From contig NZ_JACSDK010000009.1 in assembly GCF_014925385.1 (NCBI RefSeq), positions 62,001 through 126,000 of the forward strand: 64,000 bases of DNA, written 5' to 3'. Every line of letters begins with the position of its first letter. Position 1 is the first letter of the stretch. Position numbers and translations under genes: made by a program. Of this stretch, positions 1 through 64,000 are shown piece after piece. This stretch comes from Pelagibius marinus (GTDB lineage Bacteria > Pseudomonadota > Alphaproteobacteria > Kiloniellales > Kiloniellaceae). The notes below the pieces were generated by a model. That model made no database searches. It saw only the letters and a program-made list of their open reading frames with translations, and was not told where the DNA came from.

Positions 1-1
1 C

Positions 2-619
2 GGCAAGGCCGAGCAGGACGCCGAGGCCCTGACCCGGCTGGCCGACGGCAGCCTGCTGGTCGCCTACGAGCGCCACCACCGCCTGCGGCGCTTTCCCGGC
101 GGCGACCTCACAAAACCGCCGGCGGAGATCACCGCGCCCGCGAGCCTCGCGGCGGCCGAGGACAACGGCGGCATCGAGGCCCTGGTGGCGCTGGCCGGCG
201 ACCGCCTGCTCGCCTTCACGGAAGGCCAGAGGATCGGCACCGGCTACGCGGTCTATCTGCGCGACGGCGCCGGCCTGTGGCAGGGCCTGGCCCTGAAGCC
301 CAAGGGCCTCTTCTACCCGACCGGCGCGGCGCAGCTTCCCTCCGGCGACGTCATCCTGCTGGAGCGGCGCTTCACCCTGCTGGGCGGCCTCAGCGCCCGC
401 TTAAGACGCATTCCCCTCGCCGCGATCCAACCGGGCGCCCTGCTGGACGGCCTCGAGATCGCCGAGTTGCGCCCGCCGCTCACCCTCGACAACTTCGAGG
501 GCGTGGCCGTCCACCAACTCAGCGACGGCACGACGCGGATCACGCTCATCTCCGACGACAACTTCAGCCCCCTGCAGCGCAGCCTCCTCGTGCAGTTCGA
601 TCTGCTGAAGGGCGGTTGA
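2..619 (+). CDS. Esterase-like activity of phytase family protein (5' end outside window)
   Basis: The frame is open from base 2 with no start codon, so only the C-terminal ~205 residues are present. Segments such as DAEALTRLADGSLLVAYER and LTLDNFEGVAV, followed by LISDDNFSPLQRSLLVQFDL just before the stop, are the recurring blocks of the phytase-like esterase beta-propeller proteins of Alphaproteobacteria, usually secreted. The substrate is unknown for most members. The signal peptide would lie upstream and cannot be seen. Family assignment is from recalled motif similarity; activity is not established. Confidence 0.75.
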   Translation, partial: GKAEQDAEALTRLADGSLLVAYERHHRLRRFPGGDLTKPPAEITAPASLAAAEDNGGIEALVALAGDRLLAFTEGQRIGTGYAVYLRDGAGLWQGLALKPKGLFYPTGAAQLPSGDVILLERRFTLLGGLSARLRRIPLAAIQPGALLDGLEIAELRPPLTLDNFEGVAVHQLSDGTTRITLISDDNFSPLQRSLLVQFDLLKGG

Positions 620-749
620 GAGTCTCCGCCGTCGACAACTTGCCGGAGATCACCTCGGCGCAGAATTGGTAGCAGACAAAGTTCGCGTTCCCACCACGCC
701 GCGATTTCGCCTAAGCTATCCGCCTAGACAAAGCAGAGGGGGAAGCCGC

Positions 750-1328
750 ATGCCGTCACCGCAAGCCAAGGACCAGCCCTACACCTTGGAAACCTACGTC
801 GAGGATTTGCGGCGCATCACCGCCGAGACCGACGACGAGGACGAGATCATCCGCCGCGTCGGCCCGCTGGCCCAGCGCCTTGCCGTCAACAAGAGCTGGC
901 TGCAGGACAAGCACTACGTGACCAACGCCGAACAGGGCTTCAACGCCATCCTATTGCACGAGGAACCGGACCATTCCCTGGCGGTCTTCGTCGCAAACTG
1001 GCTGCCCGGCCGCGGCGCGCCGCCGCACGACCACGGCACCTGGGCGGTGGTGGCCGGCATCGAGGGCGTGGAACGCAACACGCGCTACGCCCGTGTCGAC
1101 GACCGCAGCCGACCCGACTACGCCGAGCTGGAAGTGAAGAACGAGATCGACGCCGACGAGGGCGAGCTGATCTGCATGAAAACCGGCGGCATCCACTCGG
1201 TACGCAACGAGACGGACAAGGTCACCCTGTCATTGCACACCTACGGCCGGCATGTGAACCACACCGTGCGCTCTCAGTACAATCTGGAGACCGGCGAGAA
1301 GAAGGACTTCAAGGTCCACGTCGACTGA
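750..1328 (+). CDS. Cupin, cysteine dioxygenase / 3-mercaptopropionate dioxygenase-like
   Basis: 192 aa single-domain cupin. The metal-site motif PPHDHGTWAVVAGIEG (about residues 90-105) gives two His ligands. A third His lies in GGIHSVRNETDKVTLSLHTYG. This is the thiol dioxygenase type of non-heme iron site, so the likely reaction is O2-dependent oxidation of a small thiol to a sulfinic acid; the substrate cannot be read from sequence. The ATG at 750 has a purine-rich ribosome site (AGAGGGGGAAG). The frame can be extended upstream to a TTG at 666, but that extension has no family similarity. The gene stands alone between a phytase-like esterase and a cyclase. Confidence 0.75.
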   Translation: MPSPQAKDQPYTLETYVEDLRRITAETDDEDEIIRRVGPLAQRLAVNKSWLQDKHYVTNAEQGFNAILLHEEPDHSLAVFVANWLPGRGAPPHDHGTWAVVAGIEGVERNTRYARVDDRSRPDYAELEVKNEIDADEGELICMKTGGIHSVRNETDKVTLSLHTYGRHVNHTVRSQYNLETGEKKDFKVHVD

Positions 1329-1497
1329 GGGGCAGTAAGTCGCCGAAAGCGCGAAGCGAGCCAAGCCGGCGGCAGGGTGTCGCAGGAGAATCGAAAGCCG
1401 ATACGAACAGGCCACGTCCGCTTGCCGGCCCCACTTCGAGTTCAAGGCCTGAGCAAATCGTGGCTGGGATCAAAGGGAATCAGCGGGGACCGAAGAG

Positions 1498-2304
1498 ATG
1501 CCGATCTTTCTGGACCGTCACGACGTGGGCGAGGCGTCCGCGGAAGACATCGCCGAGCTGCACATCCGGGATCTGGAAATTCAGGACAAATACGGTGTGA
1601 GGTTCCTGACCTATTGGTACGATTCCGAACGCCGGACGACCTTCTGTCTCGTGGATGCGCCGGACAAAGCCATGGCCGACCGGGTCCATGCGGAGGCCCA
1701 TGGACACGTCGCCAACGAAATGATCGCCGTGGAGCTCTCGGCCGTCGAAGCCTTTCTCGGCCGCATCCAGGATCCGCCCGCTGCCAAGGCGGCGCCGCTC
1801 GACGATTCGGCCTTCCGCGCCATCATGTTCACGGACATGGTCGGTTCGACGGAAATGACGGAACAGCTCGGCGATACGATGGCGTTGGAGCTGCTGAGGG
1901 CGCACGATGCGATCATTCGGCGGTCCCTGGAACAGCATGGCGGTTCCGAGGTGAAGCATCTCGGGGACGGCATCATGGCGTCGTTCAACGATGTGCCGGC
2001 TTCGGTCGCCTGTGCCATGAGGATTCAGGAAGAGCTCGGGTCGTACAACGAGAGCAGCAAGACGCCGATCCACGTGAGGATCGGCATACACGCCGGCGAC
2101 CCCGTCGAAGAGAGCAATGACCTCTTCGGTTCGGCGGTGCAGATGGCGGCGCGAATTTGTGGTCTCGCCCAGGCCAACACCGTCCTCGTATCCCACGAGG
2201 TCCGGAATGCCTGCAACGGCGGCGTCCTGGGCTTTGAATCCCTGGGCGCCCAGACACTCAAAGGTTTTTCAGAACCGGTTCAGCTCTATACCCCGGCCCG
2301 TTGA
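1498..2304 (+). CDS. DUF4242 domain fused to class III adenylate/guanylate cyclase
   Basis: 268 aa, soluble. Residues ~1-85 (start MPIFLDRHDVG, with ELHIRDLEIQDKYGVRFLTYWYD) look like DUF4242, a small ferredoxin-like domain sometimes labelled nickel-binding. Residues ~100-268 are a class III nucleotide cyclase: FTDMVGSTEM carries the first metal Asp, HLGDGIMASF the second, and FGSAVQMAAR the transition-state region, where Gln replaces the usual Asn. The C-terminus LGAQTLKGFSEPVQLY is the standard cyclase end. Expected product is cAMP, with the N-terminal domain a possible sensor. A second, unrelated-architecture cyclase lies at 15369-17165. It ends in a bidirectional terminator shared with rpmB. 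Confidence 0.82.
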   Translation: MPIFLDRHDVGEASAEDIAELHIRDLEIQDKYGVRFLTYWYDSERRTTFCLVDAPDKAMADRVHAEAHGHVANEMIAVELSAVEAFLGRIQDPPAAKAAPLDDSAFRAIMFTDMVGSTEMTEQLGDTMALELLRAHDAIIRRSLEQHGGSEVKHLGDGIMASFNDVPASVACAMRIQEELGSYNESSKTPIHVRIGIHAGDPVEESNDLFGSAVQMAARICGLAQANTVLVSHEVRNACNGGVLGFESLGAQTLKGFSEPVQLYTPAR

Positions 2305-2345
2305 GAGGGCAAGGAACACCTCTTCCCTGGCTTTCCAGAAAAGCA

Positions 2346-2370
2346 AAAGGCCCGCTGGGAGCGGGCCTTT
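2346..2370. terminator. Bidirectional intrinsic terminator between cyclase and rpmB
   Basis: Perfect 10-bp stem AAAGGCCCGC / GCGGGCCTTT with a 5-nt loop. The A-run on one side and T-run on the other make it work on both strands. It sits between the convergent cyclase (ends 2304) and rpmB (ends at 2410). Confidence 0.85.
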
Positions 2371-2409
2371 CGGAAACTCTATGAACCCCTTAAAGAGGCG
2401 AGTTGAAGC

Positions 2410-2709
2410 TCAGGCGGCGGCGCCCTGCTTCTCGGCGGCCTTCTTGATGCGGCGCTTCAGCTCGCGGGCCTTCTGGCCGAGCTTCTCCGAGGAGGTCGAC
2501 AGCAGGTAGGCGTCGATGCCGCCGCGCTTCTCCACGGTACGGATGGCGCGGGTCGAGAGGCGCAGCTGCACGGTGGTGCCCAGCACGTCGCTCATCAGGC
2601 TGACGTCCTGCAGGTTCGGCAGGAAGCGCCGGCGGGTGCGGTTGTTGGCGTGGCTCACGTTGTTGCCGGTCTGAACGCCCTTGCCGGTGAAGTCGCAACG
2701 TCGTGCCAT
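2410..2709 (-). CDS. rpmB: 50S ribosomal protein L28
   Basis: 99 aa basic protein of the large ribosomal subunit. It begins [20 protein letters not shown], the canonical L28 N-terminus with the GKxxxxGNxVSH signature, followed by [13 protein letters not shown]. The length fits alphaproteobacterial L28 with its Ala/Lys-rich C-terminal extension. It is monocistronic here; the terminator at 2346-2370 lies directly downstream. The ~170 bp upstream (2710-2875) carry no other gene and should hold the promoter. Confidence 0.97.
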
Positions 2710-2875
2710 GATCGCAAATCCCAGGTCTGTGGCCCGCGCCCCGGTATCCCTAGGGGCTGGCAGGCATCCATTGAAAAAGGTTACCGGGCGGCTGCGCCAC
2801 CCGGTGCGGGCTGGTTTCTAAGGCAGCAGCGGGGCCCCGTCAAGCCGATTCCCGAGCATCTGGCCGCTTGCGCCA

Positions 2876-3031
2876 CCCCCTCACCCTCCCGCTGCGCGGG
2901 CCCCTCCCTCTCCCACAAGGGGAGAGGGAATTTTCCTCGCCACGCCAATAATTTACCCCTCTCCCCTGGTGGGAGAGGGCTGCGCAGGCTTGGCGAGGCA
3001 CAAAGCCGAGCCTAGCCGAAGCTGGGTGAGG
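2876..3031. repeat. Palindromic intergenic repeat family A, copy 1
   Basis: About 156 bp beginning CCCCCTCACCCTCCCGC and ending GCTGGGTGAGG, so the ends are inverted copies of each other. Inside are CCCTCTCCC / GGGAGAGGG hairpin arms. Two more copies lie at 8621-8766 and 14516-14669 in the same orientation. It fills most of the rpmB-meaB gap (2710-3061), in which nothing else was recognised. Confidence 0.85.
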
Positions 3032-3061
3032 CGGAATGACTGAAATTACCCGCGAATCCAG

Positions 3062-4054
3062 TTAATCCCCGATGAACAGCCCCACCAGGCGGCGGGCGGC
3101 GGCCGTCGGGGTGGTCTTGCCGGCCCGGACCTCGCGCTCCAGGCCCTGGAGCTCGCGAGCCACCTCCGGCTGGGCCTTGAAGCGGCGCATGAGGCCGTCG
3201 GAGATCTCGGCCCACATCCAGGCGCCGGCCTGGGCGGCGCGCTTGGCGGCGCGGGCGCCGCTGGCCTCCATGATCTCCCGGTGCTTCTGGACGGTCTCCC
3301 AGACCGCGTCGATGCCCTCGTCCAGCAGGGCCGAGCATTTCAGCACCGGCGGGCGCCAGTCCGGGTTGGGCGCGCGCAGGAGGCCCAGGGCGCCGTAGTA
3401 TTCCGCCACCGCCCGGTCGGCCGCCGGGACCAGGTCGCCGTCGGCCTTGTTGACGATGACCGCGTCGGCCAGCTCGACGATGCCCTTCTTGATGCCCTGC
3501 AGCTCGTCGCCGCCGCCGGGCAGCAGCATCAAGAGGAAGATGTCGACCATCTCCGCCACCGCCGTCTCCGACTGGCCGACGCCGACGGTCTCGACGATCA
3601 CCACGTCGAAGCCCGCGGCCTCGCAGACCAGCATGGCCTCGCGGGTGCGCCGGGCGACGCCGCCCAGGGTGCCGCCGGTGGGCGAGGGGCGGATGAAGGC
3701 CCGGGGATGGCGCGACAGCTCCTCCATGCGGGTCTTGTCGCCCAGGATCGAGCCGCCGGAGACCTTGGAGGAAGGGTCGACCGCCAGCACCGCCACCTGG
3801 TGGCCTTGCTCGACCAGGTGCAGGCCGAAACGCTCGATGAAGGTGGACTTGCCGACGCCGGGCACGCCCGAGATGCCGATGCGCACCGACTTGCCGCTGG
3901 CCGGCAGCAGCGCCTCCAGCAGGCTCTCGGCCTCCTCGCTGTGCTCGGGCTTGGTCGATTCTATGAGGGTGATGGCGCGGGCCAGCGCGCGGCGGTCGCC
4001 CGCCACGACCTTGCCGGCCAGCCCGGCCTGATCCTCTGCCCCCGGTTTCGTCAT
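3062..4054 (-). CDS. meaB: Methylmalonyl-CoA mutase-associated GTPase MeaB
   Basis: About 330 aa G3E-class P-loop GTPase that protects and reloads the B12-dependent methylmalonyl-CoA mutase. Walker A is GVPGVGKSTF (~residues 65-74). AVLAVDPSSKVSGGSILGDK and ETVGVGQSE are the MeaB/ArgK switch motifs, and VNKADGD is the NKxD guanine-specificity motif. The C-terminal dimerisation arm is present. The frame opens at 4090, but MTKPGAEDQ at 4054 is the better start because the 12 residues before it are not conserved. The mutase itself is at 8896-11049, separated by about five genes. Confidence 0.93.
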   Translation of the reverse strand: MTKPGAEDQAGLAGKVVAGDRRALARAITLIESTKPEHSEEAESLLEALLPASGKSVRIGISGVPGVGKSTFIERFGLHLVEQGHQVAVLAVDPSSKVSGGSILGDKTRMEELSRHPRAFIRPSPTGGTLGGVARRTREAMLVCEAAGFDVVIVETVGVGQSETAVAEMVDIFLLMLLPGGGDELQGIKKGIVELADAVIVNKADGDLVPAADRAVAEYYGALGLLRAPNPDWRPPVLKCSALLDEGIDAVWETVQKHREIMEASGARAAKRAAQAGAWMWAEISDGLMRRFKAQPEVARELQGLEREVRAGKTTPTAAARRLVGLFIGD

Positions 4055-4126
4055 GCCCCGCTTATGGGCCGAAGGGGCAGCGAAATGCAAGTCTCTCGCG
4101 TCGTGAGCCGAGATGCGGAGAGGCTG

Positions 4127-4234
4127 TCACCCCCACCCTAACCCTCCCCCATCCAAGGGGGAGGGGATTCAAAGTAGGCAGCCGCACCAAACAGCCCCTT
4201 CCCCCTTGATGGGGGAAGGATGGGTAGGGGGTGA
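4127..4234. repeat. Large imperfect palindrome (repeat family B)
   Basis: 108 bp whose left end TCACCCCCACCC is matched in inverted form by the right end GGGTAGGGGGTGA. Inner arms CCCTCCCCCATC and GATGGGGGAAGG also pair. The whole element could fold into one long hairpin. It lies between meaB and the VOC gene, both leftward, and could affect mRNA stability or readthrough. Only one copy was seen here. Confidence 0.7.
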
Positions 4235-4248
4235 GTTTGGTTGTTTAT

Positions 4249-4674
<426 letters not shown>

Positions 4675-4691
4675 GGGCAAAGGCTAACGCC

Positions 4692-5498
4692 TCAGGCCGC
4701 GTGCAACAATGCGCGCCACTTCCCGGGCGTGGTGCCGAAGGCCGCGCGGAACTGCCGCGTCATGTGCGCCTGGTCGGCAAAGCCGGCGCTCGCAGCCGCG
4801 GCTGCCAGGGAGCGGCCCTCGGCGATGGCGCCTTTGGCGAGGTCGAGGCGGCGCAGGGTGACGAAGCGGCTGGGCGAGACGCCGTAGGCCTTGCGGAACT
4901 GCCGGGCCAGGGTAAAGCGGTCCAGGCCATGCTCGCGCTCCAGCACCGCCAGGGAGATGCCTTCGGCGCAGGTCGCCGCCAGGTGATCCTTCACGCGGGC
5001 CATGCGCGGGTGCCGCACCGCCGGCCGCAGGGGCGCCCCCGACGCCCGCGCCAGCGCCCCGGCCAGGAGGGTGACGCGGTCGTTCTCGGCAAGCGCCTCA
5101 CGCGGGTCGTCAGGATGCGGGAAGAGCGCGGGAACGACCGCCCGCAGCGCCCGGTCGCGGGCCAGCGGATCGGGCACGAAGGGCAGCGCGGCCCCGCCGA
5201 GCGCTTCGCCGATCAGCTCCGGGGCGACGTAGACGATCCTGTAGCCGAAGCCGCCCTCCCTGCCCGGCCGGCCGTCGTGCAGCTCGTCGGGATGCAGCAC
5301 GAAGACGTCGCCGGGGCAAGAGGCCCGCGCCGCACCGCGATAGGTGAAGGCCTGCACGCCATGGGTGGTGACGCCGACGGCGTAGGTGTCGTGGCGGTGC
5401 GGCGAGAACTGCAGGTCCACCAGGGCCGCCTCGGCCCAGTCGAAACCGGGCGCCGCCGCACGGTAGCGCAGCCATTCCAACTGCTGTCTCGCTGTCAT
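4692..5498 (-). CDS. AraC family transcriptional regulator
   Basis: 268 aa. The N-terminal ~150 residues form a cupin-like AraC ligand domain (FSPHRHDTYAVGVTTHGVQAF, then GDVFVLHPDELHDGRP). The C-terminal ~100 residues hold two helix-turn-helix units: ISLAVLEREHGLDRFTLARQF and LAAAAASAGFADQAHMTRQF, then GTTPGKWRAL. It is divergent from the LysE-type exporter at 5549 with only ~50 bp between, so it probably controls that exporter in response to the exported metabolite. ATG at 5498 is chosen over a TTG at 5507. Confidence 0.9.
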   Translation of the reverse strand: MTARQQLEWLRYRAAAPGFDWAEAALVDLQFSPHRHDTYAVGVTTHGVQAFTYRGAARASCPGDVFVLHPDELHDGRPGREGGFGYRIVYVAPELIGEALGGAALPFVPDPLARDRALRAVVPALFPHPDDPREALAENDRVTLLAGALARASGAPLRPAVRHPRMARVKDHLAATCAEGISLAVLEREHGLDRFTLARQFRKAYGVSPSRFVTLRRLDLAKGAIAEGRSLAAAAASAGFADQAHMTRQFRAAFGTTPGKWRALLHAA

Positions 5499-5548
5499 CC
5501 TGCACAAACCTTCAAGATCGGGGTCAGGATCGGGCCTAAGTCTAACCC

Positions 5549-6163
5549 ATGACGACCGCCGGCGCCTCTCTGATCACCAACCTCGGCCTGCTGTGGCTGG
5601 CCGCCCTGCCGCTGATGGGCAGCCCGGGACCGGCCACCCTGGGCTCCGCCGCCATGGGCGCGGCCTTCGGCGCCAGGCGCGGCCTGCCCTATGTTTTCGG
5701 CATCATCGCCGGCACGGCGACCGTGCTCTGCCTCATGGCCAGCGGCGTCACAGCGGTGGTCCTGACCGTTCCGGCCCTGAGCTCGGCGATCACCCTCGCC
5801 GCGGCCGCCTACATCCTCTATCTCGCCTGGCGCATCGCCACGGCGCCGCCGCTGTCCAAGGCGGGCACGGCGGCCAAGGCGCCGGCCTTTCCCGGCGGCT
5901 ATTTCCTGGCGGTCGCCAACCCCAAGGCCTTCGCCGTGCTCGGCGCGATCTATGCCGGCAACACCGTCGTGCCCGGCGACCTCGCCCTCGACGCGGCGGC
6001 GAAGATCGCGGCCCTGACCCTGGTCATCGTGGTCGTGAATCTCATCTGGCTGGTTTTCGGCTCGATGATCGCCGCCCTGCTGCACGACCCGGTGAAGGCG
6101 CGCATCACCAACATCGCCTTCGCCGTGCTGCTGGTCGCCTCGGTGGGACTGGCGCTGATCTGA
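5549..6163 (+). CDS. LysE/RhtB family amino-acid exporter
   Basis: 204 aa hydrophobic protein with about six membrane segments. The conserved N-terminal SPGPATLGSAAMGAAFGARRG motif region and the mid-protein FPGGYFLAVANPKAF segment are typical of the LysE/RhtB translocator family, which exports amino acids or related compounds from the cytoplasm. The divergent AraC-type gene at 4692-5498 is the likely regulator. The substrate cannot be deduced. Confidence 0.87.
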   Translation: MTTAGASLITNLGLLWLAALPLMGSPGPATLGSAAMGAAFGARRGLPYVFGIIAGTATVLCLMASGVTAVVLTVPALSSAITLAAAAYILYLAWRIATAPPLSKAGTAAKAPAFPGGYFLAVANPKAFAVLGAIYAGNTVVPGDLALDAAAKIAALTLVIVVVNLIWLVFGSMIAALLHDPVKARITNIAFAVLLVASVGLALI

Positions 6164-6238
6164 TCTCAAATCATTGAGCCCGGGCTTGACCCCAGCATCT
6201 ATTGGGCAACAATCCCCCGGCGAGGGGGGCGAGCACGC

Positions 6239-6694
6239 ATGACAGCTTTTTGGATCACCTTGAGCGAGGACCAGTTCGAGTCGGACGGCGAGAAGATCGC
6301 CCTGGGATCGATCAAGCTCGGGAATTTTCAGGAAGACTTCCATGCGTCCCTGTCCCATTGGGACCAGGAGAGATATCGGTCCCAATGGAAGGAGGCGCTG
6401 GAACGCCTGGTCAAGGGTGAAGACAAATCAGCCCTTGTCACATCCATGTACGATCCCGACAAAGCCAACTTCATCACCTGGTGGCCGCTGTATCGAGACG
6501 GCGACTGCGTGCTGGTTCAAAATCAGCTTCTGTTCCTGGCGGAACTGGCAAAGCCCTTTAGCGAAGCACAGCCTTACAAATCCGTGCCGCGACGGGAAAC
6601 GACTACAGAAGATGGCGAGGCCATTTCCGAGTGGACCATCGACCTGTCTGATATCGAGGAATTCCTCGCCGCACACTACGGCTCAATGCGATAA
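6239..6694 (+). CDS. CdiI-like contact-dependent inhibition immunity protein (orphan)
   Basis: 151 aa, acidic, no signal peptide or membrane segment. The pattern LGNFQEDFHASLSHWD..RYRSQWKEALERL, SALVTSMYDPDKANFITWW, and RETTTEDGEAISEWTIDLSDIEEF resembles proteins annotated as CdiI immunity proteins. These bind and block a cognate contact-dependent toxin delivered by neighbours. No CdiA, toxin C-terminus or transporter lies nearby, so it would be an orphan. The base composition looks somewhat less GC-rich than its neighbours, which fits acquisition. ATG follows a GGCGAGGGGGGCGAG purine stretch. It ends 5 bp from the convergent ABC exporter. Family call is from memory of the motif pattern. Confidence 0.55.
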   Translation: MTAFWITLSEDQFESDGEKIALGSIKLGNFQEDFHASLSHWDQERYRSQWKEALERLVKGEDKSALVTSMYDPDKANFITWWPLYRDGDCVLVQNQLLFLAELAKPFSEAQPYKSVPRRETTTEDGEAISEWTIDLSDIEEFLAAHYGSMR

Positions 6695-6699
6695 CGCGG

Positions 6700-8562
6700 C
6701 TACTCCGCCGCGCCGCCGGCAGCGGCAACGGCGGGCCTGGGCTCTTCTTCCACCGCGGCCTGCTGGCGCGCCCACATCTGGGCGTAGACGCCACCGCGCG
6801 TCAGCAGCGCCTCGTGGCGGCCGCGCTCGACGATGCGGCCGGCCTCCAGCACCAGGATCTCGTCGGCCTCCACCACGGTGGAGAGGCGGTGGGCGATGAC
6901 CAGCGTCGTGCGGTCGCGCGAGACCTGCTTCAGGGACTTCTGGATCTCGCGCTCGGTCTTGGTGTCGAGGGCCGAGGTCGCCTCGTCGAACAGCAGGATC
7001 TTCGGGCCCTTGAGGATGGTCCGCGCGATGGCGACACGCTGCTTCTCACCGCCGGAAAGCTTCAGGCCGCGCTCGCCCACCATGGTGTCGTAGCCGTCGG
7101 GCAGGCCCGCCACGAAGCCGTCGATCTGCGCCAGGCGCGCGGCCTCGCGCATTTCCTCTTCGCTGGCCGAGGGGCGGCCGTAGCGGATGTTGTAGCCGAC
7201 GGTGTCGTTGAACAGCACCGTGTCCTGCGGGACGATGCCGATGGCCGCGCGCAGGGAGGACTGAGTCACCTCGCGCAGATCCTGACCGTCGATCTTCACC
7301 GCGCCGTCCAGCACGTCATAGAAGCGGAAGAGAATGCGCGAAATGGTCGACTTGCCGGCGCCCGAGGGCCCGACGATGGCGACCGTGTTGCCGGCCTTCA
7401 CCGTGAAGCTGACGTCCTTCAGGATCGGCCGGCGCGGGTCGTAGCCGAAGGAGACGTTTTCGAAGACCACCTCGCCCTTCTTGAGGTCGAGGTCCGATGC
7501 CGCGTCCCTGTCGCGCACCTCGGCATCGGAGTGCAGCAGCTTGAACATGGTCTCCAGGTCGATCAGCGACTGCTTGATCTCGCGGTAGACCGTGCCGAGG
7601 AAGTTCAGCGGCATGGCGAGCTGCAGCAGGTAGGCGTTGACCATGACGAAGTCGCCGACGGTCATGGTCCCGGCCACCACGCCCTGGGCGGCCAGCACCA
7701 TCAGCAGGGTGATGCCGACGGCGATGATCAGCGACTGCCCGGTGTTCAGCACCGAGAGGCTGGAGCGGCTGCGCACCGCCGCGCTCTCGTAGCTGGCCAG
7801 CGCGCCGTCGAAGCGCCGCGCCTCATGGTCCTCGTTGCCGAAGTACTTCACCGTCTCGAAGTTCAGGAGGCTGTCGATGGCCTTGGTGCTGGCGTCGTTG
7901 TCCGCGTCGTTCATCTGCTTGCGGATCTCGATGCGCCACTCGGTCACCTTGAAGGTGAAGACCACGTAGCCGGCGATGGTCGCGAAGGGGATGAGGGCGA
8001 AGCGCCAGTCGAACATGACCCACAAGATGCCGCAGGCGAGGCTCACCTCGATCAATGTCGGGATCACCGAGATGGCGGTGAAGTGCAGCAGGAACTCGAT
8101 GCCCTTGGTGCCGCGGTCGATGGCGCGGCTGAGGCCGCCGGTCTGGCGCTCCAGGTGGAAGCGCAGCGAGAGCGCGTGGAGGTGGCGGAAGGTGGCCAGC
8201 GCCACCCGGCGCACCGCGTTCTGGGAGACGCGGGAGAAAAGGGTATCGCGCAGTTCGCCGAAACCGAGCGCCGCGACCCGCACCGCGCCGTAGGCCAGCA
8301 GCAGGCCCAGCGGCAGCACCAGGGCGAGGCCCGCGGCGTCCGCCCCGGCCGCTCCCGGCGTCAGGGCGTCGACCGCCGCCTTCAGCACCAGGGGCACGGT
8401 GACGATGGCCAGCTTGGCGCAGACCAGCAGCACCATGGCCGCCACCACGCGGACCTTCAGGTCGCTACGCCCGGCGGGCCAGAGGTAGGGCAGCAGGTTG
8501 GCCAGGACCTTGAGCTGGCCGAGGCCGACCTGCTGGTCTTTTTCGAGGGTGGTCGCGCGCAT
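6700..8562 (-). CDS. Atm1/HMT1-type ABC half-transporter (membrane domain + ATPase)
   Basis: 620 aa half-transporter. Residues ~30-330 hold six membrane helices, with the Atm1-type stretch NDADNDASTKAIDSLLNFE and VKYFGNEDHEARRF. The ATPase domain follows: Walker A GPSGAGKST (~395), Q-loop GIVPQDTVLFNDTVGYN, signature LSGGEKQRVAIAR, Walker B ILLFDEATSALD, and the H-loop His in IAHRLSTV. Atm1-type exporters work as homodimers, moving glutathione-linked sulfur or metal species across the inner membrane for metal or Fe-S homeostasis. It is transcribed alone, with repeat A copy 2 upstream. Confidence 0.9.
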   Translation of the reverse strand: MRATTLEKDQQVGLGQLKVLANLLPYLWPAGRSDLKVRVVAAMVLLVCAKLAIVTVPLVLKAAVDALTPGAAGADAAGLALVLPLGLLLAYGAVRVAALGFGELRDTLFSRVSQNAVRRVALATFRHLHALSLRFHLERQTGGLSRAIDRGTKGIEFLLHFTAISVIPTLIEVSLACGILWVMFDWRFALIPFATIAGYVVFTFKVTEWRIEIRKQMNDADNDASTKAIDSLLNFETVKYFGNEDHEARRFDGALASYESAAVRSRSSLSVLNTGQSLIIAVGITLLMVLAAQGVVAGTMTVGDFVMVNAYLLQLAMPLNFLGTVYREIKQSLIDLETMFKLLHSDAEVRDRDAASDLDLKKGEVVFENVSFGYDPRRPILKDVSFTVKAGNTVAIVGPSGAGKSTISRILFRFYDVLDGAVKIDGQDLREVTQSSLRAAIGIVPQDTVLFNDTVGYNIRYGRPSASEEEMREAARLAQIDGFVAGLPDGYDTMVGERGLKLSGGEKQRVAIARTILKGPKILLFDEATSALDTKTEREIQKSLKQVSRDRTTLVIAHRLSTVVEADEILVLEAGRIVERGRHEALLTRGGVYAQMWARQQAAVEEEPRPAVAAAGGAAE

Positions 8563-8620
8563 CTAAGGAGAGATATAGGGGCCCTGCGCCCCAGGGCCAA
8601 TCATTCTCTTGGGGCGGGTT

Positions 8621-8766
8621 CCCCCTCACCCTCCCGCTAACGCGGGCCCCTCCCTCTCCCACGAAGGCGAGAGGGCACCAAAAACAAACCCTCTCCCCTG
8701 GTGGGAGAGGGTTGTGAAGCCTTAGCAAGGCCTAGGGCCGAGCTTAGGCGAAGCTGGGTGAGGGGG
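8621..8766. repeat. Palindromic intergenic repeat family A, copy 2
   Basis: About 146 bp with the same ends as copy 1 (CCCCCTCACCC ... GGGTGAGGGGG) and the same CCCTCTCCC / GGGAGAGGG inner hairpins. It lies between the start of the ABC exporter gene and the end of the mutase gene, both leftward. It abuts a different hairpin element at 8791-8885. Confidence 0.85.
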
Positions 8767-8790
8767 CCGGCCTCGCCCTTCTCTACCACT

Positions 8791-8885
8791 GTCACCCTCG
8801 GGCTTGACCCGAGGGTCCATCCCTCCACAGCACCTTCCGTGCGGCACGTCCAGGGATGCTCGGGTCAAGCCCGAGCATGACGGTC
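8791..8885. repeat. Paired-hairpin intergenic element (family C)
   Basis: Two perfect 9-bp hairpins flank ~39 bp: ACCCTCGGG/CCCGAGGGT at 8794-8816 with loop CTTGA, and ATGCTCGGG/CCCGAGCAT at 8856-8878 with loop TCAAG. The two hairpins are also inverted relative to each other. This form is common between genes in Alphaproteobacteria. A related element is at 24070-24189. It lies just downstream of the mutase stop codon, where it could protect or terminate that mRNA. Confidence 0.75.
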
Positions 8886-8895
8886 TTTGTTCTGC

Positions 8896-11049
8896 TCACG
8901 CCGCCTTGCGGCGCTGCTTGACGATGCCCAGGATCTCGCTGGCGGCGTGGGGGATGTTGGACCCCGGGCCGTAGATCGCCGAGACGCCAGCCTTCAGCAG
9001 CATGTCGTAATCCTGGGGCGGGATGACGCCGCCGCAGACCACGATGATGTCGTCGGCGCCCTGGGTCTTCAGGGCCTCGATGAGCTGCGGCACCAGGGTC
9101 TTGTGGCCGGCGGCCTGGCTGGAGACGCCGATGATGTGGACGTCGTTCTCGACGGCCTGGCGCGCGGCCTCCTCCGGGGTCTGGAACAGCGGGCCGACGT
9201 CGACGTCGAAGCCGATATCCGCGAAGGCGGTGGCGATCACCTTGGCGCCGCGATCGTGGCCGTCCTGGCCCAGCTTCACCACCAGCATGCGCGGGCGCCG
9301 GCCCTCCTCCGCCTCGAAGGCCAGGACCTCCGACTGGATGCGGTTGAAGCCCTCGTCGCCCTCGTAGGCCGAGCCGTAGATGCCGGTGACCGAGCGGATG
9401 ATCGCGCGGTGGCGGGTGTAGACCTTCTCCAGCGCGTCGGAGATCTCGCCCACCGTGGCGCGCACCCGCGTCGCCTTGACCGCCAGGTCCAGCAGGTTGC
9501 CGCTGCCGTCCTCGGCCGCCTTGGTGAGGTCGGCCAGCGCCGCGGTCACCGCCGCGTCGTCGCGCTCGGCGCGGATCTTCTCCAGGCGCTTGACCTGCTG
9601 CTCGCGCACCGAGGTGTTGTCGATGTCGAGGATCTCGACCGGGTCGTCCTGCTCGCTGCGGTACTTGTTGACGCCGACGACGACTTCCTCGCCGCGGTCG
9701 ATGCGCGCCTGGCGCCGCGCCGCGGACTCTTCGATGCGCAGCTTCGGCATGCCGGACTCGACGGCCTTGGTCATGCCGCCGATCTCTTCGACCTCGTCGA
9801 TCAGCTTGCGCGCCTCGTTCACCATGGAGGCGGTGAGGCTCTCCACGTAGTAGCTGCCGGCCAGCGGATCGACGACCTTGGTGATGCCCGTCTCCTCCTG
9901 CAGGATCAGCTGGGTGTTGCGGGCGATGCGCGCGGAAAAGGGCGTCGGCAGGGCGACCGCCTCGTCCAGGGCGTTGGTGTGCAGCGACTGGGTACCGCCC
10001 AGGGCCGCGGCCAGGGCCTCCACCGCCGTGCGCACCACGTTGTTGTAGGGCGACTGCTCGGTGAGCGAGACGCCCGAGGTCTGGCAATGGGTGCGCAGCA
10101 TCAGCGAGCGCGGGTCCTTGGGCTGGAAGTGCTTCTGCATCAGCTCGGCCCAGAGGAAGCGCGCGGCGCGCAGCTTGGCGATTTCCATGAAGAAGTTCAT
10201 GCCGATGGCGAAGAAGAACGACAGGCGCGGCGCGAAGGCGTCCACGTCCAGGCCCTTGGACTGGGCGGCGCGCACGTACTCGACGCCGTCGGCGAGCGTG
10301 AAGGCCAGCTCCTGCACGCAGGTCGCCCCGGCCTCCTGCATGTGATAGCCGGAGATCGAGATGGAGTTGAAGCGCGGCATGTGCTGCGAGGTGTAGCCGA
10401 TGATGTCGGCGACGATCCGCATCGAGGGCTCGGGCGGATAGATGTAGGTGTTGCGGACCATGAACTCCTTCAGGATGTCGTTCTGGATGGTGCCGGAGAG
10501 CTTCTCCGGCCCGACACCCTGTTCCTCGGCGGCGACGATGTAGCCGGCCAGCACCGGCAGCACGGCGCCATTCATGGTCATGGAGACGGACATCTCGTCC
10601 AAGGGGATGCCGTCGAAGAGGATCTTCATGTCCTCCACGGAATCGATGGCGACGCCCGCCTTGCCGACGTCGCCGACCACGCGCGGATGATCGGAGTCAT
10701 AGCCGCGGTGGGTCGCCAGGTCGAAGGCCACCGAAAGCCCCTTCTGCCCGCCGGCCAGGTTGGCGCGGTAGAAGGCGTTGGACTCCTCGGCGGTGGAGAA
10801 GCCGGCGTACTGGCGCAGCGTCCAGGGCCGGCCGGCGTACATGGTGGCGCGGGGGCCGCGGGTGAAGGGGGCGAAGCCGGGCAGGCTGTCGACCGTCTCC
10901 AGGCCTTCCAGGTCGGCGGCGGTGTAGAGCGGCTTGACCTCGATGCCCTCCGGCGTCTGCCAGGTGAGGCTCTCCGGCTCGGCGCCCTTCAGCTCCTTCG
11001 ACGCCAGGGCGCGCCAGTCTTCCACGCTCTTGTCCGGCCAATCGCTCAT
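8896..11049 (-). CDS. scpA: Methylmalonyl-CoA mutase, single-chain
   Basis: 717 aa B12-dependent mutase converting (R)-methylmalonyl-CoA to succinyl-CoA. The N-terminal TIM barrel is clear: [39 protein letters not shown], and [18 protein letters not shown]. The C-terminal cobalamin domain carries [11 protein letters not shown] (the DxHxxG lower-ligand motif) and [10 protein letters not shown]. The ATG at 11049 starts MSDWPDKS; the frame runs upstream to 11235 without similarity. Its GTPase chaperone is meaB at 3062-4054. Together they serve propionyl-CoA, branched-chain amino acid and odd-chain fatty acid catabolism. Confidence 0.96.
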
Positions 11050-11273
11050 GGTCTCTGCCCTCTGCTCCCCGGTATTCCCGGCGCCGGCGGCCCCCGGGAC
11101 ATTCAGGGTTTCTCCCGGCCGGCGCTCCTTATTTCGCAGGTGCAGTATAAGCGCGCGAACGATGGCGGGGAAAGCATGAAGCGGCGGAAACCCGCCGGCA
11201 GGGCCGCCGCGGTCCGGGACTGCGGCGGCGCCCACAACCCCCCGGTGATTGACTTCCGTTATGTTCTCCCGAT

Positions 11274-11288
11274 TTAATAACCCGTTAA
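11274..11288. promoter_or_regulatory. Full CtrA-type binding site TTAA-N7-TTAA
   Basis: TTAATAACCCGTTAA is an exact match to the CtrA consensus (two TTAA half-sites separated by 7 nt). It sits in an AT-rich patch within a GC-rich genome, ~95 bp upstream of the histidine kinase ATG (11382) and ~225 bp upstream of the divergent mutase. A direct repeat CATTTAG follows at 11291 and 11308. CtrA governs cell-cycle and motility genes in Alphaproteobacteria, so the kinase is the likelier target. The rest of the 11050-11381 gap shows nothing further. Confidence 0.55.
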
Positions 11289-11381
11289 ATCATTTAGCCT
11301 AGACAAACATTTAGACTATTTTTTAGCCGTGCGGCCGCGCCGGGGGGTGTGGATCGCGCGGGAGGCAAGCCCCGGGGGGCC

Positions 11382-12803
11382 ATGGATCCCTTCCTCATCA
11401 TCAAGGCGCTGAACGTCGCCGTGCTGGTAATCATCGGCAGCGCGCTCTTCGTGTTCTGGCGCTCGGCCGACCGCACGCCCTGGCTGCTGCACTGGAGCGC
11501 CTACGAATTCGCCCTGGCCGTGGCGGTCATCGTCGACCGCAACATGCTGCCGGCCTCCCTGGCCGTGGGCGTCGCCGTGCCGCTGCTGCTGCTCGGCATT
11601 TTCGGCTACCGCAAGCAGACCCAGCCGCCGCGCTACGCCTTCCTGCTGCTCTTCGCCGCCATCGCCCTGCCCGGCTACGGCCTGGCCGAACTGCTCGGCA
11701 AGACCGAGGGCTACATCTATCTCACCGCCTGCATAAGCATCGGCTACGTCGCCGCCGCGGCGATGTTCCTGCGCGAGGGCGGCGGTCTCAACACCCTCAT
11801 CGCCGCCGCCTTCCTCGGGCGTACCGCCTCCATCCTGTTCTACCCGATGTGGGAGGCCTACGGCATGGTCTACGCCGCCTACGCCATCGGGCAGGTCTTC
11901 ACCCTGACCGCCGGGGTCGGCATGCTGATGGCCAGCTTCGCCAAGGCCTACGACGCCTTGAAGAAACACGAGCAGGAGCTGATCGAGTCCTACAACAACA
12001 GCGAAGAGCTGATGATGCGCCTGGAGCGGCGCAACCAGGAATACCTGGAGGCGCGCCAGAGCGCCGAAGCGGCCAACGCCGCCAAGTCGCAGTTCCTGGC
12101 CAACATGAGCCACGAGTTGCGCACGCCCCTGAACGCCATCCTCGGTTTCTCCGAGGTGCTGGCCGTGCTGCCGAAGGAGAAGGTGGTCGAGAAGGTCGGC
12201 GACTACGCGCGCAACATCCACGAGGCCGCCAGCGGCCTGCAGGCCATCATCAACGACATCCTCAATCTCTCCCGCGTCGAGGCCGGCGCCCTGGATATCG
12301 AGGAGACGACCTGCGACCTCAGCGGGATGTTCGGCGACATCCTGCGCATCCTCAAGCCCCTGGCCGAGCAGAAGGACATCACCCTGGTCAACCGCGCGGT
12401 GACGCCCTGCCTGATGCGCTGCGACTCCCGCCTTACCAAGCAGGCGCTGATCAACGGCATCTCCAACGCCATCAAGTACACCCAGCGCGGCGGCACGGTG
12501 ACCTGCAGCGCCCAACAGGAGGGCGGCTTCGCCGTCGCCAGCGTCGAGGACAACGGCATCGGCATCGACGAGGCGCGCCTGGCCCGCGTCTTCGAGCCCT
12601 TCTGGCAGGAAGGCAACTCCTTCGTGGCGGAGAACACCGGCGTCGGCCTGGGACTCACCATCGCGCGCTCCTACATGGAAGCCCAGGGCGGGCGCATCGA
12701 GATCAAGCGCGCCGGCGAGCGCGGCACCGTCTTCCGCCTCTACCTGCCGGCGGCCGAAGCAGCGCAGGAGGCCGCGCCGGCCGCCAGGGCCCTGGGCGAC
12801 TGA
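11382..12803 (+). CDS. Membrane-bound sensor histidine kinase
   Basis: About 473 aa. Roughly 170 N-terminal residues form about seven hydrophobic segments with no large periplasmic loop, so the sensor is the membrane domain itself. A coiled coil follows (AYDALKKHEQELIESYNNSEELMMRLERRN), then the H-box NMSHELRTPLNAILGFSE (His ~243), the N-box NAIKYTQRGG, and G-boxes VEDNGIGID and TGVGLGLTIA. No receiver domain is fused and no response regulator is adjacent, so it is an orphan kinase. A CtrA box lies upstream. ATG at 11382 is preferred to a GTG at 11349. Confidence 0.9.
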   Translation: MDPFLIIKALNVAVLVIIGSALFVFWRSADRTPWLLHWSAYEFALAVAVIVDRNMLPASLAVGVAVPLLLLGIFGYRKQTQPPRYAFLLLFAAIALPGYGLAELLGKTEGYIYLTACISIGYVAAAAMFLREGGGLNTLIAAAFLGRTASILFYPMWEAYGMVYAAYAIGQVFTLTAGVGMLMASFAKAYDALKKHEQELIESYNNSEELMMRLERRNQEYLEARQSAEAANAAKSQFLANMSHELRTPLNAILGFSEVLAVLPKEKVVEKVGDYARNIHEAASGLQAIINDILNLSRVEAGALDIEETTCDLSGMFGDILRILKPLAEQKDITLVNRAVTPCLMRCDSRLTKQALINGISNAIKYTQRGGTVTCSAQQEGGFAVASVEDNGIGIDEARLARVFEPFWQEGNSFVAENTGVGLGLTIARSYMEAQGGRIEIKRAGERGTVFRLYLPAAEAAQEAAPAARALGD

Positions 12804-12846
12804 AGCCATCGGCGAAGCCGCCGAACCACCGAAAGGCAATCTGGCA

Positions 12847-13230
12847 ATGGACGTTTCCATTCTCCTGGCGCGACTCATCGGCCCGCTGTATCTGGCGGTG
12901 GGAGTCGGCCTGCTGCTGAACCAGGGCTATTACCGCGAGATGCTGCGCAGCCTGCCGAGCGGCGGGATCCTCTACTATCTTTCCGGCGCGATGGCCCTGG
13001 TCTTCGGCGTAGCGGTCCTGTTGTTCCACAACCTCTGGGTCGCCGACTGGCGGGTGATCCTGACCATTTTGGGCTGGCTGGGAGTGGCCAAGGGCATCCT
13101 GCTGCTGGTCTTTCCCCAGGCGGCGATACGCTTTACCGCTTGGACGGCCAGAAGCTCCCTGCTGTTCGCCAGCGCGATCTTGGCGCTGCTGCTCGGGAAT
13201 TGGTTCTGCTACGTGGGCTACGCGAGCTAG
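12847..13230 (+). CDS. Small four-helix inner-membrane protein, unknown function
   Basis: 127 aa. Four hydrophobic segments: LIGPLYLAVGVGLLLNQ, GILYYLSGAMALVFGVAVLLF, VILTILGWLGVAKGILLLVF, and LLFASAILALLLGNWFCYVGY. There is no recognisable catalytic motif. It starts 43 bp after the histidine kinase on the same strand and may be co-transcribed. It converges on the MFS gene with 11 bp between stops. Function unknown. Confidence 0.7.
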   Translation: MDVSILLARLIGPLYLAVGVGLLLNQGYYREMLRSLPSGGILYYLSGAMALVFGVAVLLFHNLWVADWRVILTILGWLGVAKGILLLVFPQAAIRFTAWTARSSLLFASAILALLLGNWFCYVGYAS

Positions 13231-13241
13231 GGCCCACGACG

Positions 13242-14432
13242 CTAGCCCCGCCGCCACTCCATGGTGAGAAAGAAGGCGAGCAGCAGCGCGGCCGAGGCGA
13301 CCAGCGTCGGCAGGGTGAAGGACTGGCCGATGCCGTAGGCGATGCCGGCGAAGCTGGGCCCGATCATCTGGCCCAGCCCGAAGGCCGCGGTCATCAGCGC
13401 CATGGAGCGGCGCGGATCGCCCTTGGAAAGGCTTCGGGCGTGGACCAGGCCCAGGGCGGTGATGCCCATGATGGTGCCGCCCAGCAGCGCCGCGGCCAGC
13501 AGCACCGCCACCGCGCCCTCGCCCAGCACCGAGAAAGCGACGCCAATGCTCTCCACCAGGCAGGCGCCGGCGAAGGCCCGGCCGTTGCCGATCCGCTTCG
13601 CAACCCAGCCCCAGAGCGCCACCGAGGGGATGCCGGCCAGCCCGACGGTCAGCCAGACATAGGGCTCCAGCCACTGCAGCGCCGGGGTCAGGCGCACAAG
13701 TGTCGAGATGAAGGTCGCCGTGATCACGTAGCCGAAGCCGAAGAGGCCGTAGGCGAGGATGAGGGCGACGAGCCGCGGGTTGGGCCGCGCCCTGCCGGCG
13801 GGACGGGGTGTCGGCGGCGGTTCCCGCTCGGCCGGCACCAGGTGCAGCACGGCGAGGAGCGCCAGCAGGGCCAGGGCGCCGCTGGCGAGCCACAGCCCGC
13901 GCCAGCCGACGCCGCCGGCGGCCAGGCCCGCGACCAGCACCGCCGAGCCCGCGATGCCGACGCCCACGCCGGCGAAGTGCAGCGCCGAGAGGCCGGGACG
14001 GCCCGCCGCGGCCAGGCGGTCGAGCACCAGGGCGGAAGCGAAGACCAGCACGACGGCGCTGGCCACGCCCGAGGCAAAACGCAGGAAGAGGAAAAGCGGC
14101 ACCGAGGCCTCGAGCGCCATGGCCGCGGTGGTCGCCGCGGAGATGCCCAAGGAAATCAGAAACCAGCGCCGCCGCCCGCCCGGCAGGCTGGCCTTGGCCG
14201 CGGCCAGCGCGCCCAGGAGGTAGCCGAGGAAGTTGGCCGAGGCGATGACGCCGGCCTCGGCCTGGGTGAGGCCCAGGCTTTCCACCATGAAGGGCAGGAT
14301 GGGGGTGTAGACGAAGCGCCCGATGCCCATGGCCGCGGCCAGCGCCAGGCAGCCGCCCAGGGCCACCGCCGCAACGCTGCCCGCCGGAACCGCTTCTGTG
14401 GCCGGGGAAGAGGCTTCGGAATCTCCCGTCAT
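13242..14432 (-). CDS. YbfB/YjiJ family MFS transporter
   Basis: 396 aa with about 12 membrane segments. GIGRFVYTPILPFMVESLGLTQAEAG near the N-terminus is the hallmark of the YbfB/YjiJ subfamily, and the cytoplasmic central loop (PPPTPRPAGRARPNPR) splits the two six-helix halves. A proton-coupled exporter or importer of unknown substrate. The frame extends upstream to 14555, but those residues translate into repeat-adjacent intergenic DNA, so ATG at 14432 (MTGDSEASS) is taken. Confidence 0.87.
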   Translation of the reverse strand: MTGDSEASSPATEAVPAGSVAAVALGGCLALAAAMGIGRFVYTPILPFMVESLGLTQAEAGVIASANFLGYLLGALAAAKASLPGGRRRWFLISLGISAATTAAMALEASVPLFLFLRFASGVASAVVLVFASALVLDRLAAAGRPGLSALHFAGVGVGIAGSAVLVAGLAAGGVGWRGLWLASGALALLALLAVLHLVPAEREPPPTPRPAGRARPNPRLVALILAYGLFGFGYVITATFISTLVRLTPALQWLEPYVWLTVGLAGIPSVALWGWVAKRIGNGRAFAGACLVESIGVAFSVLGEGAVAVLLAAALLGGTIMGITALGLVHARSLSKGDPRRSMALMTAAFGLGQMIGPSFAGIAYGIGQSFTLPTLVASAALLLAFFLTMEWRRG

Positions 14433-14515
14433 GCCCGCAAGGCTAGCACGCGCCCGGCACCGCAGATTTGCAAATCCCGCTCGGCAGAGTCCCGCTGCCG
14501 CAGGGTATTGAGTGT

Positions 14516-14669
14516 CCCCCTCACCCTCCCGCTTCGCGGGCCCTCCCTCTCCCACGAGGGGAGAGGGTTACAAAGTGCCGCCCAACAAATTCCCTCTCCC
14601 CCGGCGGGAGAGGGTTGCGCAGCCTTAGCGAGATTGGAGATCGAGCTTAGGCGAAGCTGGGTGAGGGGG
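14516..14669. repeat. Palindromic intergenic repeat family A, copy 3
   Basis: About 154 bp, ends CCCCCTCACCC and GGGTGAGGGGG, same orientation and inner hairpins as the copies at 2876 and 8621. It lies between the MFS gene start and the end of the histidine phosphatase gene. All three copies occupy the gap between two leftward genes. Confidence 0.85.
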
Positions 14670-14687
14670 AGAGCGGCGGAGACACCC

Positions 14688-15272
14688 TTACTCCGGGGCA
14701 GTGATGGACCCGGCAACCTCCGGCCGCGCGCTGCCGTTCGGAATGAACACCAGGCCGCCGCCCGAGGGCGGCTTCTCCTGGCCCAGGGCGACGAAGGCGT
14801 GGCTGTGGGTCACCAGCACCAGCGGCCCGCTGGGTGGCTTCATCTCGGCGAAGAGGCGGCGGATGGCCGCGTTCATTTCGTCCTCGCCGCCCAGGGTCCA
14901 GTGGAAGTAGTTCAGCGCCGGCTCCTCTGTCACCGGGCCGAGCCCCAGCAGTTCCGCCGTCTGCTTGGCGCGGCAGAACTGCGAGCTCAGCACCGTCGCT
15001 TCGGTGATCCCGGCGGCGCGGAAACGTTCGGCCAGGACGGCACCCTGCGCGCGGCCCGCTTTGCCGACCTGGCGCTGGGTGCGGCAGTCCTTCAGGTCGA
15101 AGTCGTCGGCATCGGCGCCGCCGGCCTTCACATGACGCAGCAGCACCACGTAGCCGCCGTCCTTCAGTTTCGCCAGATCGAAGTCGGCCGCGGCTGCCGC
15201 CGCGGGCAGCAGCGCCGAAAGCATGGCGGCAAGCAGCAGGCGCGCCAGGCTGCGCCGTGTTCCCCGTTTCAT
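14688..15272 (-). CDS. Secreted histidine phosphatase family protein
   Basis: 194 aa with an Ala-rich signal peptide (RSLARLLLAAMLSALLPAAAAAADF), so probably periplasmic. The phosphohistidine motif is LLRHVKAGGAD, where the usual RHG Gly is Val. VLSSQFCRAKQTAELLG provides the second catalytic segment and VLVTHSHAFVALG the second His. These are branch-2/SixA-like features. The reaction is probably phosphomonoester hydrolysis; the substrate is unknown. The preceding gap is filled by repeat A copy 3. Confidence 0.82.
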   Translation of the reverse strand: MKRGTRRSLARLLLAAMLSALLPAAAAAADFDLAKLKDGGYVVLLRHVKAGGADADDFDLKDCRTQRQVGKAGRAQGAVLAERFRAAGITEATVLSSQFCRAKQTAELLGLGPVTEEPALNYFHWTLGGEDEMNAAIRRLFAEMKPPSGPLVLVTHSHAFVALGQEKPPSGGGLVFIPNGSARPEVAGSITAPE

Positions 15273-15368
15273 CGAATCCCCCCAAGGTCTTTCGCAATAG
15301 GTCTTTCGCAGAGGCGCGCATCATAGCGCAGCCGCGCGGCGGGGCCAGAGATCGAAAGTTGCAGCCCG

Positions 15369-17165
15369 CTAGACGCGGATACGGCGGAAGGCGACCGGGG
15401 CGTCGAAGCCCTTCAGGGCCGTGGTCTCCGCGCTGCAGTCAAGTCCCGGCAGCAGGGCCGCCACCGCCGGGTCTTCCGCCACGGCCTGCGACAGCACGAT
15501 GTCGCCGCCCTCGCTCTGCCCCTGCAGGCGCGCGGCCATGTTGACCGTTGTGCCGAAGTAGTCGAGACGCCCGTTCAGGGTGACGGCGATGCAGGGGCCT
15601 TCGTGCAGGCCGACCTTGATGGCCAGGGCGCGCGTTTCCGACTCGTTGAAGCTGCCGAGCTCGCGCTGGATGTCGAGCGCGGCGGCCAGGGCATCGCCGG
15701 GCGCGGCGAAGGCGGCCATGATGGCGTCGCCGATGGTCTTCACCAGCGCGCCGCTGTGCCGCCGCACGATGGCGCCCAGGAAGGCGAAGTGATCGCGCAC
15801 CAGGTGGTAGGCGGCGGCGTCGCCGATGCTGCCGTAGAGGTCGGTGGAGCGCTTCAGGTCGGTGAAGAGCAGCGCCACCCGCGCCACCGCCACCTCGTCG
15901 CCGGGCCGCAGCACCTGATCGGAGAAGAGGTCGCGGAAGGCCTGCAGCGCGGTCACCCGGTCGGCGGTCAGCGCATCGCGCGCCCAGCGGCGCTCCTCGA
16001 CGATGACGGTCAGGGGGCCGGCGGACTCGTTGCGCAGCAGCACCCGTCCGGCTTCGCCCGCCCCGCCGAGGCGCACGGCCGCGCCGTCCACCACCACCTC
16101 GGGCAGGGCCTCGCCCTCGGCCAGCACGACCTCCTCTTCCGGTCCCGCCTCCAGGGTGCGCAGGCGATAGCTGCCGGCGGGCAGCTCGCAGGGCTCGGCC
16201 AGGGCTGCGCCCGGCGCCAGGGTCCGCTGCAGCCAGATGTGCGGCGTCGACATGGGCCCGAAAAGACAGTGCTCACCCGTGCCCAGTTCGCGCACCGCCG
16301 GGGCCGGGGCGAAGCTCAGCTCCACATTGCGCGAGAAGTCGCGGTCATAGTCGATGTTGCAGGTCGCGCAGTGCGCCCCCTTGGGCAGCTGGTCGAGGGC
16401 CTGCACCGCGGCCTTGGCGACGCGGCAGCGCGGACAGAGCAAGTCCCAGCGCATGGTCAGGAGGCCGCTGCGCACCGCCTGCAGGCAAAGTTCGATCACT
16501 TCGCGCGGCTGGGCGCCCCAGTCGCGCGCCAGCGCCAGCGGGCGGATGTGGCCTAGATCGGCCTCCTGGGCGCTCAGCAGGTGATCGGCCAGACGCGCCG
16601 CCAGGCCGTGGCCGTGGCCGCTGGCCTCGATCTCCGCTACCTGGGCCTCGACCCGCGCCTTCAGCGCCGGGTCCGGGCGCGGCGCCTTGAAGGTGAAGGG
16701 CAGCGCCGCGGCGCCGGCGGCAAAGCGGTCGGCATCGGCGGCCAGGGCGGCGAAGGTCTTGGCGGTGCGCTCGAAAAAGCCGGCCTTGAGGACCAGGCGG
16801 CCCAGCAGATTGGCCGGCGTGGCGCTGAGGGTGTAGTCGCCACGGCAGCCGCCGCCCGGCTCGTCCGTCAGGGTGAGGCGGGCGGTGAGGTCCTTCAGCG
16901 GCCCGCCGCGGAACTCGCGGCGATGCTCGAACCAGCGGTTGGCCACCCAGTTCACCGGAATCTCTCGCCAGGCGATGGTGACGGGCCCGCGCTGCAGGCT
17001 GCCCTCGTAGCGTACCGAGCCGTCGTCCTGCAGGGTCTCGGTCACCTCGTAGCGCGGCAGGCCGGCGGCCTCGTTGAAGCGCACGGTGTCGGCCAGCAGC
17101 GGCCAGATGGCCTGCGGCGGATTCTCAAAACGCCAGTGGAAACTGCGGCTTTGCGGTTCAGCCAT
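15369..17165 (-). CDS. Multidomain class III adenylate/guanylate cyclase (SRPBCC-like + zinc-ribbon + cyclase)
   Basis: 598 aa. Residues ~1-150 are an SRPBCC/Bet v 1-like lipid- or ligand-binding domain (FHWRFENPPQAIWPLLADTVRFNEAAGLPRY). Residues ~190-290 hold a DUF5939-like segment with a zinc ribbon (CPRCRVAK ... HCATCNIDYDRDFSRNVEL). The cyclase domain is C-terminal: LFTDLKRSTDLYG (metal Asp), VKTIGDAIMAAF (metal Asp), and YFGTTVNMAARLQGQ with the transition-state Asn and Arg intact, so it should be active. There is no membrane segment. The ligand sensed by the SRPBCC domain is unknown. Confidence 0.87.
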   Translation of the reverse strand: MAEPQSRSFHWRFENPPQAIWPLLADTVRFNEAAGLPRYEVTETLQDDGSVRYEGSLQRGPVTIAWREIPVNWVANRWFEHRREFRGGPLKDLTARLTLTDEPGGGCRGDYTLSATPANLLGRLVLKAGFFERTAKTFAALAADADRFAAGAAALPFTFKAPRPDPALKARVEAQVAEIEASGHGHGLAARLADHLLSAQEADLGHIRPLALARDWGAQPREVIELCLQAVRSGLLTMRWDLLCPRCRVAKAAVQALDQLPKGAHCATCNIDYDRDFSRNVELSFAPAPAVRELGTGEHCLFGPMSTPHIWLQRTLAPGAALAEPCELPAGSYRLRTLEAGPEEEVVLAEGEALPEVVVDGAAVRLGGAGEAGRVLLRNESAGPLTVIVEERRWARDALTADRVTALQAFRDLFSDQVLRPGDEVAVARVALLFTDLKRSTDLYGSIGDAAAYHLVRDHFAFLGAIVRRHSGALVKTIGDAIMAAFAAPGDALAAALDIQRELGSFNESETRALAIKVGLHEGPCIAVTLNGRLDYFGTTVNMAARLQGQSEGGDIVLSQAVAEDPAVAALLPGLDCSAETTALKGFDAPVAFRRIRV

Positions 17166-17210
17166 GACTTCCGTTCCGGCCGACCGCGAGGAGTTAGCCC
17201 AGGCTGGTCA

Positions 17211-18107
17211 CTACCAGCGCATGAAGGGCAGGACCGCGGTGGGCTTCCATTCGGCCGCCGCGATGAAGGCGGCATAAGCCTCGGGGTCGATCAATCCCTC
17301 ACTATCTACGCCCAATTCCTCGCCGTGGATCCCTCCGGCGATGAAAATACTGGAAATACCCGAGGCCTGGGCCCCGGCCACGTCGGTGCGCAGGGAATCG
17401 CCGATGGCGGCGATGCGCGACGGGTCGATGCCCTCCAGCAGGGCGAAGCAGCTGCGGTAGACCTCGGGATGCGGCTTGCCGTGCCAGCGCACCTTGCCGC
17501 CCTTCTGCTCGTAGTCCAGGGCGAGGGCCCCGGCGCAGATCTCCATGTCGTCGCCGCGCATGACGATGAGGTCCGGGTTGGCGCAGATCATCGGCAGATC
17601 GCGGCGCAGGCCCTCGTCCAGGAAGGTGCGGTAGGTCTCCACCACGTCGTGGTCGTTGAGGATGCCGGTATTGAGGATGAACTCGGCCTCCGAGAGGACC
17701 TCGACGAACTCAATGCCCTCCAGCCCCTCGCGCATGCCGTGGTCGCGTTCCGGGCCCAGGTGGTAGCAGCGGGTGCCGAGCGCCTGGTACCAGGCATCGG
17801 GGCGGGTCTTCAGGTGCTGCCAGGCGTCCTCGCCGGAGCTCAGCAGGTGGTCGGGCAGATCCTCGGGGATGCCCATCTCGGCGTTGCGCCCGGCGATGAC
17901 CGCCGCGCGGCGCGGCGCGTTGGAGAGGACCACCGACTTCTTGCCGGCCTGGCGCAGTTGCCTGAGCGCCTCCACCGCCGCCGGATAGGCATTCAGCCCG
18001 TCGTGCATGACCCCCCAGAGGTCGATGATGAAGGCGTCGTAGCGCTCGGCCAGGGCCGAGAGGCCGGGGTAGATGGGCACCTCGGTCGTGAGGGTCTCGG
18101 ATTTCAT
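17211..18107 (-). CDS. TIGR01459 family HAD-type hydrolase
   Basis: 298 aa. HAD motif I is FIIDLWGVMHDG (with Leu before Trp and the family's DxWGxxHDG form), motif II VVLSNAPR, and motif III/IV GKPHPEVYRS and AAIGDSLRTDVAGAQ. This is the NagD/CMP-like alphaproteobacterial TIGR01459 group. It is probably a small-molecule phosphatase with a C2 cap; the substrate is not known. It is 45 bp downstream of the cyclase start and transcribed from its own upstream region. Confidence 0.9.
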   Translation of the reverse strand: MKSETLTTEVPIYPGLSALAERYDAFIIDLWGVMHDGLNAYPAAVEALRQLRQAGKKSVVLSNAPRRAAVIAGRNAEMGIPEDLPDHLLSSGEDAWQHLKTRPDAWYQALGTRCYHLGPERDHGMREGLEGIEFVEVLSEAEFILNTGILNDHDVVETYRTFLDEGLRRDLPMICANPDLIVMRGDDMEICAGALALDYEQKGGKVRWHGKPHPEVYRSCFALLEGIDPSRIAAIGDSLRTDVAGAQASGISSIFIAGGIHGEELGVDSEGLIDPEAYAAFIAAAEWKPTAVLPFMRW

Positions 18108-18268
18108 GGGCTTTCGGGCGCCTTGGTCCGTTTCTGGGGCCGTTTGATGGCGAAGGATCGCTCTTGCGCGCCACTTCTGCCACAGCCCGCCCCCTCATGC
18201 AAAGGGGGGGATGCAAAGGGGCATTTGCGGAGGGAGAGGACCGCCGGTATCCGGCAGGCTGGGGTTCC

Positions 18269-19570
18269 CTAGGCCGCCGGCTTGGCCAGGCGGGGTTCGC
18301 CGAAGAGGTAGCCCTGGGCGCAGTCGACGCCCAGGTCCATGACCTCGACCAGGGCGTCCTCGTCCTCCACCTTCTCCACCACCAGGCGCACGCCGTGCTC
18401 CTTCAGGTCGTTGACCAGGGCTTCGCCGGCGGCGGCGTCGGCCAGCAGCAGCTCGGCGTGGACCTTGACGAAGTGGAAGTTGCGCCGCGCCAGGATCTCG
18501 CCGTCGACGTTCAGGTGATGCATGCCGTCCAGGGAGAAGCGGCAGCCCAGCTCGGCCAGGCGGCGCAGGTAGACCGCGGCGCCGGAGTCCCAGGCCTCGT
18601 AATCGGACTGCGAGAACTCGAAGATCAGGTGCTTGGCCAGGTCGCCGTTGCTCTCCAGGAAGTCCACGAAGTCGGCGAAGAAGGCGTCGTCGCCCAGGGT
18701 GTGGCTGGAGATGTTGCAGAAGAAGTCGAGCTTCTCGCTGCGATACTGGATCTTGCGGACCAGCTGGATGCAGCGGATCAGCAGCATGTTGTCGATGGCC
18801 GCGACGATGCCCTCGCGCTCGGCCAGGCCGATGTACTGCTCCGGCAGGATCATGTAGCCGTCCGTGGTGCGCAGGCGCGAGAAGCACTCGTAGTAGCGCC
18901 GCTTGCGCTGGGGCAGCAGCACGATGGGCTGCAGCACCAGGTCGATGCGGTCGTCGCGCAGGGCCTGGCGGGCCACCTCCAGCACCGCCGCTTCGTCCAG
19001 CCCCTCGGCCACCGGCGGCAGCACCCCCGGCCTCTGGTTGGCGTTGGCCGGCATGACGGCGATCTTGCCGCCCTCATCGTCGCGGAGCGGCAGGCCGCGC
19101 GGCGGCGCCTCGGCCGAGCGGCGCGCCGGCTCGGCCATGGCCGGGGCGGCGGCCTTCGGTGTCCCGAGGCCGGCCGGGGACGGCGCCTTGGAGGACTTGG
19201 CGAGGCGTGTGATCAGCGATTGCAGCACCTTCACCTCGGAAATGACTTCGTCGACACTCTTGCCCGAGCGGCTGAGGCTGCCGGCGGACTCCAGCGCCTC
19301 GCGCAGGATGGCCAGCTCGCGGCGCGTCCAGCTCAGCTCCTCCAATGCCTCGCTCTGGGCGTGGCGCAGGCCGATCAGCTTTTCGACCAGGAAGGATTCG
19401 CGGCCCAGGCGGGCAAATACCTCGTGCAGCAGCCCGCCGCCGATCAGCGCCGCCAGGCCCAGGCCGATGGCGGCCTCGGGGCCGCTGAGCGGCAGCCACA
19501 AGGGCGCGAAGAGGGTCAGCGCCACTGCGCCGCCCGCGTAGCAGAGGAAGATCGCGAGGTGTTTAAGCAT
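18269..19570 (-). CDS. Degenerate EAL-domain protein, TipF-like c-di-GMP receptor candidate
   Basis: 433 aa. Two N-terminal membrane helices, a coiled coil (~70-130) and a Pro/Ala-rich linker precede a C-terminal EAL domain. The EAL signature reads ECFSR. The Asn of FFCNISSH, the Glu of IFEFS, the Lys of FVKVH and QGYLFGEP are kept. The DDFG metal pair is LDGM, so the second Asp is lost and phosphodiesterase activity is unlikely. This layout matches TipF, a Caulobacter membrane c-di-GMP receptor for flagellar assembly. No flagellar genes are in the window, so the name rests on architecture. Confidence 0.72.
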   Translation of the reverse strand: MLKHLAIFLCYAGGAVALTLFAPLWLPLSGPEAAIGLGLAALIGGGLLHEVFARLGRESFLVEKLIGLRHAQSEALEELSWTRRELAILREALESAGSLSRSGKSVDEVISEVKVLQSLITRLAKSSKAPSPAGLGTPKAAAPAMAEPARRSAEAPPRGLPLRDDEGGKIAVMPANANQRPGVLPPVAEGLDEAAVLEVARQALRDDRIDLVLQPIVLLPQRKRRYYECFSRLRTTDGYMILPEQYIGLAEREGIVAAIDNMLLIRCIQLVRKIQYRSEKLDFFCNISSHTLGDDAFFADFVDFLESNGDLAKHLIFEFSQSDYEAWDSGAAVYLRRLAELGCRFSLDGMHHLNVDGEILARRNFHFVKVHAELLLADAAAGEALVNDLKEHGVRLVVEKVEDEDALVEVMDLGVDCAQGYLFGEPRLAKPAA

Positions 19571-19642
19571 CCGCCTGCCGGGAAAGAAAAATGCTGTGCC
19601 GGACCATGTCGGGCACTTTCGCCCAATAGGCTTGAAAGATAG

Positions 19643-19657
19643 TTAACGGAACCTTGC
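19643..19657. promoter_or_regulatory. Imperfect CtrA-type site upstream of the TipF-like gene
   Basis: TTAA-N7-TTGC (TTAACGGAACCTTGC), 7 of 8 consensus bases, about 75 bp upstream of the EAL gene start on the minus strand and 75 bp upstream of arsC on the plus strand. CtrA control would fit a flagellar/polarity gene. It is weak as a single imperfect site. Confidence 0.25.
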
Positions 19658-19731
19658 GGCACCCTTGACGAATCCCGCAAAGCAGCGCATCCCTCGGGGT
19701 AACGAGGCGCCATTTCAGGAGGACGCAGGCG

Positions 19732-20079
19732 ATGGCCGTGACCATCTATCACAACCCCCGCTGCAGCAAATCACGCCAGACCCTGGCGCTGCTGCAGGAA
19801 CAGGGCGAAGACCCCAAGATCGTCGAGTACCTGAAGGACACACCGGACGCGGCGACCCTGGAGGACTTCCTGAAGAAGCTGGACATGGAGCCGCGCGAGC
19901 TGATGCGCCGCAAGGAGGCCCCCTACAAGGAGCTGGGCCTGGACGACCCGGGCCTCAGCCGCGAGGCGCTGATCGCCGCCATGGTCGAGCACCCGGTGCT
20001 CATCGAGCGCCCCATCGTGGTCAAGGGCAAGAAGGTCGCCCTCGGCCGCCCGCCGGAAAACGTGCTGGAGATTCTGTAG
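19732..20079 (+). CDS. arsC: Arsenate reductase (glutaredoxin-dependent) / ArsC family
   Basis: 115 aa thioredoxin-fold protein. The N-terminal MAVTIYHNPRCSKSRQTLALL carries the catalytic Cys of the CX3R-like ArsC motif. LIERPIVVKGKKVALGRPPENVLEIL is the conserved C-terminus. It reduces arsenate to arsenite using glutaredoxin/GSH. No arsR, arsB or acr3 is nearby, so it may be a housekeeping ArsC-like protein. Its 3' end converges on pyrD with 9 bp between stops. Confidence 0.92.
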   Translation: MAVTIYHNPRCSKSRQTLALLQEQGEDPKIVEYLKDTPDAATLEDFLKKLDMEPRELMRRKEAPYKELGLDDPGLSREALIAAMVEHPVLIERPIVVKGKKVALGRPPENVLEIL

Positions 20080-20088
20080 CCGGGTCCG

Positions 20089-21174
20089 CTAACCCGAATA
20101 GCGGTGGTCGGCGCCGACGGCGGCGGCGACCGAGTCGAAGCCGTCCTCGCGCAGCAGCCGCGCCAATTCCGTCTTGATGCGCGTGACCAGTGCCGGGCCG
20201 CTGTAGATCAGCGCGGTGTAGAGCTGCACCAGCGAGGCACCGGCGCGGATCTTGCGGTAGGCCTCCGCCCCCGACGACACGCCGCCGACGCCGATCAGCG
20301 GCAGCTTGCCCCCGGTCAGGCGGTAGAGGTCGCGCAGGACCGCCGTCGAGGGCTCGAAGAGCGGCCGTCCGGAAAGCCCGCCGGCCTCCCCCTTCGCCGC
20401 GCCCTTCAGGGTCTCGGGCCGGGCGATGGTGGTGTTGGTCGCGATGATGCCGGAGACCCCGAGCTCCAGGCAGACCGCGGCGATGTCCGCCTTGTCCTCC
20501 TCGGTCAGGTCGGGGGCGATCTTCAGCAGCAGCGGCGGCGCCGGGTCCGCCAGGGCGTCCAGCACCCGGCCCAGCAGGGTCTCCAGCTCGCCGCGGCCCT
20601 GCAGGGCGCGCAGGCCCGGCGTGTTGGGCGAGGAGACGTTGACCACCAGGTAGTCGGCCAGCGGACCCAGCGCCGCGGCGCCCAGCACGTAGTCGCCGGC
20701 CGCGTCCGCCGTGTCCTTGTTCTTGCCCAGGTTCACGCCGACAATGCCATTCTTGCCTGGGCCGCCCCGCCCGCCGCTGCGGAATGCCTCCAGGCGCGCC
20801 CGCGCCGCCTCCAGGCCGCCGTTGTTGAAGCCCAGGCGGTTGATCACCGCCGCGTCCTCGGGCAGGCGGAAGATGCGCGGCTTGGGATTGCCAGGCTGCG
20901 GGCGCGGCGTGATCGAGCCCACCTCGACGAAGCCGAGGCCGAGTCCCAGCATGGCGCCCATGACCCGGGCGTCCTTGTCGAAACCGGCGGAGAGTCCCAG
21001 GGGATTGGGAAAGCGCCGCCCCCAGACCTCTGACGCCAGCACCGGATCGTCCGGCGCCGTCCGGCGCGATGCCAGGCCGTGCTCCAGCGCCCAGAGGGTG
21101 AGGTTGTGCGCGGTCTCCGGGTCCAGCCGCCGCAGCGCCGGGCCGATCAGGGAAAAACTGTCCAAAGGCCTCAC
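20089..21174 (-). CDS. pyrD: Dihydroorotate dehydrogenase (quinone), class 2
   Basis: 361 aa membrane-associated flavoenzyme of de novo pyrimidine synthesis, oxidising dihydroorotate to orotate with quinone as acceptor. AGFDKDARVMGAMLGLGLGFVEVGSIT, NRLGFNNGG, and VNVSSPNTPGLR (Ser is the class 2 catalytic base) are conserved, with IGVGGVSSGAEAYRKIRAGASLVQLYTALIY for FMN phosphate binding. The start is GTG at 21174, immediately after the TGA of the upstream DUF952 gene, so translation is probably coupled. Confidence 0.96.
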   Translation of the reverse strand: MRPLDSFSLIGPALRRLDPETAHNLTLWALEHGLASRRTAPDDPVLASEVWGRRFPNPLGLSAGFDKDARVMGAMLGLGLGFVEVGSITPRPQPGNPKPRIFRLPEDAAVINRLGFNNGGLEAARARLEAFRSGGRGGPGKNGIVGVNLGKNKDTADAAGDYVLGAAALGPLADYLVVNVSSPNTPGLRALQGRGELETLLGRVLDALADPAPPLLLKIAPDLTEEDKADIAAVCLELGVSGIIATNTTIARPETLKGAAKGEAGGLSGRPLFEPSTAVLRDLYRLTGGKLPLIGVGGVSSGAEAYRKIRAGASLVQLYTALIYSGPALVTRIKTELARLLREDGFDSVAAAVGADHRYSG

Positions 21175-21528
21175 TCAGTCCTGAAATTGCGGCGGGAAGA
21201 CATGGGCGCCGTCGGCGCCCAGGGGCAACTCGTCGACCCGTCGCACCGCCGTCGCCGGCAGCGCGCCGTAGAGGTGGGGGAAGAGGGCGCCGCCCCGCGA
21301 GGGCTCCCACTTCAGCGCTTCGCCCAACGCCGCGGCCTCGACCGTGAGCAGCACCAGGCCATCCTGGCCGGCGCGATGCTTGGCCGCCGAGGCACGGACC
21401 TGGCCGGCGCCGGAGAAGTGGATGAAGCCGTCGGCACGGTCCTGGGAGGAGCCGGCGTAGCTGCCGGAATCCTCGGCGGCGGCCCACTCATCTTTGCGGC
21501 AAATGTGGTAGATCAGTTCCCGATTCAT
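21175..21528 (-). CDS. DUF952 domain-containing protein
   Basis: 117 aa. YHICRKDEWAAAEDSGSYAGSSQDRADGFIHFS, LVLLTVEAAALGEALKWEPSRGGALFPHLYGALP, and the VDELPLGADGAHVFP end are the DUF952 pattern. The fold is related to ADP-ribosyltransferase-like proteins, but the function is unknown. ATG at 21528 (MNRELIYHIC) is preferred; the frame extends to 21594 without similarity. Its stop codon is followed directly by the pyrD GTG, with zero spacing. Confidence 0.85.
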   Translation of the reverse strand: MNRELIYHICRKDEWAAAEDSGSYAGSSQDRADGFIHFSGAGQVRASAAKHRAGQDGLVLLTVEAAALGEALKWEPSRGGALFPHLYGALPATAVRRVDELPLGADGAHVFPPQFQD

Positions 21529-21586
21529 GTGCGCCAAAGTAATCGAGAGTAAACAGCCCGAACAAGAGGAGACGGACAACAGCAGA

Positions 21587-21611
21587 CAAAACATTGCATA
21601 TCATTGTTTTG
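21587..21611. promoter_or_regulatory. Palindromic operator candidate in the DUF952 / LexA-like divergent gap
   Basis: CAAAACA-N11-TGTTTTG, 7-bp perfect arms, in an AT-rich patch between divergent genes. It is 59 bp from the DUF952 start and 68 bp from the start of the helix-turn-helix regulator at 21679. It is the most obvious candidate site for that regulator. Confidence 0.45.
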
Positions 21612-21640
21612 CCTTGGGTTGAGGGCCTGTGACTATGTTC

Positions 21641-21667
21641 TTGCTGCATTGGGGGTCAACATATAAG
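21641..21667 (+). promoter_or_regulatory. Possible sigma-70-like promoter of the LexA-like regulator
   Basis: TTGCTG and TATAAG with a 15-nt spacer. The -10 match is good but the spacer is short. It would place the transcription start within a few bases of the ATG at 21679, giving a nearly leaderless mRNA. No ribosome site is visible before that ATG, which fits. Confidence 0.3.
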
Positions 21668-21678
21668 ACAATGTTCCC

Positions 21679-22311
21679 ATGCTAGAGCACGAGGCCGTAT
21701 GGCGGGCGATCGACCGCCTCGCCGCGAGATACAATCTCTCCCCCTCCGGGCTTGCCCGGCAGGCCGGTCTTGACCCCACGACATTCAACAAGAGCAAGCG
21801 CATCACCAAGGAAGGCAAGCAGCGCTGGCCCAGCACGGAGTCGCTGGCCAAGGTGCTGAACGCCACCGGCGCCTCGCTCAGCGAGTTCATCAGCCTGATC
21901 GAGGATCAGGAGCACCCGACCAGCTTCCGCCGCCTGCCGAAGCTGCGCTTCGCCCTGGCGGCCCAGCCGGGCTACTTCGACGGCGAAGGCCGGCCGGTGC
22001 GCAGCCACTGGGAGGAAGCGCCCTTCCCCGGCGTGCCGGACCCCCATGCCTTCGCCCTGGAGATTTCCGGCGACGGCCTGCTTCCGGTCTACCGCAGCGG
22101 CGACCTGGTGGTCGTCTCGCCCGGCGCCGAGGTGCGCCCCGGCGACCGCGTGCTGCTGCGCAGCCAGCAGGGCGAGTTGCTGATGGCCGAGCTGCTGGAG
22201 AACAGCGGCGGGGTGCTGCGCCTCAAGTCCTTCAGCCGCGAGCACGTGGTGCGCGAGCTGCCAATGACCCAGGTGCAGTGGGTGTCGCGGATTTCCTGGT
22301 CCGGGCACTGA
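21679..22311 (+). CDS. Helix-turn-helix regulator with LexA/S24-like domain lacking the catalytic Ser
   Basis: 210 aa. N-terminal HTH (YNLSPSGLARQAGLDPTTFNKSKR; residues ~17-60). A C-terminal S24/LexA-type beta-fold follows: ALEISGDGLLPVYRSGDLVVVSPGAEVRPGDRVLLRSQQGELLMAEL. Active S24 proteins have SGDSM with a nucleophilic Ser and a Lys about 40 residues later. Here the Ser position is Gly and the Lys region reads RVLLRS, so self-cleavage is unlikely. It may act as a non-cleavable repressor that senses a ligand. A palindrome lies just upstream; the target may be itself and DUF952-pyrD. Confidence 0.8.
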   Translation: MLEHEAVWRAIDRLAARYNLSPSGLARQAGLDPTTFNKSKRITKEGKQRWPSTESLAKVLNATGASLSEFISLIEDQEHPTSFRRLPKLRFALAAQPGYFDGEGRPVRSHWEEAPFPGVPDPHAFALEISGDGLLPVYRSGDLVVVSPGAEVRPGDRVLLRSQQGELLMAELLENSGGVLRLKSFSREHVVRELPMTQVQWVSRISWSGH

Positions 22312-22478
22312 ATAGCCGCGGCGCGGACCGCTGCCCGTCGGCGCCGCCTGCCGATTGTCACCGCTACAATTCCAACGCATAGCTGCCCGGCGCGACACCG
22401 GGCGGGCAACGCTTTCCCTGATCCGGGCAAGCCGCTAGGCTCTTTCCGGCGCCGCAACACCAGCTGAGAGAGACCGTC

Positions 22479-23321
22479 ATGACAGCTCCGAAGGCCGTGC
22501 ATTTCCTGGAGGGTGAGTGGGTTGAAGGCAACCCGCCGATCATGGGCCCCATGACCCATGCCGCCTGGATGGCCTCGGTGGTCTTCGACGGGGCGCGCGC
22601 CTTCGAGGGCATCACGCCGGACCTGGACAAGCACTGCGAGCGCCTCGTCAACTCCGCCGGGACCTTCGGTCTCAAAGCGGTGCATTCCGCCGGCGAGATG
22701 CTGGAGATCGCCCAGGACGGCCTCAAGCACTTCGACAAGGACGCGGCGCTCTACCTGCGCCCCATGCTCTTCGCGGAGAGCGGCTTCGTCGCCCCCGACC
22801 CGGAATCGACGCGCTTCTGCTTCACCCTTTACGAGGCGCCGCTGCCCTCCGCCGACGGCTTTTCCGTCTGCCTGTCCAGCTACCGCCGCCCGGCCCCCAA
22901 CATGGCGCCGACCGACGCCAAGGCCTCCTGCCTCTATCCCAACTCGGCGCGCGCGCTCACCGAGGCCGGCCAACGCGGTTTCGACAACGCGGTGGTGCTG
23001 GACGCCATCGGCAACGTCGCCGAACTGGCCACCGCCAACATCTGGATCGCCAAGGACGGCGCCGCCATCACCCCGGCGCCCAACGGCACCTTCCTGAATG
23101 GCGTCACCCGCCAGAGGGTCATGGCGCTGCTGCGCGAACGCGGCATCAAGGTTTACGAGACGCGCGTTACCTGGCAGGACGTGCTGGAAGCCGACGAGGT
23201 CTTCTCCACCGGCAACTACGGCAAGGTCGTGCCGATCACACGTGTCGAGGACCGCAACCTGCAGCCCGGCCCGGTCTACACCACCGCCCGCGAAGCCTAC
23301 TGGGACTGGGCGCACGGCTGA
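22479..23321 (+). CDS. Branched-chain amino acid aminotransferase family protein (class IV)
   Basis: 280 aa PLP enzyme of fold type IV. VVFDGARAFEGITPDLDKHCERL, then TDAKASCLYPNSARAL supplies the PLP lysine. NVAELATANIWIAKDG and FLNGVTRQRVMALLRERG complete the substrate and phosphate sites. It transfers amino groups between branched-chain amino acids and 2-oxoglutarate, or a related pair; class IV members are hard to separate by sequence. It is monocistronic, and ATG at 22479 has a GAGAGAGACC purine leader. Confidence 0.85.
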   Translation: MTAPKAVHFLEGEWVEGNPPIMGPMTHAAWMASVVFDGARAFEGITPDLDKHCERLVNSAGTFGLKAVHSAGEMLEIAQDGLKHFDKDAALYLRPMLFAESGFVAPDPESTRFCFTLYEAPLPSADGFSVCLSSYRRPAPNMAPTDAKASCLYPNSARALTEAGQRGFDNAVVLDAIGNVAELATANIWIAKDGAAITPAPNGTFLNGVTRQRVMALLRERGIKVYETRVTWQDVLEADEVFSTGNYGKVVPITRVEDRNLQPGPVYTTAREAYWDWAHG

Positions 23322-23337
23322 CGGCGCCGCGCCGACA

Positions 23338-23943
23338 TCAGGCGCCGACGCGCACCGTATAGCGGCCCAGCTTCACGTTGGCGCCGAAGACCTCCTGGGC
23401 ACGCTCACGCGGCAGCAGGTCGAAGATCATGTGGATGCGGTCCTGGCCACCGTCGTTGAAGGCCTCGTGCATCTGCTTGTTGTCGAACCACCAGAGCTCG
23501 CCTTCGCGCATCCGCACGTCTTCGTCGCCCGCCTTCAGCCAGGAGCCGGCGGCCGAGCGCAGCACCAGGTGATAGCGGTCGCGCACGGCGTAGTATGCGC
23601 CGCGGTCGATGTGCGGATAGACGCGCCGGCCCGCCGGCAGGCAGACGATCTTGGCGCGGCTGAGCAGGGCGTCCTGCTCGAGGGCGAAGTCCTTCAGGAA
23701 GCGGCGCGCCAGGGGATAGAGCTTCGAGCCCGTGGTCCAGCGGCTCTCGTGCACGTCGCGACGCTTGCGCCCGCCAATGGCCGACTTGCGCAGGCCGCGC
23801 AGGGGAATCGACAGCGCCTCGCGCTGCACCGCGATCTTGGCCTGGCGCCCGGTGGAGACATCCCAGGCGCCGTCGATGGACGCGATTTCGTCCAGAAGCG
23901 GCTGCGGATCGATGCCCGTCTTGATGCGGCGGAAGTACTGCAT
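23338..23943 (-). CDS. Aspartyl/asparaginyl beta-hydroxylase family dioxygenase
   Basis: 201 aa Fe(II)/2-oxoglutarate dioxygenase. The metal site is YPHIDRGAYYAVRDRYHLVL (HxD) with a distal His in NKQMHEAFNDGG, and IHMIFDLLPRER supplies the 2-oxoglutarate-binding region. GELWWFDN is a typical jelly-roll segment. Such proteins hydroxylate Asp/Asn side chains or free substrates; the target is unknown. ATG at 23943 (MQYFRR) is used; the frame upstream runs into the hairpin element at 24070 and is not conserved. Confidence 0.82.
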   Translation of the reverse strand: MQYFRRIKTGIDPQPLLDEIASIDGAWDVSTGRQAKIAVQREALSIPLRGLRKSAIGGRKRRDVHESRWTTGSKLYPLARRFLKDFALEQDALLSRAKIVCLPAGRRVYPHIDRGAYYAVRDRYHLVLRSAAGSWLKAGDEDVRMREGELWWFDNKQMHEAFNDGGQDRIHMIFDLLPRERAQEVFGANVKLGRYTVRVGA

Positions 23944-24069
23944 GGCGGTTCCCTCTCGAGGGGCTGCGAATAAGACAGCAATATGCCTGCCGCAAAAACC
24001 TGACGGATTGATTAAGATCACTACGGGAGACAATAAAGGCAAGTCGTCGCTCTTGCCGTATCCCAAGAC

Positions 24070-24189
24070 GGTCATCCCGGCACTTGTTGCCGGGATTCAA
24101 TGCCTTGCCGCTGCAATGATGCAGGCCTGCGAGGCCGTCGGCGGCTGCCGGTGGCAATGGGCCCCGGGAACAAGTCCCGGGGCGACAGC
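24070..24189. repeat. Paired-hairpin intergenic element (related to family C)
   Basis: Two 8-bp hairpins flank ~66 bp: TCCCGGCA/TGCCGGGA at 24075-24095 and CCCCGGGA/TCCCGGGG at 24162-24182. Loops CTTGT and ACAAG are complementary, so the two hairpins are inverted relative to each other, as in the 8791-8885 element. It lies between the lysS stop (24218) and the hydroxylase start, both leftward. Confidence 0.7.
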
Positions 24190-24217
24190 GGTGTGTGTCT
24201 GCTGCTTGTGGGGAAAC

Positions 24218-25804
24218 CTACGACGAGGCCTGCAGGCTTTCGCCGGCCAGCACCGAGTCGATCAGCGCCAGGCTTTCCTCCAGGCCGTAGAGCGCCATGA
24301 AGGAACCCATGCGCGGGCCCTGGTCCTGGCCCAGCAGGGTCTCGTAGAGCGCCTTGAACCAGTCACGCAGGTTCTCGAAGCCGTGCTCCTTGCCGACCGC
24401 GTAGACCTCGTTCTGGATGGTCTCGCCGTCGGCGTCCTTCGGCAGTTTCCGCAGACGCCCGGCGAGATCCTCCAGCGCCGCGCGTTCCTTGTCGTCCGGC
24501 GCGCGGTAGGACTTCTTCGGCTTCACGAAGTCGGCGTAGTAGCGCAGGGCGAAGCCGACGAGACGGTCGAGGAAGGGATCGCTCTCCGGCGAGGCTTCCG
24601 GCGCATAGCGCGAGATGAAACCCCAGAGCACCGCCGGGTCCTCCGTATTGCACACGGACGCCAGGTTCAGCAGCATCGCGAAGGAAAGCTTGGTGCCCGG
24701 CACCGGCGGCTGGCCGTTGTGGATGTGCCACACCGGGTTTTCCAGGCGCTTCTCGTCCTGGCCGTTGTAGGCCGCGAGGTGCGAGAGATAGTCGTCCACC
24801 GCGCGCGGGATAACATCGAAGTAGAGCCGCTTGGCCGCCCGGGGCTTCTGGAACATGAAGAGCGAGAGGCTCTCGGTGGGCCCGTAGGTCAGCCACTCCT
24901 CGGCGCTGAGGCCGTTGCCCTTGGACTTGGAGATCTTCTTGGCCTCCTCGTCCAGGAAGAGCTCGTAGTTGAAGCCCTCCGGCGGGCGGCCGCCGAGGAT
25001 CTTGCAGATCTGCGAGCCCAGCTTCACCGAGTCGATGAGATCCTTGCCCGACATCTCGTAGTCGACGCCCAGCGCGTACCAGCGCATGGCCCAGTCGGCC
25101 TTCCACTGCAGCTTGCACTGGCCGCCGGTCACCGGCACCTCGGCCTTGGCGCCGTCCTCGTCCTGATAGACGATGGTGCCCGCCTCGGGGTTCACCTCCA
25201 GCACCGGCACCTGCAGCACGCGCCCCGTCTTGGGGCAGAGCGGCAGGAAGGGGCTGTAGGTCTCGCGGCGCTCCGGACCCAGGGTCGGCAGCACCACGTT
25301 CTTCACCTTGTCGTAGTTGCGCAGCACCTGCAGCAGCGCCTCGTCGAAGCGGCCGGAGGTGTACCAGTCGGTCGCCGACTGGAACTCGTACTCGAAGCCG
25401 AAGGTGTCGAGGAAACCGCGCAGGCGCGCGTTGTTGTGGTGCCCGAAGCTCTCGTGGGTTTCGAAGGGATCGGGGATCTGCGTCAGCGGCTTGCCGAGAT
25501 GCTCGGCCACCATCTCCTTGTTGGGGATGTTGTCCGGCACCTTGCGCAGGCCGTCCATGTCGTCGGAGAAGCAGAAGAGGCGCGTCGGCACGTCGGAGAG
25601 ACGCTGGAAGGCCTGGCGCACCATGGTCGTGCGCGCCACCTCGCCAAAGGTGCCGATGTGCGGCAGCCCCGAGGGACCGTAACCCGTTTCGAAGAGGACG
25701 TAGCCTTTCTCCGGCGTTTTCCCGCCGATGCGCTTTACGACTCTTTTTGCCTCTTCGAAGGGCCAGGCGCGTGCGTCCTCGGCCAGGTCTCTCTCGCTTG
25801 TCAT
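24218..25804 (-). CDS. lysS: Lysine--tRNA ligase, class I
   Basis: 528 aa cytoplasmic enzyme charging tRNA-Lys. The class I Rossmann signature is [16 protein letters not shown] (HIGH equivalent), and the KMSKS equivalent is [12 protein letters not shown]. The class I form, rather than class II, is usual in Alphaproteobacteria and archaea. The length is standard. ATG at 25804 begins [21 protein letters not shown]. An inverted-repeat element at 25877-26144 lies just upstream of its promoter region. Confidence 0.97.
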
Positions 25805-25876
25805 GGTTCCGCTCGTCCGACGGGATGGATAGCTCGGGTGCGGCCTCCTGCCGCCCCGTCAAGTGGGGCGGACACT

Positions 25877-26144
25877 AGAGCATTGTCCGGCTAGTTTGAA
25901 GCAATTCTGTTTTCGAGCGGAGAGGTGACCGGCAGGAGAAAGGCGCAGCGCGATGCGGGGCATCGGGCAAGCCTTACGACGCCCCGGACGCCCGCCGCTC
26001 GAAAACCCTTCGGGCCGGGCAACTTTGCGCCAACATCGGCGGGCTTCGGCTTGGCCATGGCACCACTATGGCCGGCGCCAAACCCCTTGATTTTGGCGCA
26101 AAACTGCTCCGGCAGAATGGTTCAAACTAGCCGGACAATGCTCT
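25877..26144. mobile_element. MITE-like non-coding element with long terminal inverted repeats
   Basis: 268 bp bounded by inverted repeats at 25877-25909 and 26113-26144. The outer 24 bases (beginning AGAGCATTGTCCGG) are identical in inverted orientation, and the inner parts differ by a few bases. Two further inverted pairs sit inside: TTTTCGAGCGG/CCGCTCGAAAA (25910-25920, 25995-26005) and TTTGCGCC/GGCGCAAA (26024-26031, 26095-26102). No credible gene is inside and no clear target duplication is seen at the flanks. It fills most of the 25805-26197 gap upstream of lysS. It could be a miniature transposable element or a structured extragenic repeat. Confidence 0.6.
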
Positions 26145-26197
26145 CGGCCCAGCGCGGCTGAGCGTCAATCTTGCCGAATCGGCGGGCGCGGCGGGGA

Positions 26198-26683
26198 TCA
26201 GTCGCGGTCGCGGGGCGGGCGCGGGGGGAAGAGCAGGCGGCGCAGGAAGTCACGATCTTCGCCGGCACGCGCCAGGAAGGCGGCCTTCTGCTCCGGCGCG
26301 AGGCCGGCGAGGAAGCCGTGCAGGTCCTCGGTCATGTCCAGGATCCTGTCGCCGAAGCCTTCGCGGCGTTGCTCCAGCGCCTGGGCCAGGGCGACGCGGT
26401 CGAAGGCCGGCTTCTCCAGGGCGTTGATGATGATCGTGCGGAAGCTTTCCCGGTTCTCGCGGCCTTCCTGGCGGCGCTCGGCAATCCGTTCGCGCAGGGC
26501 TTCCAGGGCGGCGACCTGGTTGGCATCGAGGGAGAATTCCTCGGCGGCCATGGCCACCGGATCGCCCCCGCGCGGCGGATGGTCCTGGTCGCGCACGTGG
26601 GGATAGAAGACCACGCCGGCCAGGAAGAAGAGGTTCAGCGCCACGGAGGCCGCCAGCAGAAACCAGGGGAGTTTGCTACGCAT
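26198..26683 (-). CDS. Periplasmic heavy-metal sensor / Spy-CpxP-like protein
   Basis: 161 aa. One N-terminal membrane anchor (LPWFLLAASVALNLFFLAGVVFY), then a helical, highly charged periplasmic part with two LTxxQ-like stretches (FSLDANQVAALEALRERIAERRQ and GLAPEQKAAFLARAGEDR). That is the CnrX/ZraP/CpxP-like all-helical fold. It is third in an operon after an ECF sigma factor and an anti-sigma-like protein, with 21 bp to the preceding gene. It may report periplasmic metal or stress to the anti-sigma factor. No Cys or His cluster is obvious. Confidence 0.75.
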   Translation of the reverse strand: MRSKLPWFLLAASVALNLFFLAGVVFYPHVRDQDHPPRGGDPVAMAAEEFSLDANQVAALEALRERIAERRQEGRENRESFRTIIINALEKPAFDRVALAQALEQRREGFGDRILDMTEDLHGFLAGLAPEQKAAFLARAGEDRDFLRRLLFPPRPPRDRD

Positions 26684-26704
26684 CTCGGGTCAGCTTTCCA
26701 AAAA

Positions 26705-27232
26705 CTAGATCAGGTCGTCCAGCAGCAGGTCGGCCGACAAATCCCCGTCGGTGACCTCGGCGGACTGCGTGGGTTCCATCTGTTCCCCCTGATAACGGCC
26801 CAACTCGAAGGCGCCGGCGCAGGCCAGCACCAGGGCCACCGCCGCGAAGGCCGGCACCGCCGGGCGCAGCCAGCCGACGAGGAGGTGCCCGAACCGGGCG
26901 CCTCCCTTCTCCGGCGTCGCCTGCGGCGCCTTCCTTCGCGGCCGCAGAGCCTGGGCCTTCTCGACGACGCCGATCGGCGCCGCCTCGGGGCCGGCGGCCA
27001 GCGTTTCGCGCAGGACCAGCAGTTCGTCCAGCAGGGCCGGGTCGCCGGCCAGCCGCGCCTCCAGGCGCGCCGCCTCGTCCTCGGCCAGGCTGCCGTCCAG
27101 GTAGGCGGCCAGCCACAGCGCCTCGGGCTCCTCGGCCTCCATCCCCTGGGCCGCCCCTGGGGGCGCCCCGGCCTCGCGGGCCCGGCGCCAGAGGGCCGCG
27201 CCCTCTTTCGTCTTGGTCTTATCTTCCCTCAT
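26705..27232 (-). CDS. Putative transmembrane anti-sigma factor
   Basis: 175 aa. An N-terminal acidic cytoplasmic part (ALWLAAYLDGSLAEDEAARLEARLAGDPALLDELLVLRE) resembles the sigma-binding region of anti-sigma factors that count down with L/AxxYLDGxL. A single membrane helix follows (VPAFAAVALVLACAGAFELG), then a short periplasmic tail. It is directly downstream of the ECF sigma gene (61 bp). It probably holds the sigma factor at the membrane. There is no zinc-binding HxxxCxxC motif. Confidence 0.7.
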   Translation of the reverse strand: MREDKTKTKEGAALWRRAREAGAPPGAAQGMEAEEPEALWLAAYLDGSLAEDEAARLEARLAGDPALLDELLVLRETLAAGPEAAPIGVVEKAQALRPRRKAPQATPEKGGARFGHLLVGWLRPAVPAFAAVALVLACAGAFELGRYQGEQMEPTQSAEVTDGDLSADLLLDDLI

Positions 27233-27293
27233 GTCTCACTACCTCTTGCCCCTTAAGCCGTATTACGCGGCAACGCCGCGAAATATCCCCGGT

Positions 27294-27875
27294 TTAACTT
27301 TCTTCCCCCAATTCAGCCTGAAAATGCCCGCGCAGCTTCACCAGCGCCTTGTGGTGCATGGAGCGCACGGTCTGCGGGTCAATGCCGATCACCTCGGCCG
27401 CCTCGCCCGGCGTCATGTCGCGCCGGTAGAGCAGTTCCAGCACCAGAGCCTGGCGCGGCGACAGCAGGCCGTCGGGAATCTTCACCTTCTCCGGGATCAC
27501 CGGATCGACCGCCAGCACCGACTCCGGCTGGGTCTCGATGTCCTCGGTGCGCCGGCGCAGGCGCCGCAGGTGATCGATCGCCGCCGAGTTGGCCACCACC
27601 GTCAGCCAGGTGGTGATCTTTGCCCGTGAGGCGTCGTAGCTGCGCAGCAGCCGGAAATCGTTCTGGCACAGCTTCACGAAGACATCCTGCACCACGTCCT
27701 CCGCGTCCGAGGTGCGCCCGGCCGGCACCAGCCGGCGGCGCACGGCGGCGAAGATCACCGCCGCATAACGCGCCACGAAGCGATCCCAGGCCGCCTTGTT
27801 CCCGTCCAGCAGGGCGCCCAGATCGGCATCGCCTCCGCTCACGGTCTCGCCTTCCACCGCAACGGCAAAACTCAT
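27294..27875 (-). CDS. ECF-type RNA polymerase sigma factor
   Basis: 193 aa with sigma-70 region 2 (WDRFVARYAAVIFAAVRRRL, DAEDVVQDVFVKLC) and region 4 (LSPRQALVLELLYRRDMTPGEAAEVIGIDPQTVRSMHHKALVKLR). It heads a three-gene leftward operon with a probable anti-sigma factor and a Spy/CnrX-like sensor, pointing to an envelope-stress or metal response. A GGAAC-N16-CGGATAA sequence upstream is a candidate autoregulated promoter. Confidence 0.9.
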   Translation of the reverse strand: MSFAVAVEGETVSGGDADLGALLDGNKAAWDRFVARYAAVIFAAVRRRLVPAGRTSDAEDVVQDVFVKLCQNDFRLLRSYDASRAKITTWLTVVANSAAIDHLRRLRRRTEDIETQPESVLAVDPVIPEKVKIPDGLLSPRQALVLELLYRRDMTPGEAAEVIGIDPQTVRSMHHKALVKLRGHFQAELGEES

Positions 27876-27973
27876 CCCACTCCTTCGATCGGACCTCTGC
27901 CGGCACCGGGATCTCTACCCCGTCGGCCCGCCAGCATAGACCGATTCCACCCCGGGAGTGCCAGACCGCCAGC

Positions 27974-28001
27974 TTATCCGCATGCGCGGCCCAGTTGTTC
28001 C
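27974..28001 (-). promoter_or_regulatory. Candidate ECF-type promoter upstream of the sigma operon
   Basis: Read on the minus strand: GGAAC (28001-27997), 16-nt spacer, CGGATAA (27980-27974), about 100 bp before the sigma factor ATG. GGAAC is the usual ECF -35 core. The -10 part is less constrained and the assignment is tentative. It overlaps the divergent promoter region of the helicase gene. Confidence 0.35.
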
Positions 28002-28016
28002 CGTTATAGTCCAACG

Positions 28017-30871
<2,855 letters not shown>

Positions 30872-30875
<4 letters not shown>

Positions 30876-31384
30876 CGAGCCGGCTTGAACGCATGATCGC
30901 GCGCCTGATCACGCAGCGCGCCTGCATCGGCGCGGCGGCACGCAGGGTCGAGCATCTGGAAGGTCCCGTGCTTGAGATCGGACTGGGCAAGGGGCGCACC
31001 TATACGCACCTGCGCCAGGTCTTCGCCGGTCGGGAGATCATCGCCTTCGACGCCGACCTGCACGCGCCGCCCGGCGCCGCACCGCCGCAGGACTGCCTGC
31101 TGCTCGGTGACTTCCGGGAAACCCTGCCGGCGATGGCGCGGCGGCGCCCCGGCCAGGCCGTCCTGGTGCACGCCGACTTCGGCAGCGAAGACTGCGACGC
31201 GGACAAGGCGCTGGCACAGGAGATCGCCGCTCCCATCACCGAACTGGTCGCGCCGCAGGGGATCGTCGTCAGCGACCGCCCCCTCTCCCATCCCGCCCTC
31301 GGCCAGATCGCCTTGCCGGCGATCGAACTGCCCGAAGGCATCGCGCCCTGGCGCTATTTCATGTACGAGACCGCGCAGAGCTGA
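30872..31384 (+). CDS. Small class I SAM-dependent methyltransferase-like protein
   Basis: 170 aa. The SAM motif I is GPVLEIGLGKGRTYTHLRQVF. AFDADLHAPP takes the place of motif II and VHADFGSEDCDADKALAQEI resembles motif IV. It is shorter than most methyltransferases and ends PWRYFMYETAQS. GTG start overlaps the helicase stop (GTGA), so the two are translationally coupled. The substrate is unknown. Confidence 0.78.
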
Positions 31385-31412
31385 GCGGGCGACGCTCGGC
31401 CGCCTCGCCGCC

Positions 31413-32213
31413 CTATGCCTTCTGCGCCGTCACGATGTGCGCGGGGGAATCGAAGTTTACGGTCCCGTCCGCAGCGGCGAAGCCTTTCAGTTCTTCCTGT
31501 GCCGCCTGCTGCAGTTGCGCGTACTGCGCGTCGTCGATGGCGTCGGCCAGCGTCCAGCCCTTCACGTCGGTGTGGACCCAGTCCGCGATGGAAGGAAAGC
31601 GCGCCCTGCCGACCTGGGTGTCGGCCGACGCCCCGGGAATGCCCGCGGCCTGGAAGAGGCCGAGCACCTCCGCCGGATTGCCCAGCACGAAGGGCGCGCG
31701 CAGGCCGTCGGCGACCGCCTCGCCGAAGAGCCGCTCCAGCAGCGCGACCATGGCGGCATAGCCCGGCGTGCGCTCCAGCGAATCCCAGGTCACCACCACC
31801 AGGCGTCCGCCCGGCTTCGTCACACGCCACATCTCGGCCAGCGCTTTCACCCGGTCCTCGAAGAACATGAGGCCGAACTGGCAGGTGACGGCGTCGAAGC
31901 GACCGTCGTCGAAGGGGATCTTTTCGGCGAAGCCGTCGCGCCAATCGACCTTGGGATCGAGGCGCCGGGCCACCGCCAGCATGCCCTCATTGGGGTCCAG
32001 GCCGGTCACCGCCGCCCCTCTGCGCGCCGCCTCGCGGGCAACGCAGCCGGTGCCGCAGCCCACATCGAGCAGGCGCTGTCCCTGCGCGGCCCCGGCGGCA
32101 TCGCAGGTCCGCGACGCCCATTCGCCGAACAGGGCGGGGACGAAGAATTCCTCGTAGACCTCGGCCGCCGTCTTGGTGAGCTGGCCGCTTTCCATGGCTT
32201 GGCTGGCTTCCAT
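31413..32213 (-). CDS. Class I SAM-dependent methyltransferase (UbiE-like)
   Basis: 266 aa. Motif I LLDVGCGTGCVAREAARRG, then GLDPNEGMLAVAR, FAEKIPFDDGRFDAVTCQFGLMFF (UbiE/COQ5-like post-I), and KPGGRLVVVTWDS. The start is ATG at 32213 with an AGGAGATC ribosome site; the frame extends upstream without similarity. It is divergent from an HxlR regulator, with ~137 bp between, which probably controls it. Substrate unknown. Confidence 0.85.
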   Translation of the reverse strand: MEASQAMESGQLTKTAAEVYEEFFVPALFGEWASRTCDAAGAAQGQRLLDVGCGTGCVAREAARRGAAVTGLDPNEGMLAVARRLDPKVDWRDGFAEKIPFDDGRFDAVTCQFGLMFFEDRVKALAEMWRVTKPGGRLVVVTWDSLERTPGYAAMVALLERLFGEAVADGLRAPFVLGNPAEVLGLFQAAGIPGASADTQVGRARFPSIADWVHTDVKGWTLADAIDDAQYAQLQQAAQEELKGFAAADGTVNFDSPAHIVTAQKA

Positions 32214-32350
32214 TGCTGATCTCCTGTGCAGATGAAATGAGCTGCCGGAAAGCTGACAGAGGCGGCGCGGCACTGAATAGTCCACAAAGTGTAGTTCACC
32301 GGGTCAAAAAAGGGGTGCTAAGCTTCGCGCCCGGCACAAAGGAGGAAGCC

Positions 32351-33067
32351 ATGAAGAGCTATGGCCAGTTCTGCCCCGTCGCCAAGGCTTCCGAGCTGTT
32401 CTGCGAACGCTGGACGCCGCTGATCGTGCGCGACCTGGCGGCCGGGGCGACGCGCTTTTCCGAGCTGCAGCGCGGCGTGCCGCTAATGTCGCCGACCCTG
32501 CTGTCGAAACGCCTGAAGCAGCTGGAGGCCGAAGGAATCATCGAAACGCGCCCGCAGAAGGGCGCGCGCGGCAGGACCTATCACCTGACCGAGCCGGGGC
32601 GCGAGTTCATCCCCCTGGTGGTGGCGCTGGGCACCTGGGGCCAGCGCTGGTCGCGCCGCCAGCTGGTGGAGGGCGAGGTCGATCTGGGCCTGCTGGTCTG
32701 GTCGCTGGAGCGCGCCGCCGACGCCACGGCCTTCGGCAAGCGGCAGTCCCTGGTGCAGGTGGAGTTCACCGACCAGCCCAAGGACAAGCGCCTCTGGTGG
32801 TTCATCAATCGGGACGGCAAGTGCGAACTCTGCCTGGAGGACCCGGGCTTCGAGGTCGACCTCTACCTGGCCTGCAGCCTGCCGGACATGATCTACATCG
32901 TGCGCGGCGACCTGCTGCTGCCCCAGGCGCTCTCCAGCGGGCGGCTGGAGGCCCTGGGCAGCACCCGCGCCCGCCGCGCGCTACGCGCCTGGCTGAACCT
33001 CAGCCCGCTCACGAAGGTCAAGTCGCAGAATCGCCTCGAAGCCGTCGCTGCGCCCCCGCGCCGGTGA
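32351..33067 (+). CDS. HxlR family transcriptional regulator with C-terminal sterol-carrier-like domain
   Basis: 238 aa. Residues ~1-110 are an HxlR winged helix: CPVAKASELFCERWTPLIVRDLAAGATRFSELQRGVPLMSPTLLSKRLKQLE. Residues ~130-230 form a second domain (SLVQVEFTDQPKDKRLWWFINRDGKCELCLEDPGFEVDLYL) of the SCP2-like type found in long HxlR proteins. ATG at 32351 follows AAAGGAGGAAGCC, a strong ribosome site. The divergent methyltransferase is the likely target. The 3' end overlaps that of the histidine kinase by 87 bp on opposite strands. Confidence 0.87.
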   Translation: MKSYGQFCPVAKASELFCERWTPLIVRDLAAGATRFSELQRGVPLMSPTLLSKRLKQLEAEGIIETRPQKGARGRTYHLTEPGREFIPLVVALGTWGQRWSRRQLVEGEVDLGLLVWSLERAADATAFGKRQSLVQVEFTDQPKDKRLWWFINRDGKCELCLEDPGFEVDLYLACSLPDMIYIVRGDLLLPQALSSGRLEALGSTRARRALRAWLNLSPLTKVKSQNRLEAVAAPPRR

Positions 33068-34481
33068 GTTGAGTTCCAGCTTGCCGCCGGACTGGGCGAG
33101 GATCGTCTCGACGATGGCGAGGCCCAGGCCGGCGCCCGGGGCCCCGGCGGCGCCCCGCTCGCAACGGCGGGGGAGGGGGGGAAGGGGCCGCGGGGGGGCC
33201 GGGCGGCCCGCGCCCCCCGCCCGGCGCCTCGGCGGCGCCGCGCTCGAAACGCCGGGTCAGGGTGGCAAGGCGCTGCGGCGGCACCACGGGACCGCCGTTG
33301 ACCACGTGGATCGAGCCGTCACCCTCTATGTGGACCACCACCGGCCCGCCCTCGCGGCCGTGGTGCAGGGCATTGTCGATGAGGTTGCGCAGGGCGATGG
33401 CGAAGGCGTCGATATCGGTGCGCGCCACCAGCCGCGCGCGGCCGCCGTCGTCGAAGTGCAGCCGCCCGCCGTTGTCGCCGCGGCGCGCGAACTCCTCCAC
33501 CACCAGGCGAAAAGCCGGCATGACGTCCACGGGATCGCGCCTGAGGGCGATGCCCGACTCGGCGCGGGCTAGCTGCAGCAGCTTTTCCACCAGATCGCCG
33601 AGGCGGTGCAGGGTCGCTGCGATCTGGTCGATGCGCGCCTGCTGCGGCGTGCCGCGCAGCTCGGCGGCCAGGCGCTGGGTCTGGGCCAGGGCGGCCGCCA
33701 CCGGCGTGCGCAGCTCGTGGGCCGAATTGGCGGCGAAGGCGCGCTCGCTCTCCAGCACCCTTTCCAGGCGCGCCAGCAGGTCGTTCACGTCCTCGATGAT
33801 GGGCGCCAGCTCCTCCGGCATGGCCTCGTAGGGGATCGGCGAAAGGTCGCCGCCGCCGCGCGCGTCCAGGGCGGCGCGCACCTCGGCCACCGGCGCCAGG
33901 CTGCGGCGCACGGTCCAGAAGATGACCAGGCCCGCCAGGGGAATGAGCACGGCCAGCGGTGCGGCTACCCCGCCCAGGGTCTCGTAGACCGCCTCGCGGC
34001 GGTGGGACAGCGGTTCGCCGACCGTGATGAAGATCCGCCCCGGGGGCACGCGCTCGGTGAAGAAGCGCCAGTCGCCGGCCTCCGCGTGGCCGCGCTTCAG
34101 CGCCACCGGGAAGGGCTCCTCCGGGGCGTCATGGGAGCGCAGCAGCACATGACCCTCGGCGTCGCGCACCTGATAGACGAGGTATTCCTCGTGCTCGGCG
34201 AACTCCAGGTTCTCGGCGATCACGCGGACTTCGTGCGGATCGCCCCCGTCCTCGTCTTCGTCCTCGTCTTCGTCCTCGCCCCCCGGCACCGGAAAGCCGC
34301 TGACCACCAGCGGCGCCAGGCGCTGCGCGGTTTCCTGCAGGGCGCTGTCAAAAACCTCGTTGACCTCGTGGTTGACGATGCTGCCCGCCACCCCGGCGGC
34401 GGCGAGCCACAGCAGAATCAGCGCCGCGGTGAGGCCGGAGATCAGCCGTCGCGAGATGCTCCATCTTCGGGTATCGCCCAC
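32981..34481 (-). CDS. Sensor histidine kinase, reading frame broken by an 85-nt insert
   Basis: OmpR-partner type kinase: a membrane helix (LISGLTAALILLWLAAAGVAGS), a periplasmic sensor with an EDEDEDEDED run, a second helix, HAMP, the H-box NSAHELRTPVAAALAQTQ, and N-box LRNLIDNALHHGREGG. The frame is good to RRFERGAAEAPG at about 33220. It then runs through low-complexity residues. Deleting 33136-33220 (85 nt) restores GAGLGLAIVETILAQSGGKLELN and a normal end at 32981. So the gene is probably intact in the organism and the break is an assembly error. GTG start 34481, 8 bp after the regulator stop. Confidence 0.85.
33136..33220. repeat. 85-nt G/C-skewed imperfect duplicate inside the histidine kinase
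   Basis: Aligned without gaps to the next 85 bases, positions 33136-33195 match 33221-33280 at 48 of 60 places. All 12 changes in the first copy are to G or C (8 to G). Similarity falls off further along. The first copy also contains G-runs absent from the second. Removing it restores the kinase frame. A drift towards G is what poor two-colour-chemistry read ends look like. Confidence 0.8.
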
Positions 34482-34489
34482 GCCGCCCC

Positions 34490-35149
34490 CTAGTCCGAAC
34501 CCAGGCGGTAGCCGACGCCGCGCACCGTGTGAATGGCGTCGCGGCCGAGCTTCTTGCGCAGGCGGCTGATGTGCACCTCGACGGTGTTGCTCTCGATCTC
34601 CGAGCCGAAGTCGTAGAGCGCCTCTTCCATCTGCTCCTTGGAGATCACGGCCGTCGCCCGCCGGGTCAGCAGGTCGAGGATCGCCCATTCCCGCTTGGTG
34701 AGGTCGATGGCCTCCTCGCCGCGCCACACGCGCCGCGCCGCCTTGTCGATCTTCAGCTTGCCGGAGCTGATCAGCGGGTTGGGATTGCCGGCATAGCGCC
34801 GCGAGACCGCCATGACCCGTGCGCTGAGTTCGTTCAGGTCGAAGGGCTTCACCAGGTAGTCGTCGGCGCCGGCGTTCAGCCCCTCGATGCGGTCGCTGAT
34901 CTGGTCGCGCGCGGTGAGGATGATGACCGGACGCTGGTCGCCGCCGCGCCGCAGGGTCTTCAGCAGATCGAGACCACGGCCGTCCGGCAGGTGCAGGTCC
35001 AGCAGCACCAGGCCGTAGTCGACCGCGCGCAGGGCCGCATCGGCCTCGTCCAGGCGGGCCACCCAGTCGACGGCATGCCCGTCGGCGGCGACCTGCTCCT
35101 GCACCGCCTGGCCGAGAACCGGCTCGTCTTCGATCAAGAGAACACGCAT
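34490..35149 (-). CDS. OmpR-family response regulator
   Basis: 219 aa. Receiver domain with MRVLLIEDEPVLGQAVQEQ, phospho-acceptor Asp in GLVLLDLHLPDGRGLD (~51), and LVKPFDLNEL with the conserved Lys. The C-terminal winged helix has LTKREWAILDLLTRR and NTVEVHISRLRKKLGRDAIHTVRGVGYRL. It pairs with the downstream histidine kinase. It is divergent from PepSY and cytochrome b561 genes. Direct repeats with 11-bp spacing in the gap are candidate binding sites. Confidence 0.95.
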   Translation of the reverse strand: MRVLLIEDEPVLGQAVQEQVAADGHAVDWVARLDEADAALRAVDYGLVLLDLHLPDGRGLDLLKTLRRGGDQRPVIILTARDQISDRIEGLNAGADDYLVKPFDLNELSARVMAVSRRYAGNPNPLISSGKLKIDKAARRVWRGEEAIDLTKREWAILDLLTRRATAVISKEQMEEALYDFGSEIESNTVEVHISRLRKKLGRDAIHTVRGVGYRLGSD

Positions 35150-35204
35150 ACCCTACCCGCTTTGCTGCCCCGGACGCCGCAGCGCCGCCAGCCCGGGGCG
35201 GCGA

Positions 35205-35237
35205 TATAAAGGGGCCATAAAAGGGTCATAAAGAGGC
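35205..35237. promoter_or_regulatory. Three tandem 11-bp repeats, candidate response-regulator operator
   Basis: TATAAAGGGGC, CATAAAAGGGT and CATAAAGAGGC follow one another without gaps, consensus YATAAARRGGY. OmpR-family dimers bind direct repeats with this 10-11-bp period. It lies ~56 bp before the response regulator start, which suggests autoregulation. Confidence 0.5.
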
Positions 35238-35303
35238 CCTTCCAAGGGACCTGGGGACTTCCCATAGCAAGCTTACGCCAAGCTGAACAACTCTTTCTCC
35301 CCA

Positions 35304-35321
35304 CGTCAGTTTCCCGTCAGT
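35304..35321. promoter_or_regulatory. Direct repeat CGTCAGT-N4-CGTCAGT, candidate regulator site
   Basis: Two identical heptamers with an 11-bp period (CGTCAGT at 35304-35310 and 35315-35321), ~60 bp upstream of the PepSY start. Heptamer plus 4-nt spacer is typical of OmpR/PhoB-family sites. It differs from the repeats at 35205, so at most one of the two is likely to be the true site. Confidence 0.4.
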
Positions 35322-35381
35322 GCCCAAGCGCAGAACTGTCGCCGTCCAAACCCCGAAGCCAATCCATCAAGAGGTGTTGCA

Positions 35382-35657
35382 ATGAAATCCATGATTGTCT
35401 CCGCCACCCTGGCGGCCGCCCTTGCCGCCACCCTGGCTGCCGGCTCCGCCGCCGCCAGCGACAAGTGCAGCGTGCCGAAGGCCGAATGGCAGCCGCAGAC
35501 CGCCCTTCAGCAGAAGCTGGAAGGCGAGGGCTGGAAGGTGAAGAAGATGAAGGTCGACGACGGCTGCTACGAGGTCTACGGCACCGATGCCGAAGGCAAG
35601 CGCATGGAGGTCTACTTCGACCCCAAGACCTTCGCGGTCGTGAAGTCGAAGAGCTGA
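35382..35657 (+). CDS. Secreted PepSY domain-containing protein
   Basis: 91 aa with a signal peptide (MIVSATLAAALAATLAAGSAAASDKC). The mature part, LQQKLEGEGWKVKKMKVDDGCYEVYGTDAEGKRMEVYFDPKTFAVVK, is a single PepSY domain. Small periplasmic PepSY proteins commonly pair with a cytochrome b561 and an OmpR-type two-component system. Four bases separate it from the cytochrome gene, and it faces away from the regulator, so it is probably part of its regulon. Confidence 0.88.
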   Translation: MKSMIVSATLAAALAATLAAGSAAASDKCSVPKAEWQPQTALQQKLEGEGWKVKKMKVDDGCYEVYGTDAEGKRMEVYFDPKTFAVVKSKS

Positions 35658-35661
35658 GACC

Positions 35662-36216
35662 ATGACGGCGACGGTTCCGACAACGACGGTGCGGGTGTGG
35701 GACCCCCTGGTCCGGATCTTCCACTGGTCCCTGGTCGCCTCCTTCGCGGTGGCCTGGGTCTCCGCCGACGAGTGGGACGACCTGCACATCTGGGCGGGTT
35801 ACACGGCGGCGGCGCTCGTCGCCTTCCGCCTGGTCTGGGGGCTGGTCGGGCCGCGTTACGCCCGCTTCACCCAGTTCCTGCACGCGCCCGGCGCCGTCGC
35901 CGCCTACCTCAAGGACCTGTTGAGCGGGCGGGAGCGCCGCTACCTCGGCCACAATCCGGCCGGCGGGGCGATGATCCTGGCCCTCATCCTCGGCCTGGCG
36001 GCGCTCTGCCTGACCGGCTGGATGACCACCCTGGACATGTTCTGGGGTGAAGACTGGGTCGAAGAGCTCCACGAAGCCCTGGCCAATCTTCTGCTGGTCC
36101 TCGTCGGCCTGCATCTGGCGGGCGTGGTCCTGGCCAGCCTGAAGCACCACGAGAACCTGGTGCGGGCCATGATCACGGGCCGCAAGAGAGCCCCAGCGGC
36201 TGGCGACGAAGCCTAG
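35662..36216 (+). CDS. Cytochrome b561-type (cytochrome b/b6 domain) membrane protein
   Basis: 184 aa with four membrane helices carrying heme His residues: VWDPLVRIFHWSLVASFAVAWVSA, DDLHIWAGYTAAALVAFRLVWG, and LHEALANLLLVLVGLHLAGVVLASLKHHENLV. It is a diheme-type quinone-linked electron-transfer protein of the inner membrane, often called Ni/Fe-hydrogenase cytochrome b-like. It is co-transcribed with PepSY. The redox partner is unknown. Confidence 0.88.
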   Translation: MTATVPTTTVRVWDPLVRIFHWSLVASFAVAWVSADEWDDLHIWAGYTAAALVAFRLVWGLVGPRYARFTQFLHAPGAVAAYLKDLLSGRERRYLGHNPAGGAMILALILGLAALCLTGWMTTLDMFWGEDWVEELHEALANLLLVLVGLHLAGVVLASLKHHENLVRAMITGRKRAPAAGDEA

Positions 36217-36346
36217 CGGTTGGCCGGGACACGCCGGCGGACGTTCCCCAACGTCCGCCGGCTCCCTCTTTCCGACATGCCGTAGACCGCAGAAACCTGC
36301 GGCTTTTGACTCCGCCACTTGACGCCCCTCCGGTTCCGTCATAAAT

Positions 36347-36362
36347 TTCTGTCATGACAGAA
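36347..36362. promoter_or_regulatory. Palindromic operator overlapping the GbsR-type start codon (site 1)
   Basis: Perfect 16-bp palindrome TTCTGTCATGACAGAA. The ATG of the regulator (36354) lies within it. A near-identical site is at 36987-37006. It is a candidate autoregulatory operator: a bound dimer would cover the start codon and initiation region. Confidence 0.65.
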
Positions 36363-36971
36363 TCTTTAGAAAAAATAGATCAAATGCCACCTGCCCTGCG
36401 GGAGTTCATCCTGCACTGGGGCGACCTGGGCGGCCAATGGGGTGTCAACCGCTCGGTGGCCCAGATCCAGGCGCTGCTCTATCTCAGCGACCGCCCTCTG
36501 CACGCCGAGGAGATCGCCACCTGCCTGGGCATCGCCCGCTCCAACGTGTCGAACTCGCTGAAGTGGCTGGTCGGCTGGCGGCTGATCGAGCGTGTGCCTG
36601 TGCCCGGCGACCGACGCGATCACTTCGTGGCCGAGACCGACATCTGGGAAATGGTCCTGCGCATCGCCGAAAGCCGCAAGGAGCGCGAGATCGATCCCGC
36701 CACCGCCGTATTGCGCCGCTGCGTGCGCGCAGGGGGCGAGGATCCGCGCGTCGGCAAGGTCGCCCGGCAGCGCCTGGAAGCGATGCTCGACTTTATGGAG
36801 ACCACTGACCGCTGGTATCAGCAGATGGTTTGCCTGCCCAAGGCCAAGGTCTTCGCCCTGCTGAAGATGGGCAGCCGTGTCGTGAACTTCCTCTCCGCGG
36901 TCAAGAAGAGCCCCGGCAAACGCCGCAGCGACGCGCCGGACTCCGCGCCGACGCCGAGCGGCAGGACCTGA
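36354..36971 (+). CDS. GbsR/MarR family transcriptional regulator
   Basis: 205 aa. The winged-helix domain of the GbsR branch is recognisable: WGVNRSVAQIQALLYLSDRPLHAEEIATCLGIARSNVSNSLKWLVGWRLIERVPVPGDRRDHFVAE. A helical C-terminal segment probably dimerises. It sits upstream of a DUF4166 gene and a TIGR01777 gene on the same strand. Matching palindromes at its own start and before the DUF4166 gene imply it controls both transcripts. The inducer is unknown. Confidence 0.9.
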   Translation: MTESLEKIDQMPPALREFILHWGDLGGQWGVNRSVAQIQALLYLSDRPLHAEEIATCLGIARSNVSNSLKWLVGWRLIERVPVPGDRRDHFVAETDIWEMVLRIAESRKEREIDPATAVLRRCVRAGGEDPRVGKVARQRLEAMLDFMETTDRWYQQMVCLPKAKVFALLKMGSRVVNFLSAVKKSPGKRRSDAPDSAPTPSGRT

Positions 36972-36986
36972 TTTTTTTGCCTCAGC

Positions 36987-37006
36987 ATTTCTGTCTGAAC
37001 AGAAAT
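36987..37006. promoter_or_regulatory. Palindromic operator upstream of the DUF4166 gene (site 2)
   Basis: ATTTCTGTCTGAACAGAAAT, 8-bp perfect arms around a 4-bp centre. It shares ATTTCTGT-N4-ACAGAA with site 1. It ends 14 bp before the ATG at 37021 and just ahead of the ribosome site GGAAAAG. A T7 run at 36972-36978 lies between it and the regulator's stop. Confidence 0.65.
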
Positions 37007-37020
37007 AACGGAAAAGAACT

Positions 37021-37821
37021 ATGACCCTCGTTGCAGATTGCGCTCCCGCCTCCGTCGCCGGCCCGCCGCCGGGCGGACTGGCGCTGCCGGCCGCCCAGCC
37101 GGCGGCCCTGCTGCGCCGCCAGCCGTGCCGGCCCGTCGGCACCGACGGTGACCGGCGCTACCGCGACCTGATGGGCGAGCGCGCCTGGAACGCACTGAAG
37201 CCCGCCGTCCGCAGGCGCTTCGCCAAGCGCCTCGCCTTCGGCCAGAGCGTCGTCTACACGGGACAGATCACCGAAACGCGGATGAACCTGGCCGGCCGCC
37301 TGCTGGTGCAGGCCGCCCGCCTCATCGGCTCGCCCTTTCCCCTGGAGCCGGAGGCGCGCGGCGAAGCCGCCGTCGTCGCCCTCACCGCCGACTGCGGCAG
37401 CGCGGGCCAGCACTGGACCAGGCTCTATGCCTGGCGCAGGGGCTTTCCGCAGATCGTCCACTCCTCCAAGCGCTTCGCCGGCCCGACGGGCTTGGAGGAA
37501 TACGTCGGCTGCGGCGTCGGTGTAGGGCTGACGCTGCACGAGGAGAACGGCGGCCTGCGCTTTCGCAGCGCCGGCTACTTCCTCACCGCCTTCGGATGGC
37601 GCCTCGACCTGCCGTCCTGGCTCGCGCCCGGCCGCATGGTCATCGGCCACGACGACCTGGGCGGCGGCCGCTTCACATTCACTCTGCAACTCGTCCATCC
37701 CTGGCTCGGCGAATTGCTGCACCAGGTTTCTCGGTTCAACGACACAGGTCCCGCCGGCAGCTGCAGCGGGCCCGACATCCAGGAGGCGCAGCCATGTTCA
37801 CCCCCCTGCTCGCCACTCTGA
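37021..37821 (+). CDS. DUF4166 domain-containing protein
   Basis: 266 aa. The body from ~residue 45 (RYRDLMGERAWNALKPAVRRRFAKRLAFGQSVVYTGQI) through FRSAGYFLTAFGWRLDLPSWLAPGRMVIGHDDLGGGRFTFTLQLVHPWLGELLHQ is DUF4166-like. The fold is of unknown activity and is often fused to, or adjacent to, SDR/saccharopine dehydrogenase-like proteins. The first ~40 residues are Pro/Ala-rich. It overlaps the next gene by 28 bp. Controlled, by inference, through operator site 2. Confidence 0.8.
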   Translation: MTLVADCAPASVAGPPPGGLALPAAQPAALLRRQPCRPVGTDGDRRYRDLMGERAWNALKPAVRRRFAKRLAFGQSVVYTGQITETRMNLAGRLLVQAARLIGSPFPLEPEARGEAAVVALTADCGSAGQHWTRLYAWRRGFPQIVHSSKRFAGPTGLEEYVGCGVGVGLTLHEENGGLRFRSAGYFLTAFGWRLDLPSWLAPGRMVIGHDDLGGGRFTFTLQLVHPWLGELLHQVSRFNDTGPAGSCSGPDIQEAQPCSPPCSPL

Positions 37822-39299
37822 TCACCCTGCAGATCGCCTTCGGCACCTTCGACATGGTGTTCCACCATGAAGCGACAGAGCGCCTCGCCTGGCGCCCGTC
37901 GCAGCGCCGCGAGCTCCTGCTGCACGCCCTGCGCAACCTGATCTACGGCGGTTTCTTCCTCTGCCTCGCCTGGCTGCAGCCCCAGGGCTTCTTCGCGCTC
38001 GCGCTGATCGCGGTGCTGCTGATCGAGGTCGCGATCACCCTCTGGGACTTCGTCGAAGAGGACCGCACCCGCAAGCTGCCGGAGACGGAGCGCGTGCTGC
38101 ATACCCTGCTGGCGCTGAACTACGGCGCCATCCTGGTGCTCCTGCTGCCGGGCCTGGCGGACTGGGCGTCGCGGCCCGCAGGTCTGCTCCTCACCGGCCA
38201 TGGCCTGTGGAGCTGGTTCCTTTCCCTGGCATCGCTCGGCGTCACCCTCTTCGGGCTGCGCGACCTCTTCGCCGCCCGGCGGGTGGCGCGGCTGCGCGAG
38301 ACGGACCCGCTGGACCTGGTGAATCCTGCCGAGACGCCCCGGCACATTCTGGTCACCGGCGGCACCGGCTTCATCGGCCGCCGCCTGGTGGCTGCGCTCG
38401 TCGCCGCAGGCCACGATGTGACAGTGCTGACCCGCGATCCGAAGAAAGCCGCCGACCTGCCGACACCGCTGCGTATCGTCACCCGACTGGAGCAGATAAA
38501 CAGCGACACGCCACTCGACGCCGTGGTCAACCTGGCGGGCGAACCCATCGCCAACGGTCTCTGGACCAAGGCGAAAAAGCGCAAGATCGTCGCTTCGCGC
38601 GTCGGCACCACGCGCCGCCTGGTCGACTGGCTCGCCGACCGCAAAGAGCGGCCCGGCGTGCTGGTGAACGCTTCGGCAGTCGGTTGGTACGGTCTGCGCG
38701 GCGACGAGACCCTGACCGAGAATGACACAGCCCGGGTCTGCTTCACCCAGGAGGTCTGCGTGCGCTGGGAACAGGAAGCCCGCAAGGCCGAGCGCTTGGG
38801 CCTGCGCGTCGTGCGCCTGCGCATCGGCCTGGTGCTGGGCCGCGAGGGCGGCCTGCTCGCCAGCATGCTGACGCCTTTTGAGTTCGGCCTCGGCGGCCGG
38901 CTCGGCCACGGACAGCAGTGGATGTCGTGGATCATGCGCGACGACCTGGTGCGCCTCATCGTCCATGCCCTCGACAGCGAGGATGTTGAGGGCGCAGTGA
39001 ACGCTACCGCCCCTCATCCGGTGCGCAATGCGGACTTCACCCGGGCGCTCGGGCGCGCGCTGGGGCGGCCGGCGCTTGCCGCTCTGCCGGCCTGGCTGCT
39101 GCGCCTCGGCGCCGGGGACTTCGCCCGCGAGCTGCTGCTCGGCGGCCAGCGTGTGGTGCCGGCGAAAGCGGAAGCCAGCGGTTTCGTCTTCCGCTATCCG
39201 ACGCTGCAGCCGGCCCTGAACGACGTGGTGGGCGCCGCGGCACCAGCTGCCGCCAAGCCGGCCTGCCCGGTCCGCAAGGTCATTCAGCAGGGCGGCTGA
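37794..39299 (+). CDS. TIGR01777 family NAD(P)-binding epimerase with N-terminal membrane domain
   Basis: 501 aa. Residues ~1-170 contain about five membrane segments (LLATLITLQIAFGTFDMVFHH ... LLLTGHGLWSWFLSLASLGVTLFGL). Residues ~185-485 are a TIGR01777/YfcH-like extended SDR: ILVTGGTGFIGRRLVAALVAAGHDVTVLTRD, VVNLAGEPIANGLWTKAKKRKI, and RVGTTRRLVD. The reaction is unknown for the family. ATG at 37794 has an AGGAGGCGCAGCC ribosome site inside the upstream gene. The membrane part is unusual for this family. Confidence 0.85.
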   Translation: MFTPLLATLITLQIAFGTFDMVFHHEATERLAWRPSQRRELLLHALRNLIYGGFFLCLAWLQPQGFFALALIAVLLIEVAITLWDFVEEDRTRKLPETERVLHTLLALNYGAILVLLLPGLADWASRPAGLLLTGHGLWSWFLSLASLGVTLFGLRDLFAARRVARLRETDPLDLVNPAETPRHILVTGGTGFIGRRLVAALVAAGHDVTVLTRDPKKAADLPTPLRIVTRLEQINSDTPLDAVVNLAGEPIANGLWTKAKKRKIVASRVGTTRRLVDWLADRKERPGVLVNASAVGWYGLRGDETLTENDTARVCFTQEVCVRWEQEARKAERLGLRVVRLRIGLVLGREGGLLASMLTPFEFGLGGRLGHGQQWMSWIMRDDLVRLIVHALDSEDVEGAVNATAPHPVRNADFTRALGRALGRPALAALPAWLLRLGAGDFARELLLGGQRVVPAKAEASGFVFRYPTLQPALNDVVGAAAPAAAKPACPVRKVIQQGG

Positions 39300-39353
39300 G
39301 ACCGCACGAACAGCTTTGCTTGTGACCGCGCCGGGTCACTGCCTCCACCGGCC

Positions 39354-40292
39354 TCAGCCGATGCCCAGCCAGACGAAGAGCGCCGAGAGCGTGAACAGCG
39401 AGACCACCGTCGACAGCATGATGACGGCGGTCGAGCGCTGCACGTAGATGTCGTACTGCTGGGCCAGCACGAAGACCAGGGCGCCGGTCGGCAGCGCCGA
39501 CTGGATCAGCGCCCCGGCGGCCCAGACCGGGTCCATGGTGAAAACCTGGAAGGCCAGCCACCAGGTGATCAGCGGCTGGAAGACCAGCTTCAGGAGAACC
39601 AGCCAGGACACCTCGCCCATGCCGGCGGTGGGCGACTTGCCGACCATGAAGAGGCCGATGGCGAAGAGCGCGCAAGGCCCCGCCGAGGCGCCCAGGATGT
39701 CGCAGAAGGCGGTGATCGCCTGGGGCAGCGGCAGCCCCGAGGCCGAAACCAGCAGCCCGCCCGCGGCGGAAAGCACCAGCGGCGAGCGCGCGACGCCACG
39801 CAGCGCGCTCTTCACCACCACCAGGCTGCCCTTGCCCTGGTGCACGTCGAGTTCCAGCAGCACGATGCCGAAGGCCATGATGACCGCACCGTTGAGGATC
39901 GTGGAGACGATCGCCGGCAGCATGCCCGCCTCGCCGAAGGCCAGCATGAGCAGTGGGATGCCCATGTAACCGGTGTTGGCGAAGTTGGCCGACAGCCCGG
40001 CCAGGCCCAGCGCGCCGAGGCGGTTGGGGAAAGCGAACTTGGCCACCACCACGGCCAGGAGGAAGGTCGCCGCCGCGCCGCCGCCGTAGGCGCCCAGGAA
40101 AGGCAGGTTGAAAGCCTCGTCCAGCGACACCCGCGCCATGGAAACGAAGAACAGCGCTGGCAGGGCGATGAAATAGACGAAGCGGTTCAGCGCCTCGCTG
40201 CTGGCCGCGCCGAGGATGCGGAAATAGCCGGCGGCGTAGCCCGCGGCCATGATGGCGAAGATCGGGAAAACGACGTTGAGGATCGGGCCCAT
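39354..40292 (-). CDS. AEC family transporter (1)
   Basis: About 312 aa with ten hydrophobic segments. MGPILNVVFPIFAIMAAGYAAGYFRILG is the standard N-terminus, and LSANFANTGYMGIPLLMLAFG the first conserved half-helix. ALPTGALVFVLAQQYD is the second. Auxin-efflux-carrier family proteins export organic acids or other anions. ATG at 40292 is chosen by family alignment; in-frame ATGs also occur further upstream at 40313 and 40469. A second AEC gene lies at 49726. Confidence 0.85.
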   Translation of the reverse strand: MGPILNVVFPIFAIMAAGYAAGYFRILGAASSEALNRFVYFIALPALFFVSMARVSLDEAFNLPFLGAYGGGAAATFLLAVVVAKFAFPNRLGALGLAGLSANFANTGYMGIPLLMLAFGEAGMLPAIVSTILNGAVIMAFGIVLLELDVHQGKGSLVVVKSALRGVARSPLVLSAAGGLLVSASGLPLPQAITAFCDILGASAGPCALFAIGLFMVGKSPTAGMGEVSWLVLLKLVFQPLITWWLAFQVFTMDPVWAAGALIQSALPTGALVFVLAQQYDIYVQRSTAVIMLSTVVSLFTLSALFVWLGIG

Positions 40293-40486
40293 GGCGCGGA
40301 CATTGCCCGCCATGCCCACGGCTGTCGAGCGCAAAGACCGCAGCCCCCCATGCCCTGCGTGCAAGGCGGGACGGGGCGCCGCCGGCCCTTGACCTTGCGG
40401 GCGCGGCCCGACTAGTCTCTGCCGCTCCGCGAAGGCAAAGGGCCCGCGCGGGCCCGTATCCATCAGCACAACGAGAAGCGAGACGC

Positions 40487-40891
40487 ATGTCCCAGCATCA
40501 CACGGCCCTCGTCCACACCATGGTCCTGGTTTCCGCGGCCGACCGAGAGATGACCGACGCCGAGATGACGACCATCGGCGAGATTGTCTCGCACCTGCCG
40601 GTTTTCGCCGACTATGACCTGGAAAGGCTACCCAAGGAGGCCCAGGCCTGCGCCGAGCTGCTTTCCGAGGACAACGGCCTGGAGAAGGTGCTGAGCCAGA
40701 TCGTCGCCGGCCTGCCGGAAAAGCTGAAGGAGACCGCTTACGCCATCGCCCTGGACGTGGCCGCAGCCGACGGCAAGGCCAGCCAGGAAGAGCTGCGCCT
40801 GCTGGAAATGCTGCGCCACCGCCTGGCCGTCGGCCGCCTGCCGGCCGCCGCCATCGAACGCGGCGCCCGGGCCCGCTACACGCGGCTCTGA
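40487..40891 (+). CDS. TerB-like tellurite-resistance family protein
   Basis: 134 aa all-helical. LVHTMVLVSAADREMTDAEMTTIGEIVSHLPVF and IALDVAAADGKASQEELRLLEMLRHRLAV are the two TerB-type acidic helical repeats with the Asp/Glu metal-like loop AADGKASQEE. TerB-like proteins are cytoplasmic and poorly understood. No other ter genes are nearby. It is divergent from the AEC transporter. Confidence 0.85.
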   Translation: MSQHHTALVHTMVLVSAADREMTDAEMTTIGEIVSHLPVFADYDLERLPKEAQACAELLSEDNGLEKVLSQIVAGLPEKLKETAYAIALDVAAADGKASQEELRLLEMLRHRLAVGRLPAAAIERGARARYTRL

Positions 40892-41118
40892 GCGCCGTCC
40901 CGGCTGCTTCGGAAGAAGCGCCCGGATCCGCCTCCCCAACCTCTCCGAACCTCTATCGAGGGTCTGCGAACATTGGCAGCACTCCCTGGTGGAGGCTGCT
41001 AAGTTATTGTATTATTAAGCTTATCCTGTTGAGATTTATCCAACAGGTGGGCAAGCTTGGTCCCTATCGGGGTCCAATGAGTCTTACGGGACTCTGGGAC
41101 GGATGGAGAGGAGGGACG

Positions 41119-41382
41119 ATGAGCGATTTTGTTCGTCAGTTGAACGATTACCGGCTGACCACGGCCGAGATTCTCTATCACCTGCCGGATCATCCCGCGC
41201 TGCTGCAAAGCTATATCTGGCAGGAATACGACCTGGCTCCGCGCTATCCCGAGCTGCGCAAGTTCCTGGATTTCTGGGAAAAGAACCTGGACGGCCCGCT
41301 GCACTCGGTGAAGGTGGCCAACGTTCCCATCATCAAGCCCGGCGAGACACGCTTCGCAGATGCCTATCTGACGCTGCACTGA
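41119..41382 (+). CDS. Usg family protein
   Basis: 87 aa. MSDFVRQLNDYRLTTAEILYHLPDHPALLQSYIWQEYDLAPRYPELRKFLDFWEKNLDGPLHSVKVA fits the small Usg family of Alphaproteobacteria (function unknown; the name derives from its position upstream of other genes). ATG at 41119 follows GAGGAGGGACG, a clear ribosome site. The 40892-41118 region is AT-rich around 41000 and contains a short CCTGTTG/CAACAGG hairpin at 41025-41047, possibly part of the promoter. Confidence 0.85.
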   Translation: MSDFVRQLNDYRLTTAEILYHLPDHPALLQSYIWQEYDLAPRYPELRKFLDFWEKNLDGPLHSVKVANVPIIKPGETRFADAYLTLH

Positions 41383-41582
41383 GGCAGGCTTTCCGGCCAC
41401 AAGAGCCGCGCGGCAGGTCGCGACCCGCCGCGCGCGGGGATCTTCGCGCCGCTCGCCGGAGCCGGGCTGCGGCGGACAAGGCGCCACGACAAGACGCCGC
41501 AGGGGCTTGGCGGCCCCCTTCGCGCCCTTTAGGTTGTCGGCAGGCCCCCAATCGGGGCAGCGACCGAAACCTGGGCTGATTT

Positions 41583-42656
41583 ATGTCCGCCACCACCACA
41601 GGAAGTTTCAGCGCCGAGACCGCCCCCGCCCCGCGGCGGGCCGTCGGCATCTGGCTGCTGGGCTGCGCCGCCATGGTCCTGGCCATGGCCGTCATCGGCG
41701 CCATCACGCGCCTGACCGAATCCGGCCTCTCGATCATGGAGTGGGCCCCGCTCACCGGCGCCCTGCCGCCGTTGAGCCAGGCCGAGTGGGAACGCGTCTT
41801 CGCGCTCTACAAGCAGATCCCCGAGTACCAGCAGGAAAACGCGGGCATGGGCCTGGCGGAATTCAAGACCATCTTCTGGTGGGAGTACATCCACCGCCTC
41901 TGGGGTCGGCTCATCGGCGTGGTCTTCGCCCTGCCGCTGGCCTGGTTCTGGTGGCGCGGACACATCGACCGGCCGCTGGGCAAGAAGCTGCTGATCGCCC
42001 TGGCCCTGGGCGCGGCCCAGGGCGGGCTCGGCTGGTTCATGGTGGCCTCGGGCTTCGCCGACCGCACCGACGTCAGCCAGTACCGCCTGACCGCCCACCT
42101 GGCCCTGGCGCTGGTCATCTACGGCTATCTCTTCTGGCTGGCGCTCAGCGTGCTCTGGCCGCGCCCGGAGCGCAGCCACGATCCCGCCGTGGGCCGCCTG
42201 CGCCGCGCCCTCTTCTGGCTGCTGGCCCTGGTGGCCGTCACCATCGCTTCCGGCGGCTTCGTCGCCGGGCTCAATGCCGGCATGACCTACAACACCTTCC
42301 CGCTGATGGACGGGGAACTGATCCCCCTGGGCTACGGCGACTTCTCACCCTGGATCGTGAACCTCTTCGAGAACATCGCCGCGGTGCAGTTCAACCACCG
42401 CCTGCTGGCCGTGGCCACGGTGGCGCTGGCCCTGGCCCTGTGGTTCTGGTCGCTGAGCCGTGACATCGCACCGGCCGCCCACGGCGGCTTCGCCGCGCTG
42501 GCCATCCTGGCCCTCATCCAGCTGGCGCTGGGCATCACCACGCTGTTGCTGGTGGTGCCGGTCACCCTGGGCGCGCTGCACCAGGCCGGCGCCATCCTGG
42601 TGCTGACGGCGACGATCTGGACCCTCTATCACCTGCGCTGCCGGCCGAGCGCCTGA
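41583..42656 (+). CDS. ctaA: COX15/CtaA-type heme A synthase
   Basis: 357 aa with about eight membrane helices. GAITRLTESGLSIMEWAPLTGALPPLSQAEWE, WWEYIHRLWGRLIGVVFALPL and FNHRLLAVATVALALALWFW contain the conserved heme-binding His residues. It oxidises heme O to heme A for aa3-type cytochrome c oxidase. It is followed by a CobW-type gene after 2 bp. The oxidase and CtaB are outside this window. Confidence 0.95.
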   Translation: MSATTTGSFSAETAPAPRRAVGIWLLGCAAMVLAMAVIGAITRLTESGLSIMEWAPLTGALPPLSQAEWERVFALYKQIPEYQQENAGMGLAEFKTIFWWEYIHRLWGRLIGVVFALPLAWFWWRGHIDRPLGKKLLIALALGAAQGGLGWFMVASGFADRTDVSQYRLTAHLALALVIYGYLFWLALSVLWPRPERSHDPAVGRLRRALFWLLALVAVTIASGGFVAGLNAGMTYNTFPLMDGELIPLGYGDFSPWIVNLFENIAAVQFNHRLLAVATVALALALWFWSLSRDIAPAAHGGFAALAILALIQLALGITTLLLVVPVTLGALHQAGAILVLTATIWTLYHLRCRPSA

Positions 42657-42658
42657 CC

Positions 42659-43750
42659 ATGGCGGCCGAAGACGATCTCGCCATCCCCGAGGAGCCGCTG
42701 GCCGTCTCCGTGCTGACCGGCTTCCTGGGCAGCGGCAAGACGACCTTGCTGCGCTACCTGCTGGCCCACCCGGGCATGGAGGAGACGGCGGTCATCGTCA
42801 ACGAGTTCGGCGAGATCGGCCTGGACCACCTGTTGGTCGAGAAGGCCACCGAGGACACCGTGCTGCTGAACAGCGGCTGTCTGTGCTGCACCGTGCGCGG
42901 CGACCTCATCACCGGCATGCGCGACCTCTTCAAGCGGCGGGTGAAGCGCGAGGTGCCACCCTTCCAGCGCCTCGTCATCGAGACCACGGGACTGGCCGAC
43001 CCGGCGCCCATCCTGCAGACCATCATGAGCGACCCGCTGCTGTCGGAGCGCTTCCGCCTGGACGGCGTCATCGCCACGGTGGACGCGGTCAACGGCATGG
43101 CGACGCTGGACCGCCATATGGAATCGGTGAAGCAGGCCGCCGTCGCCGACCGCATCCTGCTGACCAAGAGCGACCTGGCGGCGCCCGGGGCTCTGGCCGC
43201 CCTGGAAGCGCGCCTGCGCGAACTGAACCCGGCGGCGCCGATCCTGCGCGTCGTGCAGGGCGAGATCGCCCCGGCCCGGCTGTTCAACGCCGGGCTCTAC
43301 GACCCGACCACCAAGACCACCGACGTGCAGCGCTGGCTGCAGGCCGAGGCCTATGAGAAGCAGGGCGAAGAGCACGGCGACCATCATCACAGTCACGGGC
43401 ATAGCCACGACCCGAACCGGCACGACGACTCGATCCGCGCCTTCTGCCTGACCTACGACCGGCCGCTGGACTGGGACCGTTTCAATTCCTGGGTCGAGAT
43501 GCTGATCACCCTCTACGGCGCCGACATCCTGCGCATCAAGGGCATCCTGAACGTCGAGGGGGCGGATGAGCCGATCGTCATCCACGGCGTGCAGCACGTC
43601 TTCCACCCGCCGGTGCGCCTGGAGGCCTGGCCGGACGATCAGCGCGCCTCGCGCATCGTCTTCATCGTGCGCGACCTGAAGCCGGAGATGTTCGAGCACA
43701 CCCTGAAGGCCTTCAACGAAGACTCCTCGGCGCCGCTGGCCTCCGCCTGA
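42659..43750 (+). CDS. CobW/COG0523 family G3E GTPase metallochaperone
   Basis: 363 aa. Walker A TGFLGSGKTTLLRYLL, the CXCC metal motif NSGCLCCTVRGDLITG, and TKSDL as the GTP-specificity element. A His-rich linker (EEHGDHHHSHGHSHDP) and the CobW C-terminal domain follow. It inserts or delivers a metal, often Zn or Co, into client proteins. It is joined to ctaA (2 bp gap) and co-transcribed, but the client is not visible. Confidence 0.92.
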   Translation: MAAEDDLAIPEEPLAVSVLTGFLGSGKTTLLRYLLAHPGMEETAVIVNEFGEIGLDHLLVEKATEDTVLLNSGCLCCTVRGDLITGMRDLFKRRVKREVPPFQRLVIETTGLADPAPILQTIMSDPLLSERFRLDGVIATVDAVNGMATLDRHMESVKQAAVADRILLTKSDLAAPGALAALEARLRELNPAAPILRVVQGEIAPARLFNAGLYDPTTKTTDVQRWLQAEAYEKQGEEHGDHHHSHGHSHDPNRHDDSIRAFCLTYDRPLDWDRFNSWVEMLITLYGADILRIKGILNVEGADEPIVIHGVQHVFHPPVRLEAWPDDQRASRIVFIVRDLKPEMFEHTLKAFNEDSSAPLASA

Positions 43751-43759
43751 TTCTGCCCC

Positions 43760-44200
43760 CTAGAAAGGGCCCGCCTCCATCTGCCACTGGCGGCTGAGGC
43801 GCTCGTTGCGGCGCTTGAAGACGCGGAACCAGGCTTCGAAGGCCTGGCCGTCGCCGGCCCACCAGCCGGCGGTGTCGACCCCGGGGCCGTTCTCTTCCTC
43901 GACGATCCTGACCTCGACGACGCCCGGGTGGGCGCGGTGGCCGGGCCGGGTGAAGAACAGCACCTTGGCCTCGTCGCGCAGCTCCACGCGCAGGGTATCG
44001 CCCTCTTCGGTCTTGATGCCGCCCTTGTCCTCCACGGAGACGGTCAACATCTCCTCGAAGCCCTCGATGGTGATCTGCGCGACGCGACTGTCCGCCGAGG
44101 CCTGTTGGCCCTCGACCGGCGGTGAAGCGGCCCCCGCGGGACCGGCGAAAACCACAGGGAAAAGCAACGCCAAAGCGGCAAAAGCGGCCTTTGCACGCAT
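43760..44200 (-). CDS. Secreted protein of unknown function
   Basis: 146 aa with a signal peptide (MRAKAAFAALALLFPVVFAGPAGA). The mature part, RVAQITIEGFEEMLTVSVEDKGGIKTEEGDTLRVEL, looks beta-rich. The region RPGHRAHPGVVEVRIVEEENG and WAGDGQAFEAWFRVFKRRNERLSRQWQMEAGPF is not recognised. ATG 44200 is taken; the frame upstream has no support. Its stop lies 9 bp from the CobW stop (convergent). A perfect palindrome sits 26 bp upstream. Confidence 0.6.
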   Translation of the reverse strand: MRAKAAFAALALLFPVVFAGPAGAASPPVEGQQASADSRVAQITIEGFEEMLTVSVEDKGGIKTEEGDTLRVELRDEAKVLFFTRPGHRAHPGVVEVRIVEEENGPGVDTAGWWAGDGQAFEAWFRVFKRRNERLSRQWQMEAGPF

Positions 44201-44225
44201 GGTAATACACCTCACTAAAACAACC

Positions 44226-44237
44226 TTGGTGCACCAA
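44226..44237. promoter_or_regulatory. Perfect 12-bp palindrome upstream of the secreted unknown protein
   Basis: TTGGTGCACCAA, 26 bp before the ATG at 44200 on the minus strand. Could be an operator; no second copy was noticed. Confidence 0.3.
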
Positions 44238-44271
44238 ATACCGTCTGAGTCTTGAGGAAATTTTAAACCCG

Positions 44272-44288
44272 GCATTTGAGGCAAATGC
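44272..44288 (-). terminator. Possible terminator after the propeller gene
   Basis: 7-bp stem GCATTTG/CAAATGC with a 3-nt loop, starting 7 bp after the propeller stop (44295). On the minus strand it is followed by CGGGTTTAAAATTT, a weak T tract. Confidence 0.4.
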
Positions 44289-44294
44289 GCCCAG

Positions 44295-45470
44295 CTACGC
44301 TTTGCATCCAACCCGCGCAGTTCTGTGACCGCATCTGCAAAGAAGAACGAGGCAGCCCAGGCCGATACCGATCAGGTAAGCCGTCGCAGGCTCCGCTACA
44401 GCAACTACAGCAGGCAGGTCGAACGCATAGATGAAATTGTCGTCCGACCCTATATAAAGAACGCTGTCTGAGATGAAGGGAGACGAGTCGACTGGGGCCC
44501 CGATGAATTCCTGCAATTCGATTTGCCCGGTTAGCGCATCGAGCCCATAGAGGAAACCATCACCCGAACCGAAATACACGACCCCGTCCAAGACGGTGGG
44601 CGATGACGCGATGGCGCCCCCCGTGATCGTTATCCAGAAGAGCTGGCCGGTCGATGCATCCAGTGCAAGCAGAAATCCATTATCCGATCCAGCAAAGACG
44701 GTATTGTCTGCGACTGCTGGTGAAGAGTTGACGTCGTCACCAGCGAGCGTAATCCACAGGACCTGGCCCGTCGCTGCGTCAAGGGTGTAGATTCCGCCAT
44801 TGTCCGAGCCGACATAGAGGAGACCGTCCACAACTGTAGGAGATGAATCGACGCTGCCTCCTGTTGTGGTCGTCCAAAAAATCTGACCGGTCTGAGCGCT
44901 GAGAGCATAGACGTTGTTGTCGGCCGAACCCACGTAGACGACGCCGTCGACCACGGTGGGAGACGAGTTCACCTCTCCCCCGGTATTCGTGATCCACAGG
45001 ACCTGACCCGTAGAGGCGTCAAGGGCATAGATCGAGCCGCTGTCCGAGCCGACATAGAGGAGACCGTTCGACACGGTAGGTGACGAATCGACGCTCCCTC
45101 CCGTTGCCGTCGTCCAAAACACCTCGCCGGTCTGAGCGCTGAGAGCATAGACGTTGTTGTCGGCCGAACCTACGTAGACGACGCCGTCGACCACGGTGGG
45201 TGACGAATTCACCTCTCCCCCGGTATTCGTAATCCACAGGACCTGACCCGTAGAGGCGTCAAGGGCATAGATCGAGCCGCTGTCCGATCCAACATAGAGG
45301 AGGCCATTCGCAACCGTCGGCGTCGAGTCGACATCACCTCCGGTGTCGGTAGACCAGATCGGAATTGCCTGTGACTCGTGCTGCGATGCCTGCACAAACG
45401 CCGCGGTCATCGTCAGCAGTCCGACGACTCCGAAAACCAACTTTCGTCTGAAGCGAGTATCGGCGGGCAT
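44295..45470 (-). CDS. Eight-bladed PQQ-like beta-propeller protein with PEP-CTERM-like tail
   Basis: 391 aa. A signal peptide (LVFGVVGLLTMTAAFVQAS), then eight 40-residue units built on SSPTVVDGVVYVGSADNNVYAL and DASTGQVLWIT, as in PQQ-enzyme-like repeats. The C-terminus AEPATAYLIGIGLGCLVLLCR followed by basic residues resembles a PEP-CTERM sorting tail (the first Pro is Ala). The protein would be exported and anchored or cut by an exosortase. Units 1-2 and 3-4 are nearly identical at DNA level. The gene is visibly less GC-rich than its neighbours, suggesting acquisition. A sigma-54-like promoter lies upstream. Confidence 0.8.
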   Translation of the reverse strand: MPADTRFRRKLVFGVVGLLTMTAAFVQASQHESQAIPIWSTDTGGDVDSTPTVANGLLYVGSDSGSIYALDASTGQVLWITNTGGEVNSSPTVVDGVVYVGSADNNVYALSAQTGEVFWTTATGGSVDSSPTVSNGLLYVGSDSGSIYALDASTGQVLWITNTGGEVNSSPTVVDGVVYVGSADNNVYALSAQTGQIFWTTTTGGSVDSSPTVVDGLLYVGSDNGGIYTLDAATGQVLWITLAGDDVNSSPAVADNTVFAGSDNGFLLALDASTGQLFWITITGGAIASSPTVLDGVVYFGSGDGFLYGLDALTGQIELQEFIGAPVDSSPFISDSVLYIGSDDNFIYAFDLPAVVAVAEPATAYLIGIGLGCLVLLCRCGHRTARVGCKA

Positions 45471-45543
45471 GGCCTACCCTCTCAGCCTTGGCTGCAGCAA
45501 TCAGTTCCAAGAAACGTTCATGGCACCTAGCTTCAGACAATCC

Positions 45544-45558
45544 GCAATTCCCATGCCA
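45544..45558 (-). promoter_or_regulatory. Sigma-54-type promoter upstream of the propeller gene
   Basis: Read on the minus strand: TGGCAT-GGGAA-TTGC, with the GG and GC doublets 12 bp apart as sigma-54 requires; one consensus base differs (TGGCAC). Transcription would start ~62 bp before the ATG. Sigma-54 control is typical of PEP-CTERM genes through PrsR. The rest of the 45471-45811 gap holds only a GTTCTTTGC/GCAAAGAAC inverted pair (45720-45753) downstream of pyc, which lacks a T tract. Confidence 0.55.
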
Positions 45559-45811
45559 ATCTGTAAATCCGTGCAAATGATGCGTACTTTTTGCGGCAGC
45601 TTCCGGCGTGTAAAGAGGGCCGACACTTCACTGGTTGAGCATTCGCGGCTATCGCGCACATTGGTCATGCGCTTTTCCTTCTCAGGTAGCCGGCGGACGT
45701 GGAAGCAAGAAGGAGTCTGGTTCTTTGCACTTCCACTCAGGAGAGCAAAGAACGAAGCCCCGGAATGATCGCTGTCCGCATTCAGATGATACCGAACGAG
45801 TGGATGAGCCC

Positions 45812-48800
45812 CTACAGCGGCTCCAGCACCACCACCAGGTCGTGCGGCTCGACGCGCTGGCCGGTATGGGCCACCACCTCGGCGACCTTGCCGTCCATGT
45901 CGGCGTAGACCGCCGTCTCCATCTTCATGGCCTCGATGGTGAAGAGGCGGTCGCCGGCCTTCACCTTGCTGCCGGCATCGCAGACGTTGACGATCATGCC
46001 CGGCATGGGCGCGCCGACCTGGGCCGGGTCGGCGTCGTCAGCCTTGCGGCGGATCTTGCCGGAAGCGGCGATCGCCTTGTCCAGCACCTTCACCGTGCGC
46101 GGCTGGCCGTTCAGCTCGAAGAAGATGGTGCGCTGGCCCTCGTCGTCGGGATCGCTCGTCGCCAGGAAGGTGATGATCAGGGTCTTGCCGCGTTCGATCT
46201 CCACGGCCGTCTCCTGCCCCGGCTCCATGCCGTAGAAGTAGACCGGCGTCGGCAGCACCGCGGTATTCGAGTAGGCGCGGCGGTGGGTGGCGTAGTCGAC
46301 GAAGACCTCCGGGTACATGAGGTAGGAGGACAGCTCCGTCTCGCTGATGTGGCGGCGGGCCTTCTTCTCCGCTTCCTGGCGCACGGCGTCGAGATCGGCC
46401 GGCGGCATCGTGGCGCCGCGCCGCTCGGTCAGGGGCGCCTCGCCCTTCAGGATCTTCTTCTGCAGGGCTTCCGGGAAACCGCCGTAGGGCTGGCCCACCT
46501 CGCCGCGGAAGAGGGCGATGACCGAGGCCGGGAAGGCGATCTCCTTCTTCGGGTTCTCGATGTCCTCCGGCGTCAGCCCGTTGGAGACCATGTAGAGCGC
46601 CAGGTCGCCGACCACCTTGGAGGTCGGCGTCACCTTGACGATGTCGCCGAACAGCTTGTTTACCTGGGCATAGGCCTTCTCGACCTCCGGCCACTGCTGG
46701 GCGAGACCCAGAGAGCGCGCCTGCTCCTGCAGGTTGGTGAACTGGCCGCCGGGCATGCCGTGGTCGTAGACCGAGGAAGCCCCGGCGCGCATCTCGCTCT
46801 CGAAGCCGCGGTAGTAGCGCCGCGCGCCTTCCCAGTAGGTCGAGATCTGGCGCAGCTTGGCGTGGTCGAGTCCGGGATCGCGCTCGCCGCCCTCCAGCGC
46901 CGCGGCGATGGAGCCTAGGTTGGGCTGGGATGTAAGACCGCTCATGGCGTCCATGGCGGCATCGGCGGCATCGACGCCGGCCTCCGCCGCCGCCAGCACC
47001 GAGGCCGCGGAGATGCCCGAGGTGTCGTGGGTGTGGAAATGCAGCGGGATGCCGACTTCCTGCTTCAAGGTCTCGACCAGCAGGCGCGCGGCGGCCGGCT
47101 TGCAGAGCCCGCCCATGTCCTTGATGCCCAGGATGTGGGCGCCGGCGGCTTCCAGCTCCTTGGCCATGTCGACGTAGTACTTCAGCGTGTACTTCGTCTC
47201 CTTGGGGCTGGCCAGGTCGCCGGTGTAGCAGATCGCCGCCTCGCAGAGCTTGCCGGACTCGCGGATGGCGTCGATGGAGACGCGCATGTTCTCCACCCAG
47301 TTCAGCGAGTCGAAGACGCGGAAGATGTCCATGCCCGCCCCGGCGGCCTGGGCGATGAAGTGCCGCACCACGTTGTCGGGGTAGTTCGAATAGCCGACGC
47401 CGTTGGAGCCGCGGGTCAGCATCTGCAGCAGCACGTTGGGCACCGCCTCGCGCAGGGTGGCCAGGCGCTCCCAGGGATCCTCCATGAGAAAACGCATGGA
47501 GACGTCGAAGGTGGCACCGCCCCAGCATTCCAGCGAGAAGAGGTTGGGCAGCAGCCGCGCATAGTGGGGCGCGACGGCGGTGATGTCGTAGCTGCGCATG
47601 CGCGTGGCGAAGAGCGATTGGTGGGCGTCGCGCATGGTGGTGTCGGTGATGAGCAGCTCCTTCCGCTCCAGCATCCACTGGGCGAACTTCTCCGGCCCCA
47701 GTTCGTCGAGCTTCTGCTTGCTGCCCGGCGGCGGGTCCTTGGCCATTTCGGCGGCCGGCACCTCGGGCAGGATGGCCGGGGGCAGACCCTGCCGCACCTG
47801 GAGCCCCGGATCGGGCCTGCCCTCGACCTCCTTGTTGCCGTTGACGATGACGTCGCCGATGTAGGTCAGCAGGCGCGTCGCGCGGTCGCGGCGGCGGTGG
47901 AACTCGAAGAGCTCCGGCGTCTCGTCGATGAAGCGCGTCGTCGCCTCGCCGCTCTGGAACTTGGGATGGCCGATGACCGCCTCCAGGAACCAGAGGTTCG
48001 TCGCTACGCCGCGGATGCGGAACTCGCGCAGGGCGCGGTCCATGCGCGCCGTCGACTCTTCCGGCGTCGCGCCCCAGGCGGTCACCTTCTCCAGCAGCGA
48101 GTCGTAGAAAGGCGTGATCAGCGCACCGGAATAGGCGGTGCCGCCGTCCAGGCGGATGCCGAAGCCGGTCGCGCCGCGGTAGGCGGTGATGCGCCCGTAG
48201 TCCGGGATGAACTTGTTCAGCGGATCTTCGGTGGTGATCCGGCACTGCAGGGCATGGCCGTCCAGGCGCAGCTGGTGCTGCGGCGGCACGCCGCTTTCCG
48301 GCTCGCCGATGCGCGCCCCGGCGGCGATACGGATCTGCGCCTTCACCAGGTCGACGCCTGTCACCTCCTCGGTCACCGTGTGCTCCACCTGGATGCGCGG
48401 ATTGACCTCGATGAAGTAGATCTTGTCGGTCTCGGCATCCATGAGGAACTCGACCGTGCCGGCGCATTCGTACTTCGCGGTCTGGGCCAGGCGCACGGCG
48501 GCGTCACAGAGCTCGGCGCGCTTGGCCTCGCTGAGGTAGGGCGCGGGCGCGCGCTCGACGATCTTCTGGTTGCGCCGCTGCATGGAGCAGTCGCGCTCGA
48601 AGAGGTGGATGACGTTGCCGTGGCTGTCGCCCAGGATCTGCACTTCCACGTGGCGCGCCTGGCGCACCAGTTTCTCCAGGAAGATCTCGTCGTTGCCGAA
48701 GGCGGCCTTGGACTCGCGCCGCCCGGCGGCGATCTGTTCGTGCAGTTCTTCCGGCCCCTCGATGACGCGCATACCGCGCCCGCCGCCGCCCCAGCTGGCC

Positions 48801-49309
48801 TTGGCCATGATGGGATAGCCGACCTGCTCGGCCAGCGCCTCGACTTCCTTTTCGTCGTAGGGCAGCGCGCCGGTCGCCGGCATGACCGGGATACCCGCCT
48901 GCTCGGCCAGGGCGCGCGCCTCGACCTTGGAGCCGAAGCCGCGCATGACCTCGGGCTTGGGGCCGATGAAGGTGACTCCGGCCTTGGCGCAGGCCTCGGC
49001 GAAGTCCGGGTTCTCGGACAGGAAACCGTAGCCGGGATGGATGGCGTCAACCCTTGCGTCGTGGGCGATGCGCAGGATGTCGTCGATGTCGAGGTAGGCC
49101 GCCACCGGCTCCTTGCCCTTGCCGACCAGGAAGGACTGGTCCGCCTTGAAGCGGTGCAGGGCGAAGCGGTCCTCGTGGGAGAAGATCGCCACGGTGCGGA
49201 TGCCGAGTTCACTGGCGGCGCGCAGCACGCGGATGGCGATCTCGCTGCGGTTGGCGACCAGCAGCTTGCGGAAGGGCGGCGCGGCGCGGCCGGCTTGAAT
49301 CGGGCTCAA
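45812..49309 (-). CDS. pyc: Pyruvate carboxylase
   Basis: 1165 aa biotin enzyme making oxaloacetate from pyruvate and bicarbonate. Order: biotin carboxylase (FRKLLVANRSEIAIRVLRAA, KASWGGGGRGMRVI, EVNPRIQVEHTVTEE), carboxyltransferase (TTMRDAHQSLFATRMR, LECWGGATFD, KDMGGLCKPAAA), PYC/OADA middle, and the C-terminal biotinyl domain with AMKMETAVYAD. No ATG is suitable; TTG at 49309 (LSPIQAG) has GGGGGAAG 6 nt upstream and fits the family N-terminus. The frame is open to 49489 in the tRNA direction, without similarity. A typical Pyc is ~1150 aa. Confidence 0.95.
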   Translation of the reverse strand: MSPIQAGRAAPPFRKLLVANRSEIAIRVLRAASELGIRTVAIFSHEDRFALHRFKADQSFLVGKGKEPVAAYLDIDDILRIAHDARVDAIHPGYGFLSENPDFAEACAKAGVTFIGPKPEVMRGFGSKVEARALAEQAGIPVMPATGALPYDEKEVEALAEQVGYPIMAKASWGGGGRGMRVIEGPEELHEQIAAGRRESKAAFGNDEIFLEKLVRQARHVEVQILGDSHGNVIHLFERDCSMQRRNQKIVERAPAPYLSEAKRAELCDAAVRLAQTAKYECAGTVEFLMDAETDKIYFIEVNPRIQVEHTVTEEVTGVDLVKAQIRIAAGARIGEPESGVPPQHQLRLDGHALQCRITTEDPLNKFIPDYGRITAYRGATGFGIRLDGGTAYSGALITPFYDSLLEKVTAWGATPEESTARMDRALREFRIRGVATNLWFLEAVIGHPKFQSGEATTRFIDETPELFEFHRRRDRATRLLTYIGDVIVNGNKEVEGRPDPGLQVRQGLPPAILPEVPAAEMAKDPPPGSKQKLDELGPEKFAQWMLERKELLITDTTMRDAHQSLFATRMRSYDITAVAPHYARLLPNLFSLECWGGATFDVSMRFLMEDPWERLATLREAVPNVLLQMLTRGSNGVGYSNYPDNVVRHFIAQAAGAGMDIFRVFDSLNWVENMRVSIDAIRESGKLCEAAICYTGDLASPKETKYTLKYYVDMAKELEAAGAHILGIKDMGGLCKPAAARLLVETLKQEVGIPLHFHTHDTSGISAASVLAAAEAGVDAADAAMDAMSGLTSQPNLGSIAAALEGGERDPGLDHAKLRQISTYWEGARRYYRGFESEMRAGASSVYDHGMPGGQFTNLQEQARSLGLAQQWPEVEKAYAQVNKLFGDIVKVTPTSKVVGDLALYMVSNGLTPEDIENPKKEIAFPASVIALFRGEVGQPYGGFPEALQKKILKGEAPLTERRGATMPPADLDAVRQEAEKKARRHISETELSSYLMYPEVFVDYATHRRAYSNTAVLPTPVYFYGMEPGQETAVEIERGKTLIITFLATSDPDDEGQRTIFFELNGQPRTVKVLDKAIAASGKIRRKADDADPAQVGAPMPGMIVNVCDAGSKVKAGDRLFTIEAMKMETAVYADMDGKVAEVVAHTGQRVEPHDLVVVLEPL

Positions 49310-49503
49310 GTCGAACTTCCCCCAGAATTTGCGTGAAGCGTTCTTGGTTATTGCAGCGCAGTATAAACCAAGGCAAGACCTGCGACCATACGTGACTTTG
49401 GTCCCAGCAGCGCACCAGAAGGGTCTGAAACCCGTGCCGGACCAAGACCTTAGACGCTGCGCGGCGAGCGGTCGCAGAGGGCAGAGCAACGAAGAGGGGA
49501 AGT

Positions 49504-49577
49504 TGGAGCGGGTAGCGGGAATCGAACCCGCGCGTTCAGCTTGGGAAGCTGACAGGCTACCATTACATCATACCCGC
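49504..49577 (-). tRNA. tRNA-Gly (anticodon CCC)
   Basis: On the minus strand the acceptor stem GCGGGTA/TACCCGC, D-arm with TAATGGTAGCC, anticodon stem TCAGC/GCTGA around loop TTCCCAA (anticodon CCC), and T-arm CGGGTTCGATTCCCG fold as a standard cloverleaf of 74 nt. The discriminator is T and CCA is encoded. Confidence 0.96.
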
Positions 49578-49725
49578 CCAAGGGTATCGGCGACCCCGCC
49601 AGGACAGGTCCGCCGCTGGCCTAAGGATTAGTCAGCCCCCCGGCCCGATGCAAGGGGGTTTTCAAGGTGTCCGGCGCGTCCCAAGATGGCGCCCCGCCGC
49701 CGCCCTTCCGCGAAAGCCTTCCCCC

Positions 49726-50658
49726 GTGCTGCACATCCTGCTGTCCATCGCCCCGATCTTCGTGCTGATCGTCCTGGGGCACCTGCTGCGGCGCGGCGGC
49801 ATTCCCAGCCTGGAGTTCTGGAACCTGAACGACCGGCTGGTCTACTGGGTGCTGATGCCGGCGCTGCTGTTCAACAAGACCTCGACCATCGAGCTGCAGC
49901 CTTCCGTCGTCGGCGCCTACGCGGTGGTGATCCTGGGCGCCTTCGCGGCGGCGGCGCTCTTCGGCCTGCTGTCCGCGAAGGCCCTGGGCCTGCCGGGGCC
50001 GGTCGCCTCCTCGATCCTGCAGGGCTCGGCGCGGCACAACACCTTCATCGCCCTGGCGGTGGCCGAGCGGCTCTACGGCACCGACGGCCTGGCCATCGCC
50101 GCCGTCGCCACCTCGCTGCTGATCCCCACCACCAACGTCACCATGGTGACCCTCATGGTCAGCCTGGTGCGCGGGGCGGACGAGAAACGCATCCTGCGCT
50201 CCATCCTGCGCGACCTGGCGCGCAACCCCCTCATCCTCTCGGTCGGCCTGGGCGTCGCCTGGAACGTCCTCGGCAACGGCCCGATCCCGGTGGTCCACGA
50301 CGTGACGCGGCTTTTGGGCGACGCCGCCCTGCCGGTGGTGCTGCTCTGCGTCGGCGCCAACATCCACGTCCGCGCCATGGCCGCCTCGGCCCTGCCGCTG
50401 CTGCTCTCCAGCCTCGGCAAGCTGGTGGTCTTCCCGCTAGCCATCGTCGCCCTGGCCCAGGTCATGGAGCTGAGCGAGACGGAAACCCTGGTGGCCCTGC
50501 TGTTCGGCGCGGTGCCCACGGCGTCTTCGGCCTACACCCTGGCCCGCCAGCTGGGCGGCGACGCGCCGCTGATGGCCGCCATCGTCACGGTCCAGACGGG
50601 CCTGGCCTTCGTCACCCTGCCGCTCACCATGGCGATCGCCGCGCAGATCCTCGGCTGA
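49726..50658 (+). CDS. AEC family transporter (2)
   Basis: 310 aa with ten hydrophobic segments. HILLSIAPIFVLIVLGHLLRRGGIPSLEFWNLNDRLVYWVLMPALLFNKTS begins the family's N-terminal repeat, and GSARHNTFIALAVAERLYG and LFGAVPTASSAYTLARQLGGDA are the conserved half-helix elements. GTG at 49726 is chosen because the 26 residues before it are not conserved. Anion/organic-acid efflux is the family role; the substrate is unknown. Confidence 0.83.
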   Translation: MLHILLSIAPIFVLIVLGHLLRRGGIPSLEFWNLNDRLVYWVLMPALLFNKTSTIELQPSVVGAYAVVILGAFAAAALFGLLSAKALGLPGPVASSILQGSARHNTFIALAVAERLYGTDGLAIAAVATSLLIPTTNVTMVTLMVSLVRGADEKRILRSILRDLARNPLILSVGLGVAWNVLGNGPIPVVHDVTRLLGDAALPVVLLCVGANIHVRAMAASALPLLLSSLGKLVVFPLAIVALAQVMELSETETLVALLFGAVPTASSAYTLARQLGGDAPLMAAIVTVQTGLAFVTLPLTMAIAAQILG

Positions 50659-50763
50659 GGCCCGCGCGCGCTTGATTTGCATCATGGTCCCTGCGACCCT
50701 GCGCCCCTAAGCCTGAAGTCCCGGCTGCGCCGGGCGCGATCGATCTCGGGAGGGAGCCTGGCC

Positions 50764-51399
50764 ATGAAAGCGACGATCCACCAGAAGGCCGGGCCCTGTC
50801 TCGCCGAGAGCCTGCGGCGCATCGGCCTGGCCGTCGGCCTCGTGCTGGCGGCGCTGCTGTGGCTGGCAGGCGCCGCCCCGGCGCAGGAAGCAGTCCAGGC
50901 GCAGGACGTGGCCCAGGCGCAGGACGACGTGGAAAAGCGCATCCCCGGGCTCGATCCCTGGAACGTCGAAATCCGCGGCGGCCCCAAGTGGGACCCGAGC
51001 AACGCCCCGGCGCAGCTCAAGGCGCGCGGCAAGCGTCATATCGAATTCATCCAGGCCGGCGTGCCCGTCGAGTACCGCAGCCAGCGCAACCCCTATCCCA
51101 ACGTGACCAAGGCCATCGACGCCGGGCGCGAGATCTACGAGGCCAACTGCAAAGCCTGCCACGGACCGCGCGGGCGCGGCGACGGCGACGCCGGGCTCGA
51201 CCTCATCCCCTCTCCGGCGCTGCTCACCGAGCTGACCAAGAACCAGGGCGCCGCCGACGAGTACCTGCTGTGGACCATTTCCGAGGGCGGCAAGCAGTTC
51301 GACACCGCGATGCCGGCCTTCAAGAACCGCCTCAACGAGGCTCAGACCTGGCAGGTCATCGCCTACCTGCGCGCCGGGCTGCCGCCGGCCCAGCCCTAG
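50764..51399 (+). CDS. Periplasmic c-type cytochrome (mono-heme)
   Basis: 211 aa. A signal peptide (RIGLAVGLVLAALLWLAGAAPAQEA), a linker (~30-110), and one cytochrome c domain with heme motif NCKACHGPRGRGDGDAGLD (CxxCH) and Met ligand candidate in DTAMPAFKNRL. It is an electron carrier or a subunit of a larger redox system, but no partner is adjacent. ATG at 50764 is preceded by GGGAGGGAGCC. It is separated by ~130 bp from a small secreted protein. Confidence 0.9.
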   Translation: MKATIHQKAGPCLAESLRRIGLAVGLVLAALLWLAGAAPAQEAVQAQDVAQAQDDVEKRIPGLDPWNVEIRGGPKWDPSNAPAQLKARGKRHIEFIQAGVPVEYRSQRNPYPNVTKAIDAGREIYEANCKACHGPRGRGDGDAGLDLIPSPALLTELTKNQGAADEYLLWTISEGGKQFDTAMPAFKNRLNEAQTWQVIAYLRAGLPPAQP

Positions 51400-51531
51400 G
51401 CCCTGCGGCCGGGGCCTCCCCATGACCGGGATGCCACCCGGCCGCAAGGACACCGACAGCCGGACACCCCACCTTTCCTCCTGAGAGCGGTCCCGCCGCG
51501 GGACACGCCGCAGCTAGGAAAGGACAGTCCT

Positions 51532-51879
51532 ATGAACAGCCGTCGATTTCTTTCGGCCGTCGTGACGGCAAGCGTCGTGGCCGCCTTCACCGCGCCCGCC
51601 GCCCAGGCCGCCGGCAGCGAAGGTCAAACGCCGGTGACGCCGATGCCGCAGAACCGGAACCTGGGGCACATGATCTTGCATATGGAAGATCAGAAGGCGG
51701 ACCACATCGCCGCAGAGATGGCGGACCCCATGGCCGCGAAGCAGACGGCCCTGCCGGGCCATGTCGCCCTGCCCGCCTCGCCCTATGAGCAGTCCGCCCA
51801 GGCCCTGACCCCGACGGAGCTGTGCAAGCGCTACGAGCGGCGCTTCGATACCGTCGCGGCCGCCCGGCCGCGAAGATAA
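51532..51879 (+). CDS. Small secreted protein, unknown
   Basis: 115 aa. Signal peptide (MNSRRFLSAVVTASVVAAFTAPAAQAAGS), then a mature part with MILHMEDQKADHIAAEMADPMAAKQTALPGHVALPASPYEQ. Met/His-containing and without recognised domain; one Cys near the C-terminus. ATG with AGGAAAGG upstream. A GAG-rich hairpin at 51880-51898 (CAGGGAG/CTTCCTG) follows the stop and may terminate it before htrA. Function unknown. Confidence 0.6.
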   Translation: MNSRRFLSAVVTASVVAAFTAPAAQAAGSEGQTPVTPMPQNRNLGHMILHMEDQKADHIAAEMADPMAAKQTALPGHVALPASPYEQSAQALTPTELCKRYERRFDTVAAARPRR

Positions 51880-51996
51880 CAGGGAGTTAATCTTCCTGTA
51901 GGCCCTAGGCCAGCCACCCCTCCCCATCTTTAGCTTCAAGACGCGGGGACCTCCCCCCGCACCCCGACATTCGCCAAAGCAAGGGAGAGTGCAGCT

Positions 51997-53514
51997 ATGT
52001 CGCAGATCGCAGTCGCAGAGAGGCCGGAAGGTCCCGGGCGCCCCCTCCAGCGCCCCCGTCGACGCTGGGGCGCCGGACTGGTCGCTGCCTCGGTCGTGGC
52101 CTCGGGCCTGCTGTGGAGCGGCGTCGCCGCCGCCGCCCAGGCGCCGGAGAGCTTCGCCGATCTGGCCAAGAAGGTCAGCCCGGCGGTGGTCAACATCGCC
52201 TCGACCCAGGAGGTCGAAAGGCCTGAGGGCAACATGCAGAGCATGCCCTTCGACTTCCCCGGTTCGCCCTTCGAGGACTTCTTCAAGCAGTTCCGCCGGC
52301 AGTACGACGAGCACGGCCGGCCGCAGGCGGCCCCGCGGCACGCCACCGCCCTGGGGTCCGGCTTCATCATCGACCCGGCGGGCTACGTGGTGACCAACAA
52401 CCACGTGGTCGACCACGCCAGCGAGGTGACCGTCCGCCTGACCGACGAGAGCGTCTATCCCGCCAAGGTCATCGGCGTTGACCCGCAGACCGACCTGGCG
52501 CTGCTGAAGATCGACGCCGGCAAGCCGCTGCCCGCCCTGAGCCTGGGCGATTCCGACGAGGCCGAGGTCGGCGACTGGGTCATGGCCGTTGGCAACCCCT
52601 TCGGCCTGGGCGGCACCGTGACCGCGGGCATCATCTCGGCACGCGGCCGCAACATCCAGGCCGGCCCCTATGACGACTTCCTGCAGATCGACGCCTCCAT
52701 CAACCGCGGCAATTCCGGCGGCCCGCTCTTCGATCTGGACGGCAACGTCATCGGTGTGAACACGGCGATCTACTCACCCAACGGCGGCAGCGTGGGTATC
52801 GGTTTCGCCATTCCCTCCAACATGGTGAAGACCGTGGTCGCCCAGCTGCGCGAGAAAGGCACCGTGGAGCGCGGCTGGCTGGGCGTGCAGATCCAGAACG
52901 TGAGCCCTGACCTCGCCGAGGCGCTCGGTCTCGACAAAGCCGCCGGCGCCATCGTCGCCGAGGTGACCCCCGACAGCCCGGCCGAGAAGGCCGGCCTCAA
53001 GTCCGGCGACGTGATCCTGAGCTTCGCCGGCGAAGCGATCGACGACACCCGCGAGTTGGCCCGTGTCGTCGCCCAGCATCCGGCCAAATCCGAGGCCGAG
53101 ATGAAGATCTGGCGCAACGGCGAGGCCGAGACCCTGACCGTGGTGACCGGTCGCCAGCCGGGCGCCCAGCGCCTGGCCGAGGGCGGCGGCGATGAAGCAC
53201 CGGACGGCAGCTATCACGCGTCCGCCCTGGACGCGCAGCTCGCCGCCCTGACGCCGTCGCGCCGCGCCAAGTACGGCCTGGACGAGAACCTGCAGGGCGT
53301 CCTGGTGCTCGACATCAAGGAGGGCTCGATCTTCCAGCAGAGCCTGCGCTCCGGCGACGTCATCAAACAGGTCGACGGCACCGCGGTCACCGAGCCGCAG
53401 CAAGTCGAGCGCAAGGTCGAGGCGGCCAAGGCCACGGACAGAAAGGCGGTGCTGATGCTCGTCAACCGCAACGGCCAGGATCTTTTCCTCGGCGTGAAGC
53501 TCGGCGTCGCATAG
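51997..53514 (+). CDS. Do/DegP-HtrA family periplasmic serine protease
   Basis: 505 aa. The signal/anchor region is GAGLVAASVVASGLLWSGVAAAAQA. The trypsin-like domain has His in NNHVVDHA (~134), Asp in DLALLKID (~166) and Ser in RGNSGGPLFDLDG (~239). Two PDZ domains follow (VQIQNVSPDLAEALGL, DENLQGVLVLDIKEGS). It degrades or refolds misfolded envelope proteins. Immediately downstream is a two-component pair, typical of alphaproteobacterial htrA loci. The 5' leader has a GCGGGG/CCCCGC hairpin (51943-51960). Confidence 0.96.
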   Translation: MSQIAVAERPEGPGRPLQRPRRRWGAGLVAASVVASGLLWSGVAAAAQAPESFADLAKKVSPAVVNIASTQEVERPEGNMQSMPFDFPGSPFEDFFKQFRRQYDEHGRPQAAPRHATALGSGFIIDPAGYVVTNNHVVDHASEVTVRLTDESVYPAKVIGVDPQTDLALLKIDAGKPLPALSLGDSDEAEVGDWVMAVGNPFGLGGTVTAGIISARGRNIQAGPYDDFLQIDASINRGNSGGPLFDLDGNVIGVNTAIYSPNGGSVGIGFAIPSNMVKTVVAQLREKGTVERGWLGVQIQNVSPDLAEALGLDKAAGAIVAEVTPDSPAEKAGLKSGDVILSFAGEAIDDTRELARVVAQHPAKSEAEMKIWRNGEAETLTVVTGRQPGAQRLAEGGGDEAPDGSYHASALDAQLAALTPSRRAKYGLDENLQGVLVLDIKEGSIFQQSLRSGDVIKQVDGTAVTEPQQVERKVEAAKATDRKAVLMLVNRNGQDLFLGVKLGVA

Positions 53515-53647
53515 GGGGCACTGAACGCCGGGACGCGCTGCCCGCCCCCGGCGCCCCCCTCCCGCCCTGTGCCGGGCCCTTCGGCGGAGGCCACCAAGGG
53601 CCGGCAGTTCATCTGGGAGGACTCCTGCCGGCCCGGCCCCCGCGCAA

Positions 53648-53729
53648 CGGCTCCCCGCCCAAAAAGCGCAGGGGAGCCGGGGCCCGAAGCCGGGAGCAGG
53701 GCCGTTCGGCAAAAGTCCGGACGGCCCTG
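53648..53729 (+). terminator. Two stem-loops downstream of htrA
   Basis: CGGCTCCCC/GGGGAGCCG at 53648-53656/53671-53679 and CAGGGCCGT/ACGGCCCTG at 53697-53705/53721-53729. Both have 9-bp arms, but neither has a clear T run, so they may attenuate rather than stop transcription before the response regulator. The remainder of 53515-53858 shows nothing recognisable. Confidence 0.4.
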
Positions 53730-53858
53730 CGCTTGTCCTCAAGGGCGATGCGGCGGACAGTGCCCCGCGGAAGAGACGAGTTGCCGATAGCGCAAGAATT
53801 CCCATATAGGGCGCAGCAGCGGCAAGCCGCCTGCAAAAGCCCAGCGAGCAGCGAAGCG

Positions 53859-54536
53859 ATGCGCATTCTGGTCATTGAAGACGACAAGAAGACCGCCGAC
53901 TACATCCTGAAGGGCCTGGCCGAGTGCGGCTACACCACCGACTGGGTCGACGACGGCCGCGACGGCCTGCACCAGGCCACCAGCGGCAAGTATGACGCCA
54001 TCATCGTCGACCGCATGCTGCCGGGACTGGACGGCCTGGCCATCGTCAAGGCGCTGCGCGCCGCGGAGTTGCCGGTGCCGGTGCTGATCCTCAGCGCGCT
54101 GGCCCACGTCGACGAGCGGGTGACGGGCCTGCGCGCCGGCGGCGACGACTACCTTTCCAAGCCCTTCGCCTTCTCTGAGCTGCAGGCGCGCCTCGAGGCG
54201 CTGTTGCGCCGGCCGCACAACATCGCCCAGCAGACCGAGCTGCAGGTCGATGACCTCAAAATGGACCTGCTGACCCGCAAGGTGAGCCGCGCCGGCCGGC
54301 CCATCGACCTGCGCCCGCAGGAGTTCAAGCTGCTGGAATACCTGATGCGCCACGCCGGCAAGGTGGTGACCCGCACCATGCTCTTCGAGGGCGTCTGGGA
54401 TTTTCACTTCGACCCCCAGACCAACGTGGTCGACGTGCACATCAGCCGCCTGCGCCAGAAGGTCGACAAGGGCTTCGACAAGCCGCTGATCCACACCCAC
54501 CGCGGCGGCGGCTATTGCATCTCGGCTGATGGATAG
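53859..54536 (+). CDS. OmpR-family response regulator (htrA-linked)
   Basis: 225 aa. Receiver: MRILVIEDDKKTADYILKGLAECGY, phospho-acceptor Asp in AIIVDRMLPGLDG (~51), LSKPFAFSELQ. Winged helix: DLRPQEFKLLEYLMRHAGKVVTRTMLFEGVWDFHFDPQTNVVDVHISRLRQKVD. ATG at 53859; the frame upstream is not conserved. Its stop overlaps the kinase start by 8 bp, showing translational coupling. Probably controls htrA and envelope-stress genes. Confidence 0.95.
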   Translation: MRILVIEDDKKTADYILKGLAECGYTTDWVDDGRDGLHQATSGKYDAIIVDRMLPGLDGLAIVKALRAAELPVPVLILSALAHVDERVTGLRAGGDDYLSKPFAFSELQARLEALLRRPHNIAQQTELQVDDLKMDLLTRKVSRAGRPIDLRPQEFKLLEYLMRHAGKVVTRTMLFEGVWDFHFDPQTNVVDVHISRLRQKVDKGFDKPLIHTHRGGGYCISADG

Positions 54537-55917
54537 GCTGTTCCACACCTCGATCTTCCGCATCGCCCTGCTGTACCTTCTGCTGCTGGGCGTCACGCTG
54601 GGGGCGCTCATGGGCTTCGTCTACTGGTCGACCGCCCAGCTCATCGAGCGCCAGACCGAGGAGACCGTGGAGGCCGAGATCCGCGGCCTGGCCGAGCAGT
54701 ACCGCGATGAAGGTCTGCCCCGCCTCATGGAGGTGATCGGCGAGCGCAGCGGCCCGCAGGGCAGCGCCGAGAACGTCTATCTCCTGACCGGCCCGCGCCT
54801 GCAGCCGCTGGCCGGCAACCTCTCCACCTGGCCCGCGCGCATCACCGACGAGGACGGCTGGGTCGAGGTGGCTTTGGGCCGCCGCGACGACCCCAGCGGC
54901 GCCGAGCACATCGTGCGCGGACGCGCCTTCACCCTGGCCGGCGGCTATCACCTCTTCGTCGGCCGCGACACGGTGGAGCGCGCCGACTTCCGCGACATCG
55001 TCCTGGGGGCCCTGACCTGGGCGCTGCTGCCGGCGGTGGTGCTGGGCCTCATCGGCGGCGCCCTCATCGGCCGCTACAGCCTGAAGCGCGTCGACGCTGT
55101 GCGGGCCACGGGGCAGGACATCGTCAGCGGCGACCTCTCGCAGCGCGTGCCGCTGACCGGCAGCGGCGACGAATTCGACCGCCTGGCCGCCACCATCAAC
55201 GAGATGCTGGAGCGCATCGAAACCCTGATGGGCGGCATGCGCCTGGTCACCGACAGCCTGGCGCACGACCTGCGCAGCCCGCTGACCCGCGCCAAGAGCA
55301 CCATCGAGATAGTGCTGCGCAAAGGCGCCGAGGACCCCGAGACCTACCGCGAGGCCCTGGAGCAGACCGCCGGCGAGCTGGAGACCATCCAGCGCACCTT
55401 CGACTCGCTCATCAACATCGCCCAGGCCGAGGCGGGCCTGAACCGGCTCACCCTCAGCGACCTCGACCTCTCGGCGCTGGCCGGCGACCTGCTGGAGGTC
55501 TATCAGCCCATCGCCGAGGACGCGGGGCTGGAGCTGGACGGCGCCATCGCGCCGGACATCACCGTGAAGGGCCACCGCCAGCTGCTGGGCCAAGCCCTGT
55601 CCAACCTGCTCGACAACGCCATCAAGTACAGCCCCGCCGGCGGGCGCATCAGCTTCGAGCTGGCGGCGACCGCAGAGGGCGGCGCCGAACTGAGCGTCAC
55701 CGACAACGGCCCGGGCATCCCGGCGGCTGACCGCGACCGTGTCCTGCAGCGCTTCGTGCGCCTGGACGCAAGCCGCGGCACGCCGGGCAGCGGACTCGGA
55801 CTGAGCCTGGTTGCCGCCGTCGCCAAGCTGCACGATATCGCCCTGGCGCTGGAAGACAACGAACCGGGCTTGAAGGTGACGCTGAAGACCGCGGCGGCCG
55901 GACGGAAACCCAAATAA
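54529..55917 (+). CDS. Sensor histidine kinase (htrA-linked)
   Basis: 462 aa. Two membrane helices (IALLYLLLLGVTLGALMGFVYW and LTWALLPAVVLGLIGGALIG) bracket a ~130-residue periplasmic domain. HAMP (YSLKRVDAVRATGQDIVSGDLSQRVPL), H-box DSLAHDLRSPLTRAKSTIE, N-box NLLDNAIKYSPAGG, and G-box GTPGSGLGLSLVAAV complete it. It pairs with the regulator at 53859. The signal is likely envelope damage, given the htrA neighbour. Confidence 0.94.
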   Translation: MDRLFHTSIFRIALLYLLLLGVTLGALMGFVYWSTAQLIERQTEETVEAEIRGLAEQYRDEGLPRLMEVIGERSGPQGSAENVYLLTGPRLQPLAGNLSTWPARITDEDGWVEVALGRRDDPSGAEHIVRGRAFTLAGGYHLFVGRDTVERADFRDIVLGALTWALLPAVVLGLIGGALIGRYSLKRVDAVRATGQDIVSGDLSQRVPLTGSGDEFDRLAATINEMLERIETLMGGMRLVTDSLAHDLRSPLTRAKSTIEIVLRKGAEDPETYREALEQTAGELETIQRTFDSLINIAQAEAGLNRLTLSDLDLSALAGDLLEVYQPIAEDAGLELDGAIAPDITVKGHRQLLGQALSNLLDNAIKYSPAGGRISFELAATAEGGAELSVTDNGPGIPAADRDRVLQRFVRLDASRGTPGSGLGLSLVAAVAKLHDIALALEDNEPGLKVTLKTAAAGRKPK

Positions 55918-56021
55918 ACACCCCGTGATCCGGTGCCGCCCGCGGGTGACAGCCCGCCGGACGCCTTGTAGGCTCTTCCCTATCCCCGGAGGGAACCGGG
56001 AACCTTGGGAGATTGCCGCAG

Positions 56022-57251
56022 ATGATCCGCCGCCGCTTACCGCTGTTTTCCATGCTGCTCGCCGCCCTGGCCACGACCTTGGGTCTGAGCGGCCCGGCCG
56101 AAGGCGGCACCGAGACCCGGAGCTGGCAGGAGATCGTCAGCGCCGCCAAGGGGCAGACGGTCTACTGGAACGCCTGGGGCGGCGACGAGCGCATCAACGC
56201 CTACATCGCCTGGGTCGGCGACCAGATGCGCGAGGAATACGACGTCACCCTGAAGCACGTGAAGCTGTCCGACACCGCCGACGCGGTCTCGCGGGTGCTG
56301 GCGGAACGCGCGGCGGGCAAGAAGGAAGGCGGCTCCGTCGACCTCATCTGGATTAACGGCGAGAACTTCGCCGCCATGAAGGAGCAGCACCTGCTCTACG
56401 GTCCCTTCACCCAGGCGCTGCCCAACTTCCGGCTTGTCGACGTCGAGGACAAGCCCTCCACCCTGGTGGACTTCACCGTGCCGACCGACGGGCTGGAGGC
56501 GCCCTGGGGCATGGCGAAGCTGAACTTCCCTTACGATTCGGCCCGCGTCGACGAGACGCCGCGATCGATCCCCGAATTCCTCGAGTGGGCAGAGGCCCAT
56601 CCGGGGCGCTTCACCTATCCCGCGCCGCCCGCCTTCCTCGGCTCGACTTTCCTGAAACAGGCGCTGATCGAACTGGCGCCGGACCGGGCCTTCCTGCAGC
56701 AGCCGGTCGAGAGCGACGCCCAGGTCGAGCAGTTCACCCGGCCCCTGTGGGAATACCTGGACAAGCTGCACCCCAACCTCTGGCGGGGCGGCGAGACCTT
56801 CCCCTCCGGCGGCCCGGCGCAGCGCCAGCTTCTCGACGACGGCGAAGTCGACATCACCATCTCCTTCAATCCCGCCGAGGCCTCCTCGGCCATCGCCAAC
56901 AAGCTGCTGCCGGAGACGGTGCGCACTTTCGTGCTGGACAAGGGCACCATCGGCAACACCCATTTCGTCGCCATCCCCTTCAACGCCAACGCCGCCGAGG
57001 GCGCCATGGTGGTCGCCAACTTCCTCATGAGCCCAAAGGCCCAGGCGGTAAAGCAGAACCCGGAAGCCTGGGGCGACCCGACGGTCCTGGCCATGACAAA
57101 GCTCACCGCCGGCGAGCGCCATCTCTTCGAGACCCTGCCGCTGGGCGTCGCCACCCTGCCGCCGGACGAACTCGGTCCGACCCTGCTGGAGCCCCATCCG
57201 TCCTGGATGACGCGCATCGAGGCCGAGTGGCAGAAGCGCTACGCGCGCTGA
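56022..57251 (+). CDS. ynjB: YnjB-like ABC transporter substrate-binding protein
   Basis: About 409 aa periplasmic binding protein. Signal peptide (LPLFSMLLAALATTLGLSGPAEG). WQEIVSAAKGQTVYWNAWGGDERINAYIAWVGDQMREEYDV and VDLIWINGENFAAMKEQHLLYGPF are the YnjB pattern (an iron/thiamine-like binding fold). It heads a three-gene ABC operon. ATG at 56022 follows GGGAG; a TTG at 56013 is also possible. The ligand is unknown. Confidence 0.88.
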   Translation: MIRRRLPLFSMLLAALATTLGLSGPAEGGTETRSWQEIVSAAKGQTVYWNAWGGDERINAYIAWVGDQMREEYDVTLKHVKLSDTADAVSRVLAERAAGKKEGGSVDLIWINGENFAAMKEQHLLYGPFTQALPNFRLVDVEDKPSTLVDFTVPTDGLEAPWGMAKLNFPYDSARVDETPRSIPEFLEWAEAHPGRFTYPAPPAFLGSTFLKQALIELAPDRAFLQQPVESDAQVEQFTRPLWEYLDKLHPNLWRGGETFPSGGPAQRQLLDDGEVDITISFNPAEASSAIANKLLPETVRTFVLDKGTIGNTHFVAIPFNANAAEGAMVVANFLMSPKAQAVKQNPEAWGDPTVLAMTKLTAGERHLFETLPLGVATLPPDELGPTLLEPHPSWMTRIEAEWQKRYAR

Positions 57252-57276
57252 CCGGCGGCATGCAGGAGACCCGCAG

Positions 57277-58974
57277 ATGCGCCGCCGCGGCTTGCTGAGC
57301 AGCCTTCCCGCGATCACTCTGGCCGCCTTCCTGGCGCCGGTCGTCGCCGGACTGATCGGCACCTGGCTGCCCGCCTTCGGCTTCTTTCCCACCCTGGGCG
57401 GCGAGAGCCTGACCCTGGCGCCCTGGCGTGAGCTCTTCGCACAGCCGGGCCTTGCCGAATCCCTGCGCCTGACCCTGATCTCCGGCCTCCTCGCGACCCT
57501 CCTTGCCTTCCTCCTCACCGTCTTCTTTCTCGCCGCCTGCCACGGCGGGCGGCTGATCCTGGCGGTGCGCGGACTCATGGCGCCGCTCATCGCCGTGCCC
57601 CACGCCGCCGTGGCGCTGGGCCTGGCCTTCCTCCTCGCGCCCAGCGGCTGGCTGGTGCGTCTCGTCTCGCCCTGGGCTACCGGCTGGGACCTGCCGCCCG
57701 ACGTGGCCACGGTGCAGGACCCCAACGCCTTGGCGCTGACCCTGGCACTGGTGGTGAAGGAGGTGCCCTTCCTGCTGCTCATGACGCTCGCCGCCCTGGA
57801 GCAGGTGCGCGCCGAGGAGCGCCTGGCCGTCGCCCGCTCGCTCGGCTACGGACCGCTGGTCGCCTGGCTGAAGGCAGTGCTGCCGGCGGTCTACCGGCAG
57901 ATCCGCCTGCCGCTCTACGCCGTGCTCGCCTTCTCGCTTTCGGTCGTCGACATGGCGCTGATCCTGGCGCCGCTGACGCCGCCGCCGCTGGCGGTGCAGG
58001 TGCTGCGCTGGTTCAACGACCCGGACCTTTCGATGCGCTTCGTCGCGGCGGCCGGCGCTTGCCTGCAGCTGCTCATCGTCGTCGGGGCCATCGCCTTGTG
58101 GCGCCTGGGTGAAACGGCGGTGGCGCTGGCCGGCCGCGCCTGGATCGCCGGCGGGCAGCGCGGCGGCGACGGGCGGATCGCCCGCGCGGTCAGCGCCGGC
58201 CTGGTGCAGGGTCTGGTGATCCTGGCGGCCGCCGGCCTGGCCGCCGTGGCCCTGTGGTCCGTCACCGGGCGCTGGCGCTTTCCCGACGCCCTGCCCGCCG
58301 ATGTCTCGCTGGACACCTGGGCACGCCACGCCCCCGAAGCGGCGGCCATCACCGCCACCACCCTGGTCACCGGCCTGGTGGCCGCCGGCATCGCCCTAAT
58401 GCTGGTCGTCGGCTGCCTGGAGAACGAGCAGCGCCGCGGGCTCACCCTCTCCAACCGCGCGCTCTGGCTGCTCTATGCGCCGCTGCTGGTTCCACAGGTC
58501 GCTTTTCTCTTTGGGACGCAGGTGCTGGCCATCCAGGCCGGCATCGACGCCACCTGGATCGCGCTGGTGTGGAGCCACCTGCTGTTCGTGCTGCCTTATG
58601 TCTTCCTGACTCTGGCCGATCCCTATCGCGCCCTGGACGAACGCTACGCCCGCACCGCGCTCTGCCTCGGCGCCAAACCCAACCGGGTGTTCTGGCAGGT
58701 CAAGCTGCCGATGCTGCTCAGGCCCATGCTCTTCGCGCTCGCCGTCGGCTTCGCGGTCAGCGTGGCGCAGTACCTGCCGACCCTCTTCGCCGGCGGCGGC
58801 CGCTTCGTCACCCTGACCACCGAGGCGGTGGGCCTGGCCGCCGGCGGCGACCGCCGGGTGATGGGCGTCTACGCCTTCCTGCAGGCGCTGCTGCCGCTGC
58901 TGGCCTTCGCCGCCGCCCTGGCCCTGCCGCGCCCCCTGGTGCTCACCCGCAGGCTGGAGGCGATTCCGGCATGA
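57277..58974 (+). CDS. ynjC: YnjC-like ABC permease, two fused membrane modules
   Basis: 565 aa with about 12 helices. Two binding-protein-dependent permease modules in tandem: the EAA-like loops are VRAEERLAVARSLGYGPLVAW and DERYARTALCLGAKPNRVFW. It is longer than two single permeases joined in E. coli YnjC. It starts 25 bp after the binding protein, with AGGAG, and ends 10 bp before the ATPase. It moves the YnjB ligand inward. Confidence 0.88.
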   Translation: MRRRGLLSSLPAITLAAFLAPVVAGLIGTWLPAFGFFPTLGGESLTLAPWRELFAQPGLAESLRLTLISGLLATLLAFLLTVFFLAACHGGRLILAVRGLMAPLIAVPHAAVALGLAFLLAPSGWLVRLVSPWATGWDLPPDVATVQDPNALALTLALVVKEVPFLLLMTLAALEQVRAEERLAVARSLGYGPLVAWLKAVLPAVYRQIRLPLYAVLAFSLSVVDMALILAPLTPPPLAVQVLRWFNDPDLSMRFVAAAGACLQLLIVVGAIALWRLGETAVALAGRAWIAGGQRGGDGRIARAVSAGLVQGLVILAAAGLAAVALWSVTGRWRFPDALPADVSLDTWARHAPEAAAITATTLVTGLVAAGIALMLVVGCLENEQRRGLTLSNRALWLLYAPLLVPQVAFLFGTQVLAIQAGIDATWIALVWSHLLFVLPYVFLTLADPYRALDERYARTALCLGAKPNRVFWQVKLPMLLRPMLFALAVGFAVSVAQYLPTLFAGGGRFVTLTTEAVGLAAGGDRRVMGVYAFLQALLPLLAFAAALALPRPLVLTRRLEAIPA

Positions 58975-58984
58975 GAGGCCCGGC

Positions 58985-59719
58985 ATGAGCGTCATCAGCC
59001 TGAACCAGGAACGCGGCCTGATCTTGAGCCAGGTGGAGATCACGCACCCTACGTCACGGGGTGAGAAACACATCATCGGGCCGGTCAGCCTGACCGTGCC
59101 GCCGGGCGAGGTGGTCACGGTCATGGGGCCCAGCGGCTGCGGCAAGTCGAGCCTGCTGGCCTACATCTGCGGCACCCTGGCGCCGGGGCTCAGCGGCGGC
59201 GGGCGGGTGCTGCTGAACAGCGCCGAGGTGACCGCGGCGCCGCCCGAAGCGCGCCACATCGGCATCCTGTTCCAGGACGACCTGCTGTTCCCGCACCTTT
59301 CGGTGGCCGGCAACCTGGCCTTCGGTCTGCCGCCGGACCTGCGCGGACGCCGCGCCCGGCGCGAACGCATCGAGGCGGCGCTGGCCGAGGCCGACATGCT
59401 GGCCTTCTACGACCGCGACCCGACGACCTTGTCCGGCGGTCAACGCGCCCGCATCGCCCTGCTGCGCACCCTGCTGTCGGAGCCGCGCGCCCTGCTGCTC
59501 GACGAGCCCTTCGCCAAGCTGGACGTCGCCCTGCGCCATCGCTTTCGCAGTTTCGTTTTCGACCATGCCCGCGCCCAGGGGTTGCCGACGCTACTGGTCA
59601 CCCACGACCCGCAGGACGCCGCCGATGCGGGCGGCCCGCGCCTGCAGATCGACGCCGAGGGACGCATCCTCGGCGGCCGTGCGGCGGGACGCGGCCACCG
59701 CCCCGGCAATCTGCCCTGA
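58985..59719 (+). CDS. ynjD: YnjD-like ABC transporter ATP-binding protein
   Basis: 244 aa. Walker A MGPSGCGKSSLLAYI, Q-loop LFQDDLLFPHLSV, signature LSGGQRARIALLRTLL, Walker B ALLLDEPFAKLD, and H-loop THDPQDA. It energises the YnjB/YnjC transporter and follows ynjC closely. The region after its stop to apaG (59720-59912) holds no recognisable feature. Confidence 0.9.
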   Translation: MSVISLNQERGLILSQVEITHPTSRGEKHIIGPVSLTVPPGEVVTVMGPSGCGKSSLLAYICGTLAPGLSGGGRVLLNSAEVTAAPPEARHIGILFQDDLLFPHLSVAGNLAFGLPPDLRGRRARRERIEAALAEADMLAFYDRDPTTLSGGQRARIALLRTLLSEPRALLLDEPFAKLDVALRHRFRSFVFDHARAQGLPTLLVTHDPQDAADAGGPRLQIDAEGRILGGRAAGRGHRPGNLP

Positions 59720-59912
59720 GCGGCCTTTTGGGCATTCCATTTTTCCACGAATAGTCGGCCTTTGGCCGCGGTTTCACACAATTCCCCAGGCAAACCCGGC
59801 CTCCGGCGGTGCGCCCCTCTGGGCCTTTCCTGTCCGCCCGGCAGGGCGTAGACTGACCCCAACACCGCGCACCGCCGGCCTTGCCGCCGGCTGATAAGGG
59901 GATCAACAGACC

Positions 59913-60305
59913 ATGTACAGCGCGACGACCCAGTCAATCAGCGTGACGGTCAAACCGATCTATCTGGAGGAGCAATCCTCCCCCACCGAAAGCCACTATG
60001 TTTGGGCCTACCAGGTGCGCATCGAGAATACCGGTTCGGAAACGGTCCAGCTGCTGAACCGGCACTGGCGTATCACCGATTCCATGGGGCGGGTGCAGGA
60101 GGTCCACGGCGCCGGCGTGGTCGGCGAGCAGCCGATGCTGGAGCCGGGCGAGACCTTCGAGTACACCAGCGGCACGCCGCTGACGACGCCCTCCGGCATC
60201 ATGGTCGGCAGCTACGAGATGGAAAGCACCGACGGCCGGCGCTTCGACGTCGAAATTCCGGCCTTTTCGCTGGACAGCCCGCATCAGCCCGTGCAACTCA
60301 ACTAG
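59913..60305 (+). CDS. apaG: Co2+/Mg2+ efflux protein ApaG
   Basis: 130 aa. A fibronectin type III-like fold: [63 protein letters not shown] and [24 protein letters not shown] match ApaG throughout. Linked to Co2+ resistance/Mg2+ efflux, but mechanism is unclear. It is co-directional with folE (95 bp apart). Confidence 0.95.
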
Positions 60306-60400
60306 CCGACTTTCGGGCGGCTGGTCCTGTTGAAGAGCGGAGATCGGCGGCCTGTTTTGCGGACCACCAGGAAGAGGGCCAGGAAGGGGACCGTCGCGGC

Positions 60401-61033
60401 GTGAACACCAAGCAGAAAATCCAAAGCCTGCAGCAGGCGGAACGACCGACGCGCGAGGAAGCGCTGCGGGCCGTGGAAACCCTGATTCGCTGGGCAGGAG
60501 ACGATCCCTCGCGCGAAGGCCTGCGCGGCACGCCGGACCGCGTGGTCAAGGCCTACGAGGAGTTCTTCGAGGGCTACAGCGTCGATCCCCTGGACCTGCT
60601 GGAACGCACCTTCGAGGAGGTCGAGGGCTACGACGAGATGGTGCTGCTGCGCGACATCCGCTTCGAGTCCCACTGCGAACACCACATGGCGCCGATCATC
60701 GGCAAGGCCCACGTCGCCTATATGCCCAACAATCGCGTCGTCGGCATCTCCAAGCTGGCGCGCATCGTGGAAGCCTACGCCAAGCGCCTGCAGATCCAGG
60801 AGAAGATGACCGCGCAGATCGCCAACACGATCGATGAGGTGTTGCAGCCCAAAGGCGTCGCCGTGGTCATCGAGGCGTCGCACCAATGCATGACGACGCG
60901 CGGGATTCACAAGCCGGGCACCTCCATGGTAACCAGCCGCATGCTCGGCATGTTCCGCACCAATGCGTCCACGCGGCGGGAGTTCCTCGCGCTGGTCGGA
61001 TCGCCCGCGGGTCTGCATCACGACGGCAGCTAG
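60401..61033 (+). CDS. folE: GTP cyclohydrolase I
   Basis: 210 aa. It converts GTP to dihydroneopterin triphosphate, first step of folate synthesis. [25 protein letters not shown], then [23 protein letters not shown] with the Zn-binding Cys/His, and [24 protein letters not shown] carrying the second Zn Cys. GTG at 60401 with AGGAAGGGG upstream; the frame upstream overlaps apaG's 3' side and is not conserved. Confidence 0.96.
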
Positions 61034-61111
61034 CCCGGATTTGGGGATCATGCTTCGGGGGATTGTGCAGCGGGCGGGCCTGGTTGAGGCGGATCTCAGA
61101 GGGGCCGGGCG

Positions 61112-62557
61112 ATGATCGAGTTGCGCCCCGTCATCTTCGTCATCGGCATCCTGCTCTCGGTCCTGGCCGTGGCCATGATCATCCCGGCCATCGTCGACAT
61201 CTCGGTCGGCCATCCCGACTGGCAGGTCTTCTCCGTGGCCGCCTTCGTCACGCTCTTTGTCGGCGTTTCCATGATGCTGACCACGCGCGCCAGCCTGGGC
61301 AGCTTCTCGGTGCGCCAGGCTTTCGTCATGACCAACCTGGCCTGGTTCGTCATCGCCGCCTTCGGCGCCCTGCCCTTCCAGTTCTCGGAACTGGAGCTGG
61401 ATCCGGCTGACGCCTTCTTCGAATCCATGTCCGGCGTCACCACCACCGGCGCCACCGTCATCGTCGGCCTGGACTTCGCGCCGCCGGGCATTCTGCTGTG
61501 GCGGGCCATCCTGCAATGGCTGGGCGGCATCGGCATCATCGTCATGGCCGTGGCCATCCTGCCGATGCTGCAGGTCGGCGGCATGCAGATGTTCCGCGTC
61601 GAGGCTTTCGACACCGACAAGGTGCTGCCGCGCGCCGCGCAGATCGCCGGCGGCATCGCCATCATCTACGTCTTCCTGACCGCCGTGGCGGCGATGCTGC
61701 TGTGGTCGCTGGGCATGTCGGGCTTCGATGCCGTGGCCCACGCCATGACCTCCATCGCCACCGGCGGCTTCTCCACCTACGACGCCTCGGTCGGCCACTT
61801 CGACAACGCCGCCATCGACTGGGCGATGAGCGGCATCATGGTGCTGGGCTCGATTCCCTTCGTGCTTTACCTGCGCGTCATCCGCGGCGACCTGCGGCCG
61901 GTCTTCGCCGACACCCAGGTGCGCTGGTTCCTGACCATTCTGGCCATCGCCATCCTCTTCACCGCGGTGTGGCTGTACCGCGGCGACCTGATGGAGCCGC
62001 TGCAGGCCTTGCGCTACAGCACCTTCAACGTGATCTCGGTCATGACCGGCAGCGGTTTCGCCACCGCCGACTACGGGCGCTGGGGCAGCTTCGTGGTCGC
62101 CGTCATGTTCGTGCTGATGTTCGTCGGCGGCTGCGCCGGCTCGACCACCTGCGGCATCAAGATCTTCCGCCTGCAGGTGCTCTACGCCACGGCGCACGCC
62201 CAGATCCACCGCCTGATGCAGCCCAACGGCGTGTTCTTTCCCTACTACAACAAGAAGCCGATCCCCGATCCCGTGGCCACCTCGGTGATGAGCTTCTTCT
62301 TCCTCTTCGCCGCCAGCTTCGCGCTGCTGGCGGTCGGCCTGGGCCTCACCGGGCTGGACTTCATCACCGCCGTCTCCGGCGCCGCCTCGGCCATCGCCAA
62401 CGTCGGCCCCGGCCTGGGCGATGTCATCGGGCCGGCCGGCACCTACACCACCCTGCCGGACAGCGCCAAGCTGCTGCTCTGCCTGGGCATGCTGCTCGGA
62501 CGCCTCGAACTCTTCACCGTCCTGATCCTGCTCGCGCCCTCCTTCTGGCGGGGCTGA
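61112..62557 (+). CDS. trkH: Trk-type potassium uptake protein TrkH
   Basis: 481 aa with about ten helices and four P-loops. Selectivity-filter-like segments include SMSGVTTTGATV, SIATGGFSTYD, VMTGSGFATADY and ANVGPGLGDV. It imports K+ across the inner membrane. The TrkA regulator is not in the window. It starts 78 bp after folE and is followed by argE after 10 bp. Confidence 0.94.
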   Translation: MIELRPVIFVIGILLSVLAVAMIIPAIVDISVGHPDWQVFSVAAFVTLFVGVSMMLTTRASLGSFSVRQAFVMTNLAWFVIAAFGALPFQFSELELDPADAFFESMSGVTTTGATVIVGLDFAPPGILLWRAILQWLGGIGIIVMAVAILPMLQVGGMQMFRVEAFDTDKVLPRAAQIAGGIAIIYVFLTAVAAMLLWSLGMSGFDAVAHAMTSIATGGFSTYDASVGHFDNAAIDWAMSGIMVLGSIPFVLYLRVIRGDLRPVFADTQVRWFLTILAIAILFTAVWLYRGDLMEPLQALRYSTFNVISVMTGSGFATADYGRWGSFVVAVMFVLMFVGGCAGSTTCGIKIFRLQVLYATAHAQIHRLMQPNGVFFPYYNKKPIPDPVATSVMSFFFLFAASFALLAVGLGLTGLDFITAVSGAASAIANVGPGLGDVIGPAGTYTTLPDSAKLLLCLGMLLGRLELFTVLILLAPSFWRG

Positions 62558-62567
62558 GAAAGTTGCC

Positions 62568-63734
62568 ATGGCTTCCATCCGTCCCCAGAGCCGCGCGCTC
62601 ATCGAACGCCTGATCGGTTTCGACACCACCTCCGCCAAGTCCAACCTGGAGCTCATCGACTTCGCCCAGGACTACCTGGAAGGCCACGGCGCGCGCTGCC
62701 GGCGCATCACCAATCCGGAGGGCACCAAGGCGAACCTCTTCGCCAGCCTCGGCCCGGAGGCGCCGGGCGGCGTGGTGCTGTCCGGCCACAGCGACGTGGT
62801 GCCGGTCGGCGGCCAGTCCTGGGACAGCGATCCCTTCACGGTGGTGGAGCGCGACGGCCGGCTCTACGGCCGCGGCACCGCCGACATGAAGTCCTTCATC
62901 GCCGTGGCCATGGCCCTGGTGCCGGAGTTCCAGGCGCAGCCGCTGAAGCATCCGCTGCACCTCGCCCTTTCCTACGACGAGGAGGTCGGCTGCACCGGCG
63001 TCGGCAGCATGATCGACGACATCGTCACCAACCTGCCGCGCCCGGAGATGGTGATCGTCGGCGAGCCGACGGACATGCAGATCGTGAACGGCCACAAGGG
63101 CTGCTACGTCTTCGAGACCCACCTCAAGGGCCTGGCGGCGCACTCCAGCCAGCCGCACCACGGCGGCAACGCCATCTTCGCCGCCGGCAAGCTGATCGCC
63201 TACCTGGCCGAGCTGGCTGCGCAAAAGCGCTCCGAGGCGCCGGCCGACAGCCCCTTCGATCCGCCCTACACCACCTTCAACCTGGGCCTCGTCGAAGGCG
63301 GCAAGGCGCTCAACATCGTGGCGCAGGACTGCAGCTTCGGCTGGGAGTTCCGCCCGATCCCCAGCGAGGACACCACGGCCATCATCCAGGGCTTCGAGGC
63401 CTATGCCCGCGACGAGGTCCTGCCGGCGCTCAGCGAGTTCGCGCCGGAGGCCAGCATCGAGACCCGGCACCTCTCCACCGTGCTGCCGCTCATGCCGGTG
63501 GAGGACAATCCCGCCGAGGCCCTGGTGCGCCGCCTCTCCGGCAGCAACGCCGAAGCGGGCGTGGTCTCCTTCGGCACCGAGGGCGGCCTCTTCCAGGACG
63601 CGGGCCTGGCGGCCGTGGTGTTCGGCCCGGGCTCCATCGACCAGGCGCACAAGCCCAACGAATTCATCGATCTGGATCAGGTCGCGGCCTGCGAGAAATT
63701 TCTGCTGAAGCTGCGCGACTGGGCGGCGACTTAG
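62568..63734 (+). CDS. argE: Acetylornithine deacetylase, M20 family
   Basis: 388 aa. Metal-ligand motifs: SGHSDVVPVGGQSWDSDPF (His, Asp), YGRGTADMKSF, SYDEEVGCTGVGSM (Glu-Glu, base), VGEPTDMQIV, and the C-terminal His in DQAHKPNEF. It hydrolyses N2-acetylornithine to ornithine in arginine synthesis, consistent with the standard ArgE length. It is placed directly behind trkH. Confidence 0.92.
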   Translation: MASIRPQSRALIERLIGFDTTSAKSNLELIDFAQDYLEGHGARCRRITNPEGTKANLFASLGPEAPGGVVLSGHSDVVPVGGQSWDSDPFTVVERDGRLYGRGTADMKSFIAVAMALVPEFQAQPLKHPLHLALSYDEEVGCTGVGSMIDDIVTNLPRPEMVIVGEPTDMQIVNGHKGCYVFETHLKGLAAHSSQPHHGGNAIFAAGKLIAYLAELAAQKRSEAPADSPFDPPYTTFNLGLVEGGKALNIVAQDCSFGWEFRPIPSEDTTAIIQGFEAYARDEVLPALSEFAPEASIETRHLSTVLPLMPVEDNPAEALVRRLSGSNAEAGVVSFGTEGGLFQDAGLAAVVFGPGSIDQAHKPNEFIDLDQVAACEKFLLKLRDWAAT

Positions 63735-63846
63735 TCCGCATCCTATGGGGTAGCCGGCATCTTCTCTTGCGACTCCAGGGCCATATTGGCGTAGGCTCGG
63801 ATCGACACGTCTCCCATCGAGCGCAGGTTGGGCAGGGAAGCAGGCG

Positions 63847-64000
63847 ATGCAAAAGATCATCCTGGGTATCCTGGCAATTCTGGCCGTCGCCGGCTGGGCG
63901 GCAGCCTATGTTTTCTACACGGAGTCAGGCGACCTCACCGAAAGATTGGTGAGCGCCGAGGCCGGGCGCGCCGAGGCCGAAGGGGAACTGAGCGCCGCAC
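63847..64000 (+). CDS. Membrane-anchored coiled-coil protein (3' end outside window)
   Basis: Only ~51 residues are present. MQKIILGILAILAVAGWAAAYVFYTESG is a single N-terminal membrane helix, followed by TERLVSAEAGRAEAEGELSAA, an Ala/Glu heptad-like coiled coil. ATG at 63847 with GGGAAGCAGG upstream. The family cannot be determined from the fragment. Confidence 0.55.
   Translation, partial: MQKIILGILAILAVAGWAAAYVFYTESGDLTERLVSAEAGRAEAEGELSAA

Follow-up and report, generated by a model that had tools for sequence, protein, structure and literature searches.

A G/C-shifted second copy of 85 nt that interrupts a sensor histidine kinase gene is very probably a sequencing and assembly artifact

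Organization of the kinase locus

The window, by which we mean the whole 64,000-nucleotide stretch that was analyzed, covers positions 62001–126000 of contig C9 in a draft genome (G000) of 5.44 Mb in 35 contigs; the G+C content is about 68% in the 864 kb sampled. The minus strand carries a response regulator gene followed by the gene for a sensor histidine kinase, which is present in two pieces (Table 1). The HisKA domain of the kinase scored 47.7 bits, above the Pfam cut-off of 26.9, and the kinase and its regulator have the appearance of an ordinary two-component pair. An insert of 85 nt interrupts the kinase within its HATPase_c (ATPase) domain. As written, the ORF continues out of frame and is open to 33018, and a complete HATPase_c domain was not found in one frame of the as-written sequence, in which the match covers profile positions 2–74 of 111; the downstream piece alone gave a HATPase_c match under the Pfam cut-off. 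The original prediction held that the kinase resumes in frame and stops at 32981 when the 85 nt are left out. This was borne out by a check of frame continuity made on each piece separately, the pieces not being joined: the upstream piece (to 33222) has ..AAEAP at its end, GAGLGLAIVETI opens the downstream piece (from 33136), and the stop codon ends at 32981.

Table 1. Features at the interrupted kinase gene, in window coordinates.
Feature	Coordinates	Strand	Details
Response regulator, intact	34490–35149	minus	Response_reg and Trans_reg_C domains
Sensor histidine kinase, upstream piece	33222–34481 (start about 34481)	minus	2CSK_N, HisKA, HATPase_c (profile 2–63 of 111)
Same kinase, downstream piece	32981–33136 (including stop codon)	minus	HATPase_c (profile 72–109 of 111)
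Second copy, very probably false, 85 nt, 93% G+C	33136–33220		G runs at 33169, 33175 and 33192; C run at 33213
Copy taken as true	33221–33280		33136–33195 is its G/C-shifted image; uninterrupted alignment to relative G007
Perfect inverted repeat of 7 bp with a 5-nt loop (CGGCGCC-TCGGC-GGCGCCG)	33222–33240		At the break; less perfect in relative G007

Extent and identity of the 85-nt copy

Realignment of 33136–33195 to 33221–33280 reproduced the gapless match that had been reported for these two intervals, with 48 of 60 positions identical. The offset of 85 was unique among the 30 offsets tried (70–99), the next best giving 30/60, and in a shuffle control (1000 single-letter shuffles, 740 placements) the best gapless match averaged 32 and never exceeded 38. 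Read from 33221–33280 to 33136–33195, the 12 differences consist of six C>G, two T>G and two T>C changes and one each of A>C and G>C; our count agrees with the earlier one that all 12 lead to G or C, eight of them to G. Under a null model that gives equal weight to the three alternatives for every base, the probability of 12 out of 12 changes to G or C is 6e-5. When all 85 positions are considered there are 25 differences, every one to G or C. Since 13 of these fall within the last 25 positions, similarity decays along the copy, just as had been described for the sequence past position 60.

The insert had originally been placed at 33136–33220. Its extent of 85 nt stands, and its exact edges can be shifted by 7 bases, since the motif CGCCCGG is present at 33133–33139 and again at 33218–33224; whatever the cut, the foreign core spans about 33140–33217.

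Scanning for repeats without gaps gave 31 hits in 864 of the 1664 kb of G000 and 8 hits in 400 kb of the related genome G007. In five hits, all from G000 and none from G007, every difference leads to G or C on one side. Of these five, only the window site exceeds 67% G+C (88%); the other four, at 60–67%, we take to be ordinary repeats. Elsewhere in the window, 44564–45340 holds several copies of a direct repeat with a period of 240 nt and a G+C content of about 60%, and our impression is that these are the repeated domains of what is presumably a beta-propeller-type protein.

Comparison with related genomes

A DNA search with the kinase across eight genomes of the genus, G000 included, gave some match in seven of them. 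Long matches came from only two of the seven relatives: G007, at 86% DNA identity, and G001, at 72% across most of the gene. Of the other five, four had short matches of fewer than 100 bases and one had no match, in a DNA search that would miss a more diverged kinase homolog in those five. In G007, the upstream and downstream pieces fall on codons next to each other (L034 3158 and 3157), the kinase protein has a single HATPase_c match (profile 2–109), and the kinase and regulator DNA lie together as well. The G001 match to the downstream piece begins three codons past the last aligned upstream residue, and the last three residues of the upstream piece, which are unaligned, would fall in that three-codon space. 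In this comparison with close relatives, which had been proposed as a check, the 85 nt were found in neither of the two genomes of the genus that match the kinase at length (0/2), both of which are other species, so that by themselves they are compatible with a recent strain-specific insertion in G000. A genome-collection search with the kinase yielded six loci, all of them distant kinases with 27–29% identity, and a plasmid search, capped at 5000 records, gave regulators at 63–65% among the eight matches listed.

Error pattern and inverted repeat at the break

In small tests devised post hoc, after the sequence had been seen, the wrong letter of the copy equaled the preceding true letter in 10 of the 12 differences (null mean 6.4, P = 0.028) and the following true letter in 6 (null 6.2, P = 0.66). 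The preceding letter alone explained four differences, and the following letter alone explained none. Non-G letters standing after GG were wrong in 6/8 cases versus 5/25 elsewhere (Fisher P = 0.008), and the error rate by true base was 4/5 for T, 6/22 for C, 1/6 for A and 1/27 for G. The sequence GGGT was read as GGGG in 2/2 instances, and GGC as GGG in 4/6. Going from left to right, the pattern is the one expected of lagging (dephased) synthesis; dephasing after GG is a general Illumina error. Under the two-color dye scheme, nine of the 12 changes are of signal-loss types, and the remaining three (two T>C and one G>C) are not and need added signal. The tail at 33196–33217 gave 10 and 9 matches out of 22 for the two reading directions, as compared with a null of 7.5, so that its fit to either direction is close to that of random sequence.

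Stalling could plausibly stem from the inverted repeat at 33222–33240. The predicted folding of the right flank was not unusual in comparison with shuffles (z of −0.96 and 0.33), and the matching stretch of G007 folds ordinarily too (z of 0.65 and 1.30); the left flank alone (33060–33140) folds better than shuffles (z of −2.43, 3 of 200). The hairpin was rejected as proof because right-flank folding is ordinary. An early source of the idea that GGC and inverted repeats are involved is reportedly Nakamura in 2011.

GC-rich sequence elsewhere in the assembly

The contig interiors were surveyed over 1.664 Mb of G000 (about 31%) for 60-mers with at least 57/60 G+C, with 0.4 Mb of G007 as the control. 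Such 60-mers occurred at four places in G000 (the window, L070, L137 and L119) and at one in G007, and since G007 itself has one in 0.4 Mb there is no difference in rate. At L137, around 10754–10814 on contig C13, a long ORF, which we read as that of a molybdopterin-type dehydrogenase, is split by an additional 53 nt with a G+C content of about 93%. Both pieces of the ORF match G007 in one frame, with 90% and 95% identity, and G007 is without the 53 nt; G001 is shorter at this locus by the same 53 nt, as judged from the positions of its two matches. The insert at L137 is probably the same kind of assembly error as that in the kinase. So, probably, is L070:10505–10615 on contig C1 (60-mer at L070:10487), where 92% G+C stands in place of the ordinary, A/T-containing sequence of G007. 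The site at L119:3805 was left out of the count of artifacts: it sits in an ORF that stays open, ExbD-like in our judgment, and neither G007 nor G001 gave a long match to it.

Junctions at which a G-run passes into a C-run numbered four in the 1.664 Mb of G000, located at the window site, at L070, at L137 and at the very start of contig C17, and one in the 0.4 Mb of G007; a stricter criterion left the same four loci in G000 versus none in G007, too few for a clear difference. The opposite order, a C-run followed by a G-run, was seen eight times in G000 and once in G007, and some of these cases seem to be ordinary inverted repeats that G007 has too. With 1.664 Mb compared to 0.4 Mb, no excess of interior GC-rich stretches or junctions over the control genome was found, and the interior counts were rejected as proof of an artifact because the rate in G007 is similar. 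A separate observation concerns L133:336–401 on contig C8, where two C-run/G-run inverted repeats lie about 47 nt apart in GC-rich sequence, possibly another assembly fault.

The contig ends differ from the background more clearly than the interiors do. The last 60 nt were scored in 25 of the 70 ends, one of which was masked, leaving 24 readable ends, and 20,000 random 60-mers served as the control. A G-run of at least 5 was present in 10/24 ends and a C-run in 10/24, versus 3.8% each of the random 60-mers, and G+C of at least 85% was reached in 5/24 versus 0.5%; two of the ten ends with a G-run (L167 and L168) are one repeated end and look like ordinary sequence. Three of 20 contig-end pieces (9.5 kb) carried four G-run-then-C-run junctions, as many as the 1664 kb of long stretches. 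The ends of C2 and C1 have long G-runs leading directly into C-runs, as expected if poly-G tails from two strands had been joined. Long G-runs and C-runs were also noted in the contig-end pieces L153, L158, L161, L162 and L163, with a G-run passing into a C-run in L153, L158 and L161, which suggests that these ends are untrimmed poly-G read tails.

Discussion

We are highly confident that the 85 nt are a sequencing and assembly artifact arising from faulty read ends and are not part of the DNA of the organism. Assembly error had been the main reading of the original prediction, and it is upheld by the relatives, by the dependence of the errors on the preceding letter and by the GC-rich junk found elsewhere in the assembly. 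The read-level mechanism that we infer is as follows. Short reads would reach a very GC-rich, GGC-rich palindromic spot, lose phase there and drift to G. Reads from the left would give rise to the G-shifted image from 33140 to about 33195, a step that the error fingerprint supports, and reads from the right would probably supply the remainder, rich in C, as far as 33217. The assembler would then have fused these two decayed ends rather than finding the overlap in the true sequence, and some 60 nt would in consequence appear twice, once correctly and once as an error.

The artifact itself could take a second form, in which plain two-color dark-base (poly-G) tails, with no sequence-driven dephasing, account for the copy. 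We hold this version to be the lesser share of the artifact reading, appreciable though below even, and it adds nothing to the probability of that reading. Its appeal lies in the nine signal-loss changes and in the long G-runs at contig ends, whereas the dependence of the errors on preceding letters and the three changes that need added signal speak against it. Two-color chemistry as the cause is plausible, in that nine of the 12 changes would be signal losses under the dye scheme. An origin in two-color read ends, as originally proposed, is consistent with the data and falls short of proof; dephasing after GG explains many of the same letters. Poly-G tails are described as common in NovaSeq data (PMC12527978), which would fit the dark-base version.

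The alternative originally offered was a genuine tandem duplication, since decayed with a marked bias toward G and C, that inactivates the kinase in this strain; the artifact is strongly favored over it, and we regard the duplication as very unlikely. The two copies are gapless and adjacent and have a 7-nt edge in common, as slippage would give, and the genome is GC-rich, at about 68% in 864 kb. Against these points, both relatives that match the kinase at length are without the insert, and the copy differs from its neighbor at 12/60 positions, more than the gene differs from its counterpart in G007 at 86% identity; the copy alone would thus have mutated, only to G or C, and increasingly along its length. 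The rest of the kinase is still recognizable in this strain, and similar GC-rich junk lies at unrelated loci and at the contig ends of the assembly. A genuine and very recent local duplication might also have been written in one event, by an error-prone, template-slipping polymerase that produced a G/C-shifted copy at the GGCGCC hairpin and inactivated the kinase, with the other GC-rich inserts stemming from the same activity; we give this even less credence. The sole point in favor of a programmed frameshift in the kinase, or of a GC-rich insertion with a function there, is that the ORF as written is open to 33018. This reading was rejected as extremely unlikely, since the insert is not conserved in the two relatives compared (G007 and G001), and furthermore the as-written HATPase_c match stops at profile position 74 of 111 and the insert copies its own neighbor.

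If the 85 nt are a sequencing or assembly mistake, as we believe, then the kinase gene is probably whole in the organism. Most likely the kinase is intact in the living organism and works as the usual partner of the response regulator next to it, and a false pseudogene call is thereby removed. The findings suggest that the assembly carries decayed read ends inside contigs, and other apparently broken genes that lie beside stretches of about 93% G+C should therefore be doubted. For GC-rich draft genomes in general, the warning sign is a gapless, GC-shifted copy that adjoins G-runs and C-runs; G-run/C-run junctions alone are no commoner inside the contigs of this assembly than in the control G007.

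Comparison with known systems

The error pattern has a close counterpart in published descriptions of Illumina systematic errors. According to Meacham 2011 (PMC3295828), most such errors are preceded by G, the strongest motif is T>G at GGT, and substitutions to G outnumber others; Allhoff 2013 (PMC3622629) ranks GGGT first among short error contexts. The copy shares several features with these accounts: errors that follow G or GG, T>G changes at GGGT, changes mainly to G, dependence on the preceding and not the following letter, and GGC and inverted repeats nearby. The agreement is partial because two further contexts ranked in PMC3622629 that occur in the window, CGGG (33253) and GGCGCCTC (33223), have their last letter, at which an error would be expected, read correctly in the copy (0/1 errors each). 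Another difference is that the errors described there sit in reads, whereas those of the window seem to have been built into the contig as a false duplicate. With the two-color poly-G tails described in PMC12527978, the likeness lies in the G-runs and the G-run/C-run junctions at the contig ends of G000; those tails are plain poly-G, whereas the copy in the window is a decayed image of its neighbor. As for the genes, the locus compares with a kinase of the 2CSK_N/HisKA/HATPase_c type standing beside a Response_reg–Trans_reg_C regulator: the kinase has the same three domains, and the sole difference is the apparent break.
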